From the NCBI RefSeq assembly GCF_008367235.1, contig NZ_VTZS01000004.1, positions 372,001 through 436,000 on the forward strand: a DNA stretch of 64,000 nt, given 5' to 3'. This DNA comes from Pareuzebyella sediminis (lineage in GTDB: Bacteria; Bacteroidota; Bacteroidia; Flavobacteriales; Flavobacteriaceae). Made by a program: the position numbers and the translations under genes. Below, piece after piece: positions 1 through 64,000 of the stretch (within the stretch, counting starts at the first letter, position 1; each line of letters opens with the position of its first letter). The notes below the pieces were generated by a model. The model did not search any database and was not told where the DNA came from. It worked only from the letters and a program-made list of their open reading frames with translations.

Positions 1-882
1 ACGGCAACAACCCCTAACTTGGCTCTGGCAATTGCCGATTTTAAAGAAATCACCAAGGCCAAATTGGCCGTTAGCGTAGTGTTTTCTTCAATCGCAGGAT
101 ACCTTCTCGGTGCCACTACGATTGAAACAACTTCCCTGTTACTTCTAGCTTTTGGTGGTTACTGCATGGTCGGTGCCTCGAATGCCTATAATCAAATTAT
201 CGAGAAAGATTTGGATGGGTTAATGAAGCGGACCAAGAATCGACCGATTCCCTCGGGAAGAATGTCGGTCAATAGGGCATTGGTCATAGCTGTTTCGCTG
301 ACGGTAATGGGAGTGATAGCCCTCTATATTTTAAACCCTAAAACTGCCATGTTTGGGGCTATATCTATTTTCTTGTACACGAGTGTATATACCCCCTTGA
401 AAACAAAAACACCCTTGGCCGTATTTGTAGGGGCGTTCCCAGGGGCGATTCCTTTTATGTTGGGTTGGGTGGCGGCCACTAATGATTTTGGAATAGAGCC
501 AGGTACCCTGTTTATGATTCAGTTTTTTTGGCAGTTTCCCCATTTTTGGGCCCTAGGGTGGATGTTGGACGAGGATTACAAGCGGGGGGGCTTCAAAATG
601 TTGCCCACCGGAAGAAAAGATGCGGGTACCGCTTTACAAATAATTATGTATACGATTTGGATGTTGGTTATCTCCGTTATTCCTGTATTTGGGATTACGG
701 GAAGTTTGAAACTGTCCGTTCCTGCAGCCATCATTGTTTTCGTCATGGGAATGGTCATGTTGTTCTTTGCTTTTCGCCTTTATGAAAAGCGTGACAATGT
801 GACCGCACGTAAGCTAATGTTGGCCAGTGTGAGCTACATTACTTTGATGCAAATCGTTTATGTGATTGACAAGTTTATTTAA
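1..882 (+). CDS. cyoE: Protohaem IX farnesyltransferase (haem O synthase), 5'-partial
   Basis: This membrane prenyltransferase of the UbiA family adds a farnesyl group to haem B to make haem O, the precursor of haem A for the oxidase encoded next door. The frame is open from base 1 with no stop, so the true start lies outside the window; the TTG at 19 is only an internal Leu codon. Visible family hallmarks are the first Asp-rich motif (NQIIEKDLDGLMKRTKNRP) and the second, DEDYKRGGFKMLP, with about nine hydrophobic segments. The stop at 880-882 lies just before the next gene's ATG at 887, consistent with one operon with the oxidase subunits. Family assignment is firm; haem O rather than another UbiA product is supported by the context. 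Confidence 0.96.
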   Translation, partial: TATTPNLALAIADFKEITKAKLAVSVVFSSIAGYLLGATTIETTSLLLLAFGGYCMVGASNAYNQIIEKDLDGLMKRTKNRPIPSGRMSVNRALVIAVSLTVMGVIALYILNPKTAMFGAISIFLYTSVYTPLKTKTPLAVFVGAFPGAIPFMLGWVAATNDFGIEPGTLFMIQFFWQFPHFWALGWMLDEDYKRGGFKMLPTGRKDAGTALQIIMYTIWMLVISVIPVFGITGSLKLSVPAAIIVFVMGMVMLFFAFRLYEKRDNVTARKLMLASVSYITLMQIVYVIDKFI

Positions 883-886
883 TGCT

Positions 887-1468
887 ATGGATTTAACCCA
901 GGGAACCGGAAAAGAAAAGAATGACAGAGCGAAGAAAATGATGCTTTGGTTCGGTATCGTGAGCCTTATTATGGGCTTTGCCGGATGGACGAGCGCCTAT
1001 ATCGTTAGTAGCAGCCGCGAAGATTGGATAAGCGATTTTAAGTTGCCACAGGCTTTTTTTATTAGTACGGCCATACTAATACTCAGCAGCATTACCTATA
1101 TGCTGGCCAAAAAAGCTATTAAAAACGATAAGGCTAAGGTCGGAACAAATTGGCTTTGGGTTACGCTCGGTTTGGGTGTGACCTTTATAGTTTTTCAGTT
1201 TGTAGGCTTTTCCGAAATGGTTTCGAAAGGCTATTATTTTACTGGACCAACCAGTAATATCAGGTTGTCGTATATTTTTTTAATTGCGGCCGTTCATATC
1301 GTACACGTGGTTGCCGGGATAATTTCATTACTAGTGGTTCTGTTCAACCAAATTCGGGGGAAGTACGATTCCGACGAGTATTTAGGAGTGTCATTGGGAG
1401 CTACGTTTTGGCATTTTCTAGACATTTTGTGGGTATATTTGATAAGTTTTATGTACTTGGTTGGATAA
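887..1468 (+). CDS. Cytochrome c oxidase subunit III, short form
   Basis: A 193-residue haem-copper oxidase subunit III with five hydrophobic segments; it would sit beside the catalytic subunit I in the inner membrane. The segment SYIFLIAAVHIVHVVAGI and the terminal FWHFLDILWVYL are typical of the family. I chose ATG 887 (MDLTQGTG) over the TTG at 866, because the longer form would overlap the end of the haem O synthase gene by 17 bases. It is followed, after about 100 bases containing a promoter-like sequence, by a second, longer subunit III gene; tandem subunit III genes occur in flavobacterial oxidase operons. Confidence 0.92.
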   Translation: MDLTQGTGKEKNDRAKKMMLWFGIVSLIMGFAGWTSAYIVSSSREDWISDFKLPQAFFISTAILILSSITYMLAKKAIKNDKAKVGTNWLWVTLGLGVTFIVFQFVGFSEMVSKGYYFTGPTSNIRLSYIFLIAAVHIVHVVAGIISLLVVLFNQIRGKYDSDEYLGVSLGATFWHFLDILWVYLISFMYLVG

Positions 1469-1505
1469 TTTATTTATTTAAAATGAGTTTTCATTACTTT
1501 TAGAC

Positions 1506-1536
1506 TTTCGTGTAAGCATAGAAAACTTTAAATTTG
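1506..1536 (+). promoter_or_regulatory. Bacteroidetes-type promoter upstream of second coxIII
   Basis: TTTC at 1506-1509, a 19-base spacer and TAAATTTG at 1529-1536 fit the Bacteroidetes sigma-A consensus TTTG-N19-TAnnTTTG with one mismatch. It lies 34 bases upstream of the ATG at 1571, suggesting an internal promoter for the second subunit III gene. Confidence 0.55.
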
Positions 1537-1570
1537 CGCAAATTATAACCATACTTTACTTTTAAATTAT

Positions 1571-2551
1571 ATGGATTCTACGGTAGCAACTGAAGAAAAC
1601 GTTTGGGGAGGAGGCAATAGACCTCTTGGTGCCAGTTATGGAAAACTCATGATGTGGTTTTTTCTGGTGTCGGATGCTCTTACCTTTTCGGGTTTTCTGG
1701 CCTCTTATGGCTTTTCTAGGTTTAAATTTATTGAGACTTGGCCTATAGCCGATGAGGTGTTCACGCACGTGCCTTTCTTTCATGGTAATTATCCCATGAT
1801 TTATGTTGCTTTCATGACCTTTATACTTATAATGTCTTCAGTGACCATGGTTTTGGCCGTTGATGCGGGCCATAAAATGAAAAAGAACGCCGTCATTTGG
1901 TATATGTTCCTCACGATTATTGGGGGTGCTATCTTTGTAGGCTCTCAAGCTTGGGAATGGGCTACATTCATTAGTGGTGATTACGGGGCCGTTGAGACCA
2001 AGGGAGGAAGAATACTTCAATTCGTTAATGCAGAAACCGGTAAAAGGGCCGCTTTGGCCGATTTTGCCAAGACCATTCCCGATGAAAGAGTTGAGCATAA
2101 TGAGCCAAACGGCGTATGGTTCGAAGCTGAACCTTATGTGCCCAGCTACAGTGTAAATGAAGTAATGGAAGGCCTCAAAGCCAATCCGAATATTGTAATT
2201 CGAACAGAGGCGATTCATCAAGAAGGGGAGCACGAAGGTCATAAAACGGTTTTGACCCGGGAACAATCCTTGGAAAAGATTAAAGAAAGTACAATGGTAG
2301 TCGAAGGTGCCAATCTGTATCGTAATGAATATGGAAGCAGATTGTTTGCTGATTTTTTCTTCTTTATAACCGGCTTCCATGGTTTTCACGTGTTTTCAGG
2401 AGTAGTGATCAATATCATCATATTTTTCAACGTTATTTTAGGTACTTATGAACGTAGGGGCCATTACGAAATGGTGGAGAAAGTGGGGTTATATTGGCAC
2501 TTTGTAGATTTAGTCTGGGTATTCGTATTTACCTTTTTCTACCTGGTGTAA
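1571..2551 (+). CDS. Cytochrome c oxidase subunit III, long form with inserted soluble domain
   Basis: A 326-residue subunit III of a haem-copper oxidase. The N-terminal part (GKLMMWFFLVSDALTFSGFL) and the end (GLYWHFVDLVWVFVFTFFYL) are the normal membrane core. Between the hydrophobic stretch ending near residue 136 and the one starting near residue 258 lie about 115 hydrophilic residues, which usual subunit III proteins of about 200 residues lack. The insert contains acidic and His-containing stretches (HQEGEHEGHK) but no motif I recognise. The preceding subunit III gene has no such insert. Function as an oxidase subunit is well supported; the role of the insert is unknown. Confidence 0.93.
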   Translation: MDSTVATEENVWGGGNRPLGASYGKLMMWFFLVSDALTFSGFLASYGFSRFKFIETWPIADEVFTHVPFFHGNYPMIYVAFMTFILIMSSVTMVLAVDAGHKMKKNAVIWYMFLTIIGGAIFVGSQAWEWATFISGDYGAVETKGGRILQFVNAETGKRAALADFAKTIPDERVEHNEPNGVWFEAEPYVPSYSVNEVMEGLKANPNIVIRTEAIHQEGEHEGHKTVLTREQSLEKIKESTMVVEGANLYRNEYGSRLFADFFFFITGFHGFHVFSGVVINIIIFFNVILGTYERRGHYEMVEKVGLYWHFVDLVWVFVFTFFYLV

Positions 2552-2613
2552 AATAAAATGTCGATTCAATTCAAAGAATTTTTAAGATAGAACTTGTTAC
2601 AAACAATTAAGTA

Positions 2614-2997
2614 ATGGCACACGGACACAAACTCGAAATTTTCAGAGGGCTCTTAAAGTTTAAGAGTAACACGCAAAAGATATGGGGCGTTCTGATTTTC
2701 TTGACCGTCGTAACGGCAATTGAAGTAGCCTTGGGTATTATTAAGCCACGAGCACTCACGCATTCTCATTTCTTGGGAATGAAGTTGCTCAACTGGATTT
2801 TCATTGCGCTTACTTTAGTAAAGGCCTATTATATAGCTTGGGATTTCATGCATCTACGTGACGAGAAAAGCTCACTAAGGCGTGCCATCGTTTGGACCCC
2901 TATTTTCTTGGTTGCCTATTTGGTTTTCATTCTTTTGTTCGAAGCTGACTATGTTTATAATGTGTATAGGGATGGCTTCGTAAAATGGGACTTTTAA
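2614..2997 (+). CDS. Cytochrome c oxidase subunit IV (prokaryotic type)
   Basis: A 127-residue protein with three hydrophobic segments (around residues 23-42, 57-78 and 92-112) matching the prokaryotic subunit IV family, a small accessory subunit that packs beside subunits I and III. It has the motif YYIAWDFMHLRDE, typical of the family. It follows the subunit III genes in the same direction and is closed by a hairpin terminator at 3031, so it ends the oxidase structural operon. Confidence 0.9.
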   Translation: MAHGHKLEIFRGLLKFKSNTQKIWGVLIFLTVVTAIEVALGIIKPRALTHSHFLGMKLLNWIFIALTLVKAYYIAWDFMHLRDEKSSLRRAIVWTPIFLVAYLVFILLFEADYVYNVYRDGFVKWDF

Positions 2998-3030
2998 TTC
3001 AGAAGAAGTAATTAAATTAACAGCATACTA

Positions 3031-3060
3031 AGACGGTTTAACAACCGTCTTTTTTATTTT
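3031..3060 (+). terminator. Rho-independent terminator after oxidase subunit IV
   Basis: AGACGGTT (3031-3038) pairs with AACCGTCT (3043-3050) across a four-base loop and is followed by a T-rich run. This closes the oxidase subunit operon. Confidence 0.85.
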
Positions 3061-3113
3061 TGCAATGCGGTTTTAAAACCGTAAAATATTCGATTTCGGT
3101 TTAGTCCTCATAG

Positions 3114-3746
3114 ATGAAAAAGACTTTGGTTTTAGTAGTGCTCTTCGTTTTGCCAATTGTGGCCTATCTTTTTTTCGCTTCAGGTGTAAATAATTTTGGC
3201 AAACTTCCTGTATTGACTGAAAACATTTTTGATGTAGCCGAATTCAGCAATAACTCTTCACTACGCGACAAGATAACCGTTCTCGGATTTTTAGGCAGTA
3301 ACGTAGAGCAGAAGAAGGGGAATGCCTTCAATCTTAACCAAAAAATTTACAAGCGGTTCTATGAATTCAATGACTTTCAATTTGTGATGATTATACCTAA
3401 GGGTGTCGAAGATAAAATTGAAAGTTTAAAAAAGGAGCTTGGTGGCTTGGTCGATGTCGAAAAATGGAAGTTTATATATATGCCCGAAAATGAGATAAAC
3501 ACTTTTTTCTTAGGCTTAAAAACCGATTTGAAACTTGATGACAGTTATGGAACCCCTTATGTCTTTATTATTGATAAGGATTTAAGCCTAAGAGGTCGAA
3601 CAGCGGATGAAGATGAAGGCATAAAATATGGGTATAACACTACTTCGGTAGCCGAGTTAAACAATAAAATGGAGGATGACGTAAAAATAATTTTAGCCGA
3701 ATATCGATTGGCCCTTAAAAAGAACAATGCTGAACGGATAAAATAG
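3114..3746 (+). CDS. Membrane-anchored thioredoxin-fold protein, SCO-like but without cysteines
   Basis: A 210-residue protein with an N-terminal membrane anchor (residues 4-24) and a periplasmic domain. The segment KITVLGFLGSNVEQKKGN occupies the place where the SCO protein encoded next has its CxxxC copper site, and TPYVFIIDKDLSLRGR resembles the SCO segment with the copper-ligand His. Here both Cys and the His are absent. I infer a thioredoxin-fold relative that has lost redox and copper chemistry and may be structural or a partner in oxidase assembly. The family is poorly described; the position between subunit IV and SCO is the best clue to its role. Confidence 0.65.
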   Translation: MKKTLVLVVLFVLPIVAYLFFASGVNNFGKLPVLTENIFDVAEFSNNSSLRDKITVLGFLGSNVEQKKGNAFNLNQKIYKRFYEFNDFQFVMIIPKGVEDKIESLKKELGGLVDVEKWKFIYMPENEINTFFLGLKTDLKLDDSYGTPYVFIIDKDLSLRGRTADEDEGIKYGYNTTSVAELNNKMEDDVKIILAEYRLALKKNNAERIK

Positions 3747-3798
3747 CTCATCTATTTTTTATCAGTCTAGAGCGAAACAGTCATGAACTAAAGAGAAT

Positions 3799-4527
3799 AT
3801 GAACAGAAATAAATACACCTACATATGGGTATCACTGGTCGTACTGATATTTGGTATCATATTCATTCCTAGAATTGTCGACCGTATACAAGAAGGTACT
3901 ATCGTACAAAATGACCGGATGAACGTGAAGAACAATTCCGACGAACTATCCTATGTCATGCTTAATGGGAAAAAGCGAAGAGTACCCGTTTTCGAGTTTA
4001 TCGATCAAGACAGTTTATTGATTACGAATCAAGATTATAAAGGAAAAGTATTTGTAGTGGAGTTCTTCTTTACGAGCTGTCCTTCGATCTGCCCGGTAAT
4101 GACGGAAAATTTAGTAGAGGTTCAAAATGAGTTCAAGGGACGTGACGATTTTGGTATCGCCTCTTTTTCAATTACACCTGAATATGACACGCCATCCGTA
4201 TTGAAGGCGTACGCCGAAGAACACGGGATTGAAGATTTGGATTGGCATTTAATGACCGGAAAACAAGAGGAAATTTATCGTTTGGCCAACGAAGGCTTCA
4301 ATATATTTGTGTCGGAGATGCCCGATGCGCCAGGTGGTTTTGAGCATTCGGGTCTTTTTGCCCTGGTGGATAAAAAAGGCTTCATACGATCGCGGGTCGA
4401 TAAGTTTGGAAATCCGATCGTATATTACCGTGGTGCCATTACAGAATCTCAAGGAGAAAATGACCATGGGGAAGAGGAACAAATCTCCATTTTAAAAGAA
4501 GATATCAAAAAATTGTTGCAGGAATAA
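3799..4527 (+). CDS. SCO1/SenC/PrrC family copper chaperone for cytochrome oxidase
   Basis: A 242-residue membrane-anchored thioredoxin-fold protein that delivers copper to the CuA site of cytochrome c oxidase. One N-terminal transmembrane helix lies at about residues 9-25. The copper site is complete: Cys94 and Cys98 in FTSCPSICPV and His183 in GGFEHSGLF. The tail has several acidic residues and a His (ENDHGEEE). Its stop codon overlaps the ATG of the following DUF420 gene at 4527, so the two are translationally coupled. Confidence 0.95.
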   Translation: MNRNKYTYIWVSLVVLIFGIIFIPRIVDRIQEGTIVQNDRMNVKNNSDELSYVMLNGKKRRVPVFEFIDQDSLLITNQDYKGKVFVVEFFFTSCPSICPVMTENLVEVQNEFKGRDDFGIASFSITPEYDTPSVLKAYAEEHGIEDLDWHLMTGKQEEIYRLANEGFNIFVSEMPDAPGGFEHSGLFALVDKKGFIRSRVDKFGNPIVYYRGAITESQGENDHGEEEQISILKEDIKKLLQE

Positions 4528-5060
4528 TGGATAATACCGCTCTAAGGGAAAAAAAGTTCGATAAATGGATAACAGTAGCTTCTATATTGATACCTATCGT
4601 CGTAGCGGTACTGTTTGGGGTGAAGTTGCCTGGGGTTGAAAGGCTCGGTTTCCTTCCGCCCATATATGCAATCATTAATGGCCTGACGGCTATATTACTC
4701 TGCACTGCAGTAGTAGCCATTAAAAAAGGCAATCGAAAAACACATCAAACCTTGATGATCATAAATATTGGTTTATCCGTGTTGTTCCTTATTATGTACG
4801 TAGCATACCATATGACCTCCGAATCAACAACCTATGGAGGAGAAGGAGCAATGAAATACTTTTATTATTTTATTCTCATTTCGCATATAATACTATCAAT
4901 TGCTATTATCCCCTTAGTTTTGAAAACATATTCATTTGCTTATTTGGGTAAATTTCAGCGACACCGCCAATGGGCCAAGATTACCTTTCCAATATGGCTT
5001 TATGTGGCCGTAACGGGGGTTGTGGTCTATTTGATGATTTCCCCCTACTATTCAAATTAA
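4527..5060 (+). CDS. DUF420 membrane protein (YozB/CtaM-like)
   Basis: A 177-residue protein with five hydrophobic segments. It matches the DUF420 family; the Bacillus/Staphylococcus relative CtaM is needed for maturation of aa3 oxidase, so a role in oxidase biogenesis is likely. Conserved His residues occur in TESTTYGG...HIILSIAIIPLVL and in the segment KFQRHRQWAK. The start ATG overlaps the stop of the SCO gene (TAATG), giving a firm start and showing co-translation. Confidence 0.85.
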   Translation: MDNTALREKKFDKWITVASILIPIVVAVLFGVKLPGVERLGFLPPIYAIINGLTAILLCTAVVAIKKGNRKTHQTLMIINIGLSVLFLIMYVAYHMTSESTTYGGEGAMKYFYYFILISHIILSIAIIPLVLKTYSFAYLGKFQRHRQWAKITFPIWLYVAVTGVVVYLMISPYYSN

Positions 5061-5090
5061 ATGGATTGGTTTTAACGATTTACCCGTTCA

Positions 5091-5330
5091 ATGCTAAAGG
5101 CTATGAAAAGATTGTTATTACTGTTGCTTGTAATCGTCGCCCTATTTTTTCCGCAAGATATGGGGGCGCAATGTGCCATGTGCCGAGCCGTGCTTGAAAG
5201 CGAGGGGAACGTTGATGCCGCAGAAGGGGTGAACAATGGAATTGTATACCTTATGGCGATACCTTATGTATTGGTGGGTTTCCTTTTCTATTTCATTTAT
5301 AGAATGATGCGACCAAAAAAGATCGGATAG
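5091..5330 (+). CDS. Small membrane protein with CxxC motif
   Basis: A 79-residue protein (or 75 residues if the ATG at 5103 is used). It has an N-terminal signal or anchor (LLLLLLVIVALFF), a short exported segment starting with AQCAMCRAVLESE, and a C-terminal hydrophobic helix (IVYLMAIPYVLVGFLFYFIY) followed by a basic tail. It ends the SCO-DUF420 run, so a part in oxidase or copper maturation is a fair guess, but I know no function for it. The CxxC could bind a metal or act in thiol exchange. Confidence 0.75.
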   Translation: MLKAMKRLLLLLLVIVALFFPQDMGAQCAMCRAVLESEGNVDAAEGVNNGIVYLMAIPYVLVGFLFYFIYRMMRPKKIG

Positions 5331-5616
5331 TTCGATTTTACAGCTAGAATTTAGGCTAAGCCTCCTATCGATTCAATTTCAAACTGTATACAGTTCTTCT
5401 TTTTAAGTACTGGACAAGTAACGGGGTTTCCATAAAGGCAAGTAGAGAAAAAAGGGCTTCAAATACAAAAAAACTATAGCGACGAAGGCTCTTTAAAAGC
5501 ATATTTCCGCTAGGGTAAGGTTATTTAACAGAAAATTTAGAGAGAATCTTGTAACATTTCAGCAACTTACAAGTCTTATTACAGCGAGACCTGAAAGTGT
5601 AACTAACAAGACCAAC

Positions 5617-6318
5617 ATGATTGAAATCAAAGACCTTCACAAGTCCTATCAAATGGGGAGCAATAGTCTTCACGTTTTGAAGGGACTGAATTTTAGTATA
5701 GATGAAGGGGAACTTGTGGCAATTATGGGTTCTTCAGGTTCTGGAAAATCTACCTTGCTCAATATTTTAGGAATGTTGGATGAGGCCGATACCGGTGAAT
5801 ATACGTTAGATGGCGTTCCCATTAAAAACTTAAACGAAACCAAGGCCGCCAAATACCGAAATAAATTTTTAGGTTTTGTATTCCAGTCCTTTAATCTAAT
5901 CAATTATAAGACTGCCATGGAAAATGTGGCACTTCCCTTATATTATCAGAGAGTCGCTAGAAAGGAGCGTGAAGAAAAAGCCTTAAAATATTTACAACAG
6001 GTAGGCCTCAAAGAATGGGCGACACATTTACCCAGCGAACTTTCAGGAGGACAAAAGCAACGTGTTGCCATAGCAAGGGCCATGGCTGCCGAACCCAAAG
6101 TGCTTTTGGCCGACGAGCCAACAGGTGCTTTAGACAGTAAAACCTCTTATGAGGTAATGGATCTTATCCAAAAGATTAACGATCAAGGCAATACCATTTT
6201 GGTGGTTACCCATGAGGAAGACATTGCACATATGTGCAAAAGAATCGTTCATTTAAAGGATGGTGTTATTGTAGAGGATAAGAAGGTTGAACAGGTAAGG
6301 GCATCTCAATATGTTTAG
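5617..6318 (+). CDS. MacB/LolD-type ABC transporter ATP-binding protein
   Basis: A 233-residue ATPase of the MacB/LolD group. Walker A is GSSGSGKST (residues 38-46), the signature is LSGGQKQRVAIARA, and Walker B is VLLADEPTGALDS. It powers the two FtsX-type permeases that follow; its stop overlaps the start of the first permease by eight bases. Together with the adaptor at 8866 and the TolC-like channel at 10028 it would form a tripartite pump that uses ATP to move a substrate from the periplasm across the outer membrane. The substrate cannot be told from sequence. Confidence 0.95.
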   Translation: MIEIKDLHKSYQMGSNSLHVLKGLNFSIDEGELVAIMGSSGSGKSTLLNILGMLDEADTGEYTLDGVPIKNLNETKAAKYRNKFLGFVFQSFNLINYKTAMENVALPLYYQRVARKEREEKALKYLQQVGLKEWATHLPSELSGGQKQRVAIARAMAAEPKVLLADEPTGALDSKTSYEVMDLIQKINDQGNTILVVTHEEDIAHMCKRIVHLKDGVIVEDKKVEQVRASQYV

Positions 6319-7540
6319 CAGGGACAACTGGAAAGAGATTTTCGAGACCATACAAAAGAATAAACTCAGAACATTTCTATCTGGGTTTACCGTTGCGTTG
6401 GGTATTCTCATTTTTGTGGTGCTTTTTGGTTTTGGAAACGGCCTCATCAATACTTTTGATGATTTTTTCGGAGATGATGCTACCAATGTGTTTTACGTTT
6501 TTACAGGTAGAACCACCATGCCCTACAAGGGATATAAAGCCAATCGAACCATTGAATTTGATAATTCCGATTTGGAGGATATTAAAAAAAATTTCCCCCT
6601 GTTCCTTGAATATATTACACCCAGAATTACAAGACAAGATACGGTCAAATATAAAAATGAATCGAATACCTATCCAATTTGGGGAGTAGGCCCGGCACAT
6701 CAGTTTAGTGAAATGAACATTATGATGAAAGGCCGTTATCTTAATGTCGAAGATATTAAGAACAAGACAAAGAATGCTGTGGTAGGGAGGTTAGTGGAGA
6801 AAGATCTCTTCGGGGCGCAGAACGCCTTAGGTAAGTATATCGATGTCGGGGGAAGTATGTTTAAGGTAATCGGTGTTTTTCAAGATGACGGAGGCGACAG
6901 GGAAGAGCGCAATATTGTCATCCCATATACTACCCAGCAGCTTATTGAAAAAAATACCGACAAGATAGATGCCATGGTCATAGGGTTCAAGCCGGAAATA
7001 GGCTACGCCGGGGCCATGGGCTTCGAAAAGAGCTTAGACGAGTTCATAAGATCTAAGAAGTACATCAGCCCCCAAGATCAAAACGGCATTTTCATAAGAA
7101 ACGTAGCGGATCAGTTAAAACAGAATCAGCAATTTGCAAGGGTCTTACAAATCATAGTGGCATTCGTTGCCTTCGGGACCATTATAGCCGGTATTATAGG
7201 TATCAGCAATATCATGGTTTTCGTAGTCAAAGAGCGCACCAAGGAACTGGGCATAAGAAAGGCCTTGGGCGCAACCCCGAAAACGGTTATTGGCACTATC
7301 TTACTGGAGTCCGTTTTTATTACGACAATTTCGGGCTTTGCAGGCATGTTGATCGGAATTGCAATTTTAAGTTCCATGGGCGAAAAACTTGAAGATTTTT
7401 TTATTACGAACCCTTATATCGATATAAGAATGGCGGTTATAGCAACAATCGTATTGATAATTTTCGGTGCGATTGCCGGTTACGTACCTGCGAGACGTGC
7501 TGCCCGAATAAAACCAATTGTAGCGTTAAGAGACGAATAG
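6311..7540 (+). CDS. ABC transporter permease, MacB/FtsX type (first)
   Basis: A 409-residue permease with the MacB layout: one transmembrane helix near residues 24-45, a large periplasmic domain (about 50-275), then three C-terminal helices of the FtsX domain. The cytoplasmic coupling segment VKERTKELGIRKALGATP and the terminal PARRAARIKPIVALRDE are typical. It overlaps the ATPase gene and is followed two bases later by a paralogue with the same ending, so the two probably form a heterodimer. Confidence 0.94.
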   Translation: MFSRDNWKEIFETIQKNKLRTFLSGFTVALGILIFVVLFGFGNGLINTFDDFFGDDATNVFYVFTGRTTMPYKGYKANRTIEFDNSDLEDIKKNFPLFLEYITPRITRQDTVKYKNESNTYPIWGVGPAHQFSEMNIMMKGRYLNVEDIKNKTKNAVVGRLVEKDLFGAQNALGKYIDVGGSMFKVIGVFQDDGGDREERNIVIPYTTQQLIEKNTDKIDAMVIGFKPEIGYAGAMGFEKSLDEFIRSKKYISPQDQNGIFIRNVADQLKQNQQFARVLQIIVAFVAFGTIIAGIIGISNIMVFVVKERTKELGIRKALGATPKTVIGTILLESVFITTISGFAGMLIGIAILSSMGEKLEDFFITNPYIDIRMAVIATIVLIIFGAIAGYVPARRAARIKPIVALRDE

Positions 7541-7541
7541 T

Positions 7542-8804
7542 ATGAGGTTCATTTTTGACAAAAATACCTGGCAAGAAATTTTCGGTTCGATAAGCAAGAA
7601 CAAGGTGCGCACAGTAATTACCGTGGTCGGCGTACTATGGGGAATTTTCATTTATATAGCCTTGTCGGGGGCGGCTAAGGGCATGGATAATGGGTTTGAA
7701 AGCATTTTCGAGACAATTGCCAAGAACAGCATGTTCGTATGGTCCCAAAGTACGAGTATGCCCTATGCCGGATACAAAACCGGTAGACAGATTCAATTGA
7801 AATTGAGTGATGCCGAGATGATGGAAAATCGAATACCGGAATTGCAGTATATAGCTCCTAGAAATGTAAAGGGCTTTTTCGGATCTTCGCCTCCTATTAT
7901 TGGTCGAAAGAACAAGACAGGTAGCTATCCTTTATTTGGCGATTTTCCGGCCTTTACAAAAATAGCTCCTAAGAAAATATATGATGGAGGACGTTTTATA
8001 AACGACGAAGATATTGCTGAGGCTCGAAAAGTGGCCGTTATAGGGGAACGTACACAAAAAGAATTATTCGATAAAGAGGAAAACCCGATTGGAGGCTATT
8101 TGAAAATCGATGATGTTTATTTTCAGGTAGTAGGAGTTCATAAATTCGATCAAAGTGGTGGCTTTGGTGGCGACGGTGATATTTTTATTCCTTTTACCAC
8201 TTTTCGAAAATTATATAATACCGGAGACAATGTAGGTTGGTTCTCTATTGCGGCTTATGACGATGTAGACGTGGTAAAGGTTGAAGAGAACATCAAAAAC
8301 TTACTCAAGAACCTTCATCAGGTACACCCTGACGACGATAGGGCATTCGGCTCCTTTAATCTAGGGGAGCAGTTCAACAAGATAAAGGGCTTCGCCAATG
8401 GAATCACTTTTCTATCACTAGTTGTTGGTATTGCCACTATTTTGGCCGGAGTAATCGGTATCGGAAATATCCTGTTGATTTCAGTAAAAGAACGTACCAA
8501 AGAACTAGGAGTACGCAGGGCTTTGGGAGCCACACCGGCAGAAGTGCGAAACCAAATCATATTAGAATCCGTTTTCTTGACTATGATTGCCGGGGTCATG
8601 GGAATTATATTAGGCGCTGCGACTTTATCCCTCATCAATAAAATGACCGAGAATATTGATTTTCCATATACAAATCCAACTGTGCCCATACCTTATGTTA
8701 TAGGTGCCTTGGTCATCATGGTAGTGCTGGGAACCTTGATAGGTCTCATACCAGCCCAAAGAGCCGTGAGCATTAAGCCTATTGACGCCTTAAGGGAAGA
8801 ATAA
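7542..8804 (+). CDS. ABC transporter permease, MacB/FtsX type (second)
   Basis: A 420-residue paralogue of the preceding permease with the same architecture: an N-terminal helix, a periplasmic MacB_PCD domain with a glycine-rich stretch (QSGGFGGDGDIF), and an FtsX domain containing VKERTKELGVRRALGATP. It ends in PAQRAVSIKPIDALREE. E. coli MacB carries ATPase and permease on one chain and works as a homodimer; here the ATPase is separate and two different permeases are made. Confidence 0.94.
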   Translation: MRFIFDKNTWQEIFGSISKNKVRTVITVVGVLWGIFIYIALSGAAKGMDNGFESIFETIAKNSMFVWSQSTSMPYAGYKTGRQIQLKLSDAEMMENRIPELQYIAPRNVKGFFGSSPPIIGRKNKTGSYPLFGDFPAFTKIAPKKIYDGGRFINDEDIAEARKVAVIGERTQKELFDKEENPIGGYLKIDDVYFQVVGVHKFDQSGGFGGDGDIFIPFTTFRKLYNTGDNVGWFSIAAYDDVDVVKVEENIKNLLKNLHQVHPDDDRAFGSFNLGEQFNKIKGFANGITFLSLVVGIATILAGVIGIGNILLISVKERTKELGVRRALGATPAEVRNQIILESVFLTMIAGVMGIILGAATLSLINKMTENIDFPYTNPTVPIPYVIGALVIMVVLGTLIGLIPAQRAVSIKPIDALREE

Positions 8805-8865
8805 AATTTTTTGTAACAAAATTCAAAACAACTGAACCTATAGACAATAAATATACACCGAACAA

Positions 8866-9996
8866 ATGAACAAAATAGTAAAATACATCCTTATTGGGCT
8901 GTTAGTGCTAGGGGCACTTTGGGCAGCCGTTTTCTTTATTAAATCGAATAGTAAAGAGGCAGTGACCTATGAAACACAAAAACCGTTTATATCCAGTATC
9001 GAAAAGAAAACCGTAGCGACGGGAACGGTAGTTCCCGAAGATGAAATCGATATAAAACCACAAATTTCTGGAATTATCGATAAAATCTATTTAGAAGAGG
9101 GGCAAAAGGTAGCCTCGGGCGATTTAATTGCTACGATTAAGGTCGTTCCTAATGAACAAGCGTTGAACCAAGCCAGTGGTAGGGTTAAAAACGCAGAATT
9201 GGCGCTCAACAATACGAAAATCGAATACGATCGCAATAAGACTCTTTTTGATAAAGGCGTAATTTCGAGTCAAGATTTCAATGCGCTTCAATTGCAGTAT
9301 GATCAAGCCCAGCAAGAATTGGCAAATGCCAAGGCCGATTACCAAATCATTAGAAGGGGTTCTGCAGGAGGGTCTACAAGTGCCAATACGAATATCAGGG
9401 CGACGGTCACTGGTACGATTTTGGAGATTCCGGTGGAAGAAGGAGATCAAGTAATTCAAAGTAACAACTTTAACGACGGAACTACAATTGCTACAATTGC
9501 CGACTTGGGCAAAATGATTTTTGAAGGAAAGGTCGATGAAGGGGAAGTGGCTAAATTAGAAGTGGGCACTCCCTTGAAAATAAGTCTTGGTGCCGTAGAG
9601 GGCAAAGAATTGGATGCCAAACTAAGGTTTATCGCACCTAAAGGTATCGAAGAAACCGGTGCCGTACAGTTCAAGATCGAAGGTGATGTTGAAGTCAGCG
9701 AAGACATATTTATTCGGGCAGGTTATAGTGCTAACGCCTCTTTGGTGCTCGAAAAGAAAGATGACATTTTAGTTATACCTGAGGCCTTGTTACAGTTCGA
9801 TAATAAAACCGACAAGCCTTATGTTGAAGTCGCTACAGGAGACCAACAGTTTGAGCGAAAGGATGTAGAAATAGGTATTTCCGATGGCGTAAACGTTGAA
9901 ATCGTCTCCGGGCTCACCGAGGCCGATGAGGTTAAGGTATGGAACAAGACAGAGCCTATAAAAAGAGGCGAAGAGGACGAAGAAGCTGAAGGGTAA
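8866..9996 (+). CDS. Periplasmic adaptor (membrane fusion protein), MacA/HlyD type
   Basis: A 376-residue adaptor with an N-terminal membrane helix (residues 7-26), a lipoyl-like half (DIKPQISGIIDKIYLEEGQ), an alpha-helical hairpin (about 95-150) and the returning lipoyl half (IRATVTGTILEIPVEEGD), followed by beta-barrel domains. It bridges the ABC permeases and the outer-membrane channel. The C-terminus is strongly acidic (EEDEEAEG). It lies between the permease genes and the TolC-like gene, all in one direction. Confidence 0.93.
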   Translation: MNKIVKYILIGLLVLGALWAAVFFIKSNSKEAVTYETQKPFISSIEKKTVATGTVVPEDEIDIKPQISGIIDKIYLEEGQKVASGDLIATIKVVPNEQALNQASGRVKNAELALNNTKIEYDRNKTLFDKGVISSQDFNALQLQYDQAQQELANAKADYQIIRRGSAGGSTSANTNIRATVTGTILEIPVEEGDQVIQSNNFNDGTTIATIADLGKMIFEGKVDEGEVAKLEVGTPLKISLGAVEGKELDAKLRFIAPKGIEETGAVQFKIEGDVEVSEDIFIRAGYSANASLVLEKKDDILVIPEALLQFDNKTDKPYVEVATGDQQFERKDVEIGISDGVNVEIVSGLTEADEVKVWNKTEPIKRGEEDEEAEG

Positions 9997-10027
9997 TAAT
10001 CATCAATCATAACCAAACAGTCAAAAA

Positions 10028-11377
10028 ATGAATTTTAAGATAACTGCATTCTTGCTTGTATTTTCTATGGGAATCGTCTCGGCCCAACAAAAAAAATGGA
10101 CACTCCTAGAGGTTGTCGAGTATGCCGTCGAAAATAATCTTACCATAGAGCAATTCGAACTTGATTTGCAGAATGCACAGATAGATAAATCGGATGCCAT
10201 AGGTGGATTTTTACCCAATTTGAACGGATCGGTGAGTACCTCCGGGAATACTGGACTTTCTTTCGACCCTACCACTCAAGAGCCGGTAACAACGACAATT
10301 TTGACCGCCAACGGTGGACTGACCTCCTCTTTGACGCTTTTTGATGGACTCAGGAATATTCATCGGTTGAACAGGGCTAAACTGAATGCTTTGGCAAATC
10401 AATACCGTTTGGATAATTTGAAAGATGACATTCGGTTAAGTGTCGCCAATGCGTACTTACAAATCGTATCTAATAAAGAGACCCTTAAGGTTCTCGAAGC
10501 TCAATATGAGGTTACGTCCCAAGACCTTAAACGAACGGAAGAACTAATCAGCGCGGGTGTGTTACCGGAGGGGGATTTGCTAGAAATAGAGGCTACGGCT
10601 GCCAATTTGGAACAGCAAATCGTAAATACGGAAAACCAAGTGCTTATTTCGAGAATAAGCCTTGCTCAATTATTGCAGATTACCGATTACGAAAATTTTG
10701 ATGTGGTAGAACCTGATTATGAGGTGCCCCCATCTGATGTGCTGAACTATACGCCAAAGGAAATTTTCGCAAAAGCCTTAACCTTTAGAAACGATATCAA
10801 ATTTTCCCAATCCAATATCGATTTGGCTATAAAAGATCTTGAAATCGCTAAGGGAGCTTTATATCCTACATTAGGTGCATTTTTTAACTATAATACCCGA
10901 TATTCCGATCAAAAACGGTTCGATAACATCACAGGCGAACTCTACGCCGAAAGTTTTGGAAATCAATTATGGATGAACGATGGTATCTCTTATGGCGCAC
11001 AATTGAGCATCCCTATTTTCAACGGCTTTGGAGTAAGAAATAATATTGCACGTTCGAAAATTGGGGTGGCAAAAGCAGAGCTTCAATTCGAGCAAGATAA
11101 ACTCGATTTGGAAACTAGTATAAATCAGGCCTATGTCGATGTAAAAAGCTTTGCAAAGGCCTACGAAGCGGCACGCAAAACACTTGATGCCAGACGTCTG
11201 GCCTATGATTATTCTAGAGCGCGCTACGAAGTAGGTCTTCTGAACGCTTTCGATTTCAGTCAGGCGCAAGCCAGGGTCGATAATGCAGAGGCCGAACTTA
11301 TCAGAACCAAGTATGATTATTTATTCAGGCTCAAAGTATTGGAGTTTTATTTTGGGTTGCCTATTAAATTAGACTAG
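10028..11377 (+). CDS. TolC-family outer membrane channel of the ABC exporter
   Basis: A 449-residue protein with a signal peptide (cleavage likely after VSAQ near residue 20) and the repeated long-helix pattern of TolC-type channels. Internal duplication is visible in the two helical hairpins around residues 120-215 and 335-435 (NAYLQIVSNKETLKVLEAQY and NQAYVDVKSFAKAYEAARKT). It starts 31 bases after the adaptor gene and completes the exporter operon 5617-11377. Confidence 0.93.
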   Translation: MNFKITAFLLVFSMGIVSAQQKKWTLLEVVEYAVENNLTIEQFELDLQNAQIDKSDAIGGFLPNLNGSVSTSGNTGLSFDPTTQEPVTTTILTANGGLTSSLTLFDGLRNIHRLNRAKLNALANQYRLDNLKDDIRLSVANAYLQIVSNKETLKVLEAQYEVTSQDLKRTEELISAGVLPEGDLLEIEATAANLEQQIVNTENQVLISRISLAQLLQITDYENFDVVEPDYEVPPSDVLNYTPKEIFAKALTFRNDIKFSQSNIDLAIKDLEIAKGALYPTLGAFFNYNTRYSDQKRFDNITGELYAESFGNQLWMNDGISYGAQLSIPIFNGFGVRNNIARSKIGVAKAELQFEQDKLDLETSINQAYVDVKSFAKAYEAARKTLDARRLAYDYSRARYEVGLLNAFDFSQAQARVDNAEAELIRTKYDYLFRLKVLEFYFGLPIKLD

Positions 11378-11420
11378 TTTTCAAAAGTGTATCGTCACCC
11401 GTATTCGATCTGCGGATATA

Positions 11421-11451
11421 TTTTGCTTTTAAAATATAGAGTCTATTTTTG
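11421..11451 (+). promoter_or_regulatory. Strong Bacteroidetes-type promoter for tsaB
   Basis: TTTG (11422-11425), an 18-base spacer and TATTTTTG (11444-11451) match the TTTG-N19-TAnnTTTG consensus closely. The -7 element ends only six bases before the ATG at 11458, so the mRNA should be leaderless or nearly so. Confidence 0.7.
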
Positions 11452-11457
11452 CTTAGC

Positions 11458-12132
11458 ATGCCGGTAATACTAAATTTAGAGACTGCAACTACCAACTGCT
11501 CTGTGAGCATTGCTCGTAATGGGCGAGTTATTGCACTTAAAGAGCACGATACACCCAATTATTCCCATTCCGAACAACTTCATGTGTTTATAGAAGAAGT
11601 TGTAGAGGATGCTCGCTTGGCCTTTTCCGATTTAGATGCTATAGCAGTTAGTAAGGGTCCCGGTTCCTATACTGGTCTTCGTATTGGAGTATCTGCGGCA
11701 AAGGGTCTTTGTTTCTCTTTGGATATTCCTTTGATCTCCGTCTCCACCCTGCACAGTATGGCCTATCAAATAGTAGCTGAGGAGTTCGATTTTATAATTC
11801 CACTACTCGATGCCAGACGTATGGAGGTGTATGCTGCCGTATTTGATAGACAGTACCGTCAAGTAAGGGAGACACGAGCGGAAATAATTGAAGAGGGTTC
11901 CTTCGAGGTCTATTCCGAGCAGGGCAAAGTTGCATTAATCGGCAGTGGGGCCGAAAAATGTAAGGAGGTACTCAAAGCGAATTCGATCAGCTACAATTCT
12001 TCGATAGTGCCTTCTGCAAAGGAGATGTCACCGATATCATATACGAAGTTCGAAGCAGGAGATTTTGAAAGTGTAGCCTACTTCGAACCGTATTACTTGA
12101 AAGATTTTATACTTCAGAAAAAAAACAGTTAA
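11458..12132 (+). CDS. tsaB: tRNA threonylcarbamoyladenosine biosynthesis protein TsaB
   Basis: A 224-residue ASKHA-fold protein. TsaB pairs with TsaD to transfer the threonylcarbamoyl group to adenosine 37 of ANN-decoding tRNAs. The N-terminal ETATTNCSVSIARNG and the motif KGPGSYTGLRIGVSAAKGL are diagnostic. I chose ATG 11458 (MPVILN) rather than the TTG at 11449, which would fall inside the -7 promoter element. The stop shares the palindrome TTAA with the stop of the convergent MscS gene. Confidence 0.95.
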   Translation: MPVILNLETATTNCSVSIARNGRVIALKEHDTPNYSHSEQLHVFIEEVVEDARLAFSDLDAIAVSKGPGSYTGLRIGVSAAKGLCFSLDIPLISVSTLHSMAYQIVAEEFDFIIPLLDARRMEVYAAVFDRQYRQVRETRAEIIEEGSFEVYSEQGKVALIGSGAEKCKEVLKANSISYNSSIVPSAKEMSPISYTKFEAGDFESVAYFEPYYLKDFILQKKNS

Positions 12133-12965
12133 GCTTTTACAAGTTCACCTTTTACGTGAATATCGCGCTGGGGAAATGGAATCTCTATTTCAGCCTCGTC
12201 AAATCGTTTCTTGGTTTCCTCGATGACATGAAAATGGGCGCCCCAGAAAACACTATTCTCCGCCCAAAATCGAAGCGTTAGATTTACAGAACTGTCGCCC
12301 AGTCCATCAACATAAACCTCTGGTTTTGGATCTTTTAGTATATTTTCGTTGTCCGCACAAATTTGTAACAGAATATCTTTGGCCGCTTTAATATTGGACC
12401 CATATCCGATGCCTATAACGATTTTGTCCCTTCTTGTGGGCAGGGTGTTATAGTTCACAATGTTGTTATTGGATAGTTGTCCGTTAGGGATGATGGCCAC
12501 TTGGTTGCCAAACGTCGTCAGTTTGGTGTAAAAAATGGTGATTTCCTTTACCGATCCATCCAGACCTTGAGCGGAAATCCAGTCACCGACTTTGAAAGGT
12601 TTGAATAGTAAAATAAGCACTCCACCTGCAAAATTTGCGAGGGACCCTTGTAATGCAAGTCCAATGGCCAAACCTGCAGCACCAATCATGGCTACTAGCG
12701 AAGAAGATTGAACTCCTAGTTGGGTAACCACTAAAACAAAAAGTACAATTTTAAGGGCGATGCTGATAAAGCTTTGTAAAAAACTTTCAAGGGCTAGATC
12801 ATAATCCTTGTGCTGAAAAAACTTACGGACCATTTTGTTAAGGAACTTGATGATATAAAGCCCTAAGACGAGCATTATAATGGCCAAAACTAGATTGGGC
12901 AGTATTTTCCAGGCAAAGTCTATAGCTTTGTCAATGTGTTCTTGATAATTAGAAAATTTTTCCAT
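12129..12965 (-). CDS. Small-conductance mechanosensitive channel (MscS family)
   Basis: A 278-residue channel of the basic MscS size with three N-terminal transmembrane helices. The pore helix contains GAAGLAIGLALQGSLANFAGG, the Gly/Ala-packed TM3 of MscS, followed by the beta domain (FKVGDWISAQGLDGSVKEI). It opens under membrane tension during osmotic downshock. The C-terminal cytoplasmic domain contains FPQRDIHV, the usual ending motif. It is convergent with tsaB, sharing four bases. Confidence 0.94.
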   Translation of the reverse strand: MEKFSNYQEHIDKAIDFAWKILPNLVLAIIMLVLGLYIIKFLNKMVRKFFQHKDYDLALESFLQSFISIALKIVLFVLVVTQLGVQSSSLVAMIGAAGLAIGLALQGSLANFAGGVLILLFKPFKVGDWISAQGLDGSVKEITIFYTKLTTFGNQVAIIPNGQLSNNNIVNYNTLPTRRDKIVIGIGYGSNIKAAKDILLQICADNENILKDPKPEVYVDGLGDSSVNLTLRFWAENSVFWGAHFHVIEETKKRFDEAEIEIPFPQRDIHVKGELVKA

Positions 12966-13045
12966 TTGGTGTTTAGATTTACGGGTAACATAATCAAAAT
13001 CATTTGTCGAATCAAGTGTTCTGAATTAAAGTATTGTTAATCCCA

Positions 13046-15088
13046 TTAAGGCTTAATCAATTGGTTCAAAACTTCATCCGTTTGAGTTACGGGAAGCTTG
13101 CACGCTCCCTTTTGGCAAACAAAAATTGAAGTTTTTTCTTCAGAATACCTGTCTTTGAAAAGAGAGAGGTTGCCGTTCTTTTCAGAAGCTGCCAAAATAG
13201 CGTTTGGCAAATAGTGTGCACCTAGTACCCCTCCCCTTTTTTGAAACGCATCACCGACTACTGCTATTTCATAAAAAGGGTATTGGTTGAATAAACCAAG
13301 TTGCAACCAATTCGCATAGCTTTGGGCATTGTTCGTGATATTTTCACGTACATTTTTTAATTGCTGTGTCGCTATAGCTTCATAATTGCTTTCTGGAAAG
13401 AAGCGCGATAGTTTGAAGAGGTTCTTGGCCATTATCGAATTTGAGGCCGGAATAACGTTGTCGGTTACTTCGATGGTCCTTCGTATGATGAAATCGTCAT
13501 CTTTGGAGGTAAAGAAGAACATGCCACTATCTATGTCTAGGAATTTATCTAGGCAATAGTCAACCAATCTTTGTGCGCGAAATAACCAATCTTCATCAAA
13601 GCTGACCTCATACAGTCCGATGAAAGCGGAAATAACGGAGGCATAATCTTCTAAATAAGCATTTATGGTGCTTTTTCCATCGTTATGATTATGGTATAGG
13701 CCTCCTTCTGCCTGTAGTAGATTTTGAACAATAAAATGGCCATTTTTAAGGGCTAGATCAAGAAAATTCTCATCCTTAAGATATCTATAAGCATCGGTGA
13801 GCCCCTCGAGCATTAATCCGTTCCAAGAGGTAAGTATTTTATCGTCGAGTCGGGGTCTTTTTCTTTTTAAACGCTCTCCCTGCAATATAGTGGTACATTT
13901 GTCGATGATTCCGACCAATTCATTAACGGTAATAGAATGCTTTTCGGCAATACTCTCTTTAGATGCATTGCGAATCAACACATAATTGTCGTGTTCCCAA
14001 TATCCATAGCTATTAATATTAAAATAGTCTTTGAAAATGACGAAACGATCCTTTAAAAGTATTTTTAGGTCATGCTCTTTCCAGACATAATACGCACCTT
14101 CCTCGAGTTTACCGGATTCTGAGAGGCTATCTGCATCTAAGGAAGAATAAAAACCATGTTGTTGATTCATGAGCTCATTTTTTACAAAATCAACGGATTG
14201 GATAACCACCTCTTTGTACAGCTCACGTTTTGTAAGTGCGTAGGCTTTAGCATAAAGACTTACCATTTGGCCATTATCGTACAGCATTTTTTCGAAATGG
14301 GGAATATGCCATTTCATATCGACCGAATAGCGCGAGAATCCGCCTCCTATATGGTCAAAAACGCCGCCCCAAGCGATTTTGGTAAGTGAGGTATTTACGT
14401 ATTCAAGTAGCCTCCTATTCGGTTTGACCCAAGCATAATGTAATAACAAGTTTAAATTTACGGGCATCATAAATTTTGGGGCACGATTGTAGCCGCCCAT
14501 ATCCGTATCAAAATAACTAGACCAGTTCGTAATGGCCGTATCGATTTCCTCTCGGGTTAAGAGAGTTGAGTCACTTTTTTTTTCTATGAGATTGATCGCC
14601 TGAATGCCGTCGGCCATATTTTGGGCATATTCCAATATCTTTGCAGGGTCCTCTTTGTACAAATGGGCTAACTGATTTAGGATTTTGATCCAGTTCTCCT
14701 TTTTAACATAGGTTGCCCCCCAAAAAGGTCTCCCGTCCGGTAGGGCTACGATATTCAACGGCCAGCCCCCACTACCGGTCATCATCTGAAGGGCGTCCAT
14801 ATAAATATGGTCAATGTCGGGCCGTTCTTCGCGATCGATTTTTACATTGATGAAATGGGTGTTCATTACTTCGGCAACAGCATGATCTTCAAAACATTCG
14901 TGTTCCATTACATGACACCAATGACAGGCCGCATACCCAATACTAATAAGTAATAATTTATTCTTAGTTTCTGCTTCCTTTAGAATTTCTGTACTCCAAG
15001 CGTGCCAGTCTACTGGGTTGTGGGCATGTTGAAGTAAATAGGGACTGGTTTCATTAATAAGTGCATTAGTATGGGAATGACTCATCAT
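13046..15088 (-). CDS. Thioredoxin-domain protein of the YyaL/SSP411 (DUF255) family
   Basis: A 680-residue cytosolic protein with an N-terminal thioredoxin-like domain and a C-terminal (alpha/alpha)6 barrel like that of glycosidases and epimerases. Hallmarks are NPVDWHAW near residue 25, ACHWCHVMEHE with Cys55 and Cys58, REERPDID, and later GGVFDHIGGGFSRYSVD and MLYDNGQM. The biochemical role is unknown across the family despite wide conservation. Two ATG codons are adjacent (15088 and 15085); either may start. Confidence 0.9.
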   Translation of the reverse strand: MMSHSHTNALINETSPYLLQHAHNPVDWHAWSTEILKEAETKNKLLLISIGYAACHWCHVMEHECFEDHAVAEVMNTHFINVKIDREERPDIDHIYMDALQMMTGSGGWPLNIVALPDGRPFWGATYVKKENWIKILNQLAHLYKEDPAKILEYAQNMADGIQAINLIEKKSDSTLLTREEIDTAITNWSSYFDTDMGGYNRAPKFMMPVNLNLLLHYAWVKPNRRLLEYVNTSLTKIAWGGVFDHIGGGFSRYSVDMKWHIPHFEKMLYDNGQMVSLYAKAYALTKRELYKEVVIQSVDFVKNELMNQQHGFYSSLDADSLSESGKLEEGAYYVWKEHDLKILLKDRFVIFKDYFNINSYGYWEHDNYVLIRNASKESIAEKHSITVNELVGIIDKCTTILQGERLKRKRPRLDDKILTSWNGLMLEGLTDAYRYLKDENFLDLALKNGHFIVQNLLQAEGGLYHNHNDGKSTINAYLEDYASVISAFIGLYEVSFDEDWLFRAQRLVDYCLDKFLDIDSGMFFFTSKDDDFIIRRTIEVTDNVIPASNSIMAKNLFKLSRFFPESNYEAIATQQLKNVRENITNNAQSYANWLQLGLFNQYPFYEIAVVGDAFQKRGGVLGAHYLPNAILAASEKNGNLSLFKDRYSEEKTSIFVCQKGACKLPVTQTDEVLNQLIKP

Positions 15089-15180
15089 AACTGATTTTTG
15101 GTAACGTCGTAATGATTTGATATTCGATTAAATGGAAAGTGGCCTAATCTACCCTAAAATAACGTTAGATTTAGACGTAT

Positions 15181-15217
15181 AAAAAAAGCATCCTAAGATA
15201 TTCGGATGCTTTTTTTT
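15181..15217 (-). terminator. Hairpin terminator after dodecin gene
   Basis: GCATCC (15188-15193) pairs with GGATGC (15204-15209), flanked by A- and T-runs on both sides, so it can work in either direction. It lies just downstream of the dodecin gene on the minus strand and ahead of the YyaL-type gene. Confidence 0.85.
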
Positions 15218-15234
15218 GATGTACTTATCGGCCT

Positions 15235-15435
15235 TTATTTCACTTCGAAGGTTATTTTTACATTCACCCGATAATTGTCGATTTTACCATCGGTTACCGT
15301 GGCACTTTGTTCGTTGATATAAACAGACTTGATGTTCTTCACCGATTTGGACGCTTCTGAGAGGGCGTTTTTTGCCGCATCTTCCCAGCTTTTATCAGAA
15401 TTTGCTAATATTTCAATAACTTTTAAAACTGCCAT
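15235..15435 (-). CDS. Dodecin family flavin-binding protein
   Basis: A 66-residue protein matching dodecin, a dodecameric hollow-sphere protein that binds flavins or CoA. The pattern VIEILANSDKSWEDAAKNAL, followed by KNIKSVYINEQSATV and the closing YRVNVKITFEV, is characteristic. It probably stores or buffers FMN or riboflavin. The conserved Trp that stacks on flavin is present (SWEDA). It is a single-gene unit with its own terminator. Confidence 0.92.
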   Translation of the reverse strand: MAVLKVIEILANSDKSWEDAAKNALSEASKSVKNIKSVYINEQSATVTDGKIDNYRVNVKITFEVK

Positions 15436-15516
15436 AATATATATTTTTTAGATTGACCAATAATATATGAAATTCGGAGCATATTTTTTGATTTATATGC
15501 TATTAAAAATAGCTTA

Positions 15517-16419
15517 TTATCCGTTCAACGCGACTACTTCATTAACTTTATCCCCCATCATATTCTTTAACATGGTTTCTATACCATTTTTCAGGGTAAA
15601 GGTAGAAGATGGGCAGCCACTACAGGCTCCTTGAAGGATTACGTTAACGGTTTTGCTATCTTCTTCATACGATTTAAAAAGTATATTTCCTCCATCACTG
15701 GCAACGGCAGGCTTAACATATTCTTCAAGAATATCGATTATTTGTTGTGAAGTGTCATCAAGATCTTTTGCTTGACCTATGTCTCCGATCTTGGAATCGG
15801 CAGTTTTTGAAAGGGCTTTTTCGGAAACCACTTCTTTGCCATCGGCAAGGTAATCGCGAATAAATTCACGTAATTGCATAGTGATTTCGTCCCAATCCGC
15901 AACGTCGTACTTGGTTACGGAAACGTAATTCAAATCGATAAAGATTTCTTTTATAAAGGGGAACTGAAAAAGTTTGGTCGCCAATTCAGAATCTTTCGCT
16001 TCGTCGATATTTTTGAATTCGTAAGCTGAAGGCACAATGTGCTTATTGGCAACGAATTTCATCACTGAGGGGTTTGGCGTGACCTCGGCATACACCGTGA
16101 CGGCAATCTTATTCGGAGCCATATCTTCATTTACAATGGGCTCGCCAGCGTTGAGATATTCGACCAACTGCTGGGCTACTTCATCTTTGACGTCATCCCA
16201 TTCGACAATGTCAAAGCGCTCCAGACCTATAAAATTACCTGAAATATATACGGTCTTGATAAATGGTAAATGAAACAGCTGGGCGGCCAATGGTGAATTC
16301 TTGGCATCGTCGATGTTCTTAAATTCATAGTTCTTGCCCTTGGTCAAAAGATGATTGGTCTCAAACTTTAATATGGAGGGATTGTTGGTTCTGACAACTG
16401 TAATATTATACTCCTTCAT
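15517..16419 (-). CDS. Nfu-type iron-sulfur carrier with duplicated N-terminal domain
   Basis: A 300-residue Fe-S scaffold or carrier. The C-terminal NifU domain (about residues 215-290) carries Cys266 and Cys269 in GACSGCPSS, which hold a [4Fe-4S] cluster between two subunits. Ahead of it are two tandem copies of the Nfu N-terminal domain (about 5-85 and 107-190), with the parallel segments YEFKNIDDAKNSPLAAQLF and YEFKNIDEAKDSELATKLF. I chose ATG 16419 (MKEYNITV) over the TTG at 16449. Role: delivery of Fe-S clusters to apo-enzymes. Confidence 0.93.
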   Translation of the reverse strand: MKEYNITVVRTNNPSILKFETNHLLTKGKNYEFKNIDDAKNSPLAAQLFHLPFIKTVYISGNFIGLERFDIVEWDDVKDEVAQQLVEYLNAGEPIVNEDMAPNKIAVTVYAEVTPNPSVMKFVANKHIVPSAYEFKNIDEAKDSELATKLFQFPFIKEIFIDLNYVSVTKYDVADWDEITMQLREFIRDYLADGKEVVSEKALSKTADSKIGDIGQAKDLDDTSQQIIDILEEYVKPAVASDGGNILFKSYEEDSKTVNVILQGACSGCPSSTFTLKNGIETMLKNMMGDKVNEVVALNG

Positions 16420-16542
16420 GGCTTCAAAATTTTTGTAAAAGTACAACAATAAAGTTCAATTTCCTTCAATGTGGCAGTCTTTGGCACCTCATCCGAACCT
16501 CGGAAAATATAGAAAAAATCAAGAAATCCCTGTTGCGTAGCA

Positions 16543-17826
16543 CTAAATACCTTCCTTTAGCCTATTGGCGTCAAGTTTTAGGAAAATAAAAAGAAGAGCG
16601 GTGAAAAATAGCAGTCCAGAACCACCATAACTAAAAAAAGGTAGGGGTATACCAATGGTCGGCAATACCCCGATTACCATACCGATATTTATAAAGTAGT
16701 GAATCAACAATATAGAAATCACCCCATATCCGTACATACGGCTGAAGTCGGTCTTTTGACGTTCTGCCAAGTATACAAGCCTTAAAAGAAGAAGGCTGAA
16801 TAGGATAACGACAGTAGCTGTTCCGACAAACCCCCATTCTTCCCCCACGGTACTGAAAATGTAATCGGTGTGCTGTTCGGGCACAAAATTCCCTTTTGTT
16901 CGTGTGCCCTCTAAAAAGCCTTTTCCGAAGAATCCGCCCGATTCGATCGCTTTTTCGGACTGATAGGTGTTGTAACCGATCGTTTTTCTAATTTCTTCGA
17001 GTTTCGCAGGATCTTTTTCCAATCGAAGCCATAGACCGAACCTGTCTCGATGTCTTTGCTCAAAAACATTATTAAAAACGAAATTTACGGACAGCGAAAA
17101 CAATATGGTTACGATAACGGCAAGGGAGAGTTGAAAAATGGGTACTTTGAACTTTTTCTTTTTAAGCAAAAAGAAAAGAACGATCAACAAAGCGATAACG
17201 ATACTTACCCAGATGGTTCCAAACATAAGTGTGGTCACAAATACGATAACTGCCAAAAAGGCAAGCCCTAGATAGTATAGGGGCAAGCCTTCACGAAATA
17301 TTACGAAGGAAAGCGAGAAAAAAACCAAGGCACTTCCAGGGTCGGGTTGAGGTATAATTAAAATGGCGGGGATCAAGATGATCAAAAATGCAAAGAGTTG
17401 GTCTTTCTTACGTTTGATGTCGGTTTGAATATCACTGAGATATTTGGCCAAAGCCAAGGCGGTAGCCGCTTTCGCCAATTCTGAAGGCTGTAGATTGAAA
17501 AAGCCAAGATCGTACCAAGAAGTAGCGCCGGCTATAGTTTTTCCAAAGAGAAAGAGGCCTAATAAAAGGGCCATTGAAATAATATACAACACACTGGAAA
17601 AGCGTTCGTAAAAATTTGCCTCGAGCGCCAACAAAATAATTATGGAAGCGAAACTGGTCAGAATGAAGAAGAGCTGTTTACCATGTAAAGTGCCAAAATC
17701 GAAAATAGAGGAATCACTCTCGGAAAATGTGCTAGAGTAGATATTTATCCAACCAATGAAAACCAGAAGTACATAAAAAAGAACGGTAAGCCAATCGATC
17801 CGTTTGAGGACACTTTTACCTGACAT
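16543..17826 (-). CDS. rodA: Rod-shape SEDS glycosyltransferase RodA
   Basis: A 427-residue SEDS-family polytopic membrane protein, the peptidoglycan glycosyltransferase of the elongasome. Conserved segments include QPSELAKAATALALAKYL, IPQPDPGSALVFF, GKGFLEGTRTKGNFVPEQHTDYIFS and PLPFFSYGGSGL. The 5' end lies six bases from the stop of the PBP2 gene, its known catalytic partner, so the two are co-transcribed as last genes of the mre operon. Confidence 0.96.
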   Translation of the reverse strand: MSGKSVLKRIDWLTVLFYVLLVFIGWINIYSSTFSESDSSIFDFGTLHGKQLFFILTSFASIIILLALEANFYERFSSVLYIISMALLLGLFLFGKTIAGATSWYDLGFFNLQPSELAKAATALALAKYLSDIQTDIKRKKDQLFAFLIILIPAILIIPQPDPGSALVFFSLSFVIFREGLPLYYLGLAFLAVIVFVTTLMFGTIWVSIVIALLIVLFFLLKKKKFKVPIFQLSLAVIVTILFSLSVNFVFNNVFEQRHRDRFGLWLRLEKDPAKLEEIRKTIGYNTYQSEKAIESGGFFGKGFLEGTRTKGNFVPEQHTDYIFSTVGEEWGFVGTATVVILFSLLLLRLVYLAERQKTDFSRMYGYGVISILLIHYFINIGMVIGVLPTIGIPLPFFSYGGSGLLFFTALLFIFLKLDANRLKEGI

Positions 17827-17832
17827 AGACGT

Positions 17833-19740
17833 TTATTCTGAATCGAGTTCGGTTAAGGGTTTGGCGTGTTGGCTCCAGTCGTATTCGTTGATCTTGAATT
17901 CTGTACCACGCAAGGGCTTCGCATATTCATATTCGAGGGTTCTCTCAAGCATACGCTTTTCAAGGTCGGTACGCGTAATTTCTCCCTTCAGGTATTTTTC
18001 GATCATCAAAGAGGCGATATGGCCCGCATAGCGCGAACCGTAATACCCATTTTCAATATATACGGAGATAGCGATCTTCGGATTCTCGACCGGGGCAAAG
18101 GCTACGAATACCGAATGATCGGTAAGCTGTACGCGAACGCTATCGATTTTGGTATAATTCTCCACCGTACCTGTTTTGCCAGCGACCTCGATGCCGGGTA
18201 TTTGTAACCACTGGGCAGTACCTTTATGATACACATCGGCCATGCCTTGAATTATGGGTTCAAAATGCTTTTTATCGATGGTAGTGTGTTTGGGCTCTAC
18301 AAAATCAGGGATATTTATGTCTTTTCCATCCACCTTCTTTAAGATGTGGGGGGTATAATAGTGCCCACGGTTGGCTATCGCAGCAGTCATATTAGCAAGC
18401 TGTATGGGGGTAACGGCCACTTCGCCTTGTCCTATCGAATTGGAAATTATATACGATGATGACCAACGGTTATCACCGTACCAAGTGTCATAATACTCTT
18501 TGCTGGGTATTCTTCCCTTTCTTCCCGTAGGTAGGTCATACCCAAGGTACTGCCCGAGACCAAAACTCTTTATATGCTTTTCCCAGACATCCATCGCCTC
18601 ATCCGTAGTTTCAAACTTGTCATAAATTTTTCTAAAAACACCTGCGAAATAAGCGTTACAAGATTTATAGATACCACTGTTCATATTACGCATACCCCCT
18701 CCGCAGTGACATCCTCTTTTCTTTCTGCCTACATAAAAACCGTGATAACATTGAATTGTAGTACTGGGATCGATCACCCCTTCTTGTAAGGCTACAAGGG
18801 CATTTAAGGTCTTAAATGGTGAGCCTGGCGAGCCTTCGGCCAAAATAGAACGATCAAAAAGAGGTTTGGCTATGGAGTCATAATGCAGTTTACTGTAATT
18901 CTTTGATCGTTCCCTGCCTACGAGAAGGGAAGGGTCATAGGTCGGACCGGAAATCATGGAAAGAATCTCTCCCGTAGCAGGTTCAATTGCGACGATTCCG
19001 CCCCGCTTGCCATGCATAAGCCTCTCCCCGTATTCTTGTAATATTTTATCAATAGTTATATTTATTTCCAGGCCTTGTTCGGGCAAGGTGTCTAAAATAC
19101 CGTTCTTGTATTTTCCGATATCACGGTTATATCGATCTTTCTGAATGTATTGTACCCCTTTTCGCCCCCGAAGAATATCTTCATATTGTTTTTCCACTCC
19201 TGTACGGCCTGTAAGTTCTCCCTGAATGTAATATGGGTTTTTGGCAAGGTCCCCTTCATTGACCTCACTAATATATCCCAATACATTGGCTGCGCTGTTG
19301 GTGGCATAGTAGCGCAATGAACGCTTCTGAATGTAGAAACCTTTGTAATGTCTCATTTTTTCCTGAAGCTTGGCATAGTCCTCTTTAGACAGCTGCGGAA
19401 CAAAAACAGAGGGAAGTCTGGGCGAGTATATTCTAGCCTTGCGAAGTTCTTTTACGAACTTTGCCTTATCGATACCTAGTAGGGAACAAAACTCCAGGGT
19501 ATCGAGTTCTTTGACCTCTCTTGGAATGACCATCACGTCGTAGGCCGGATCGTTGCCCACCAATAATTTATCATTTCTATCGTAGATATAACCACGCTCC
19601 GGATAATCATACACCCTTTTAATCGCCGGATCCTCCAAAACCTGATCGGGAGAAAAACTAAAAATCTGTAGATACGATAATCTACCGATAAAAGTAATTC
19701 CGATAATTACTATGATAGACGATAAGAGTAATTTCTTCAT
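17833..19740 (-). CDS. mrdA: Penicillin-binding protein 2 (elongation transpeptidase)
   Basis: A 635-residue class B penicillin-binding protein with an N-terminal membrane anchor, a dimerisation (pedestal) region and a transpeptidase domain. The active-site motifs are SPFK (Ser307, Lys310; most relatives have STFK), SCN (YKSCNAYF) and KTG (VAGKTGTVEN). It cross-links the glycan strands polymerised by RodA. It lies between mreD and rodA on the minus strand with a short gap on each side. Confidence 0.95.
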   Translation of the reverse strand: MKKLLLSSIIVIIGITFIGRLSYLQIFSFSPDQVLEDPAIKRVYDYPERGYIYDRNDKLLVGNDPAYDVMVIPREVKELDTLEFCSLLGIDKAKFVKELRKARIYSPRLPSVFVPQLSKEDYAKLQEKMRHYKGFYIQKRSLRYYATNSAANVLGYISEVNEGDLAKNPYYIQGELTGRTGVEKQYEDILRGRKGVQYIQKDRYNRDIGKYKNGILDTLPEQGLEINITIDKILQEYGERLMHGKRGGIVAIEPATGEILSMISGPTYDPSLLVGRERSKNYSKLHYDSIAKPLFDRSILAEGSPGSPFKTLNALVALQEGVIDPSTTIQCYHGFYVGRKKRGCHCGGGMRNMNSGIYKSCNAYFAGVFRKIYDKFETTDEAMDVWEKHIKSFGLGQYLGYDLPTGRKGRIPSKEYYDTWYGDNRWSSSYIISNSIGQGEVAVTPIQLANMTAAIANRGHYYTPHILKKVDGKDINIPDFVEPKHTTIDKKHFEPIIQGMADVYHKGTAQWLQIPGIEVAGKTGTVENYTKIDSVRVQLTDHSVFVAFAPVENPKIAISVYIENGYYGSRYAGHIASLMIEKYLKGEITRTDLEKRMLERTLEYEYAKPLRGTEFKINEYDWSQHAKPLTELDSE

Positions 19741-19782
19741 CGACGATGATTTAATTCAAGAATTTAAAAGCCCTTTTTCACT

Positions 19783-20292
19783 TTATTCTTTTCGCATACT
19801 GAAAAGGGAACCGAATAAAAGACAAAGTATTAATGTTGCGACACCGTTGGCAAGTACCTTCTTCAAAATTAAAAGGAAATTGGCCAAACTAAAAATTTCT
19901 AGGGTAAAGAAAACCAAGTGGTGTACTATAATTAATAACGTTAAAAATGCAATTTGTTGTATGCGCGTCGAATTGCTTAATTTAAAACTTTGGAACTCAA
20001 AATTCACCCCAAATACAAACCGCATTATGGCCGGCCTCATATAGGCTATAGTTATCGTTGAAGCGGTATGTATGGCCATGGTGTCCGAAAAGAAATCAAT
20101 CGATATACCCAATAGAAACGACAGACCGATGAAAGCGGCTCGATTTTCTTTTATCGGATACCAGTATAGAAATAAAACATACACCATTGGATTGATAAAT
20201 CCAAAAAAATTCAACCTATTAAATACAAGTACTTGAACCAAGACAAGCAGTACAAAGCGAACTACATTCAAGAAATAGCTGTTACTGATCAT
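19783..20292 (-). CDS. mreD: Rod shape-determining protein MreD
   Basis: A 169-residue protein with about five transmembrane segments, fitting MreD by size, hydrophobicity and position. Sequence conservation of MreD is low; the segment YVLFLYWYPIKENRAAFIGLSFLLGISIDFF with an Asp at the end of a helix is typical. Its start overlaps the end of mreC by eleven bases, showing translational coupling. Confidence 0.9.
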   Translation of the reverse strand: MISNSYFLNVVRFVLLVLVQVLVFNRLNFFGFINPMVYVLFLYWYPIKENRAAFIGLSFLLGISIDFFSDTMAIHTASTITIAYMRPAIMRFVFGVNFEFQSFKLSNSTRIQQIAFLTLLIIVHHLVFFTLEIFSLANFLLILKKVLANGVATLILCLLFGSLFSMRKE

Positions 20293-21103
20293 CTTCGTTG
20301 GTCTTGTTTTCCAGATTTATTATCTCCTCACGGTATTCGTTGCTAACGATATATATGTTTTTGATATTGGTCATGTCGTTAAACAGTTCAACGTCTATGG
20401 TGTAGAAGCTTTGGGAAGTGTTAAGATCAAACTTTTGGATGGTACCGACAGGAATACCCTCTGGAAAAATACTGCTCATGCCACCAGTGACTATGGTATC
20501 TCCTACGGTGAGGGTGACCAATCTGGGAATATCTATGAGCTGTACAACGTTGTAGCGTTTTGTGTCCCAAACTAGCGAGCCAAAATGATCGGTACCTTTA
20601 ATTTTGGCGTTGATATTTGATTTCTCGTTCAATATACTTTGTACCGTAGCGTAATTGTTTGAAGTATTTTCAACGATTCCCAAAATACCCTTGCTTGTTA
20701 TGACCCCCATGTCAGGCCTTACGTTATCTTTCTGCCCTTTGTCTATGGTGATATAATTCAAGGGTCGGGAAAAGCTATTCTTGATTACTTTGCCCGTGTT
20801 CACCGTGTAGGTCTGCCGTACCGAATCTAAACGGGCGGTGTCAATTGCCGCTTCGTTGAACAATAGGGCACGTAGCCGTTGATTTTCTTCCACAAGTTTT
20901 TGGTTCTCTTCATCGAGGCCAAAATAGGAGGTTACATTATTGGAGGCTTCTAGAATATTCCCCGTTATCCAATTTGAAGAATTAAAAAAACGTGATTGGT
21001 GATACGAATGTGATTGAATCGTAAACCCCAAGGATATGATCATCAAAAAGATATAAAGAAGAAAATTCTTATATCGGATAATAAAACTGATGATCTGCTG
21101 CAT
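20282..21103 (-). CDS. mreC: Rod shape-determining protein MreC
   Basis: A 273-residue bitopic protein: one N-terminal transmembrane helix (about 13-29), a coiled coil (LVEENQRLRALLF) and a periplasmic beta-rich domain with GQKDNVRPDMGVITSKGILGIV. MreC connects the MreB filament to PBP2 and activates it. It follows mreB with a gap of about 80 bases and overlaps mreD. Confidence 0.95.
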   Translation of the reverse strand: MQQIISFIIRYKNFLLYIFLMIISLGFTIQSHSYHQSRFFNSSNWITGNILEASNNVTSYFGLDEENQKLVEENQRLRALLFNEAAIDTARLDSVRQTYTVNTGKVIKNSFSRPLNYITIDKGQKDNVRPDMGVITSKGILGIVENTSNNYATVQSILNEKSNINAKIKGTDHFGSLVWDTKRYNVVQLIDIPRLVTLTVGDTIVTGGMSSIFPEGIPVGTIQKFDLNTSQSFYTIDVELFNDMTNIKNIYIVSNEYREEIINLENKTNEDDQ

Positions 21104-21186
21104 TCACTAAAACGTTTTGAAATCTGTGAAGCAATTCCAGATGGAAAAAGATATAAACCTTGAAATCGCCCCTTTGTTACAAAGAT

Positions 21187-22215
21187 TTATTTGATCAGGA
21201 TACTCTTGTAGCGTTCAAGATTTTTCAACGCAATACCTGTACCGCGAACGACGGCCCTTAGCGGATCTTCCGCAATGTACACTGGAAGGTCCGTCTTCTG
21301 TGATAATCTTCTGTCCAGGCCTCGTAACATCGAACCCCCTCCGGCCAAATAAATACCTGTATTGTAAATGTCAGCGGCCAGTTCTGGAGGTGTTTGAGAA
21401 AGTGTCTCCATTACAGCGTCTTCGACACGTAATATAGACTTGTCCAGGGCCTTCGCAATTTCACGATATGATATTTGTACCTGTTTCGGTTTTCCTGTCA
21501 AAAGGTCGCGTCCCTGCACCGATTTTTCATCGGGAGGGGTCTGGAGGTCTTCGGTCGCCGACCCGATCTCAATCTTGATGCTTTCCGCGGTAGATTCACC
21601 TACGTATAGGTTGTGCTGGGTGCGCATATAATAGATAATATCGTTGGTGAAGACGTCTCCCGCAATTTTGACAGATTTGTCGCATACAATACCGCCTAGG
21701 GCGATTACGGCGATTTCGGTAGTACCTCCTCCGATATCTACGATCATATTCCCTTTAGGTTGCATAATGTCAAGACCTATACCTATCGCCGCGGCCATAG
21801 GTTCATGTATGAGATATACTTCCTTGCCGTTCACCCGCTCCGCAGATTCTTTTACCGCCCTCATTTCTACCTCAGTAATGCCCGAAGGGATACAAATAAC
21901 CATTCTCAAGGCAGGTGGAAACCATTTTTTCTTAAGGGCCGGAATGTTCTTAATGAACATATTGATCATTTTCTCCGATGCATCGAAATCGGCGATTACC
22001 CCATCTTTCAATGGCCGGATGGTCTTGATGTTTTCATGGGTTTTGCCCTGCATCATATTGGCCTCTTTGCCAACGGCAATAATTTTACCGGAGATGCGAT
22101 CCCTGGCAACTATAGAAGGACTGTCGACTACGACTTTGTCCATATGAATGATGAGGGTGTTCGCGGTACCTAAATCGATAGCGATTTCCTCGGTCAAGAA
22201 ATCAAAAAATCCCAT
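21187..22215 (-). CDS. mreB: Rod shape-determining actin homologue MreB
   Basis: A 342-residue actin-fold ATPase that organises the elongasome under the inner membrane. Phosphate-binding motifs IDLGTANTLI and DIGGGTTEIAV and the adenosine motif TGIYLAGGGSMLRGLD are complete. The N-terminal segment MGFFDFLTEEIAIDLG gives an amphipathic membrane-targeting start. It is the first gene of the mreBCD-pbp2-rodA run, which lies downstream of purH. Confidence 0.97.
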   Translation of the reverse strand: MGFFDFLTEEIAIDLGTANTLIIHMDKVVVDSPSIVARDRISGKIIAVGKEANMMQGKTHENIKTIRPLKDGVIADFDASEKMINMFIKNIPALKKKWFPPALRMVICIPSGITEVEMRAVKESAERVNGKEVYLIHEPMAAAIGIGLDIMQPKGNMIVDIGGGTTEIAVIALGGIVCDKSVKIAGDVFTNDIIYYMRTQHNLYVGESTAESIKIEIGSATEDLQTPPDEKSVQGRDLLTGKPKQVQISYREIAKALDKSILRVEDAVMETLSQTPPELAADIYNTGIYLAGGGSMLRGLDRRLSQKTDLPVYIAEDPLRAVVRGTGIALKNLERYKSILIK

Positions 22216-22267
22216 TTATAATATTGTTTGGTTATGTTACTAGCTTGATTGGGGTGTATTTCATCGA

Positions 22268-22275
22268 CAAAAGTA
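22268..22275 (-). promoter_or_regulatory. Putative -7 element of mreB promoter
   Basis: On the minus strand the bases read TACTTTTG, matching TAnnTTTG, about 52 bases upstream of the mreB ATG. No good -33 TTTG is visible, so the call is tentative. Confidence 0.4.
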
Positions 22276-22385
22276 GTAAAATTAGCTACTGTATAGTGTT
22301 TTATGTTGTGAATTTACGTCTTCTCATGGTCAAAACCTCAAGTCTTGAAGACTGTAAGTTCCGGTTGCTACATTTTAAGGCTGTT

Positions 22386-23912
22386 TTAGTGCTTAAAATG
22401 GCGTGTTCCGGTCATCACCATTGCTACTTTGTTCTCGTTGCAATAGTCAATACTCAACTGATCCTTAATAGACCCACCTGGCTGTATAACGCTGGAAATG
22501 CCATTTTTATGCGAAATCTCTACACAATCCGGAAAGGGGAAGAAAGCATCACTTGCCATAACCGCTCCGTTTAAATCGAAATTGAACGATTTCGCCTTGT
22601 GGATGGCCTGGTTTAAGGCATCGACCCGTGAAGTTTGCCCTGTTCCACTAGCACAAAGTTGTCTGTTTTTTGCAAGCACTATCGTGTTAGATTTTGTATG
22701 CTTACATATTTTAGAAGCAAAAATAAGGTCTTCCAATTCCTTTTCGGAAGGGTTTTTTTCGGTTACATATTTCAAATCTTCTACCTCATCGGTCTTGGCA
22801 TCCTTTTCCTGTACTAAAACTCCATTTAGACAGGTACGAACATTGGTTTCTGGAAGATCGACCTCCTTAAGAACAAGAATGATACGATTTTTCTTCCCCT
22901 TTAATACCTCCAAGGCATCTTCAGCGTAGCTAGGCGCAATGACAACTTCGCAGAACAGTTGATGTATTTCCTCTGCAGTGGCCTTGTCAATCTCGGTATT
23001 GCTGATCAGAATACCACCGAAAGCAGAAACAGGGTCCCCGGCCAAAGCATCGATATAGGCTTGATGAAGGGAGTCACGAGTCGCCAGACCACAAGCGTTG
23101 TTGTGTTTAAGTATGGCGAATGTAGGGGCGCTACCTTTAAATTCGTTCATCAGATTAACGGCCGCATCTACATCCAATAAATTATTGTAGGAGAGCTCCT
23201 TGCCATGAAGTTTGGTAAACATAGCATCAAAGTCACCGAAGAAGAAGCCTTTTTGATGTGGGTTTTCCCCATAGCGCAGTACCTTGCCTTTTGTTTCACT
23301 CATTTTTAACGCCGGCATTCCATTTCGGTTGAAATAATTGAAAATAGCCGTATCGTAGTGCGATGAAATGTTAAAGGCCTTTGTGGCGAACCGTTTTCTA
23401 TCCTCAAGGCTAGTATTGCCATCGTTTTTCGAAATGACCTCGAGAAAATCACCGTAGTCTTCCATCGAAGAAACACACAAAACGTCTTTATAATTTTTAG
23501 CGGCCGCCCGAATCAACGAAATACCGCCAATATCGATTTTTTCGATGATATCTTGTTCCGAGGCACCGCTGGCTACTGTTTTCTCAAAAGGGTAGAGGTC
23601 GACGATAACTATATCCAATTGGGGAATTTCGTATTCTTCCAATTGGGCTACGTCCGTTTCATTATCTTGGCGGTTCAGAATCCCACCGAATACTTTGGGG
23701 TGCAATGTTTTGACCCTTCCCCCTAAAATGGACGGATAGCTTGTGACTTCTTCCACCGGAACGACATCGATGCCCAATTCCCTGATGAAACTTTCTGTCC
23801 CTCCAGTGGAATAAATGGTAATGCCGAGTTCTTGAAATTTTTTAACAATAGGTTCAAGACCATCTTTGTGAAAAACGGAAATAAGGGCCGATTGGGCTTT
23901 TTTAGTACTCAT
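22386..23912 (-). CDS. purH: Bifunctional AICAR transformylase / IMP cyclohydrolase
   Basis: A 508-residue enzyme of the last two steps of de novo purine synthesis, formylation of AICAR and ring closure to IMP. The N-terminal MGS-like cyclohydrolase domain shows STGGTESFIRELG and GGRVKTLHPKVFGGIL. The transformylase part carries RYGENPHQ, AILKHNNACGLA, and SDAFFPFPD near the end. Length is normal. It is divided from mreB by about 170 bases. Confidence 0.97.
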   Translation of the reverse strand: MSTKKAQSALISVFHKDGLEPIVKKFQELGITIYSTGGTESFIRELGIDVVPVEEVTSYPSILGGRVKTLHPKVFGGILNRQDNETDVAQLEEYEIPQLDIVIVDLYPFEKTVASGASEQDIIEKIDIGGISLIRAAAKNYKDVLCVSSMEDYGDFLEVISKNDGNTSLEDRKRFATKAFNISSHYDTAIFNYFNRNGMPALKMSETKGKVLRYGENPHQKGFFFGDFDAMFTKLHGKELSYNNLLDVDAAVNLMNEFKGSAPTFAILKHNNACGLATRDSLHQAYIDALAGDPVSAFGGILISNTEIDKATAEEIHQLFCEVVIAPSYAEDALEVLKGKKNRIILVLKEVDLPETNVRTCLNGVLVQEKDAKTDEVEDLKYVTEKNPSEKELEDLIFASKICKHTKSNTIVLAKNRQLCASGTGQTSRVDALNQAIHKAKSFNFDLNGAVMASDAFFPFPDCVEISHKNGISSVIQPGGSIKDQLSIDYCNENKVAMVMTGTRHFKH

Positions 23913-23946
23913 TTTTTAGTGCTTGAGAGTTTTACTTGTAGACTGG

Positions 23947-23954
23947 CAAAAGTA
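23947..23954 (-). promoter_or_regulatory. Putative -7 element of purH promoter
   Basis: TACTTTTG on the minus strand, about 34 bases upstream of the purH start, fits TAnnTTTG. No clear -33 element was found at the expected distance. Confidence 0.4.
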
Positions 23955-24015
23955 ACTACTTTAGCTCTTATACCTCGATAGTGTTATCAACAAAATAGGG
24001 AAAGTTTTGAACGTT

Positions 24016-24471
24016 TTAGTGAAGTGTTTTGGCTACTTCCCGATTGACGAACTCTAGAAAGCGCTCGTCTTCGTGCGAAAAGGCATTCAATGTATTCGAA
24101 TCAATATCTATTTGGCCAATATTCTCACCCTTTAAAAAAAGGGGGACTACAATTTCCGACTTCACTGTAAGGCTACAGGCGATATAATTATCTTGGGCCT
24201 TCACATCGGGCACAACAAAGTTTTCATTGCTGATGGCTACTTGACCACAAATCCCCTTCCCAAAAGGAATGATGGTATGTTCGGTAGGTTGCCCGGCATA
24301 AGGGCCCAGTTTAAGCTCGTTTTTATTCCCGTTTTTAAAATAAAACCCAACCCAGTCGTAGTGGGGAACGGTATTCCTCAAGAGCTCGCATACCTGCTGC
24401 AAACGTAAATCGGTAGATGTTTCTTTTTGGTCAAGAATAGTTGTGATTTTATGTTTTAGATTATCGAACAT
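24016..24471 (-). CDS. GAF-domain protein related to free methionine-(R)-sulfoxide reductase
   Basis: A 151-residue single GAF domain of the YebR/fRMsr family, which reduces free methionine-(R)-sulfoxide. The motif GKGICG carries Cys75 and YIAC carries Cys99, 24 residues apart, as are the resolving and catalytic Cys (94 and 118 in E. coli). The third family Cys (E. coli 84) is replaced here by His65. SEIVVPLFLKGENIGQIDIDS is typical. I chose ATG 24471 (MFDNLKHK) over the longer frame beginning at 24516. Confidence 0.85.
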   Translation of the reverse strand: MFDNLKHKITTILDQKETSTDLRLQQVCELLRNTVPHYDWVGFYFKNGNKNELKLGPYAGQPTEHTIIPFGKGICGQVAISNENFVVPDVKAQDNYIACSLTVKSEIVVPLFLKGENIGQIDIDSNTLNAFSHEDERFLEFVNREVAKTLH

Positions 24472-24604
24472 CGCTATCAGTTTTTGTAAAATTAAACGAA
24501 CCAAAGTGAATATCAATGGTCTTTTTAATCGACTGCTTTAAACTATTTGTTTTAAATAAACGTTAGCCAATTATGGTCTTTAGTACTTCTGATTGATTAT
24601 TTTG

Positions 24605-24612
24605 TATTTTTG
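24605..24612 (+). promoter_or_regulatory. -7 promoter element abutting the HYC_CC_PP gene start
   Basis: TATTTTTG matches TAnnTTTG exactly and ends two bases before ATG 24615 and five before ATG 24618. A -33 element is not obvious. This suggests a leaderless transcript for the first gene of the metal-resistance island. Confidence 0.5.
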
Positions 24613-24614
24613 CG

Positions 24615-25037
24615 ATGATGAAAGAGAGATTACATCGTCTTTTTGCTTGTTTCATGGCCTTCTTACTTCTGGCTTCTACTACGTCATGGACCGTGGGTAA
24701 GCATTACTGTATGGGACATTTGGTCGATATCTCCTTTTTTGCCCATGCCGATGACTGTGGCATGGATAAAGTGGTTCCTGAGAATGATAGCGTAACTGTT
24801 GAATCCGAAGATTCTTGCTGTTCCGATGAAATTATATCGGTTGCCGGTCAAGACAATTTGAAAAATTCTTTCGATCAGTTTTCCTCAGATCAACAATGGA
24901 TTCTCATTTCTTTTGTCTACTCGTATACGTACCCTCTTTTTTACGGATTCGAGAAAAATACTGTTTTGGGAAGGTACTACTCACCACCTCCCCTGATAAG
25001 AGATCTTCAAATCCTCGATCAGACTTTCCTAATTTGA
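24615..25037 (+). CDS. HYC_CC_PP family small secreted protein
   Basis: A 140-residue exported protein with a hydrophobic signal segment (about residues 8-24). It shows the three marks that give the family its name: KHYCMGH, SCCSDE and YYSPPPLIRD. Further His, Cys and Met residues (HADDCGMDK) make a metal-binding role in the periplasm plausible, which fits its place directly ahead of a CusA-type pump. The family's function is not established as far as I know. Start may be ATG 24615 or 24618. Confidence 0.82.
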   Translation: MMKERLHRLFACFMAFLLLASTTSWTVGKHYCMGHLVDISFFAHADDCGMDKVVPENDSVTVESEDSCCSDEIISVAGQDNLKNSFDQFSSDQQWILISFVYSYTYPLFYGFEKNTVLGRYYSPPPLIRDLQILDQTFLI

Positions 25038-25142
25038 TTCTTAAACATTTAGATAAAGCATCCAGCGGTTTGACCGTATAGGAGCTTCTTGTTTTGTTTG
25101 TGTCTAATTGATACAATTTCTAATGTTTAAACCTTAGTTTAC

Positions 25143-28100
25143 ATGCTTAATAAGGGCATAAAATTTCTCATAGAAAATAAATTGCTAGCGGTGTTATTAT
25201 TGCTGCTGTTTGTGGTTTGGGGCACGATAAATTCACCATTTGATTGGAATACGGGCTCTCTACCAAGAAGCCCCGTCGCAGTGGATGCGATTCCTGATAT
25301 AGGGGAGAACCAACAAATCGTATTTACAAAATGGCCCGGTCGATCACCCCAGGATATAGAAGATCAGATTTCATACCCACTGACTACCTCACTATTAGGG
25401 ATACCTGGAGTGAAGACCATACGAAGTTCTTCCATGTTTGGTTTTTCAAGTATCTACATCATTTTTGAAGAAGACGTGGAGTTTTATTGGAGTCGTAGCC
25501 GAATTCTAGAAAAGTTGAATTCGCTGCCCACCAGTCTTTTACCTGACGGTGTAAACCCGACCTTGGGGCCTGATGCAACCGCACTTGGGCAGATTTTTTG
25601 GTATACCCTAGAAGGACGTGATGAAAATGGACATGTTACGGGGGGTTGGGATTTACAAGAACTACGTAGTGTTCAAGACTATTATGTGAAATATGCGCTC
25701 TCGGCGGCTAGTGGGGTCTCTGAAGTGGCATCGATCGGAGGTTTTGTTCAAGAATACCAAATAGACGTTGACCCCGAGTTGATGAAACAGTACAATGTCG
25801 ATTTGGGGCAAGTAGTTACCGCGGTCAAAAAGAGTAACCGTGATATTGGCGCACAAACCCTAGAGATTAACAAAGTGGAGTATTTAGTAAGGGGCTTGGG
25901 GTATATCGAATCGTTGGAAGATTTAAAGAATACCGTGGTCGCCGTTTCGGAGTTTACCTCTTTGCGTGTGCGGGATATTGCAACAGTATCGTTAGGTCCG
26001 GCTGTGAGACGTGGTATTTTGGATAAGGAAGGGGCAGAAGTAGTCGGGGGCGTTGTGGTCGCCAGATATGGCGCCAACCCAATGGAAGTGATCAATAATG
26101 TAAAGGATAAAATCGAGGAATTGGATTCCGGATTACCATCAAAACAATTAGCTGATGGACGCACTTCTCAACTGACCATTGTACCGTTCTATGATAGAAG
26201 CGAACTTATCCAAGAAACTTTGGGCACCCTGAACGAAGCACTGACCCTTGAGATTCTCGTGACTATTTTGGTCATTGTGGTAATGGTGTTCAACTTGCGG
26301 GCCTCGGTACTGATTTCGGGCCTATTGCCCGTAGCTGTATTAATGGTATTTATTGCAATGAAGTTCTTCGGCGTTGACGCCAACATAGTGGCTCTTTCGG
26401 GAATCGCTATTGCGATCGGCACCATGGTGGATGTCGGTATCATTCTCTCAGAGAATATTATTCGGCACCTTGATGACAACAAAGACGCGCTTACGGTCGA
26501 CCAGGTAGTCTACAATGCCTCGTCGGAGGTTTCTAGTGCCATTGTAACTGCCGTAATGACCACGGTTATCAGTTTTGTTCCGGTATTTACGATGATAGGG
26601 GCAGAAGGAAAGCTTTTCCGTCCATTGGCGTTTACCAAGACTTTTGCTTTAATATCATCGATTATCGTGGCTCTTTTTCTTATTCCCCCTTTTGCTGCTT
26701 TCCTCTTCCGAAGGAAACGTAGTAAGAGCTTTCTGGGCATAGTTTACGGTCTGGCCCTCATTGTTGCTGGTTTGGTCGCTTTGGTGTATGGCTATTGGGT
26801 CGGACTTTTTTTAATTGCCTTCGGAACGATACGGCCTTTGAGAAACGCCGAATTGGCTTCTCGATTCTTTAGGGGCTTTATGCTATCAGATCAAAGAGCC
26901 CTGCTTTTGAACAATGTGATCTCCATTTGCGCAATTGTATTTCTATTGGCATTCTATTGGAGACCCTTGGGCTTTGATCGAAGTATCCTGATCAACCTGA
27001 TTTTTGTAGGTATGGTATGCTTTGGGCTTCTAGGTGTTTTTACGGTTTTCCAAAAATATTATGCCCGAATTTTGAACTGGGCGTTGGCTCATAAAATCCT
27101 ATTCCTCTCTTTACCCTTGGCCATAATAATTTTGGGAATCTTGATTTTTAGAAATACAGGGAAGGAGTTTATGCCTGCTCTCAACGAAGGTTCGTTTCTT
27201 TTGATGCCATCTTCATTGCCTCATGCCGGAACGGAAGAAAATAGGAGGGTATTACAACAATTGGATATGGCAGTAGCAAGTATTCCGGAAATTGAAACAG
27301 TTGTAGGTAAAGCCGGCAGAACCGAGTCTGCACTTGATCCCGCACCTCTGTCGATGTACGAAAACATCATTCAGTACAAACCGGAATATATGCAAGATGC
27401 GACCGGGTACCGTAAACGATTCAAGATAAATGAAGAAGGCCTGTTCGTATTGATAGACGGTGGTCTAATCCTTAACCCAAATAACGACATTGATAAAGAA
27501 GTTGAAAAAAAGTATCGTCACGGCCCCAACAATTTCTCCGAAATCTCCTTTGAAAATTTGGTCTTGGATACGAGCGGGGAATACTATCGTAATTGGCGCC
27601 CCGAAATTGAATCTCCCGATGATATATGGAATGAAATTGTAATGGTTACCCGTTTACCGGGAATCACGTCGGCCCCGAAACTTCAACCCATAGAGACCCG
27701 ATTGGTGATGTTGCAGACGGGCATGCGAGCTCCTATGGGTATCAAGGTAAAAGGGCAGGATCTTAGAAAGATAGAATCATTTGGTATGCAGTTGGAGCGC
27801 ATCCTTAAGGAAGTGGATGGGGTAAAGGAAGAAGCGGTTTTTGCGGATAGAATTGTGGGAAAACCCTATCTTTTAATTGATATCGATCGCGAAGCCCTGG
27901 CACGATATGGTATTTTGATTGAGGATGTGCAGCAGATTTTAGAAGTGGCCGTTGGGGGAATACCTTTAACGCAGACCGTCGAGGGGAGGGAGCGATACGG
28001 TGTAAGGGTGCGCTATCCTCGCGAACTTCGTGACAATCCTTCCGATATTAAGAACATTTATGTACCGGTAAATAAGGGTGCCCCGATTCCTTTGGGCGAA

Positions 28101-28910
28101 TTGGTTCATATCCGTTATGAAAAGGGCCCACAGGTAATTAAGAGTGAAGATACGTTTCTTGTAGGGTATGTGCTTTTTGATAAAATCGACGGATACCCCG
28201 AGGTCAATGTGGTAGAAAGCGCCCAAGAGCTGATCCAATCAAAAATTGATTCTGGAGAATTACTGGTACCTAAAGGTATTAGTTACCAGTTCACGGGCAC
28301 TTATGAAAATCAACTGCGGGCGGAAAAGACACTTTCTGTAGTAGTTCCCTTGGTCTTGATTATCATTTTCTTGATCCTTTATTTTCAGTTTCGATCGGTC
28401 GCCACCTCTTTGATGGTATTTTCGGGTATTGCGGTAGCCTTTGCAGGCGGGTTTTTATTGATTTGGTGCTATGGGCAAGATTGGTTCTTGAATTTCAATT
28501 TCTTTGGCGAGAACCTACGTCATCTGTTTCAGGTGCACCCGATCAATCTTAGTGTTGCGGTATGGGTCGGTTTCATCGCACTTTTTGGTATTGCCACTGA
28601 CGACGGTGTGGTAATGGCTACGTATTTGACACAATCCTTTAAGAGAAATAAGCCTGACACATTAATGGAAATAAGGGCATCGGTGGTCGAAGCCGGTGAA
28701 AAGAGAATTAGGCCTTGTCTCATGACCACAGCAACAACTTTGCTCGCATTATTACCTATTTTGACGTCAACGGGAAGGGGTAGTGATATAATGATTCCAA
28801 TGGCAATACCATCTTTCGGCGGTATGTTGATTGCCCTCATCACCTTATTTGTAGTACCGGTTTTATACTGTTGGAAAAATGAATGGCAATTCAAAAGGGA
28901 AAGGAAATGA
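25143..28910 (+). CDS. CusA/CzcA-type heavy-metal RND efflux pump
   Basis: A 1255-residue inner-membrane proton-driven pump that exports metal ions, probably Cu(I)/Ag(I) given the neighbours. Typical segments are VVWGTINSPFDWNTGSLPRS (long family start), DAIPDIGENQQIVFTKWPGR, AIAIGTMVDVGIILSENI in TM4 and GFIALFGIATDDGVVMATYL in TM10. It is about 200 residues longer than E. coli CusA; residues 521-640, between the two membrane halves, hold an added run of hydrophobic helices. The stop overlaps the start of the TolC-like gene (ATGA at 28907). Confidence 0.95.
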   Translation: MLNKGIKFLIENKLLAVLLLLLFVVWGTINSPFDWNTGSLPRSPVAVDAIPDIGENQQIVFTKWPGRSPQDIEDQISYPLTTSLLGIPGVKTIRSSSMFGFSSIYIIFEEDVEFYWSRSRILEKLNSLPTSLLPDGVNPTLGPDATALGQIFWYTLEGRDENGHVTGGWDLQELRSVQDYYVKYALSAASGVSEVASIGGFVQEYQIDVDPELMKQYNVDLGQVVTAVKKSNRDIGAQTLEINKVEYLVRGLGYIESLEDLKNTVVAVSEFTSLRVRDIATVSLGPAVRRGILDKEGAEVVGGVVVARYGANPMEVINNVKDKIEELDSGLPSKQLADGRTSQLTIVPFYDRSELIQETLGTLNEALTLEILVTILVIVVMVFNLRASVLISGLLPVAVLMVFIAMKFFGVDANIVALSGIAIAIGTMVDVGIILSENIIRHLDDNKDALTVDQVVYNASSEVSSAIVTAVMTTVISFVPVFTMIGAEGKLFRPLAFTKTFALISSIIVALFLIPPFAAFLFRRKRSKSFLGIVYGLALIVAGLVALVYGYWVGLFLIAFGTIRPLRNAELASRFFRGFMLSDQRALLLNNVISICAIVFLLAFYWRPLGFDRSILINLIFVGMVCFGLLGVFTVFQKYYARILNWALAHKILFLSLPLAIIILGILIFRNTGKEFMPALNEGSFLLMPSSLPHAGTEENRRVLQQLDMAVASIPEIETVVGKAGRTESALDPAPLSMYENIIQYKPEYMQDATGYRKRFKINEEGLFVLIDGGLILNPNNDIDKEVEKKYRHGPNNFSEISFENLVLDTSGEYYRNWRPEIESPDDIWNEIVMVTRLPGITSAPKLQPIETRLVMLQTGMRAPMGIKVKGQDLRKIESFGMQLERILKEVDGVKEEAVFADRIVGKPYLLIDIDREALARYGILIEDVQQILEVAVGGIPLTQTVEGRERYGVRVRYPRELRDNPSDIKNIYVPVNKGAPIPLGELVHIRYEKGPQVIKSEDTFLVGYVLFDKIDGYPEVNVVESAQELIQSKIDSGELLVPKGISYQFTGTYENQLRAEKTLSVVVPLVLIIIFLILYFQFRSVATSLMVFSGIAVAFAGGFLLIWCYGQDWFLNFNFFGENLRHLFQVHPINLSVAVWVGFIALFGIATDDGVVMATYLTQSFKRNKPDTLMEIRASVVEAGEKRIRPCLMTTATTLLALLPILTSTGRGSDIMIPMAIPSFGGMLIALITLFVVPVLYCWKNEWQFKRERK

Positions 28911-30118
28911 CTAAAATTACGTGCATCATATTGATTCTTATAGGGGGCATCTCTAACGCCCAAACATTGCAAATGTACATTGAAGAGGCTGAGGCCCATA
29001 ATCCAGAATTACAGGCCATGAAGCTCAGATATACTATTTCTAGGGAAAAAATTGTCGAAGCGAATACATTACCCAATACAGAGGTCAGCGCTGGCTTTTT
29101 CATAAGTGAGCCAGAAACGAGAACGGGGGCACAAAAGGCCCGGTTTTCGATCAAACAGATGGTTCCTTGGTTCGGTACGATCACCGCAAGGGAAAATTAT
29201 GCCAGTGCCCTGGCGGAGGTCGATTATTTAGACATGATTATTGCCCAGCGAAAGCTGAGACTTTCCCTTTCGCAGTCGTATTATAAACTATATGCCATCG
29301 AGCGTACGAACCAAATACTCGAAAAGAATGTTGCCCTACTTCAAACCTATGAAAAGCTGGCTCTAACCGCTGTAGAAGTGGGTAATGCGTCCGTGGTCGA
29401 CGTGCTTCGGTTACAGATTCGTCGTAACGAGCTCGAGCAACGTAAGAAGGTATTAGAACAAGACCGTATGGCTGAAAGCAGCCTTTTCAACCATCTTTTA
29501 AACCGTAATGAACCCACTGAAATCATAATGATCGATAGTTTGGCCATATTGAGTGATAGCTTTCTCGGTAAGAGCGGCCTTGAACTTCATCCCGAACTTG
29601 AAAAATATGACAAACTATTTGAGTCAGTAACACAATCGGAATTGCTAAATTTAAAGGATGCAAAACCGAATATCGGTTTTGGCCTTGATTACATTACCGT
29701 AGCGGAAAGAGATGGTATGGTGATTAGCGATAATGGTAAGGATATACTGATGCCTATGGTTTCGCTATCCATACCATTGTTCAATACCAAGAACAGATCG
29801 TTGACCGAACAGAATGAACTGAAACTAGACGAAATGGAGGCTCGCAAAGCCTCCCGAAGAAACGAGTTGCAGACTATTTTAGATGCTGCGGTACACAAAA
29901 GGCAAGCCGCTAAGATCAGCTATGAAACACAGGCTCAAAATTTGAAACAGGCCAAACATGCTGAAGATATTTTATTGAAAGGCTACGAAACCGGGTCGAT
30001 AGACTTTAATGCTTTGCTTGAGATACAAGAACTGCAACTGAAGTTCCAGCTTTCCCAGGTCGATGCCGTCAAAAACTACTTTATGCAGATAGCCACGATC
30101 AATTACCTAACGAATTAA
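28907..30118 (+). CDS. TolC-family outer membrane channel of the metal efflux pump (CusC-like)
   Basis: A 403-residue outer-membrane factor with a signal peptide (IILILIGGISNAQ). The helical repeats characteristic of the family are seen at ITARENYASALAEVDYL, LRLSLSQSYYKLYAIERT and VHKRQAAKISYETQAQNLKQ. The chosen ATG at 28907 overlaps the CusA-type stop codon, which favours it over the ATG at 28883. It would take metal ions from the pump and adaptor across the outer membrane. Confidence 0.92.
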   Translation: MTKITCIILILIGGISNAQTLQMYIEEAEAHNPELQAMKLRYTISREKIVEANTLPNTEVSAGFFISEPETRTGAQKARFSIKQMVPWFGTITARENYASALAEVDYLDMIIAQRKLRLSLSQSYYKLYAIERTNQILEKNVALLQTYEKLALTAVEVGNASVVDVLRLQIRRNELEQRKKVLEQDRMAESSLFNHLLNRNEPTEIIMIDSLAILSDSFLGKSGLELHPELEKYDKLFESVTQSELLNLKDAKPNIGFGLDYITVAERDGMVISDNGKDILMPMVSLSIPLFNTKNRSLTEQNELKLDEMEARKASRRNELQTILDAAVHKRQAAKISYETQAQNLKQAKHAEDILLKGYETGSIDFNALLEIQELQLKFQLSQVDAVKNYFMQIATINYLTN

Positions 30119-30172
30119 TAAAATTCCCTAAACAACGCTTTAAAAATTAATGTGTACGCTAAATTGAAAGAA

Positions 30173-30742
30173 ATGAAGGAACAGAAGACAAATATGAATT
30201 GGAAACTCGGGCTTTTTGTAGCTGTAATTTGCTTATTGGTTTTTATGTCATCGTGTGGCGAACAACATGGTACAAGGGAGAACAAAACGACTATGGAGCA
30301 AAGTACGGATAGCTTGACGAAAGGGGAACATAGAATTACTTCGGTTTCCTTTAAAGATGAAACTAGTGGTAAAGTTTTTGCCGATTATCAGAAGATTCGA
30401 ACGGCCTTGACCAATGACCACTCAATGGAAGCCAAAGAGGCTGCGGAGGATATGCTTGATATAATTCCTGAACATCAAAAAGGAAGCCAAAATATGGTTT
30501 TGGCTATGGCATCCACCGACGATATTGCCGAGCAGCGCCAACTGTTCTCTGTATTGACGGAAAAACTGGAGCCGGTGCTTAAGGAGTCCCTTTCGGGCGG
30601 AACGATCTATAAACAGTTTTGTCCTATGGCTTTCGAAGGTAAAGGGGGGTATTGGCTATCGGTTAGCGAAGAAATCCGAAATCCATATTTCGGCGAAAAA
30701 ATGTTAAGGTGTGGAACGGTCAAAGAAGTGATACATCAGTAA
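30173..30742 (+). CDS. DUF3347 lipoprotein, probable periplasmic copper-binding protein
   Basis: A lipoprotein with the lipobox VFMSSCGEQ, with the acylated Cys at residue 21 if translation starts at ATG 30194 or residue 28 from ATG 30173. The C-terminal half matches DUF3347: YKQFCPMAFEGKGGYWLS and IRNPYFGEKMLRCGTVKEV, with conserved CPM and MLRCG that look like soft-metal ligands. The same domain is found attached to CusB-type adaptors in other Bacteroidetes. Role inferred: copper capture or handover in the periplasm. Confidence 0.85.
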   Translation: MKEQKTNMNWKLGLFVAVICLLVFMSSCGEQHGTRENKTTMEQSTDSLTKGEHRITSVSFKDETSGKVFADYQKIRTALTNDHSMEAKEAAEDMLDIIPEHQKGSQNMVLAMASTDDIAEQRQLFSVLTEKLEPVLKESLSGGTIYKQFCPMAFEGKGGYWLSVSEEIRNPYFGEKMLRCGTVKEVIHQ

Positions 30743-30814
30743 GTTTCTGATTGGTCTTGGCCTAAATAAAACGAGATTATTACTAAATAGAATATTAACC
30801 TAAAAAATAGTACG

Positions 30815-31204
30815 ATGAAATATTATTATAATACCATCTTGAATACCGACTTCGATTCAGCAATTATCAAGGTGACGGAAGGTCTGAAATCGGTTGGTTT
30901 CGGAATTTTAACGGAAATTGACGTCAAGGAAACTTTAAAGAAGAAATTGGACGTAGACTTTAAAAAGTACCGGATTCTTGGCGCATGTAATCCTCCTTAT
31001 GCGCATCAGGCCCTATTGGCCGAAGATAAAATTGGTACCATGTTGCCCTGTAATGTTATAGTACAGGAGATTGAGCCAGATAAAATTGAGGTTGCGGCCA
31101 TAAATCCTATGGCTTCCATGCAGGCCGTTGAAAATGAGACTTTGGGAGAAATAGCGCAAGAAATTAGTGATAAACTGCAACAGGTTATTAAGGGCCTGAG
31201 GTGA
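30815..31204 (+). CDS. DUF302 domain protein
   Basis: A 129-residue soluble protein with no signal peptide. It matches DUF302: YRILGACNPPYAHQALLAE and TMLPCNVIVQE, with two conserved Cys. The function of the family is unknown; it often occurs near metal or redox genes. Here it lies between the DUF3347 lipoprotein and the permease in the copper island, consistent with a cytoplasmic metal or thiol role. Confidence 0.85.
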   Translation: MKYYYNTILNTDFDSAIIKVTEGLKSVGFGILTEIDVKETLKKKLDVDFKKYRILGACNPPYAHQALLAEDKIGTMLPCNVIVQEIEPDKIEVAAINPMASMQAVENETLGEIAQEISDKLQQVIKGLR

Positions 31205-31302
31205 TAGTAAATTTTAGAAGCGCCTGATGTAGAGCGTTTTCGAATTAAGGTGCTCGCTTCGATATTGGATTCTTTCGAGCCGAGCAATAATGGGGAATTA
31301 AA

Positions 31303-32535
31303 ATGAACGATTTTTTAAAACAATGGGGCGAAGCGGCCGTTACAACGGTTGGTTTTTTTTGGATGGCATTATGGGCATTTATTCTGGGTTACATAATCAG
31401 CAGTATGATTCAAATTTTTGTGACCGAAAAAAGAATGCAGAATACCATGGGTAAAGATGCGTCTAAAAGTATGCTTTTGGGAACCTTCTTTGGGTTTATC
31501 AGCAGCTCATGCAGTTTTGCAGCCTTGGCGAGTACCAAGTCGTTATTTAAAAAGGGGGCTAGCTTTGTGTCGTCCCTAGCTTTTTTATTGGCCTCTACGA
31601 ATCTAGTTATTGAGTTGGGCATAATAATTTCCATTTTTCTTGGATGGCAGTTTGTAATAGGGGAATATGCTGGAGGAATTTTGTTGATAGGAATCAGTTG
31701 GATGATCGTTACAATAGTACGTCCAAGAGGATTGATAGAAAACGCGCGGAAAAATCTGGGGAGCGAAAATGAGGGTGAAGATGTCGATACTTCAAAAAGT
31801 TGGAAAACACGTGTAAAGAAGGAAGATAATTGGGCCCGTGTTGCCAAAAAGTACAAAATGGAATGGCAAATGGTTTGGAAAGATGTAACCGTGGGTTTTA
31901 CCATTGCAGGAATAGTCGCAGCTTTCGTACCCGATTCTTTTTTTGAGACCCTTTTCATCAATAGTGGTCAGGGGAACACCAACTTCTCGTTTTTTGAGAT
32001 TCTTGAGCATATTGTAGTAGGACCTGTGGCGGCGTTTTTAACTTTTATTGGTTCGATGGGCAATATACCTCTTGCCGCTTTACTTTTTGGCAAAGGAGTG
32101 AGTTTTGCAGGAGTTATGGCATTTATTTTCAGTGATCTGGTTGTGTTTCCTGTGCTTCGTATCAATGCCCGGTACTACGGCTGGAAAATGTCATTGTTTA
32201 TACTTTTTTTACTGTTTTCTTCTTTGATTGGTGCTTCTTTGCTCTTGCATTACGCGTTTGACTGGTTCGGTATTTTACCTGATCCTTCCCAAGTGAAAAT
32301 TCAAGACAGCGATTTTTTCAAGATTAACTATACTTTTTTCCTCAACCTTACTTTTCTTGCTATTTCGGCATACCTAGTTTATTTGGGCTTTTTTAAGAGG
32401 AAAGATGTACCGCACAAAATGAGTGAAATGGCTCCAAAAAGCCAACTACTCGCACAAAGCTTGAAGTATACGGCCTTTATCTGCTATGTATGGCTTTTGG
32501 GCGGTCTGGCGGTTAAATTTTTAATTTTAGGATAA
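31303..32535 (+). CDS. Permease of the PF03773 (ArsP_1/DUF318) type
   Basis: A 410-residue polytopic protein with about ten hydrophobic segments in two halves. The first half has GTFFGFISSSCSFAALASTKSLFKKGAS and the second GSMGNIPLAALLFGKGVSFAGVM, the pattern of PF03773 permeases. Relatives export organoarsenicals (ArsP) or Cu/Zn (SO_0444 type). A single Cys in the first half (SSSCS) could bind a soft metal. Its stop abuts the P-type ATPase start (32536) with no gap, so the two are made together and probably share a substrate. Confidence 0.8.
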   Translation: MNDFLKQWGEAAVTTVGFFWMALWAFILGYIISSMIQIFVTEKRMQNTMGKDASKSMLLGTFFGFISSSCSFAALASTKSLFKKGASFVSSLAFLLASTNLVIELGIIISIFLGWQFVIGEYAGGILLIGISWMIVTIVRPRGLIENARKNLGSENEGEDVDTSKSWKTRVKKEDNWARVAKKYKMEWQMVWKDVTVGFTIAGIVAAFVPDSFFETLFINSGQGNTNFSFFEILEHIVVGPVAAFLTFIGSMGNIPLAALLFGKGVSFAGVMAFIFSDLVVFPVLRINARYYGWKMSLFILFLLFSSLIGASLLLHYAFDWFGILPDPSQVKIQDSDFFKINYTFFLNLTFLAISAYLVYLGFFKRKDVPHKMSEMAPKSQLLAQSLKYTAFICYVWLLGGLAVKFLILG

Positions 32536-35055
32536 ATGAAACATACCTATTATATCGATGGAATGACCTGCAATGGCTGTAAAAAGCATGTAGAAGATAC
32601 TTTGAAAAAAGTGCAAGATGTTTTAGACGCTTCCGTAGACTTGTCAAAGGCCGAAGCAACCATTCATATGGACTCGCATATACCCTTAAAAAAGTTCAAA
32701 AAGGCTCTTGAGGGAAACGGAGGACGCTACAGCATACATGAAGCGGATGAGTATCACCATTCCAAAGAAAATATCAGGAGAGCAAGGCCTAAGGTTAAGG
32801 ATCGGAACAACGTACCAGGAACATTTTATTGCCCTATGCATTGCGAAGGCGAAAAGACCTACGATGCGCCTGGTGATTGCCCCGTCTGCGGCATGGATTT
32901 GGTCAGAGAACAAAATCTTTCAAAGGGTTCCGAGATGAGGTATACCTGTCCTATGCATCCTGAGGTGGTCAAAAGCGAGCCTGGAAGCTGTCCCATTTGT
33001 GGTATGGATTTGGTCCCTAGCGGTGCGGATACCTCCGAAGAAGAAAAAACCTACAACAAGCTGCTCAAAAAATTTTGGATAGCCTTAGTTTTTACCCTGC
33101 CCATTTTTAGTATTGCGATGAGTGAAATGTTGAATGATAATCCATTATACGACTTGATGTCGCAAAAGTATTGGAATTGGATTCAATTCGTACTATCGCT
33201 GCCCGTGGTTTTTTATGCCACTTGGATGTTTTTTGAAAGGGGGTACCGCAGTATAAAAACATGGAATTTGAACATGTTTACATTAATAGGTATTGGAGCA
33301 GGTGTAGCTTGGATTTTTAGTGTCTTTGGACTTTTTTTTCCTGATTTTTTCCCGGCTCAGTTTAGAACCGAATCGGGTGCTGTACATGTCTATTTCGAGG
33401 CGGCGACGGTAATACTGACATTAGTGCTAATGGGTCAGGTGCTTGAGGCACGTGCCCATAGTAAAACAAATTCCGCAATAAAAGAATTATTGAAATTAGC
33501 TCCGAACAATGCGGTTCGGGTGAAGAACGGCCAGGAAGAGGTAATTAGCATAGAAGCTATTGAACTCGGAGATATACTTCGCGTAAAACCAGGGGAGAAA
33601 ATACCCGTAGACGGGCTCTTGACAAAGGGTGAAACGTCGATTGATGAATCCATGATTTCAGGAGAACCTTTACCGGTAGATAAGGTGTTAGGAGATCAGG
33701 TCAAAGCGGGTACCATTAATGGGAACCAATCTTTTTTGATGAAGGCCGAAAAGATAGGGGCTGACACCCTTTTGTCGCAAATCATACAAATGGTAAACAA
33801 TGCGAGCCGGAGTCGGGCGCCTATTCAAAATTTGGCAGATACGGTCTCCGCATATTTTGTGCCTGTCGTTGTAGCTATTGCTCTTGTCACTTTTGTAGTC
33901 TGGGCTATTTGGGGTCCCCCCCCGGCCTATGTATACGCTTTAGTCAATGCTATAGCGGTATTGATTATTGCATGCCCTTGCGCCTTGGGCCTGGCCACAC
34001 CCATGTCAGTAATGGTGGGAGTAGGTAAAGGGGCACAGAATGGGGTATTGATTAAGAACGCTGAAGCGCTTGAACGCATGTCGAAAGTCGATACGTTGAT
34101 TATCGATAAAACAGGAACTATAACGGAAGGAAAGCCCACCGTAGAGACGATAGAGGCAACGGAAGACTCTTTTTCCCGGGAAGATATAGTTCAATTTATG
34201 GTTTCCTTGAACCAGAATAGTGAACACCCCTTGGCCCAGGCTACGGTAAACTACGGAAAGGAACTAGGGGCTACGTTTTTCGATTCCAAAGATTTCCAGG
34301 CGGTCACTGGAAAAGGGGTGTCGGCTATAATTTCTGACAAACAGGTTTCACTCGGAAATCTTAAAATGATGGAACATGCGGCGGCAAAACTTCCCATAGC
34401 GCTAAGGGAACAGGCAGAAGCCTATCAGAAAAATGGAAAAACGGTTTCCTTTCTTGCTGTCGATGGAGTAGTGGTCGGTTTTGTTGTGATTGGTGATAAG
34501 ATTAAAAAAACAAGTGCGAAGGCTATTAAAACTTTACAAAGTAAGGGAATCGATGTCGTGATGCTCACGGGTGATAATCAGGCCACCGCAAAGGCAGTGG
34601 CACACGAACTAGGTCTTACAGATTTTAAAGCCGAAATGCTTCCGGACGACAAATTAAGGAAAGTTCAAAAGCTGCAACAACAGGGGAAGATCGTAGCTAT
34701 GGCCGGTGATGGTATCAACGACGCCCCTGCTTTGGCCCAAAGTGATGTAGGAGTGGCCATGGGCACGGGAACCGATGTGGCCATAGAAAGCGCGGCCATT
34801 ACCTTGGTCAAAGGAGATTTACAGGGTATCGTAAAAGCCAGGAACTTAAGTGACGCAGTAATGAAGAATATCAAGCAAAATTTATTTTTTGCCTTGGTCT
34901 ACAATACCCTTGGAGTACCTATTGCGGCAGGCGTGCTCTTTCCTTTTTTTGGAATTCTTCTTTCACCAATGATTGCCGCCGCCGCTATGAGCTTTAGTTC
35001 TGTTTCCGTCATCGGAAACGCCCTGCGTTTACGTGGAAAATCAATAGACCAATAA
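32536..35055 (+). CDS. Copper-exporting P1B-type ATPase (CopA type)
   Basis: An 839-residue pump moving Cu(I) out of the cytoplasm. In order: an HMA domain with GMTCNGC (Cys12, Cys15), two heavy-metal-binding modules with Cys/Met/His (about residues 98-123 and 136-161: YCPMH...CPVCGMDL and YTCPMH...CPICGMDL), eight membrane helices, the CPC motif (Cys480, Cys482 in [10 protein letters not shown]), the phosphorylated Asp524 in DKTGT, and [10 protein letters not shown]. Having one HMA plus two tandem binding modules is more than usual for CopA. Confidence 0.96.
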
Positions 35056-35065
35056 AAAGTAAGTT

Positions 35066-36352
35066 ATGAATAGAACTATTGGATATATCGTATTGGCTGT
35101 TTTAATCGGATTTATGGGAGGATATTTCATTTTTGGAACCCCGTCGAAAAAAACCGATATGGAAGCACATTCCCAAGAGGGTAAACGACAATCTCAAATA
35201 TGGACATGTTCGATGCATCCACAAATAATGCAGTCCGAACCCGGGGACTGCCCCATATGCGGTATGGATCTGATTCCTGCTGAATCCGAGTCCGACGAAG
35301 TAACGAAGGGCCAGTTCAAGATGTCGGAGAATGCTATGATATTGGCAAATATTACAACCACAAAAATTGGGTCTAACAGCTCCAGAGGCCAGACGCTTTC
35401 ACTTTCTGGAGCCATCGTAGCAAATAAGGAGGCAGTTGCCGTGCAAGCTTCCTATTTCGAAGGAAGAATAGAAAAACTTTTTCTGAATTATGAAGGGGAA
35501 GAAGTAAGAAAAGGCCAGCTTCTCGCCACGCTTTATGCGCCCGCACTGGTTTCCGCACAACAAGAACTGTTGACGGCTGCCAACCTGAAGAAAACCCAGC
35601 CTTCTTTATATAAAGCCGTGCGTAACAAGTTAAAACTATGGAAGCTGACCGATGCACAAATCGATAAGATTGAAAGCTCCGGTAAGGTTCGTGAGCACTT
35701 TCCGGTATATGCCAATGTCTCCGGAACGGTCTCGGAAGTTATGGTAGCGGCCGGTGATTACGTTGAAAAAGGAGCTCCGTTACTAAAGATTGCCGACTTG
35801 GGCACGGTTTGGGCTGTTTTCGACGCCTACGAAAATCAGGTTTCCCTGTTGAAAGAAGGACAATCAATTACTGTTAAGGTGAAGTCCTTTCCTGATAAAA
35901 GGTATGAAGCGACTATTTCCTTCGTCGATCCCGTATTGAACGCATCTACTAGAACAGTTCGCGTTAGGGCAGTTTTGAAGAATACCGATGGGCAATTGAA
36001 ACCGGGAATGTTCGTAACCGGAATGCTCCATGAATCATCGGGCATAAGGGATTCAGCTCTCGTAGTGCCTGAAAGTGCCGTACTTTGGACGGGTGAGCGA
36101 TCGCTGGTCTATGTCAAACCCGATTCCCTTACGCCGGCCTTCGAACTTCGGGAAGTACACTTAGGTAATACCGTTGATGAAGGGTATACGGTGTTATCTG
36201 GTTTAGAGAAAGGGGAAGCCGTTGTCACAAATGGCACTTTTACGGTAGATGCGGCTGCACAGCTCAAAGGTAAAAATTCGATGATGAACCATAACCATAA
36301 GGAAGGGCACTCGGGTACAAGTCATGAGGTTCAAATGACGCCTCAGAAATAA
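35066..36352 (+). CDS. CusB-type periplasmic adaptor with N-terminal metal-binding module
   Basis: A 428-residue membrane fusion protein: an N-terminal helix (about 5-23), a heavy-metal-binding module with [24 protein letters not shown] (residues 47-69; written here with its Cys, Met and His ligands), then the lipoyl/helical/beta-barrel layout of CusB. The tail is rich in His and Met (MMNHNHKEGHSGTSH). It would pair with the CusA-type pump at 25143 and channel at 28907, though 5 kb apart. It follows the P-type ATPase by ten bases. Confidence 0.93.
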   Translation: MNRTIGYIVLAVLIGFMGGYFIFGTPSKKTDMEAHSQEGKRQSQIWTCSMHPQIMQSEPGDCPICGMDLIPAESESDEVTKGQFKMSENAMILANITTTKIGSNSSRGQTLSLSGAIVANKEAVAVQASYFEGRIEKLFLNYEGEEVRKGQLLATLYAPALVSAQQELLTAANLKKTQPSLYKAVRNKLKLWKLTDAQIDKIESSGKVREHFPVYANVSGTVSEVMVAAGDYVEKGAPLLKIADLGTVWAVFDAYENQVSLLKEGQSITVKVKSFPDKRYEATISFVDPVLNASTRTVRVRAVLKNTDGQLKPGMFVTGMLHESSGIRDSALVVPESAVLWTGERSLVYVKPDSLTPAFELREVHLGNTVDEGYTVLSGLEKGEAVVTNGTFTVDAAAQLKGKNSMMNHNHKEGHSGTSHEVQMTPQK

Positions 36353-36545
36353 AGCGGAATCCAAAATCTTCCACGGCTCAATCACTAAACCATAAAACAA
36401 TATATAACACTTCATACGATTAGGGTATAAAGCATGGTCTTGATGTATTTCTATGGCTGAATTTGCTATTTCTAAGAGGGGGATCCTCAGGTTATATGAT
36501 AGTTTGAAGGTGCTATTAATTGGGTGTAAAAATTCACAAATTTTC

Positions 36546-36577
36546 TTGTCTTCGAAAACAAAAAAGGAGTACTTTTA
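36546..36577 (+). promoter_or_regulatory. Likely promoter of the 29-residue basic protein
   Basis: TTG (36546-36548) and TACTTTTA (36570-36577), 21 bases apart, resemble the Bacteroidetes consensus with one mismatch in the -7 element. This gives a leader of about 18-20 bases ahead of ATG 36601. Confidence 0.45.
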
Positions 36578-36600
36578 ATTGAAATTTTAACCTTGTCGAC

Positions 36601-36690
36601 ATGGCAACAGCAAAGAAAGCAGCTCCGAAAGCCGCAGCCAAAAAAGTAGCCCCTAAGGCTGCTAAAAAGGCACCTGCGAAGAAGAAGTAA
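36601..36690 (+). CDS. 29-residue Lys/Ala/Pro-rich basic protein (histone H1-tail-like)
   Basis: A complete short reading frame (ATG to TAA, 30 codons) coding for a peptide made almost only of Lys, Ala and Pro with KKAAPKAAAKK-type repeats, similar to the C-terminal tail of histone H1 and bacterial Hc1/AlgP-like proteins. It has a plausible promoter upstream and a strong terminator downstream (36738-36766), so it is a free-standing transcript. The composition suggests binding to DNA or RNA. The C-terminus of topoisomerase I at 48600 has a similar basic tail. Confidence 0.7.
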   Translation: MATAKKAAPKAAAKKVAPKAAKKAPAKKK

Positions 36691-36737
36691 TTTTTTTCTA
36701 GGGTTTATGGGATAAACCTTATAATCGGAAACTATTT

Positions 36738-36764
36738 AAACCACCTTTAATCAGGTGGTTTTTT
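36738..36764 (+). terminator. Terminator downstream of basic protein
   Basis: AAACCACC (36738-36745) pairs with GGTGGTTT (36754-36761), followed by further T residues. Directed to the plus strand, it closes the transcript of the 29-residue protein. Confidence 0.85.
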
Positions 36765-36782
36765 AGTATTAAAGCTAGCTAT

Positions 36783-36821
36783 AAAAAAACCGCTTTGATC
36801 GATTGATCAAAACGGTTTTTT
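36783..36821 (-). terminator. Terminator of groES-groEL operon
   Basis: AAAAAAACCG (36783-36792) pairs with CGGTTTTTT (36813-36821), with inner pairing of TTGATC and GATCAA. It lies 41 bases beyond the groEL stop on the minus strand. Confidence 0.85.
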
Positions 36822-36862
36822 ACTTGTTATAGCATGTGCCCGGTCATCCCGGCACTTATTGA

Positions 36863-38533
<1,671 letters not shown>

Positions 38534-38609
38534 CTAAAAACAAGGGAATTTGTTTTATTTATTTTAGTGTTCAGAATTAGGTTTCCTATTCGCAAGGGAA
38601 AAACGAAAA

Positions 38610-38888
38610 TTAGATGATTGCCAAAACGTCGCTCTCGCGCATCATAAGGTAATCGACGCCTTCGAGTTTAAGTTCGGTACCGGCGTATTTGCCATAAAGC
38701 ACAGTTTCCCCTACTTTTACCGTCACTTTTTCGTCTTTTGTTCCGGGGCCAACAGCCACTACTTTACCCTGTTGTGGTTTTTCTTTTGCAGTATCCGGAA
38801 TGTAAATACCGGACGCAGTTTTGGTCTCGGCGGCCATAGGCTCGATAAGAACTCGATCGGCCAATGGTTTAATGTTGACTTTTGCCAT
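38610..38888 (-). CDS. groS: Co-chaperonin GroES (10 kDa)
   Basis: A 92-residue heptameric lid for GroEL. Typical parts are [11 protein letters not shown] at the start, the mobile loop [21 protein letters not shown] and [14 protein letters not shown]. First gene of the groES-groEL operon. I saw no CIRCE inverted repeat upstream, in line with other Bacteroidetes. Confidence 0.97.
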
Positions 38889-38980
38889 ATTTATAGTTTT
38901 TAGTTTGAAAAATTAATATTCTAGCTTGCTACTAGGCAGAAATTATGCCATGTCGCAAAAACTGACACTTTGTTAAAATA

Positions 38981-39013
38981 AAAATGCCAGCTTGTCATTC
39001 AGGCTGGCATTTT
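38981..39013 (-). terminator. Terminator after secG
   Basis: AAAATGCCAGC (38981-38991) pairs with GCTGGCATTTT (39003-39013), with T- and A-runs outside. It separates secG from groES on the minus strand and may act both ways. Confidence 0.88.
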
Positions 39014-39031
39014 TGTTTTTTTCTTGAAATA

Positions 39032-39394
39032 TTAGAGACTGTCTGAAGGAGTTGTTGTCGGAGCGGGTATTTCTTCAGGAAGGCTTTCGGGTACCGTTTC
39101 AGGTACTGTGGTCTCAATGCCATCGCCATTCAGTAATTTAGAATCGGATTCTCCAAAACTACCTCTAAGCGCTACATTGGATGCTAAAATCAATACGACC
39201 AACAATGTGGCCAAAGTCCAAGTACTTTTGTCCAAAAAATCGCCTGTCTTTTTTACGCCTCCTACAACTTGGCTGCCGCCGCCGCCAAAAGAGGATGACA
39301 AGCCACCTCCTTTAGGGTTTTGTACCATTATCACCAATACCAGCAAAAAGCACACGACAATGATTAGGACTAAAAAAATGGTGAACGTACTCAT
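39032..39394 (-). CDS. secG: Preprotein translocase subunit SecG
   Basis: A 120-residue protein with two transmembrane helices (about residues 3-22 and 53-72) joined by a loop rich in Gly and Ser (PKGGGLSSSFGGGGSQ), the hallmark of SecG. It assists SecYE in protein export. The C-terminal tail is rich in Pro, Glu and Thr (VPETVPESLPEEIPAP), as in other Bacteroidetes. It begins eight bases after the stop of the TPR protein gene. Confidence 0.93.
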   Translation of the reverse strand: MSTFTIFLVLIIVVCFLLVLVIMVQNPKGGGLSSSFGGGGSQVVGGVKKTGDFLDKSTWTLATLLVVLILASNVALRGSFGESDSKLLNGDGIETTVPETVPESLPEEIPAPTTTPSDSL

Positions 39395-39401
39395 ATTTCC
39401 T

Positions 39402-40322
39402 TTACTTGTTTTCTAATTGTAATCTTTCCACCGATTTAATTCGGTCTGCAAAGAAACCACTTTTTTCCGGATATTTCAAACTTAAAATACGGTAGGCCTG
39501 AATCGCTTTTTTATACTTTTTTTGTTCCAAATAAACCTTGGCCAATGTTTCGGTCATCAGTTCTTTTTTGTCGAACTTGGTGGAATCTTCAATATTTACT
39601 TTCGGTACATTTTTTTTAGGAGTTATTTTCGGGCTTTCGGTGATAAATTTGTCGATTAACTCGAACTTTTTCTTCTTTAGCACATCCTCCTCCAAAGTAA
39701 AATCAATTTCTTCGATTTCCGCTTCTTCTTTATTGAGTGGTTTTTTATTTCGTTTTATAGTCTTTAGGGAAGTCAATTGTAGCCATTCGCCAAAAGAGTA
39801 CTTTTCTTTTTTGGTAAATGAAAGGGGCTGCCCTAATTCAAGTTCTTTCGAAGCCTTTCTTTTGGCTTCGGCAATTTCTGCATCGATCTTAGGGTCTTTG
39901 GCCTTGAAAAGTTCAGGATCAAGAATAGAATCGGCATCGTTTTGACTCAAGGCAAAATCTGATTCAGCGTTATTTCCAATCTCGGCTTCCTTGCCCTTTG
40001 TAATTACTTCTTCGGAAACAATCTCGGTTTCGACCAAAGGAGTGCCCTTGCCGGATATAGAGTTGGCAATGGCGTTTTGCGTAAAGTCGTCCGAAGTTAT
40101 AAAATCAAAAAGTACGTCGCGATCCGCAGTGTAGGCTGCCGTTGTCTTTAGAGCGCTATTGTACTTGAAACTGTTCAAATTTTTCAATCCCTTCAGATGA
40201 AGAGCGCGTGCAGCCTGAAAATAAGGGTATTCGTCGAGTACATCCTCAAGCTGTTTGGTCTGCAAAGGAGAAACTACCTTTTCGGGGTGTTGTAAGAGAT
40301 ATGTAAAATCGTTTACGTTCAT
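39402..40322 (-). CDS. Conserved flavobacterial protein with C-terminal TPR motif
   Basis: A 306-residue protein without a signal peptide. The N-terminal 90 residues (FTYLLQHPEKVVSPLQTKQL, then YFQAARALHLKGLKN) look helical and tetratricopeptide-like; the middle is charged and low-complexity with many Lys and Glu; the end AKVYLEQKKYKKAIQAYRIL is a clear TPR. Its position between lptE and secG is conserved in flavobacteria as I recall, suggesting a part in envelope or secretion work, but no function is known to me. Confidence 0.75.
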   Translation of the reverse strand: MNVNDFTYLLQHPEKVVSPLQTKQLEDVLDEYPYFQAARALHLKGLKNLNSFKYNSALKTTAAYTADRDVLFDFITSDDFTQNAIANSISGKGTPLVETEIVSEEVITKGKEAEIGNNAESDFALSQNDADSILDPELFKAKDPKIDAEIAEAKRKASKELELGQPLSFTKKEKYSFGEWLQLTSLKTIKRNKKPLNKEEAEIEEIDFTLEEDVLKKKKFELIDKFITESPKITPKKNVPKVNIEDSTKFDKKELMTETLAKVYLEQKKYKKAIQAYRILSLKYPEKSGFFADRIKSVERLQLENK

Positions 40323-40417
40323 GTTTCAGCTATTCCATCTTTAAAATTTCGACCTTGCCAAAATGACTATAACGGTGATACCTTGTATTTATTGATTCAA
40401 TACCCTCTTATTCAAAA

Positions 40418-40933
40418 TTACCAATCGGCCAAGGAGGCATTGAAAATATCTTGGGTAATACGTTCGAAGATAACTTCAATAGCTTCGTCTTTTACCGCTG
40501 AAAGCTGAGCATTCGCAGGATAATCGTAAAAGAAAGAAAAGCGCTTTTCGAAATCGGCATCTTCTTTTGTTTTGTTATAAAATCGTACGTTTACCGCCAT
40601 GGATAAGCGATTTTGCGCAGCATTTTGTTGGGCAGTGGCACTCATGGGTGAAATACGGAATTCAATGATTTCCCCTTCATACAATAAATCCCCGTCAGAA
40701 GTGGTCAGGTCCAAACTGGTCTGGTTCAATATTCTATCTTGTAGGGCAAGGGTGAAATCTCGATCCAATCCAGGTTCAAATGTAGAACCTGGACTCTGGG
40801 TCGCATAATTTTGAAAATAAGGTACGGTAAAGGTGCTAGCCGTGCCTACATTTCCCCCGGTAAAATTATAAATACCACAGCCTTTAAGTAATAAGACCAA
40901 AAATAAACATAAAATACGGGTTGCCAGTTTCAT
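40418..40933 (-). CDS. lptE: LPS assembly lipoprotein LptE-like
   Basis: A 171-residue lipoprotein with lipobox LLLKGCGIYNF (Cys19). The following GGNVGTASTFTVPYFQNYA and the DFTLALQDRILNQTSLDL segment match the LptE family of Bacteroidetes. LptE plugs the LptD barrel and helps insert lipopolysaccharide in the outer membrane. It lies 15 bases after the sigma-54 activator gene, in the miaB-to-secG run. Confidence 0.87.
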   Translation of the reverse strand: MKLATRILCLFLVLLLKGCGIYNFTGGNVGTASTFTVPYFQNYATQSPGSTFEPGLDRDFTLALQDRILNQTSLDLTTSDGDLLYEGEIIEFRISPMSATAQQNAAQNRLSMAVNVRFYNKTKEDADFEKRFSFFYDYPANAQLSAVKDEAIEVIFERITQDIFNASLADW

Positions 40934-40948
40934 ATTTTTTAAGAATAG

Positions 40949-42217
40949 CTACAAGTCATATTGTTTGATCTTTCGGTAAAGGGTGCGCTCCGATATTCCC
41001 AATTCGGCAGCCGCTGCCTTTCTTTTACCCCGGTTGCGTTCAAGTGATTTTTTTATGAGCTCAACTTCCTTTTCCTGTAAAGATAGAGTTTCCTCCTCTT
41101 CGATTTCCTCGGCAAAATGGTACTTGTCTTCATGATTGGGCTGAACAACTGGTTTTTCAGGTCGAGGCTCGGGCAAATGTAGTACTTCAAGTGCCGTACG
41201 TTCGTTATCTTGTAATTCTTCGCCATCATTCCCGTAAATCTTACGAATAAGGCCTTCGTTTTCTTCCTGAACCTTGTTACCGTCGTTATTCTTCATCAGT
41301 TCAAGGGTCAACTTCTTAAGGTCATTAAGGTCGTTTTTCATATCAAAGAGCACCTTGTACAAAATTTCACGCTCGTTACTGAAATCCCCCTCAGATTTTT
41401 TCTGTCCGACAACTGCAGGTAAGTTCGAGCTGCTGGCATCGGGAAGATAACTTTTTAAGGTTGACCATGTCACGGAACGACTTTCCTCAAGAACCGATAT
41501 TTGTTCAGCAATATTTCGCAGCTGTCGTATGTTGCCCGGCCATCGATATTTCGTCAAAAGTTGCACGGCATCGTCTTCAAGTCGAATAGTAGGCATTTTA
41601 TATTTCTGTCCAAAATCTGATGCAAACTTTCTGAAGAGCAAATGAATATCGTCTTGACGTTCCCTTAGAGGCGGGATGGTAATTTCTACAGTGCTCAATC
41701 TATAATAAAGGTCCTCCCTGAATTTTTCCTTTTTAATCGCTTCGAACATGTTGATATTGGTTGCCGCAACGATACGTACATTGGTTTTTTGTACCTGTGA
41801 AGAACCGACCTTTAAGAATTCCCCGTTTTCAAGAACACGCAGCAATCGTACTTGGGTAGTCAAGGGGAGTTCACCCACTTCGTCTAAAAATATGGTACCC
41901 CCATCAGCAACCTCAAAATATCCGCTTCTTGTTTGGGTGGCTCCGGTGAAAGCACCTTTTTCGTGACCAAAAAGTTCGCTGTCGATCGTGCCTTCAGGAA
42001 TGGCACCGCAGTTTACGGCAATATATTTAGCATGTTTGCGATGGGAAAGGGAATGTATAATCTTAGGGATGGCTTCTTTACCTACTCCGCTTTCCCCGGT
42101 TACCAAAACAGAAATGTCTGTTGGTGCCACTTGCATCGCCTTCTCTATGGCACGGTTGAGCTTAGGGTCGTTGCCGATAAGTTCAAAACGTTGTTTTATG
42201 GCTTGTATGTTTTCCAT
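40949..42217 (-). CDS. Sigma-54-dependent transcriptional activator without sensor domain
   Basis: A 422-residue enhancer-binding protein. The AAA+ domain starts within 15 residues of the N-terminus: Walker A GESGVGKEA, the sigma-54-contacting loop GAFTGA, Walker B GGTIFLDEVGE and the arginine-finger region FREDLYYRLS. An acidic linker (EEIEEEETLSLQEKEVE) leads to a Fis-type helix-turn-helix at the end (KRKAAAAELGISERTLYRKI). No receiver or GAF domain is present, so activity must be set by amount, a partner or the linker. Genes around it suggest control of envelope functions. Confidence 0.94.
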   Translation of the reverse strand: MENIQAIKQRFELIGNDPKLNRAIEKAMQVAPTDISVLVTGESGVGKEAIPKIIHSLSHRKHAKYIAVNCGAIPEGTIDSELFGHEKGAFTGATQTRSGYFEVADGGTIFLDEVGELPLTTQVRLLRVLENGEFLKVGSSQVQKTNVRIVAATNINMFEAIKKEKFREDLYYRLSTVEITIPPLRERQDDIHLLFRKFASDFGQKYKMPTIRLEDDAVQLLTKYRWPGNIRQLRNIAEQISVLEESRSVTWSTLKSYLPDASSSNLPAVVGQKKSEGDFSNEREILYKVLFDMKNDLNDLKKLTLELMKNNDGNKVQEENEGLIRKIYGNDGEELQDNERTALEVLHLPEPRPEKPVVQPNHEDKYHFAEEIEEEETLSLQEKEVELIKKSLERNRGKRKAAAAELGISERTLYRKIKQYDL

Positions 42218-42239
42218 GGTTTGTGAAAAGGTCCTATTT

Positions 42240-43685
42240 CTAATTATTTTTCGAATATCCTATGGCTTCGCCAATCAGTGTGGCCGATGTACAGCTATTC
42301 ATGCGTACCTTTACAAAATCACCTATCTTATAATTTTCCTTTGGAAAAACTGCTACCGTATTCTGTGAATTACGACCCATCCAGTGTTGATCTGATTTTT
42401 TGGATGTACCCTCGATGAGAACCTCCTGTATTTGACCGACATGTTGCTCGGTGCGTTCTTGACAGTGACGACGCTGAAGCGCTATAATTTCACCCAGCCG
42501 CCTTTTCTTGGTTTCTTCTGGAATATCATCTTCTAGTTTTCTTTCGGCGAGTGTACCCGGTCTTTCGGAATAGGCAAACATAAAGCCGTAATCATACTTT
42601 ACATACTCCATCAGCGACAAGGTATCCTTATGGTCGTCTTCAGTTTCCGATGGAAAGCCAGCTATCATATCCTGCGATATGGCGCAGTCGGGTAGAATGG
42701 CCTTAATGTTATCTATAAGATGAAAATATTCTTCTCGGGTATGCAATCGATTCATAAATTTCAGAATACGGTTACTACCGCTCTGTACCGGTAAGTGGAT
42801 GCTCTTGCAAATGTTTTCGTATCTGGCCATGGTACGTATAACATCTAATGTCATATCCTGCGGATTCGAAGTTGAAAATCGAATACGCATACGCGGCTGG
42901 GCCAAGGCTACTTTTTCCAAAAGCTGGGAAAAATTCACCGCTGTTGCTTTCTGCATTTCGGAAGCGTTTCTAAAATCTTTTTTTAATCCGCCACCATACC
43001 ATAAATAACTGTCTACGTTCTGACCGAGCAAAGTTATCTCCTTAAAACCCTTGTCCCAAAGGTCATTGACCTCTTCGATAATCGACTGAGGGTCTCGGCT
43101 TCGCTCTCTTCCCCTAGTAAAAGGCACGACGCAGAAGGTGCACATATTATCACAACCTCTGGTGATGGAAACAAATGCGGTCACGCCATTTGAATTCAAG
43201 CGAACGGGGGCTATATCACCGTATGTCTCATCTTTTGAAAGTATAACGTTGACGGCGTTATGCCCTTCATCGATTTCCTGTACGAGATTTGGAAGGTCTT
43301 TGTAGGCATCGGGGCCGACCACCATATCGACAATTTGCTCCTCTTCAAGAAATTTGTGTTTCAATCGTTCCGCCATACAACCCAAGACACCAACTTTCAT
43401 TTGGGGACGATCTTTTTTTAGGGCATTAAATTTCTCAAGACGTTTTCGAACGGTCATCTCGGCCTTTTCACGAATAGAACAGGTATTGACCAAAACAAGA
43501 TCCGCTTCGGCCAAGACATTGGTGGTATTGAAGCCTTCTTTGGCCAAAATAGAAGCCACGATTTCACTGTCGGAAAAATTCATTTGACAGCCATAGCTTT
43601 CAATGTAAAGTTTCCGGTCGTTTGAAGCTTTATTTTCTACGGATAATGCCGTACCCTGAACCGATTCATCTATTGTTTTCTCCAT
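42240..43685 (-). CDS. miaB: tRNA-2-methylthio-N6-dimethylallyladenosine synthase MiaB
   Basis: A 481-residue radical-SAM methylthiotransferase that converts i6A37 to ms2i6A37 in tRNA. Cys178, Cys182 and Cys185 in [13 protein letters not shown] hold the radical-SAM cluster; Cys33, Cys69 and Cys103 in the N-terminal UPF0004 domain hold the auxiliary cluster. A C-terminal TRAM domain ends in [16 protein letters not shown]. It is the first gene of the run to secG. Confidence 0.97.
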
Positions 43686-44101
43686 AAGCGCTTTTCATTA
43701 TTCAGTACTTTCGACTTTGGCGGTTTGGAGGCCATGAGCCAAATAGAACTAAGTGCTCAATAGGTATTTTTAGGTCGCTGCATCGCAGCGGGCTGCAAAT
43801 ATAGGATTAAATACAGGTTTGTGACAAATTGACAGTAAATTTTAATAGGATTTTAAAGGTTGCAGGACACTTCCACTGAAGTGCGAAACTTTCATGAGTG
43901 CCCGAAAATATAACATTGAATAAATTTTGAAACCATCACCTGCAAAATTCCCAATGGAAAAACGCATGACTTTGGATCTATTTTGAGTCGGTCTTTTGAG
44001 TTGTTCAAAAAGGTCCGGCTTCAAGGTTTTTTTGACCTTTTAGTTAGCATTGGCTTTCGTGCTACCGTCTTACATACTTTATTTTTTGCCTTTTTTTAGT
44101 T
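43686..44101. other. Intergenic stretch with a weak inverted repeat
   Basis: This gap of about 415 bases between the divergent miaB and the broken membrane-protein gene holds no gene I can support. An inverted repeat AAAAAGGTC (44007-44015) / GACCTTTT (44034-44041) with an 18-base loop could be a terminator or regulatory hairpin. A 60-codon frame on the minus strand (43842-44024) has no recognisable features. Confidence 0.5.
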
Positions 44102-44122
44102 GTGGGAATAACGCATCCAACC

Positions 44123-44723
44123 ATGTTTGAACAGGAAGAACTTAGTCCGTATTTTATGTTATGCATGACAATATTTTCCCCTTTTCTCTTCGTAGCGCCA
44201 TTGACGATTGCGGTGGCCATGAACGCCGCATTTCCCAGAATTTGCTATCAAAAGGATGTCGGTAGCGTCAATGCGGATGATTACTTTTTTATTAGAAGCA
44301 AGGAAGGTGGAAAAAAGGGTTGGTATTGGGGTTTATTATCCTTGGTCTTGCTGTTATAGGAATGCTATTGTGTGGCTTTGGGCTTATTTATTTCATTGTA
44401 CCAATAGCATTAATTCCGGCTATTCATGTTTTAATGAAGAACTCACCGCCCTTGAAATAACCAAGGCAAGTTTTAAATGGGGCGGCAAAAATTGGGTGGT
44501 CATATTCGGATTGATCATTGTGACGGGCATTGTAGCGGAGTTAGGCCTTGTAGGTTGGGGTATCAGAATATTATTTACGGCCATGCTCTCCAAAATACCG
44601 ATCTATTTTATCCATAAAGAAGGGGTAGAATCACCAAATGGAGATGGAAGTTATTCTTATTTTTTTGGGTTAAACGCAACGCTTGGTTCTAATATGCATC
44701 TTATGTTTAAAACAACCCAATGA
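44123..44723 (+). pseudogene. Membrane-protein gene broken by two frameshifts
   Basis: Three consecutive frames each code for a membrane-protein segment that runs on sensibly from the last. Frame one (from ATG 44123) gives PYFMLCMTIFSPFLFVAPLT and runs to RSKEGG; the next frame continues KKGLVLGFIILGLAVIGML; the third continues NEELTALEITKASFKWGGKN and GWGIRILFTAMLSKIPIYFI. Each junction is repaired by adding one base: at the A-run 44311-44316 and at the T-run 44429-44432. Repaired, it would code about 200 residues with five hydrophobic segments. Family uncertain. It is either a decayed gene or carries homopolymer sequencing errors. Its end overlaps the region just before the lipoprotein gene. 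Confidence 0.72.
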
Positions 44724-44734
44724 ATTCAAAAATT

Positions 44735-46036
44735 ATGAAAAAGAAGATATTTGCCGTTGTATTTGCGGTAGCAATGACCGCAGTATCATGTTCTGAGGAC
44801 TTTGATGATGGTCGTCAAGAGGAATATCGCGTTGCGGTACCCCTTACCGCTGATTTGATCCAATTTAAGGAGGAAGCGGTAGCCGTTACCGACCCCGTGC
44901 CCATAGAAAACTCAGGAAAGATTTATGCGTATAAAAATTATGTTTTTGTCAACGACATAAACAAGGGCATACACGTGCTTGATAATAGCAATCCCTCTTT
45001 TCCAATAAATATTGCTTTCATAAAGTTAGAGGGCAACAACGACATTTCAATCAAGGATGACCGCCTTTTCGCCGATAGTTACGGTGATTTAGTAGTTCTT
45101 GACATCAAAAATATTGAGAACATACCTCCTGCCAAAAGAATTGAAAATGCCATTTACCAACAGTTTTGGTGTACCGTCGGTTTCGATGTGACATGGCCCG
45201 AGGCCGATTATTTTGATTATGGTGACTTTGATGCCAACACACAGGCCATTGTAGGTTGGGAGGTGAAAACCGAACGACTTTCTCAAGCCGAAATTAATAG
45301 AAAATTTGGCGGTGGTGGAGATGTGCTTTACGAATCCGATGGGGCAGCTTTTAATAGTGCTGAAACCGTACCCTCAAATTCCGATACGGGTCAGGGGGGG
45401 TCTTTGGCACGCTTTAAGATTGTGGGTGATTACCTTTATGCGGTCGAATGGTCAAGTATTAGCGTTTTTGACATTTCTGACCTTGATAATCCAAAAACCT
45501 TGGAAGATGTATACGTGAACGGCGCTATAGAAACGATATATAATCAAGGCGATATACTTTTTATAGGGGGAATGCAGGGTATGTATATCTATGACATCAA
45601 GGAGCCATCAAAGCCTGCTTTCGTTTCCGAATTCGTGCATGGAACGGCCTGTGACCCGGTAGTGGTCGATGATACCTACGCCTATGTTACGTTAAGGGGC
45701 GAAAATTCTTGTGGCAATACCGAAAGTGGTTTATATATTGTTGATATTTCAGATTTAAAAAACCCTGAACTGAAAAAGTTTTATGCGCTTTCGGGGCCCT
45801 ATGGATTGGGTTTCAAAGATGAAAAACTTTTTGTTTGCGATGGTTCTGACGGCTTGAAAGTGTATGATAAAAGTGATATCAATGATTTGAAACTGTTGAA
45901 CCACTTTGAAGATATCATCACCTTCGATGTTATACCCCTACAAAGCTCTCTTTTAATGATCGGCGAAAATGCCTTATATCAATATGAATATCTAGACAAT
46001 GACATACGTTTACTGAGTACCTTCAATCTCAAATAA
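44735..46036 (+). CDS. LVIVD-repeat beta-propeller lipoprotein
   Basis: A 433-residue lipoprotein (lipobox AMTAVSCSED, Cys19). It contains repeats typical of LVIVD proteins: YKNYVFVNDINKGIHVLDNS, YLYAVEWSSISVFDISDLDN, ILFIGGMQGMYIYDI and KLFVCDGSDGLKVYDKSD, which would build a beta-propeller. It is likely on the cell surface or periplasmic side of the outer membrane. No catalytic motif is seen; a binding or scaffold role is inferred. I chose ATG 44735 (MKKKIF) over the in-frame ATG at 44720, which overlaps the broken gene. Confidence 0.85.
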   Translation: MKKKIFAVVFAVAMTAVSCSEDFDDGRQEEYRVAVPLTADLIQFKEEAVAVTDPVPIENSGKIYAYKNYVFVNDINKGIHVLDNSNPSFPINIAFIKLEGNNDISIKDDRLFADSYGDLVVLDIKNIENIPPAKRIENAIYQQFWCTVGFDVTWPEADYFDYGDFDANTQAIVGWEVKTERLSQAEINRKFGGGGDVLYESDGAAFNSAETVPSNSDTGQGGSLARFKIVGDYLYAVEWSSISVFDISDLDNPKTLEDVYVNGAIETIYNQGDILFIGGMQGMYIYDIKEPSKPAFVSEFVHGTACDPVVVDDTYAYVTLRGENSCGNTESGLYIVDISDLKNPELKKFYALSGPYGLGFKDEKLFVCDGSDGLKVYDKSDINDLKLLNHFEDIITFDVIPLQSSLLMIGENALYQYEYLDNDIRLLSTFNLK

Positions 46037-46054
46037 GCTATTTTGGTACGCGAG

Positions 46055-46085
46055 AACGCCCCGGTCTACCGAGGCGTTTTTTTTT
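46055..46085 (+). terminator. Terminator after LVIVD lipoprotein
   Basis: AACGCC (46055-46060) pairs with GGCGTT (46073-46078), with further inner pairing of CGGT with ACCG, followed by a run of nine Ts. Confidence 0.9.
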
Positions 46086-46126
46086 GCCTAGAGGTATGGT
46101 AGTCACACCAAATTAAAAATTTCAAC

Positions 46127-46134
46127 TACTTTTG
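46127..46134 (+). promoter_or_regulatory. Putative -7 element of topA promoter
   Basis: TACTTTTG matches TAnnTTTG and lies 18 bases ahead of the topA start. No convincing -33 TTTG is visible. Confidence 0.42.
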
Positions 46135-46152
46135 TGACTGTAAAACCAACAT

Positions 46153-48639
46153 ATGGCCAAAAATTTAGTGATAGTGGAGTCGCCCGCAAAGGCAAAGACG
46201 ATAGAAAAGTTCTTGGGAAAGGATTATAAGGTAGAGTCAAGTTTTGGACATATAGCCGATTTGCCATCAAAAGAACTTGGGGTCGATGTTGACAATGATT
46301 TTGAACCCAAATATATCGTTGACAAAGACAAAAAGGCCTTGGTAAAAAAGCTAAAAGACCTGGCAAATAAGGCCGATACGATTTGGTTGGCGAGTGATGA
46401 AGATCGTGAGGGGGAAGCTATTTCATGGCATTTGGCCGAAACCTTAAAGCTTGATAAGAGCAAAACCAGACGTATCGTCTTCAACTCGATCACAAAATCC
46501 GCCATTCAAAAGGCCATTGAAAATCCTAGGGAAATCAATTACAATCTAGTTAATGCCCAACAGGCAAGAAGGGTGCTTGACAGATTGGTCGGCTATGAAC
46601 TTTCGCCCGTATTATGGAAAAAAATTAAACCTGGCCTTTCGGCAGGTAGGGTGCAATCGGTGGCGGTTCGCCTAATCGTTGAGCGAGAAAGGGATGTTGA
46701 GGCCTTTAGCCCTCAAGCTTCTTTTCGTATATCTGCCGAATTCAAGACTGAGGAAGGCCATAGTTTTACGGCCAAATTAAATAAGACGTTCGTTTCTAAA
46801 GAAGAAGCCAATGATTTTCTAAAGAAAAATATCGGAGCTAATTTTTCTGTCGGAAGTCTAGACAAAAAGCCTGCGAAGAAATCGCCGTCTGCTCCTTTTA
46901 CGACTTCGACCCTTCAACAGGAAGCTTCGAGAAAACTTTATTTTTCGGTGGGCCGTACCATGCAAGTGGCCCAGAGGCTCTATGAGGCTGGTCTAATCAC
47001 CTATATGAGAACGGATAGCGTGAACCTTTCTGGCGAGGCCATCAACGCCGCAAAGTCTGCTATCGTTAACAATTACGGTGAAAAGTATAGCACGGTAAGA
47101 AATTTCAAGGGAAAGTCTAAAGGTGCTCAGGAGGCTCACGAGGCTATCAGACCCACTGACATAACAAATCAATCGCCTTCATTGGAAAGGGACCAATCGA
47201 AATTATACGAACTCATCTGGAAAAGAACCATTGCCTCGCAAATGAGCGACGCAGAATTGGAACGGACCAATGTGAAGGTTAAAGCCGATACACATGAGGA
47301 AGAATTCACTGCCAATGGAGAGGTCATAAAGTTTGATGGTTTTCTCAAGGTATATTTAGAAGGTTTGGATGATGAGGATATGGTCGAGGAGCAAGAGGGC
47401 ATGTTACCATCGATGAAGATGGGAGAGGCCCTTGAAAACCTATTTATTACGGCGACCGAACGTTTTTCGAGACCTCCCTATCGCTTTACAGAAGCTTCTT
47501 TGGTTAAGAAATTGGAAGAGCTTGGCATTGGTAGACCATCTACTTATGCGCCCACAATTTCGACAATTCAGAATCGGGGCTACATCGAAAAGGGCACCGT
47601 AGAAGGTACGGAAAGAAATTACGTGCAGTTACTCTTGGAAAGCGAGACCATTAAAGAGAAGCAACTTTCAGAGACCGTAGGTTCCGAAAAAGGGAAATTG
47701 GTGCCAACAGACATAGGAATGATTGTCAACGACTTTTTGGTGAGTCACTTTGCCAATATTCTTGATTATAATTTTACCGCAAAGGTAGAGGAAGATTTTG
47801 ATGAGATTGCAGAGGGTGATGAAGATTGGCAAAAGGTAATGAAAAGCTTTTACAAGGATTTTCACCCTAACGTAGTCGATGTAGAAGAGAATGCCGATAG
47901 GGCCAGTGGTGAACGTGTTTTGGGTGAGGATCCGAAAACGGGTAGACAAGTGGCCGTTCGCTTAGGGCGTTTTGGGCCTATGGTGCAGATAGGTACGGTA
48001 GATGACGAAGAGAAACCCAAGTTCGCTAGCCTATTACCAGAGCAATCCTTGAATACCATCACCTATGATGAGGCTATGGAGCTTTTCAAATTGCCGAGAT
48101 CACTTGGAGAATATGAGGGTGAGGAAATAGAAGCCAACGTAGGAAGGTTCGGGCCTTATGTACGGTTTGGTAAAAAATTTGTTTCCTTAGGCAAGGGAGA
48201 AAGTGCTTTTGATATCGATTATGATCGGGCCGTCGAATTGATTAAAGAGAAGCAGAAAGCAGATGCTCCGATATATCACTATGAAGATAAAGAGGTGACC
48301 AAGGGTAAGGGTAGGTTCGGCCCATTCATTAAATGGGACGGAATGTTCATCAATGTCAACAAGAAGTACGATTTTGAAAATCTATCCGAAGCGGACATAA
48401 TCGAGCTTATCGAGGCGAAGAAACAGAAAGAATTGGATAAAGTGGTTCAAAACTGGCCTGATGAAGGTATCCGCATTGAAAAGGCACGTTGGGGTCGCCA
48501 TAACATTATAAAGGGAAAGACCAAGGTAGAGTTGGCCAAAACGGTAGATGCGGCCAAAATGTCTTTGGACGAGGCAAAGGCGCTATTGGAAAAAAAGGCG
48601 CCTAAGAAAAAAACGAGGTCTAAGGCGAAGAAGAAGTAA
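46153..48639 (+). CDS. topA: DNA topoisomerase I
   Basis: An 828-residue type IA topoisomerase that relaxes negative supercoils. Toprim domain at the start (VESPAKAKTIEKFLG; DEDREGEAI), catalytic Tyr284 in ITYMRTDSV, and the conserved EAHEAIRPTD. The C-terminal third carries repeated GRFGP modules (about residues 598, 660 and 719: LGRFGPMVQIG, VGRFGPYVRFG, KGRFGPFIKWDG) in place of the Cys zinc fingers of E. coli TopA. The last 30 residues form a basic Lys/Ala-rich tail (KKAPKKKTRSKAKKK). Confidence 0.97.
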   Translation: MAKNLVIVESPAKAKTIEKFLGKDYKVESSFGHIADLPSKELGVDVDNDFEPKYIVDKDKKALVKKLKDLANKADTIWLASDEDREGEAISWHLAETLKLDKSKTRRIVFNSITKSAIQKAIENPREINYNLVNAQQARRVLDRLVGYELSPVLWKKIKPGLSAGRVQSVAVRLIVERERDVEAFSPQASFRISAEFKTEEGHSFTAKLNKTFVSKEEANDFLKKNIGANFSVGSLDKKPAKKSPSAPFTTSTLQQEASRKLYFSVGRTMQVAQRLYEAGLITYMRTDSVNLSGEAINAAKSAIVNNYGEKYSTVRNFKGKSKGAQEAHEAIRPTDITNQSPSLERDQSKLYELIWKRTIASQMSDAELERTNVKVKADTHEEEFTANGEVIKFDGFLKVYLEGLDDEDMVEEQEGMLPSMKMGEALENLFITATERFSRPPYRFTEASLVKKLEELGIGRPSTYAPTISTIQNRGYIEKGTVEGTERNYVQLLLESETIKEKQLSETVGSEKGKLVPTDIGMIVNDFLVSHFANILDYNFTAKVEEDFDEIAEGDEDWQKVMKSFYKDFHPNVVDVEENADRASGERVLGEDPKTGRQVAVRLGRFGPMVQIGTVDDEEKPKFASLLPEQSLNTITYDEAMELFKLPRSLGEYEGEEIEANVGRFGPYVRFGKKFVSLGKGESAFDIDYDRAVELIKEKQKADAPIYHYEDKEVTKGKGRFGPFIKWDGMFINVNKKYDFENLSEADIIELIEAKKQKELDKVVQNWPDEGIRIEKARWGRHNIIKGKTKVELAKTVDAAKMSLDEAKALLEKKAPKKKTRSKAKKK

Positions 48640-48720
48640 ATTTGAATGGGATAAGGGGCGGAAGCATTAATGTTGTAGTCAAACTTCGAAATGACCTAAT
48701 AACTTATGCAATTAAAATAA

Positions 48721-49878
48721 ATGGTATTAGATTTTTTGGTGCCCGTGGAAGATAGGGTTTTGGCCCACTGTGAATTACTCCCATCCCAAGCCCTCGGCAA
48801 ACACATTAAAATTCATAATAAAAAGGAAGGGCTACCTGATACAACTAATATTTCAATAGCCTTGCTAGGGGTTAAGGAATCAAGGAATGCCTTTGAGAAG
48901 AAACACGAAATACTAGATGTTTCCGCCATACGAATACAACTTTACAAATTGCTATTGGGCAATTGGAATTCTACCTTGGCCGATATGGGCGATATTGAAG
49001 AGGGTGCCACTGTTGAAGATACTTATTTTGTAGTGCGGAAAACGGTAGCTTCGCTTTTAAAGCAAAAGATAATACCCATAATTATTGGTGCGACCCAAGA
49101 TATTACCTACCCTGCTTATAGAGCCTTCGATGGGATCAAAGATCTGGTCAATTTGGTCGCTATAGATAGTCGATTTGATTTTGGGATGGATGATGAGCTT
49201 ATTTCCTCCCATTCCTACATGAGCAAAATCATTACGGAAAAGCCAAACAACCTATTTAATTTTTCGAACATCGGGTATCAAAGTTACTTCAATGCCCAAG
49301 AGGAAGTCGATTTGATGGAGCGTCTTTTTTTTGATGCCTATCGGTTGGGCGAACTGGGCGCCGACATTGCTTTGGCAGAGCCCATTATGAGAAATGCCCA
49401 TATGATAAGCATGGATGCAAGGGCTATTAGAGCTAGCGAAATTGGTCTATCCGATAATTTTTCCCCAAACGGTTTCACGGGGAGGGAAATCTGTGCGATT
49501 GCCAGATATGCCGGTATTAGTGATAAGGTAAGTGTTTTTGGTATTTACGAAATGGAGAATGCCGCGCAGTCGGCACAATTGATGGCTCAGATTATATGGT
49601 ATTTTATTGAGGGTTTCAATTTTCGAATCTCGGAGTCTCCCTTTGAAGACCCTGCAAATTTCACTAAATATAATGTTCCGACCGATACGGAACAGCTTAT
49701 CTTTCATAAAAGTCATCTTACCGATCGGTGGTGGGTAGAGGTGCCTTCGATTCTATCCCCACATACTAAATCAAAATCACCTGCGTTATTACCCTGCACA
49801 AAAAAGGACTATTTGGAAGCATGCGACCAAAATATTCCTGAACGGTGGTTAAAGGCCTATAAAAAAGGATTTAACTAG
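48721..49878 (+). CDS. Arginase/formimidoylglutamase-fold protein with lost metal ligands
   Basis: A 385-residue protein of the ureohydrolase fold, commonly labelled formimidoylglutamase in flavobacteria. The family's metal-binding motifs are changed: GGDHS is GATQD (residues 123-127, ligand His to Gln126), DAHxD is DSRFD (149-153, His to Arg151), and the SxDxDxxDP motif is SMDARAIRASE (Asp232 kept, second Asp to Arg234). Three of six manganese ligands are gone, so arginase-type hydrolysis is unlikely. It sits just upstream of gldK, which hints at a role with type IX secretion or gliding. Confidence 0.82.
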   Translation: MVLDFLVPVEDRVLAHCELLPSQALGKHIKIHNKKEGLPDTTNISIALLGVKESRNAFEKKHEILDVSAIRIQLYKLLLGNWNSTLADMGDIEEGATVEDTYFVVRKTVASLLKQKIIPIIIGATQDITYPAYRAFDGIKDLVNLVAIDSRFDFGMDDELISSHSYMSKIITEKPNNLFNFSNIGYQSYFNAQEEVDLMERLFFDAYRLGELGADIALAEPIMRNAHMISMDARAIRASEIGLSDNFSPNGFTGREICAIARYAGISDKVSVFGIYEMENAAQSAQLMAQIIWYFIEGFNFRISESPFEDPANFTKYNVPTDTEQLIFHKSHLTDRWWVEVPSILSPHTKSKSPALLPCTKKDYLEACDQNIPERWLKAYKKGFN

Positions 49879-50069
49879 GCTCTCCTGTTTTTAATGGAAT
49901 ACCCGAATATCAGGCCTTGGGCTATGATTATGAGTGCCTCAGTTCTGTCCAAAAAAAAATATAGTATAATTGCCATTGATACAATAATTTGATTAAATCA
50001 CAGTTTTAGAGTGTAGAATTGAATCATTGTTTTGCAGTTAATAACCAGAATCGAAATTTAACCTAAAGT

Positions 50070-51425
50070 ATGAAGAAGCTATTGTTGTCATCTATAGCGT
50101 TTGTTTTTTTACTCAGTAGTTGTGGGTCAAGAACAAAGGGAGAGCTAGTCGGAGCCCAAGGTAAAAAATGGTATCCGGAAAGACCATACGGAATGGAACT
50201 TATTCCAAGGGGGTCTTTTATAATGGGTAAAGCCGAGGAAGACCAAGCGAAGCTCCTAAACGCACCAACCAAGACCGTTACGGTCAGATCGTTCTATATG
50301 GATGATACCGAAATTACGAACAGTGAATACCGACAGTTCGTAGAATGGGTAAAAGATTCCATAACCCGCACCAGATTGGCTATATTGGCCGATGAACTTG
50401 GACTCGGGCCAGAAGATGGGGGAATTGGAGACTATGCCTTTAAGGATGCCGATACCACAAAGCTTTCTGCCTACGACAAATATATGCTGGACAATTACGC
50501 AGGTATGGGCGAAACAGGTTTTGAAGGAAGGGCCCTTAACAAGGATGAAGAACTTGTGTGGGATATTTCTGAATATCCCGACGAATACTATACCGAAGTG
50601 ATGGACTCGCTATATATTCCTGAAGAAGAATCGTATAATGGGCAGCGCACCATAGATGTGACCAAGCTAAAATACAAATACAGTTGGATGGATATCGAGG
50701 CTGCCGCAAGATCTAAAACGGGCCGAAGAAAAGATTTTATTCGTCAAGAAGAGCTTGAAGTATATCCTGATACAACAGTTTGGATCCGTGATTTTGAATA
50801 CTCCTACAATGAACCCATGCACAACGATTACTTTTGGCACGATGCCTATAGCGATTATCCTGTGGTCGGTGTATCTTGGGACCAAGCCAGGGCCTTCTGT
50901 AATTGGAGGACCAAATTCAAGAACGATGATCAAAAAAGTAGGGGCAAGCAATTCGTGAACCAGTTTAGATTACCTACGGAAGCTGAGTGGGAATATGCCG
51001 CAAGGGGTGGTATCGAAGGTGGTACATATCCTTGGGGGGGACCCTACGTAATCAGTGACACCGGTTGTTTTATGGCAAACTTTAAGCCACAGCGGGGTGA
51101 TTACGCTGCCGATGCGGCACTGTACACCGTAGAGGCCAAGTCTTATGAACCGAATGATTTTAACTTGTATAACATGGCTGGTAATGTTTCTGAGTGGACG
51201 AATTCCAGTTACGACCCCAATTCTTATGAGTTTGTTTCTACGATGAACCCCAACGGAGGCGATGGAGCAAATGCAAGAAAGGTTATTCGCGGAGGTTCTT
51301 GGAAAGATGTGGCTTATTTCCTTCAGGTAAGTACAAGGGATTATGAATACGCTGATTCTGCACGGAGTTACATCGGGTTCAGAACGGTACAAGACTATAT
51401 GGGTGAGGAAGATTCGACCCAATAA
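50070..51425 (+). CDS. gldK: Type IX secretion / gliding lipoprotein GldK (PorK)
   Basis: A 451-residue outer-membrane lipoprotein (lipobox FLLSSCGSR, Cys19) with a formylglycine-generating-enzyme-like fold: GMELIPRGSFIMG near the start, and RLPTEAEWEYAARGG and NVSEWTNSSYDPN late. With GldN it forms the periplasmic ring of the type IX secretion system, which moves proteins such as adhesins across the outer membrane. First gene of gldKLMN. Confidence 0.96.
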   Translation: MKKLLLSSIAFVFLLSSCGSRTKGELVGAQGKKWYPERPYGMELIPRGSFIMGKAEEDQAKLLNAPTKTVTVRSFYMDDTEITNSEYRQFVEWVKDSITRTRLAILADELGLGPEDGGIGDYAFKDADTTKLSAYDKYMLDNYAGMGETGFEGRALNKDEELVWDISEYPDEYYTEVMDSLYIPEEESYNGQRTIDVTKLKYKYSWMDIEAAARSKTGRRKDFIRQEELEVYPDTTVWIRDFEYSYNEPMHNDYFWHDAYSDYPVVGVSWDQARAFCNWRTKFKNDDQKSRGKQFVNQFRLPTEAEWEYAARGGIEGGTYPWGGPYVISDTGCFMANFKPQRGDYAADAALYTVEAKSYEPNDFNLYNMAGNVSEWTNSSYDPNSYEFVSTMNPNGGDGANARKVIRGGSWKDVAYFLQVSTRDYEYADSARSYIGFRTVQDYMGEEDSTQ

Positions 51426-51571
51426 GCAAGTAAGAATTAATTTTTTTTAGTTAGTTTCAAATACACAAATAAATATACTCGATTTCAATGCTTTTCTTGA
51501 AATTGGAGAACAAATCAAACAAAAACCAAATACTTATTATTAACATTAAATTTCAAATTAAATCTTAAATT

Positions 51572-52222
51572 ATGGCACAGTCAAAATCAACAAAGAAATT
51601 ATTTAACATGGCCTATGGCCTTGGTGCGTCGGTCGTAATCATCGGGGCTTTGTTCAAAATACTTCACTGGGAGTTTGGTCCCCTTACAGGTGGTCTTCTT
51701 CTTGCTGTAGGTCTTATTACGGAAGCATTAATTTTTGCGATCAGTGCATTCGAACCGGTAGACGACGAATACGATTGGTCTTTGGTATATCCTGAATTGG
51801 CCGGTGGTCAGTCGAACGGTAGAAGCAACGAGCTTGCTGAAATTAAGGAAGCCGAAACTTCTTTATCTGCTAAATTAGATGATTTATTGAAAGAAGCTGG
51901 TGTGGATGCCAACTTGATGGAAAGCCTTGGGTCTAGCATCCGTAATTTCGAAGGCGCGGCAAAAGGTATTGCCCCAACGGTGGACGCTATGGAGTCTACA
52001 AAGAAATATTCCGATGAAATGGTTCAAGCCGCAGCTCAGATGGAATCTTTGAACAGTCTTTATAAAGTACAATTGGAGAGTGCTAGCCGTCAAGCCTCTA
52101 TCAACGAAGAAGTAGTACAAAATGCAGGTGCCCTTAAGGAACAAATGGCTTCCTTGGCTACCAATCTTTCTTCCTTAAACGGAGTATACGGAGGTATGCT
52201 TACCGCTATGAACAGAAACTAA
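51572..52222 (+). CDS. gldL: Type IX secretion / gliding motor protein GldL
   Basis: A 216-residue inner-membrane protein with two transmembrane helices (about 13-30 and 38-59) and a long cytoplasmic tail with coiled-coil potential. Lys29 in the first helix and Glu51 in the second match the conserved Lys/Glu pair (27 and 49 in F. johnsoniae) thought to conduct protons. With GldM it is the proton-driven rotary motor that powers secretion and gliding. Confidence 0.96.
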   Translation: MAQSKSTKKLFNMAYGLGASVVIIGALFKILHWEFGPLTGGLLLAVGLITEALIFAISAFEPVDDEYDWSLVYPELAGGQSNGRSNELAEIKEAETSLSAKLDDLLKEAGVDANLMESLGSSIRNFEGAAKGIAPTVDAMESTKKYSDEMVQAAAQMESLNSLYKVQLESASRQASINEEVVQNAGALKEQMASLATNLSSLNGVYGGMLTAMNRN

Positions 52223-52282
52223 TTAGAGAACCGTTAGTTAAAAATCCCAAATCAAATAATTAATCAAATCTAATTAGAAAAC

Positions 52283-53842
52283 ATGGCAGGAGGAAAACAA
52301 ACACCACGTCAGAAGATGATCAACCTAATGTATCTGATCTTCATCGCGATGTTGGCACTGAACATGAGTAAGGAAGTTCTAGCGGCTTTCGGATTGATGA
52401 ACGAAAAGCTAGAAGCTTCAAATAGCAAGGCTACCGAAAGCAATGAAGCTTTCTTGGCAAGTCTTGAGACAAAAGCATCGGAAGACGCCGCCAAATACCA
52501 AAAGGTGTATCAAGATGCCCAGAGAATCAAACAATTATCACAGGAGTACTACGACTATCTCCAAAACCTAAAGGAAGGTATGTTGGAAGATGTGGAAGAC
52601 CCGCAAGATTATGTGGTCATGGATAAGTCTGATTTTCTGGATCAAAAATTCTTTCAGGGGGATAACCTTACTCCGGAAGGGGAAGAATTTGTTAACCGTA
52701 TCAATAATTACCGTAGTGAAATTGCAAAAGTACTGCCCGAAAATATGAAAAGTGCAGTAGAGACAAGATTCAGTACTGGCGATGAAAACGGTAAAATTGA
52801 AAAACGAGATGGTACCAAGCAAGACTGGATCAATTACAACTATGAAGGCTTTCCTTTAGTAGCCTCTTTGACAAAATTGACCGCTTTGCAGAACGATATC
52901 AAGAATACCGAAGAAGATGCCTTGAAAACCATGTTGCAAGGTGAGTTGACGAGTCAGGTATCGCTTTCTAATTTTTCTACATTATTGGAATCTGAAAAGA
53001 ACGCGTTTTATGCGGGCGACCGATTTCAAGGGGATATTGTATTGGGCAAAACGGACAAATCCGCAAAACCTGTACGCGCCGAGTTGACTTTAGACGGTAG
53101 AAAACTATCGGAAGGCAAAGACTATAAACTGAAGGAAGGTGGTGTTGAAATGATGATCGGTGCTGGAAACCCAGGGGATCATGAAATTTCAGGTACCTTG
53201 ATTTATATGCAAGATGGTGTCGAGACCGAAGTTCCGGTGAAGAATACGTTCTCTACTATCAGCAAACCGAATTCCGCATTGATTGCTGCTGACAAGATGA
53301 ACGTAGTATACCGAGGTGTGGCCAATCCTATGACCATCTCTATCCCAGGTATTCCCAGTAACAAAGTAAATGCCTCGGCTCCTGGTCTGAAATCCGTTAG
53401 TGGTAGTAAGTATATCATGAATCCAGGTACAGGAAGAACGGTAACGATTACTGCTTCAGGAAAATTGCCGGATGGTCAGAGTGTATCTTCCAAGTCTGAA
53501 TTTAGAATTAAGGATATTCCTCGTCCGGCCGGTACCGTGAGTAAACAAGATGGTACGGTGAAATTACCTAGAGGTAACGTTGAAATCGCGACTATTGGTG
53601 CGATGCTTGAGGATTTCGATTTTGATCTGAACCTTGCCGTTAGCGGCTTTAAGTTCAAAGTTCCTGGTCAACCTACCGTAAGTGTCAACGGAGATAAGTT
53701 GAACGGTATGGCCAAGAATGCCTTGAAAAGAGCTAAGAGAGGCGATGTAGTTCAAATCTTCGATATCGAAGCTTTCATTACCAACAACAAGAGTTATAAA
53801 TTGAAGAAAGTATCTCCGGTCGTTGTGGAGATCACAAACTAA
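52283..53842 (+). CDS. gldM: Type IX secretion / gliding motor protein GldM
   Basis: A 519-residue protein with one N-terminal transmembrane helix (INLMYLIFIAMLALNMSKEV, near residues 13-29) and a long periplasmic part of several domains, reaching the GldK/GldN ring. The C-terminus ends in KLKKVSPVVVEITN. It passes motor torque from GldL to the outer membrane. It lies 60 bases after gldL. Confidence 0.96.
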   Translation: MAGGKQTPRQKMINLMYLIFIAMLALNMSKEVLAAFGLMNEKLEASNSKATESNEAFLASLETKASEDAAKYQKVYQDAQRIKQLSQEYYDYLQNLKEGMLEDVEDPQDYVVMDKSDFLDQKFFQGDNLTPEGEEFVNRINNYRSEIAKVLPENMKSAVETRFSTGDENGKIEKRDGTKQDWINYNYEGFPLVASLTKLTALQNDIKNTEEDALKTMLQGELTSQVSLSNFSTLLESEKNAFYAGDRFQGDIVLGKTDKSAKPVRAELTLDGRKLSEGKDYKLKEGGVEMMIGAGNPGDHEISGTLIYMQDGVETEVPVKNTFSTISKPNSALIAADKMNVVYRGVANPMTISIPGIPSNKVNASAPGLKSVSGSKYIMNPGTGRTVTITASGKLPDGQSVSSKSEFRIKDIPRPAGTVSKQDGTVKLPRGNVEIATIGAMLEDFDFDLNLAVSGFKFKVPGQPTVSVNGDKLNGMAKNALKRAKRGDVVQIFDIEAFITNNKSYKLKKVSPVVVEITN

Positions 53843-53856
53843 TAATGAGTTAAAAA

Positions 53857-53880
53857 CCGGGCAACCCTAGGGTTGCCCGG
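53857..53880 (+). terminator. Perfect 24-base palindrome between gldM and gldN
   Basis: CCGGGCAACC and its exact complement GGTTGCCCGG flank a central CTAG-containing core, so the whole 24 bases are self-complementary. It is followed by TAATTTTA rather than a clean T-run. It may be a partial terminator or RNA-stabilising hairpin that lowers gldN relative to gldKLM. Confidence 0.65.
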
Positions 53881-53901
53881 TAATTTTAAAATAATACAAA
53901 C

Positions 53902-54804
53902 ATGAATTGGAAAAATGTATTACTAATCGGAGCAGTCACATTGTTGCCTGTTTCCCTCATGGCTCAGGCGAATATCTTGAACGCCAAAAAGCCTGAGGAA
54001 ATCGGTATGAAAACCGAGGCACAAAAAGCTTTGGATAATGATGCTCCCCTAGAGTACGGTTATGTTGATGACCGTGATATTCTTTGGTCAAAAACCGTAT
54101 GGGAGGTTATCGATTTAGATGAAAGGGTAAATTTTCCTTTGTATTACCCAACCGATACCATTGATATCGGAAATAATAGAAGGTCACTATATGATGTGTT
54201 ATTAAAAAACATTAAAAACGGCAAGTTGGAAGATGTATACGCGGATTCCTATTTCACCGAAAAAAGGAAGTTCAGCGACCTTACCGCAACCCTGCAAAAA
54301 GTCGACACGACCGATTATGGGTATGAGCAAATCAACGCTGGTGAAGAACTATCTCCTGAATATGTTATCAGAAGAAATCTGACGGCAGCCGATATCGAAG
54401 AGTATCGCATAAAAGGGATGTGGTATTTCGACAAGCGCCAAGGTGAGCTTAAATATCGATTACTGGGAATTGCCCCTGTTGCTCCCGATGTAAACTTTAT
54501 TGACGATGAATCAATGGCTCCAGCCGATGCGAAAGTAGAATTGTTCTGGGTCTGGTATCCTGATGCAAGAGAGATTTTACACGAGGCGAAAGTATTTAAT
54601 CAGCGAAATTCAGCTCAGCCAATATCTTTTGATATGTTGTTGAATGCTAGAAGGTTCGATGCAATTATCTACAGGGAAGACAACGTACACGGAGATCGTG
54701 AAGTGAACGACTATATTTCAGATAATGCCTTGTTTCAATTGTTGGAGGCCAACAGGATCAAGGAAACAATTCGCGATCGCGAACAAGATATGTGGGCATA
54801 TTAA
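53902..54804 (+). CDS. gldN: Type IX secretion / gliding protein GldN (PorN)
   Basis: A 300-residue exported protein with a signal peptide (LLPVSLMAQA). It matches GldN: YGYVDDRDILWSKTVWEVID, YPTDTIDIGNNRRSLYDVL, and LFWVWYPDAREILHEAKVFN. It joins GldK in the periplasmic ring of the type IX system. It is the last gene of the locus, closed by a strong terminator. Confidence 0.96.
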   Translation: MNWKNVLLIGAVTLLPVSLMAQANILNAKKPEEIGMKTEAQKALDNDAPLEYGYVDDRDILWSKTVWEVIDLDERVNFPLYYPTDTIDIGNNRRSLYDVLLKNIKNGKLEDVYADSYFTEKRKFSDLTATLQKVDTTDYGYEQINAGEELSPEYVIRRNLTAADIEEYRIKGMWYFDKRQGELKYRLLGIAPVAPDVNFIDDESMAPADAKVELFWVWYPDAREILHEAKVFNQRNSAQPISFDMLLNARRFDAIIYREDNVHGDREVNDYISDNALFQLLEANRIKETIRDREQDMWAY

Positions 54805-54834
54805 CCCAAAGAACATTCCAATTCAAACGTTATT

Positions 54835-54862
54835 AGACCCGGCTCCCAGCCGGGTCTTTGTT
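54835..54862 (+). terminator. Terminator of the gldKLMN locus
   Basis: AGACCCGGCT (54835-54844) pairs perfectly with AGCCGGGTCT (54848-54857) across a three-base loop, followed by TTGTTTTT. Confidence 0.92.
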
Positions 54863-54964
54863 TTTAGAAGCGAAGCTGTAACTTTTAGCGTAGATATCCT
54901 ATATCATCCTGAAAACCTAAAACATGTTTTCATTTTCTTAAAAGCTGTTATCGCTTTCGTTTAA

Positions 54965-54972
54965 TACCTTTG
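54965..54972 (+). promoter_or_regulatory. -7 promoter element abutting the flavoprotein start
   Basis: TACCTTTG fits TAnnTTTG and ends four bases ahead of the ATG at 54977, predicting a leaderless mRNA. The -33 element is unclear. Confidence 0.45.
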
Positions 54973-54976
54973 CCCT

Positions 54977-56029
54977 ATGACAGATTATCTTGTGGTAGGT
55001 CTGGGTCTAGCGGGTATATCCTTCTGCGAACAGCTAAAAAAACATAATAGAACATTCAAAGTTCTGAGCGATTCTTCGCAGTCGTCTTCTATGGTGGCTG
55101 GTGGACTGTACAATCCGGTAATTCTAAAACGATTTACCTTAGCTTGGAGAGCCAAGGAACAAATGGATTTGGCCGCGATCTTTTATACGCATTTGGAGAA
55201 AAAGTTACAAGTTACTATAGATTATAAAGTTCCGGTGTTGAGGAGATTTGCTTCCGTAGAAGAGCAAAATTTATGGTACGAGGCTTTAGATAAACCGAGT
55301 TTAGAATATTTTCTATCTCCTAAGATAATACCGAACAAGAACCCCTGCTTAAGCGCTACCCTTGGATTCGGTGAGGTACTCTATACGGGTAGGGTTGATA
55401 CCTCGCTGCTTATAAGAGCATACAGTAGGTATCTTGCCGATCAAGAAGAATTGGTACCCGAAAGTTTCGACTATAGCCAGTTGGAGATCCAGTCCGATTT
55501 TTTTCAATACGGGGGTCATACCTTCAAGAATTTGGTCTTTGCCGAGGGATTCGGTCTAAAGAAAAACCCTTTTTTTAACTACTTGCCCTTGAATGGAACA
55601 AAGGGCGAGTTATTGACCATCAAGGCGGAGGGTCTTCAGGAAGATAGGGTCATTAAATCTTCTGTCTTTATAATCCCGCTACAAGATGATATGTACCGTG
55701 TTGGGGCGACCTATAATTGGAAGGATAAGGAATCCGAACCTACCGAAAACGGAAAACAAGAATTGCTGAGAAAGCTCAAAACTTTTATAAATTGTGACTT
55801 TGAAGTAATGAACCATTCGGCGGGTATAAGGCCAACAGTTGCGGATAGGAGACCCTTGGTAGGCAGACATCCCGAATATAAAAATTTATTCGTGTTAAAT
55901 GGTTTAGGCTCAAGAGGCGTGTTAATTGCTCCTTATGCTTCGGAACAATTGTACAATCTCATAGAATTCGATCGCTCCTTGAATCCAGAAATGGATATCG
56001 CCAGATTTTCGAAAAAATGGATCAAGTAG
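54977..56029 (+). CDS. FAD-dependent oxidoreductase of the DAO (D-amino-acid oxidase) family
   Basis: A 350-residue flavoprotein. The N-terminal DYLVVGLGLAGISFCEQL is the dinucleotide-binding beta-alpha-beta unit (GxGxxG). The C-terminal HSAGIRPTVADRRPLVGRH and LNGLGSRGVLIAP are typical of glycine/sarcosine/D-amino-acid oxidases and MnmC-type domains. The substrate is not predictable. Its stop overlaps the stop of the convergent DUF983 gene by eight bases. Confidence 0.88.
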   Translation: MTDYLVVGLGLAGISFCEQLKKHNRTFKVLSDSSQSSSMVAGGLYNPVILKRFTLAWRAKEQMDLAAIFYTHLEKKLQVTIDYKVPVLRRFASVEEQNLWYEALDKPSLEYFLSPKIIPNKNPCLSATLGFGEVLYTGRVDTSLLIRAYSRYLADQEELVPESFDYSQLEIQSDFFQYGGHTFKNLVFAEGFGLKKNPFFNYLPLNGTKGELLTIKAEGLQEDRVIKSSVFIIPLQDDMYRVGATYNWKDKESEPTENGKQELLRKLKTFINCDFEVMNHSAGIRPTVADRRPLVGRHPEYKNLFVLNGLGSRGVLIAPYASEQLYNLIEFDRSLNPEMDIARFSKKWIK

Positions 56030-56408
56030 TAGTGCCCGCCTCGGGGTTGTATTTAATAAATAAGTTGATCCAAATATTTCTTGATAACCTAATAATCACG
56101 GGCATGAAGACCACAAGGGTTATTACAATGGCAATAAATGTAGTAACAAGTGAAGTTTCTAACATCACGTAAGCGATAATAAAGGCCGCGACTCCAAAGG
56201 CAATACCAACGCCATAACTTACATACATGGCTCCATAAAAGAAGGAAGGCTCGATCTTATATTTTAAACCGCAATGCGAACACCGCTCATGCATTTTGAA
56301 GAGCTGGCGTACCTGATAAGGGTTTTTGTCCACATACATAGTTTCGAGTTGGCATTTTGGGCAACTTCCTGTTAAAATGCTGTAAAGTTTGGTTCCTTTT
56401 TTTAACAT
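56022..56408 (-). CDS. DUF983 membrane protein with zinc-ribbon-like motif
   Basis: A 128-residue protein with two CxxC pairs near the N-terminus (GSCPKCQLE and ERCSHCGLKY), probably binding zinc, then two C-terminal hydrophobic helices. It matches DUF983, a family without known function, sometimes near cytochrome oxidase genes. I chose ATG 56408 (MLKKGTKLY) over the TTG at 56426. Confidence 0.87.
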   Translation of the reverse strand: MLKKGTKLYSILTGSCPKCQLETMYVDKNPYQVRQLFKMHERCSHCGLKYKIEPSFFYGAMYVSYGVGIAFGVAAFIIAYVMLETSLVTTFIAIVITLVVFMPVIIRLSRNIWINLFIKYNPEAGTTT

Positions 56409-56531
56409 TTGCAGAACTTTGTACAAAAATAGGGGTTTGCTCTTTCTTTATGGTGACGACAATCGAAAAAAGTCATTTTTTCAGCTAAGTTAAGTACCCA
56501 ATTTCAATAAACACGATTTGAATAACCGCTC

Positions 56532-58448
56532 ATGTTGAACGTTCACAATCTTTCGGTATCCTTCGGTGGCGAATATTTATTCGAGGAAATTTCTTTTCGT
56601 CTGAACGGGGGTGACCGCGTTGGGCTCATCGGCAAGAATGGTGCTGGGAAATCGACCTTGCTTAAACTCTTGTCGAGGGACATGGCCTTGGATTCAGGCA
56701 CCCTATCGGTAGAAAAGAATATCAAAATTGGGTTTTTAAGGCAGGATATTGATTTTGAACAGGGTAGAACTGTTATAGAAGAGGCTTATCAAGCTTTTGA
56801 GGAAATAAAGCAACTTGAAGCCAAGCTTGATGAAATCAATCACCAGTTGGCCGAACGTACCGATTATGAAAGTGAGGGATATCATCAGTTGATGGTCGAC
56901 CTGAGTGATATTACCCATCATTATGAGATTTTGGGAGGATACAATTATCAGGGAGATACCGAAAAAATCTTACTTGGCCTAGGTTTTAAAAGGTCTGATT
57001 TTGATAAGAAAACCGATACATTTTCCGGCGGATGGCGCATGCGCATCGAATTGGCCAAACTTCTGCTGCAGAATAACGATGTACTTTTACTCGATGAGCC
57101 GACAAATCATCTCGATATTGAGTCGATTATCTGGCTAGAGCAGTTTTTGAAGAACTGTACCGGGGCCGTAGTCATTGTTTCTCACGATAAGATGTTCTTG
57201 GATAATGTGACGAATCGTACTATTGAGATTTCGCTGGGCAGAATTTATGATTACAATAAACCGTATTCGAAATTTCTCAAGCTCAGAAATGAAATAAAGG
57301 AACAACAACTTAATGCCCAAAAGAATCAGGAAAAGGAGATTCAACAAGCGGAACGACTGATTGAAAAGTTCAGGGCAAAATCCACTAAGGCATCCATGGC
57401 GCAATCTCTGATAAAGAAGTTGGATAAAATGGAAAGAATCGAGGTCGACCAAGATGATAATGCAGTAATGAATTTGCGTTTTCCGATTTCCGTAACGCCG
57501 GGCAAGGTGGTGGCGGAGATTGAAGAACTTTCTAAAAGTTATGGCGAAAACGAGGTGTTAAAAGATATCAACCTGCTTTTGGAACGCGACAGTAAAACGG
57601 CGTTTGTTGGGCAGAACGGTCAGGGTAAGTCGACATTGGCGAAAATAATGGTCGGAGAATTGGAACATCAGGGAAAATTCAAGTTGGGGCATAATGTACA
57701 GATCGGTTATTTCGCACAGAACCAAGCGGAATACCTCGATGGCGATAAAACTATTCTTGATACGATGATCGACGCGGCCAATGAAAAGAACAGAAGTAAG
57801 GCAAGGGATATTTTAGGCTCATTTTTGTTCCGTGGCGATGAGGTGGAAAAGTACGTGAAAGTGCTTTCAGGAGGTGAACGCAATCGATTGGCCTTGGCAA
57901 AGATGTTATTACAGCCCTTTAATGTTTTGGTTATGGACGAACCTACGAACCATCTAGATATTCAATCAAAGCACGTGCTCAAACAGGCTTTACAGAACTT
58001 CGATGGCACCTTAGTGGTGGTTTCACATGATCGGGATTTCCTTCAAGGTTTAACCAATAAGGTCTATGAGTTTAAAGATAAAACCATTAAAGAGTATCTC
58101 GGAGATATAGACTATTATCTTGATCAGCGAAAGGTCGGGGATTTCCGAGAAATTGAAAAAAACCAACAAAAGCCTGAAAAAATAGCGTTAGACAAACCGG
58201 CATCCAATGATTTCAAGAACCAAAAACGCCTTAAATCACTCAAAAATAAGATAGGTACCGTCGAAACTATTGTTTCTAGATTGGAAAAGGAAATAGCTAA
58301 AATCGACCATCAGTTACTATTGAATTACGACGAAACTATAGCGGAACCGGGCTTTTTCGATGACTATCAAAAGAAGAAGAAAGATTTGGAAACGCAAATG
58401 CAACGATGGGAAGAGCTTACCCTAAAGCTTGAAAAAATTCGGGCTTGA
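56532..58448 (+). CDS. ABC-F family ATPase (YheS/Uup-like)
   Basis: A 638-residue soluble protein with two ABC domains and no membrane segment. First Walker A GKNGAGKST and signature FSGGWRMRIELAK; second Walker A GQNGQGKST and signature LSGGERNRLALAK; both DEPTNHLD Walker B motifs are intact. The linker between (about residues 250-320) is charged and helical, and the C-terminal about 90 residues form a coiled coil as in Uup. ABC-F proteins act on the ribosome; antibiotic protection cannot be claimed from sequence alone. Confidence 0.95.
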   Translation: MLNVHNLSVSFGGEYLFEEISFRLNGGDRVGLIGKNGAGKSTLLKLLSRDMALDSGTLSVEKNIKIGFLRQDIDFEQGRTVIEEAYQAFEEIKQLEAKLDEINHQLAERTDYESEGYHQLMVDLSDITHHYEILGGYNYQGDTEKILLGLGFKRSDFDKKTDTFSGGWRMRIELAKLLLQNNDVLLLDEPTNHLDIESIIWLEQFLKNCTGAVVIVSHDKMFLDNVTNRTIEISLGRIYDYNKPYSKFLKLRNEIKEQQLNAQKNQEKEIQQAERLIEKFRAKSTKASMAQSLIKKLDKMERIEVDQDDNAVMNLRFPISVTPGKVVAEIEELSKSYGENEVLKDINLLLERDSKTAFVGQNGQGKSTLAKIMVGELEHQGKFKLGHNVQIGYFAQNQAEYLDGDKTILDTMIDAANEKNRSKARDILGSFLFRGDEVEKYVKVLSGGERNRLALAKMLLQPFNVLVMDEPTNHLDIQSKHVLKQALQNFDGTLVVVSHDRDFLQGLTNKVYEFKDKTIKEYLGDIDYYLDQRKVGDFREIEKNQQKPEKIALDKPASNDFKNQKRLKSLKNKIGTVETIVSRLEKEIAKIDHQLLLNYDETIAEPGFFDDYQKKKKDLETQMQRWEELTLKLEKIRA

Positions 58449-58612
58449 GAAACTAAGACGAGACGTTGAATGTTGCTTACCACAATTTGTAGGGCTTTCA
58501 CAACAATATGGAACACTTCACCTAGTTTTTTTGTGAGTTATCGAAACATATCATTACTTTGTAGGTAAATTCCTTGATTTTGTGAAATTATTTCACTCTA
58601 AACTGATTTTCA

Positions 58613-59488
58613 ATGAGAAAAATTTTATGCTATGTATGGGTTGTTGTATCAGCCAATTTAATGATGGCTGAAATCCCAAAGGCGGAAAGAACCGCCCTTA
58701 TAGATATCTTTAAAGCTACGAATGGTGATAATTGGACGAATACTTGGGATATCGATGCAGATGTGTCAAACTGGTACGGCGTGAAGGTCGTAAATGACCA
58801 TGTAACCGAAATCAACCTCTTCAGAAATAACCTTAATGGTATAATTCCTAATAGTATAGGTGCTTTTAAGGAGTTGGAATCCTTAAACTTGGCCTTTAAT
58901 GGGATTACTGGCGAGTTGCCTACCGAAATCACAGAACTTCCTCGTCTAAGGGTGTTGAAATTGGAAATGAACAGAATTAAAGGGGAGCTACCCGAAAATA
59001 TCGGAGCGTTGGTAGAATTAGAGGAATTAACGGCCTTCAACAATTTTCTTACGGGAGATATACCGGATACAATAGGTGAAATCAAGGGTTTGAAAGTATT
59101 GAATCTGTCGAGCAATAGTCTAAAAGGAAGTATTCCGAAATCCGTTGGTGGGTTAGTGCATCTTGAAAGTCTCGGTCTTTTCGAAAATTCATTGGAAGGG
59201 GCAATTCCTGCAGAGATGGGTAATTTGGTTAAGCTCAAAGAGCTCGTTCTTGCCAATAATCAGCTAGGAGGCGAAGTACCTATTGAATTCGGACAGTTGG
59301 CGAGTTTAGAGGTTTTTCAAATTCAAAACAACAAGTTCAATTCCGTAAAAAATCTTGAAGCCATGCAGTCGCACGAGTTTTTGGTCTTCGATTACGATCG
59401 CGAAGACACCAAAACCGACTTCAGAACTGTTAAATTTAATAAGACTAGAATGGCGGATACAAAATTTGAAGATGATGTTGATAATTAA
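58613..59488 (+). CDS. Secreted leucine-rich-repeat protein
   Basis: A 291-residue protein with a signal peptide (about residues 1-19), an LRR N-cap (ERTALIDIFKATNGDNWTN) and about seven plant-type LRRs of 24 residues with the LxGxIPxxxGxL pattern (LNGIIPNSIGAFKELESLN, LKGSIPKSVGGLVHLESLG). The last 60 residues are charged and lack a type IX secretion sorting domain that I can recognise. Probably a surface or periplasmic binding protein. The gene stands alone with its own terminator. Confidence 0.9.
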   Translation: MRKILCYVWVVVSANLMMAEIPKAERTALIDIFKATNGDNWTNTWDIDADVSNWYGVKVVNDHVTEINLFRNNLNGIIPNSIGAFKELESLNLAFNGITGELPTEITELPRLRVLKLEMNRIKGELPENIGALVELEELTAFNNFLTGDIPDTIGEIKGLKVLNLSSNSLKGSIPKSVGGLVHLESLGLFENSLEGAIPAEMGNLVKLKELVLANNQLGGEVPIEFGQLASLEVFQIQNNKFNSVKNLEAMQSHEFLVFDYDREDTKTDFRTVKFNKTRMADTKFEDDVDN

Positions 59489-59524
59489 TAGTCAAGATTA
59501 GTCTATAAGTTAGTTTGGTTTAAG

Positions 59525-59551
59525 AAGGATGCGCTTTTGCATCCTTTTTTT
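59525..59551 (+). terminator. Terminator after LRR protein
   Basis: AAGGATGC (59525-59532) pairs with GCATCCTT (59539-59546) across a six-base loop, followed by Ts. Confidence 0.88.
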
Positions 59552-59584
59552 CATATACATTTTGCGCTTTAAGATTAATTTAAC

Positions 59585-59613
59585 TTTTGTCACTTAAACT
59601 TCGGGTTAGTTTT
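59585..59613 (+). promoter_or_regulatory. Bacteroidetes-type promoter of the RND pump operon
   Basis: TTTG (59585-59588), a 17-base spacer and TAGTTTTG (59606-59613) match the consensus well. It gives a leader of about 27 bases before ATG 59646. Confidence 0.68.
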
Positions 59614-59645
59614 GTGGTCTAACAATACCTCTCAGCTAATCAAAC

Positions 59646-60785
59646 ATGGATAAAAGAAAAGTTATACTTTCCATATTGGGACTTCTATTGATCTTGGCCT
59701 CCGTTTTTGCGGCCAAGGCGATTATCGATAGTAAACAATCGTTCAGACCACCACAGGAAAAAATTGTAAAGACCGTCTTTGTAGATACGGTTAAAAATGG
59801 CAAAGTACCCATAACGGTCAATGCAAATGGAAACTTAGTGGCCAAACAGCGTATGGAACTTTTTTCGGAGGTACAAGGCGTGTTCAGAAAAGGCCCCAAA
59901 CTTTTTAAAACGGGCCAACGGTACAGTGCTGGGGAAACGATAATCAATATTGATGCCAGCGAATACAGGGCGAGCGTTCAGTCAGCCAAGAGCAACCTTT
60001 TTAATCAAATTACTTCGATAATGCCTGATTTACGTCTCGATTATCCTGAAGTTTTTGATAAATGGCAAAGTTATCTTTCGAACTTTGACATGGCCAATGT
60101 GACACCGCCATTACCCGAAATGGAAACCGAGAAAGAAAAATTTTTCATTTCTGGTCGCGGAATCCTGACTTCGTATTATAATGTAAAAAACCTAGAGCAA
60201 AGGCTTGCTAAGTACAGAATAGTCGCACCTTATACTGGAGTTTTGACCGAAGCATTGGTGACTGAAGGTACTTTGGTCAGATCGGGTCAGCAATTGGGCG
60301 AATTTATCAATGTAGGTATTTATGAGCTTGAGGTAAGTATTCCCAAAACGTATGATGCGCTATTAAAGGTCGGAGAGCCTGTTACTTTGACCAATCTAGG
60401 AAGTACAAAGACCTACACCGGGGTGGTCAGCCGTGTCAATGGGAAGGTTGATCAGTCATCGCAAACGGTCAAAACCTATATCGAGGTGGCCGATAGTGAT
60501 CTTAAAGAGGGCATGTATCTCGAAGCGAAACTGAATGCCAAGGAAGAAGTTGAGGCCATTGAAATTAATCGTTCCCTACTTCTTGACAATAATCAAATCT
60601 TTGTGGTTCGCGATTCGGTCCTAGACGTCATTGATGTGAAGCCGGTTTACTTTTCCGATAAGAAAGTGGTTCTCAAAGAAGTTCCTGATGGTATGACCAT
60701 TATATCAAAGCCTGTAGTGGGAGCTTATGTGGGAATGTTGGTAAAGGTTTTTGGTGAAGAGAAAACCATAACTCAGGTAGAATGA
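59646..60785 (+). CDS. RND efflux periplasmic adaptor (HlyD/AcrA family)
   Basis: A 379-residue adaptor with an N-terminal membrane helix (about 6-23) and the lipoyl, hairpin and beta-barrel arrangement of RND partners: NLVAKQRMELFSEVQG, then the returning IVAPYTGVLTEALVTEGTLV and VSRVNGKVDQSSQTVKTYI. Its last bases overlap the start of the pump gene (ATGA at 60782), so the two are made together. The substrate is unknown. Confidence 0.92.
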   Translation: MDKRKVILSILGLLLILASVFAAKAIIDSKQSFRPPQEKIVKTVFVDTVKNGKVPITVNANGNLVAKQRMELFSEVQGVFRKGPKLFKTGQRYSAGETIINIDASEYRASVQSAKSNLFNQITSIMPDLRLDYPEVFDKWQSYLSNFDMANVTPPLPEMETEKEKFFISGRGILTSYYNVKNLEQRLAKYRIVAPYTGVLTEALVTEGTLVRSGQQLGEFINVGIYELEVSIPKTYDALLKVGEPVTLTNLGSTKTYTGVVSRVNGKVDQSSQTVKTYIEVADSDLKEGMYLEAKLNAKEEVEAIEINRSLLLDNNQIFVVRDSVLDVIDVKPVYFSDKKVVLKEVPDGMTIISKPVVGAYVGMLVKVFGEEKTITQVE

Positions 60786-63700
60786 AAAATCTCATTTCCT
60801 ATTTCATAAAGTACCATGTAGCGGTTGATGTGGTTATTATAGCATTCTTCGCTTTTGGTATTGCCGGCGCGCTTTCATTGAAGTCTTCATATTTTCCATT
60901 GATAGATTCCAAGAACATCTCCATAAACATTACCTACCCCGGGGCTTCACCCCAAGAAGTTGAAGAGGGTATCGTACTTAAGATCGAAGATAACTTAAAG
61001 GGATTGGAGGGAATTGATCGGGTTACTTCTACGGCCCGCGAGAATAGTGGTATTATCAATGTCGAGATAGAGAAGGGGCGAGATATCGATTTCATGCTGT
61101 TGGAGGTGAAGAATGCAGTTGACCGTGTACCTTCTTTTCCAACGGGTATGGAACCCCTGGTCGTGTCAAAACAAGAGGCTATTCGTCAGACAATAAGTTT
61201 TGCGATAAGCGGTGAGAATGTACCCCTGGGCACCTTAAAACAAATCGGGAGACAGGTTGAAAATGAACTTAGAACGATAGATGGTATCTCTCAAATCAGT
61301 ATGACGGGTTATCCGCAGGAGGAAATAGAGATTGCCGTTAATGAAAACAACCTTTTGGCCTACAACGTATCGTTCAACGAAGTGGCCCAAGCGGTAGCGA
61401 ACGCCAATATCTTGGTTACCGGAGGAAATATCAAAACCGATGCCGAAGAGTATTTGATCCGGGCCAACAATCGCTCCTATTATGGCGATGAGCTTTCCAA
61501 TCTTATTATAAGGGCAGACCCCTCTGGCCAATCGATACGATTAAAAGACGTGGCCATTCTTCGAGACCGTTTTGCAGAATCTCCTAATGCATCCTATTTC
61601 AATGGGAACCTGGCAGTAAATGCCTCGATTACCAGTACCAATACGGAAGATTTAATTGGTTCGGCTACCAAGGTCAAGGAATATATAGAAGACTTCAATC
61701 AAAAGCATAATAATATAAAGCTGGATGTAATAAGCGACCAGTCTAAAACCTTGACGCAGCGTACCGAACTTTTAACTGAAAATGCCATCGTTGGGATGAT
61801 TTTAGTCCTTATTTTTCTTTCTCTCTTCTTGAATACCAGATTGGCATTTTGGGTGGCTTTTGGTTTGCCCATCTCTTTTTTGGGGATGTTCGTTTTCGCC
61901 GGTTTTTTCGATGTGACTATCAATGTGCTTTCGCTATTCGGCATGATTATCGTTATCGGAATTTTGGTCGATGACGGGATTGTTATTGCTGAAAACATAT
62001 ACCAACATTACGAGAAAGGAAAGACACCGGTGCAAGCTGCCATTGATGGCACTATGGAAGTTATTCCGCCTATTGTATCGGCAATCATCACCACTGTACT
62101 TGCTTTTTCGATCTTTCTATTTCTAGATGGACGAATCGGTGAGTTCTTCGGCGAAGTTTCGGTTATTGTAATTTTAACTTTGGTGGTATCCCTTATTGAG
62201 GCCATGATTATATTGCCGGCCCACCTTGCCCATTCAAAAGCCCTTCAGCCTATTTCGAAGAAACCAAAAAAAGGAATTGCCAAGGCGTTTGCCAAATTGA
62301 GGGTTATAAATGAAATGGGTGATAGGTTCATGGCATGGATGCGTGATAATTTATATAGTCCGAGCTTACGTTTCGCACTTCGTTATAAGGTTTTGACATT
62401 CGCCTTCTTCGTTATGGCGCTATTTCTTACTCTAGGTGCTATAGGAGGGGGCGTCGTGCGTACCGCCTTTTTTCCGAGAATTGCAAGTGACAGGGTATCC
62501 GTAGAACTACTAATGCCGAACGGTACCAATGAAAAGGTTACAGATTCCATAATAGGCCTCATAGCGGAGAAATCAAATATTGTGAATAAGGAACTCACCG
62601 ACCAATATATGAAGGGTACGGGTAAGGAAGTTTTTGAAAATACGATTGTAAATATCGGTCCTGGTTCTTCTGCGGCAACATTGGTCATTAATTTATTGCC
62701 CGGGGAGGAGCGACCTGATGCCATACGATCCGATGTAGTGACCAATCGATTACAAGAGTTGGTGGGCCCAGTCGTCGGGGTCGAAAGCTTGATTTATGGG
62801 TCGGGAGGTAATTTTGGGGGGAGTCCGGTTTCGGTTTCACTTCTAGGAAATAATATTCAAGAATTAAAAGCGGCCAAATCGGAACTGAAAGCGATTTTAG
62901 AAAACAACGCCCTTTTGAAAGATGTGGCAGACAATGATCCGGCCGGTATCAAGGAAATACGATTGGAACTCAAAGAAAATGCGTACTTGCTGGGGCTGGA
63001 TTTACGATCCGTAATGAACCAAGTTCGGGCTGGATTCTTCGGTACACAGGCACAACGCTTCCAGCGGGGGCAAGATGAAATCAGGGTTTGGGTGCGCTAT
63101 GATCGTGAAAACCGTTCTTCAATTACCGATTTGGATGAGATGCGAATCGCTACTCCAAACGGAAGTAAGGTTCCATTGAATGAAATAGCGGATTATACTA
63201 TAGAGAGGGGAGATGTAGCTATCAACCACTTGGAAGGCCAACGGGAAATTCAGGTTTCGGCCGATATTAAAGATGATAAGACCACTAGTGCTACCGATAT
63301 AATGGCTGAAATACGGTCTGATATAATGCCCGATATCCAATCTAAATATCCGACAGTTTCGGCCTCATATGAAGGTCAAAATAGGGAGGCCAACAAATTG
63401 ACCGATTCACTCAGGTTTGTCGGTTTGTCGGTGTTGTTATTAATTTATATAACAATCGCCTTTACGTTCCGTAGTTTCAGTCAGCCGCTATTATTGATTT
63501 TATTGGTGCCTTTTAGTTTGACGGCGGTCGCATGGGGTCATTGGTTGCACGGTTTTCCTGTCAATATATTGTCAATGTTAGGTATTATTGCCTTGATCGG
63601 TATTATGGTCAATGATGGGCTGGTGCTGATCAGTAAGTTTAACGGGAACTTGCGTGACGGAATGAAATTTGATGAGGCCATCTACGATGCGGGCCGTTCA

Positions 63701-64000
63701 AGATTCAGAGCGATTTTTTTGACCTCTATTACCACAATTGCTGGTCTGGCTCCTTTATTATTGGAAAAAAGTAGACAAGCACAGTTCTTAAAACCGATGG
63801 CTATCTCGATTGCGTACGGAATAGCATTCGCCACAATTTTGACCTTATTGATGTTGCCTCTGTTCTTGGCTTTCAGTAATAAAATGAAAGTCGGAAAAAA
63901 ATGGCTGGCTACGGGAGATACTATTACCAAGGAAGAGGTAGAGCGAGCTATCAAAGAGCAAAAAGAGGAAGAAAACATGAAACAGGGTGCCCTTCATTCC
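60782..64000 (+). CDS. AcrB/HAE1-type RND efflux pump, 3'-partial
   Basis: An open frame of 1073 codons from ATG 60782 to the window edge with no stop. It shows the RND inner-membrane layout: first helix (AVDVVIIAFFAFGIAGAL), porter domain start YPGASPQEVEEGIVLKIED, TM4 with GILVDDGIVIAENI carrying the paired Asp of the proton relay, and a second half with GIIALIGIMVNDGLVLIS. It works with the adaptor encoded just before; an outer-membrane partner gene may lie beyond the window. Nearly full-length. Confidence 0.95.
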   Translation, partial: MKNLISYFIKYHVAVDVVIIAFFAFGIAGALSLKSSYFPLIDSKNISINITYPGASPQEVEEGIVLKIEDNLKGLEGIDRVTSTARENSGIINVEIEKGRDIDFMLLEVKNAVDRVPSFPTGMEPLVVSKQEAIRQTISFAISGENVPLGTLKQIGRQVENELRTIDGISQISMTGYPQEEIEIAVNENNLLAYNVSFNEVAQAVANANILVTGGNIKTDAEEYLIRANNRSYYGDELSNLIIRADPSGQSIRLKDVAILRDRFAESPNASYFNGNLAVNASITSTNTEDLIGSATKVKEYIEDFNQKHNNIKLDVISDQSKTLTQRTELLTENAIVGMILVLIFLSLFLNTRLAFWVAFGLPISFLGMFVFAGFFDVTINVLSLFGMIIVIGILVDDGIVIAENIYQHYEKGKTPVQAAIDGTMEVIPPIVSAIITTVLAFSIFLFLDGRIGEFFGEVSVIVILTLVVSLIEAMIILPAHLAHSKALQPISKKPKKGIAKAFAKLRVINEMGDRFMAWMRDNLYSPSLRFALRYKVLTFAFFVMALFLTLGAIGGGVVRTAFFPRIASDRVSVELLMPNGTNEKVTDSIIGLIAEKSNIVNKELTDQYMKGTGKEVFENTIVNIGPGSSAATLVINLLPGEERPDAIRSDVVTNRLQELVGPVVGVESLIYGSGGNFGGSPVSVSLLGNNIQELKAAKSELKAILENNALLKDVADNDPAGIKEIRLELKENAYLLGLDLRSVMNQVRAGFFGTQAQRFQRGQDEIRVWVRYDRENRSSITDLDEMRIATPNGSKVPLNEIADYTIERGDVAINHLEGQREIQVSADIKDDKTTSATDIMAEIRSDIMPDIQSKYPTVSASYEGQNREANKLTDSLRFVGLSVLLLIYITIAFTFRSFSQPLLLILLVPFSLTAVAWGHWLHGFPVNILSMLGIIALIGIMVNDGLVLISKFNGNLRDGMKFDEAIYDAGRSRFRAIFLTSITTIAGLAPLLLEKSRQAQFLKPMAISIAYGIAFATILTLLMLPLFLAFSNKMKVGKKWLATGDTITKEEVERAIKEQKEEENMKQGALHS

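Follow-up and report, generated by a model that had tools for sequence, protein, structure and literature searches.

A class-wide family of ureohydrolase-like proteins without the binuclear metal site, encoded beside gldKLMN in Bacteroidota

INTRODUCTION

The arginase-like protein of T. brucei, described by Hai and co-workers in 2015, reportedly adopts the arginase fold without a binuclear manganese cluster. In the type IX secretion system (T9SS), GldK/PorK is an established ring lipoprotein, and it is presented as a repurposed FGE fold in the title of PMC12421860. A ligand-stripped chain has also been described in MefH, where the beta chain is a ureohydrolase in which four of the six ligands are replaced and which carries no metal (PMC11399263).

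Here we analyze a gene of Pareuzebyella sediminis (Bacteroidota; Bacteroidia; Flavobacteriales; Flavobacteriaceae) that lies between topA and gldKLMN and encodes a protein we refer to as a pseudo-ureohydrolase. The window is the whole stretch of DNA analyzed, 64,000 nucleotides of contig NZ_VTZS01000004.1 (positions 372,001 to 436,000), and all coordinates below refer to it. Our literature search returned no study of this family, and a text search of a few T9SS papers returned no mention of arginase or hydrolase. We take Fjoh_1852 to be a gene number for the pseudo-ureohydrolase gene, an assignment that may be wrong. Almost all members of a large bacterial class carry the gene, and it sits within the operon neighborhood of a much-studied secretion and gliding motor. 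If it acts on the GldKLMN motor, it is a missing part; if it does not, it is a core gene of obscure purpose, and naming it after an enzyme would mislead metabolic models.

RESULTS

The ureohydrolase fold is kept and the metal site is lost

The Pfam Arginase profile (PF00491) matches residues 83–294 of the protein (Table 1) at 35.8 bits, above the curated cut-off of 22. An AlphaFold2 model built from 38 sequences has a ureohydrolase core (pLDDT 78, pTM 0.79), for which Foldseek gave HutG of B. subtilis (3.1e-15) and metformin hydrolase as best matches. The best VIA-align match was T. cruzi formiminoglutamase, with a Z of 31.8 and an rmsd of 2.2 over 267 aligned residues (19–303 of the model); all VIA-align rows shown are ureohydrolases, and other families may also match. 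By profile and structural score the protein thus belongs to the superfamily in fold and descent. It does not qualify as a ureohydrolase enzyme, since a site that should read H, D, H, D, D, D aligns as Q126, D149, R151, D153, D232 and R234. Nor is it a HutG enzyme by score, reaching 35.3 bits with TIGR01227 against an equivalog cut-off of 229.15, and we rejected an identity as HutG or agmatinase on profile score and ligands. Inspection of the sequence showed no hydrophobic stretch at the N terminus. A promoter scan gave five promoter-like matches where 8.2 were expected, which is no excess, and a terminator scan gave nothing decisive.

Table 1. Features of the pseudo-ureohydrolase locus (window coordinates)
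Feature	Position	Strand	Detail
topA, upstream neighbor	46153..48639	+	
Pseudo-ureohydrolase gene	48721..49878	+	ATG start, 385 aa plus stop; intact ORF
Codon 126, Gln for first His ligand	49096..49098	+	Q 179, H 9, other 6 (194 homologues)
Codons 149–153, D-S-R-F-D for DxHxD; Arg151 replaces His ligand	49165..49179	+	
Codons 208–258: R208, E220-P221, R224, N250-G251, C258	49342..49494	+	98–100% of 194
Codons 232–234, D-A-R for DxD; Arg234 replaces Asp	49414..49422	+	
C-terminal extension, codons 304–385, RWW and PC..DY motifs	49630..49875	+	Alignments, models; absent from the ureohydrolases compared
gldK	50070..51425	+	TIGR03525, 608.9 bits
gldL	51572..52222	+	TIGR03513, 232.8 bits
gldM	52283..53842	+	TIGR03517, 458.1 bits
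gldN	53902..54804	+	TIGR03523, 283.5 bits

The 4.9 Mb P. sediminis genome (G000) has a second PF00491 gene (L031; 210 bits), which passes the agmatinase cut-off and has the ligands HDHDDD when aligned with the pseudo-ureohydrolase. A pairing of this canonical agmatinase with the pseudo-ureohydrolase as the non-catalytic subunit of a heteromeric enzyme, on the pattern of MefH alpha/beta, would have a precedent in the beta chain with its four replaced ligands (PMC11399263). The two genes stand on different contigs, however, and we regard such a pairing as very improbable.

Ligand loss extends across the family

Of 60 related genomes, 54 contain a relative, and 80 public loci were kept, including those of Zobellia, Maribacter, Robiginitalea and Flavobacterium. 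A homologue is present in 166 of the 216 genomes of the order and in 281 of the 296 genomes of the class at E ≤ 1e-3, or 273 at E ≤ 1e-40 (the latter counted by eye). Eight of the class matches are weaker than 1e-40 (G116, G148, G150, G190, G240, G333, G350 and G342) and could represent either ordinary ureohydrolases or degenerate members of the family; in two cases, G240 (L226) and G190 (L227), the locus carries the extension motifs. The ORFs at L226 and L227 (family f75; 277 and 351 aa) are shortened or strongly diverged with the C-terminal RWW and PC motifs kept, and are perhaps decaying members or members with a misread start. A sample of 148 genomes from the phylum gave matches in 77, of which 40 lie outside the class. 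The best outside match reached 9.3e-44 and, among the matches listed, none extends beyond position 327 of the 388-position profile, so that none of these shows the C-terminal extension.

We counted the ligands kept in 194 distinct homologues, a set that leaves out L031, L032, L133, L141 and identical proteins. Four ligands are kept in 10, three in 172, two in nine and one in three; none of the 194 has five or six. Position 151 is Arg in 97, Lys in 44 and His in two, and position 234 is Asp in only three. The preliminary description had claimed that the ureohydrolase fold is kept while three of the six metal ligands are replaced, by Gln126, Arg151 and Arg234. The PF00491 match and the predicted core agree with the first part, the positions read as claimed, and the replacement proves to be family-wide, the whole family having lost the binuclear metal site.

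Part of the site persists. Gln or His at position 126 is found in 188 of the 194 homologues, D149 in 190, D153 in 182 and D232 in 191, and because the three aspartates are each present in 94–98% of the family, a single metal could still bind in most members. These four positions presumably correspond to site A of the binuclear center, and their retention is what favors the alternative that the protein is still an enzyme, with one metal at the former site A and a new chemistry. Against this stands family f5, which we guess to be Weeksellaceae. In all 12 of its genomes examined (rows L115/L222, L122 and L243–L252) the ligand positions read N-S-(I/V/S)-S-N-D, five of the six having been lost, and L127 likewise has one ligand left. 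All four positions are lost in these proteins, yet the gene and most conserved residues are kept, which makes a single-metal enzyme quite unlikely.

A second conserved residue set and a C-terminal extension

A different set of residues, Q187, R208, E220, R224, G251, C258, W293, G298, W337, W338 and C359, is conserved in 99–100% of the 194 homologues. The f5 proteins and L127 retain Q187, R208, E220, R224, C258, W293, W337 and C359 despite having one ligand. Conservation of the set is not absolute, since two class families, f62 (L228) and f75 (L226), carry Ser at position 208 and Thr at 258. The last 80 residues of the P. sediminis protein are predicted by AlphaFold2 to form a beta-meander and two helices; folded alone, the extension gave a low-confidence model (pLDDT 71, pTM 0.59) with no structural match at E ≤ 0.001.

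Five HutG-like proteins from outside the class (L224, L225 and L229–L231) have five or six ligands and share Q187. R208 is found in none of these five, which also lack the RWW and PC motifs and the extension, and the whole set occurs in none of them. E220 is present in three, and P221, R224, C258 and W293 in one each, so the set is only partly family-specific. These outgroup statements refer to the alignment that gave the tree; a second outgroup alignment differs around positions 208–262. In the tree, the family stands apart from every ureohydrolase sampled, with a support of 0.999, and the HutG-like group falls on the same side of the agmatinases as the family. Judged by sequence, the nearest sampled canonical relatives are HutG-like.

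The gene is linked to gldK and also to topA

The preliminary description had noted a conserved-looking place just upstream of gldKLMN, and this was borne out: gldK lies downstream of the gene in 80 of 80 public loci. Among 40 regions from other families (L164–L203), gldK is the next gene on the same strand in 30, is not in eight, and two regions reach a contig end; these regions were hand-picked from the strongest matches listed and therefore favor typical members. The genetic linkage to gldKLMN expected of a T9SS component is thus found in both samples. The order topA–gene–(porP/sprF)–gldKLMN is kept in many families. Outside the P. sediminis family, wide gaps between the gene and gldK contain one ORF of more than 200 aa in 54 of 56 cases, usually PorP/SprF; two such genes were identified (L113 and L165). 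Two gldN-like ORFs were also seen in L113, L164, L176, L179 and L184, and Flavobacterium sp. L108 has two consecutive gldN-type genes after gldM (13172–15354), as gldN/gldO would be.

Synteny was rejected as proof of a T9SS function, since topA shares the conserved order and stands closer to the gene than gldK does. With L001, L032 and L141 left out, the median distance is 24 nt to topA (n = 183 loci) and 122 nt to a directly adjacent gldK (n = 122). The gene stands away from gldK in families f5, f34, f40, f53, f54 and f63 and in one genome of the P. sediminis family. Its neighbors there include an epimerase, a Mur ligase, a glycosyltransferase, a ResA-like protein, RmuC and an ABC transporter, and no T9SS gene or common theme was found among those tested. 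Further upstream in the window, two overlapping plus-strand ORFs in different frames (44102–44359 and 44256–44723) resemble halves of one membrane protein, which points to a frameshift or a pseudogene immediately before the gene for the LVIVD protein.

Co-occurrence with GldM and GldN is strong and incomplete

Across the 296 class genomes, 278 have both the gene and GldM, three have the gene only, nine have GldM only and six have neither. The preliminary description had made co-occurrence with gldKLMN a point on which its proposal could fail, and the 278 genomes speak for it. In the order, where two listings were compared, the gene never occurs without GldM, whereas GldM occurs alone in three genomes and 47 have neither; in G048 GldM is accompanied by a gene match of only 4.7e-13. 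These totals look like strong linkage, but the gene and GldM are rarely lost together, and genome reduction confounds those cases. Double absences are mostly those of very small genomes, in the order mainly 0.6-Mb genomes of one family, or of f46, whose GldM-bearing members also lack the gene.

The exceptions run in both directions. Nine of the 287 GldM-bearing class genomes have no match of any kind to the gene (G213, G237, G157, G331, G348, G258, G271, G308 and G076, all with GldM and GldN), so it is not present wherever the T9SS is. Conversely, in family f53 the gene is found in 111 of 111 genomes and GldM in 107. The remaining four (G284, G657, G730 and G745, each 99% complete) keep the gene without GldM and GldN, so it does not occur only with the T9SS. 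Two drafts with the gene and without GldM/GldN, G114 (95% complete) and G324 (91%), were not counted as losses.

The four f53 copies are full length with conserved residues intact, and they occupy four separate places in the gene tree, each beside GldM-bearing species. GldN is present in four control genomes from the same two genera. Because gldM and gldN are adjacent, both could vanish together through one missing contig; a check with the SprA profile found SprA in just one of the four controls, missed it in three and was therefore uninformative. With close relatives keeping both genes, f53 has apparently undergone four independent losses of GldM and GldN, making these genomes useful natural T9SS knock-outs. 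The losses could be recent. To the nearest sampled relative, pN is 0.08–0.21 with pS saturated, so that omega cannot be computed. Three findings led us to reject the idea of a functionless remnant: conservation throughout the family, uninterrupted frames in the aligned loci, and a pN that is low while pS is saturated.

Evolutionary rate follows gldK–N

Evolutionary rates were compared in two ways, with topA as the clock in five gene sets and with a four-gene clock combined with a cubic fit. With the topA clock, covariation between the gene and gldK was 0.53–0.84 across the five sets, compared with 0.12–0.41 between gldK and five control genes (dao, a MiaB-like protein, an ABC-F protein, an LVIVD protein and a 191-aa fragment) and −0.28 to 0.50 between the gene and those controls. 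With the four-gene clock, 27 non-redundant loci of 47 gave rate-residual values of 0.82, 0.72, 0.76 and 0.72 against gldK, gldL, gldM and gldN, and −0.13 against dao; in the same 27 loci the gld genes gave 0.78–0.88 among themselves. Within one clade (30 loci) the values fell to 0.40, 0.28, 0.45 and 0.15, with 0.11 against dao, and in other families (40 loci, no control) they were 0.65, 0.46, 0.45 and 0.48. Since the permutation test ignores phylogeny, rate covariation is a hint and no proof. It hints that the sequence of the gene evolves at a rate that follows gldK–N more than control genes do, with few controls and a weaker signal within one clade.

Taken at face value, the conserved adjacency to gldK, the joint presence with GldM in 278 of 296 class genomes and a covariation with gldK–N that almost equals that of the gld genes with one another would suit a dedicated non-catalytic component or regulator of the T9SS or gliding machine, such as a factor in the cytoplasm that acts on GldL/GldM or on GldK biogenesis. 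We nevertheless consider a dedicated component unlikely. The gene is intact in four genomes without GldM/GldN, is missing from nine that have both and is apart from gldK in eight of 40 regions, and the double absences are mostly those of very small genomes or f46.

DISCUSSION

We favor, with a probability of roughly 60%, the interpretation that the class-wide pseudo-ureohydrolase is a cytoplasmic binding or adaptor protein that is tied to the T9SS/gliding machine where this is present and is not a dedicated part of it. Three observations lead to this choice: the loss of the metal site, the tie to the gld genes and persistence without GldM/GldN. The first, together with the survival of the gene and its other residues in f5 after ligand loss, argues that the protein has ceased to act as a ureohydrolase. 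Its place beside gldK and the rate covariation point to a functional tie to the GldKLMN machine, and the intact gene where GldM and GldN are gone points to a function wider than the T9SS. Hydrolysis of guanidino or formimidoyl compounds would thereby have been lost. The protein would be located in the cytoplasm, judging from its N terminus, and would hold a ligand or protein partner through its conserved residues and C-terminal extension. Where a T9SS/gliding machine is present, it would evolve in step with GldK–N and probably support assembly, energizing or regulation.

The non-catalytic part in type IX secretion or gliding proposed in the preliminary description therefore survives in modified form. 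Absence of the metal site, gldK adjacency and rate covariation uphold it, whereas confinement to the T9SS does not stand, given the four f53 genomes that keep the gene, the nine GldM/GldN genomes without it and several families with the gene away from gldK and no T9SS gene beside it. A more specific idea, which we put forward tentatively, is that the protein is a cytoplasmic accessory factor or regulator of the Bacteroidota envelope motor, in which the reshaped pocket might sense a metabolite or bind a partner and so adjust GldKLMN assembly or drive; a second role would explain survival without the motor. The genomes that keep the gene without GldM/GldN allow a motor part to be separated directly from a wider role.

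Among known systems, HutG (TIGR01227; B. subtilis 3m1r, T. cruzi FIG 4mxr/2a0m) has the same fold and supplies the nearest sampled sequence relatives. HutG-like proteins share Q187 with the pseudo-ureohydrolase, which differs in its lost metal ligands and in having the C-terminal extension, R208 and the RWW and PC motifs. The T. brucei arginase-like protein (4rhm/4rhi) is similar in that it reportedly combines an arginase fold with the absence of a binuclear manganese cluster, and the mutations in the 4rhm title (S149D/R151H/S153D/S226D) imply Arg at the His position of DxHxD, as in the pseudo-ureohydrolase. It is a protozoan and not a bacterial protein, and it is not known to be linked to secretion genes or to have a comparable extension. 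MefH beta/MfmB is likewise a ligand-stripped ureohydrolase chain and was matched structurally by our model in Foldseek and VIA-align; its active partner comes from the same operon, whereas none is adjacent to the pseudo-ureohydrolase gene. GldK/PorK, encoded by the neighboring gene, offers an example of an enzyme fold reused in the T9SS; it is an established ring lipoprotein of that system, whereas the pseudo-ureohydrolase is at most a putative part.
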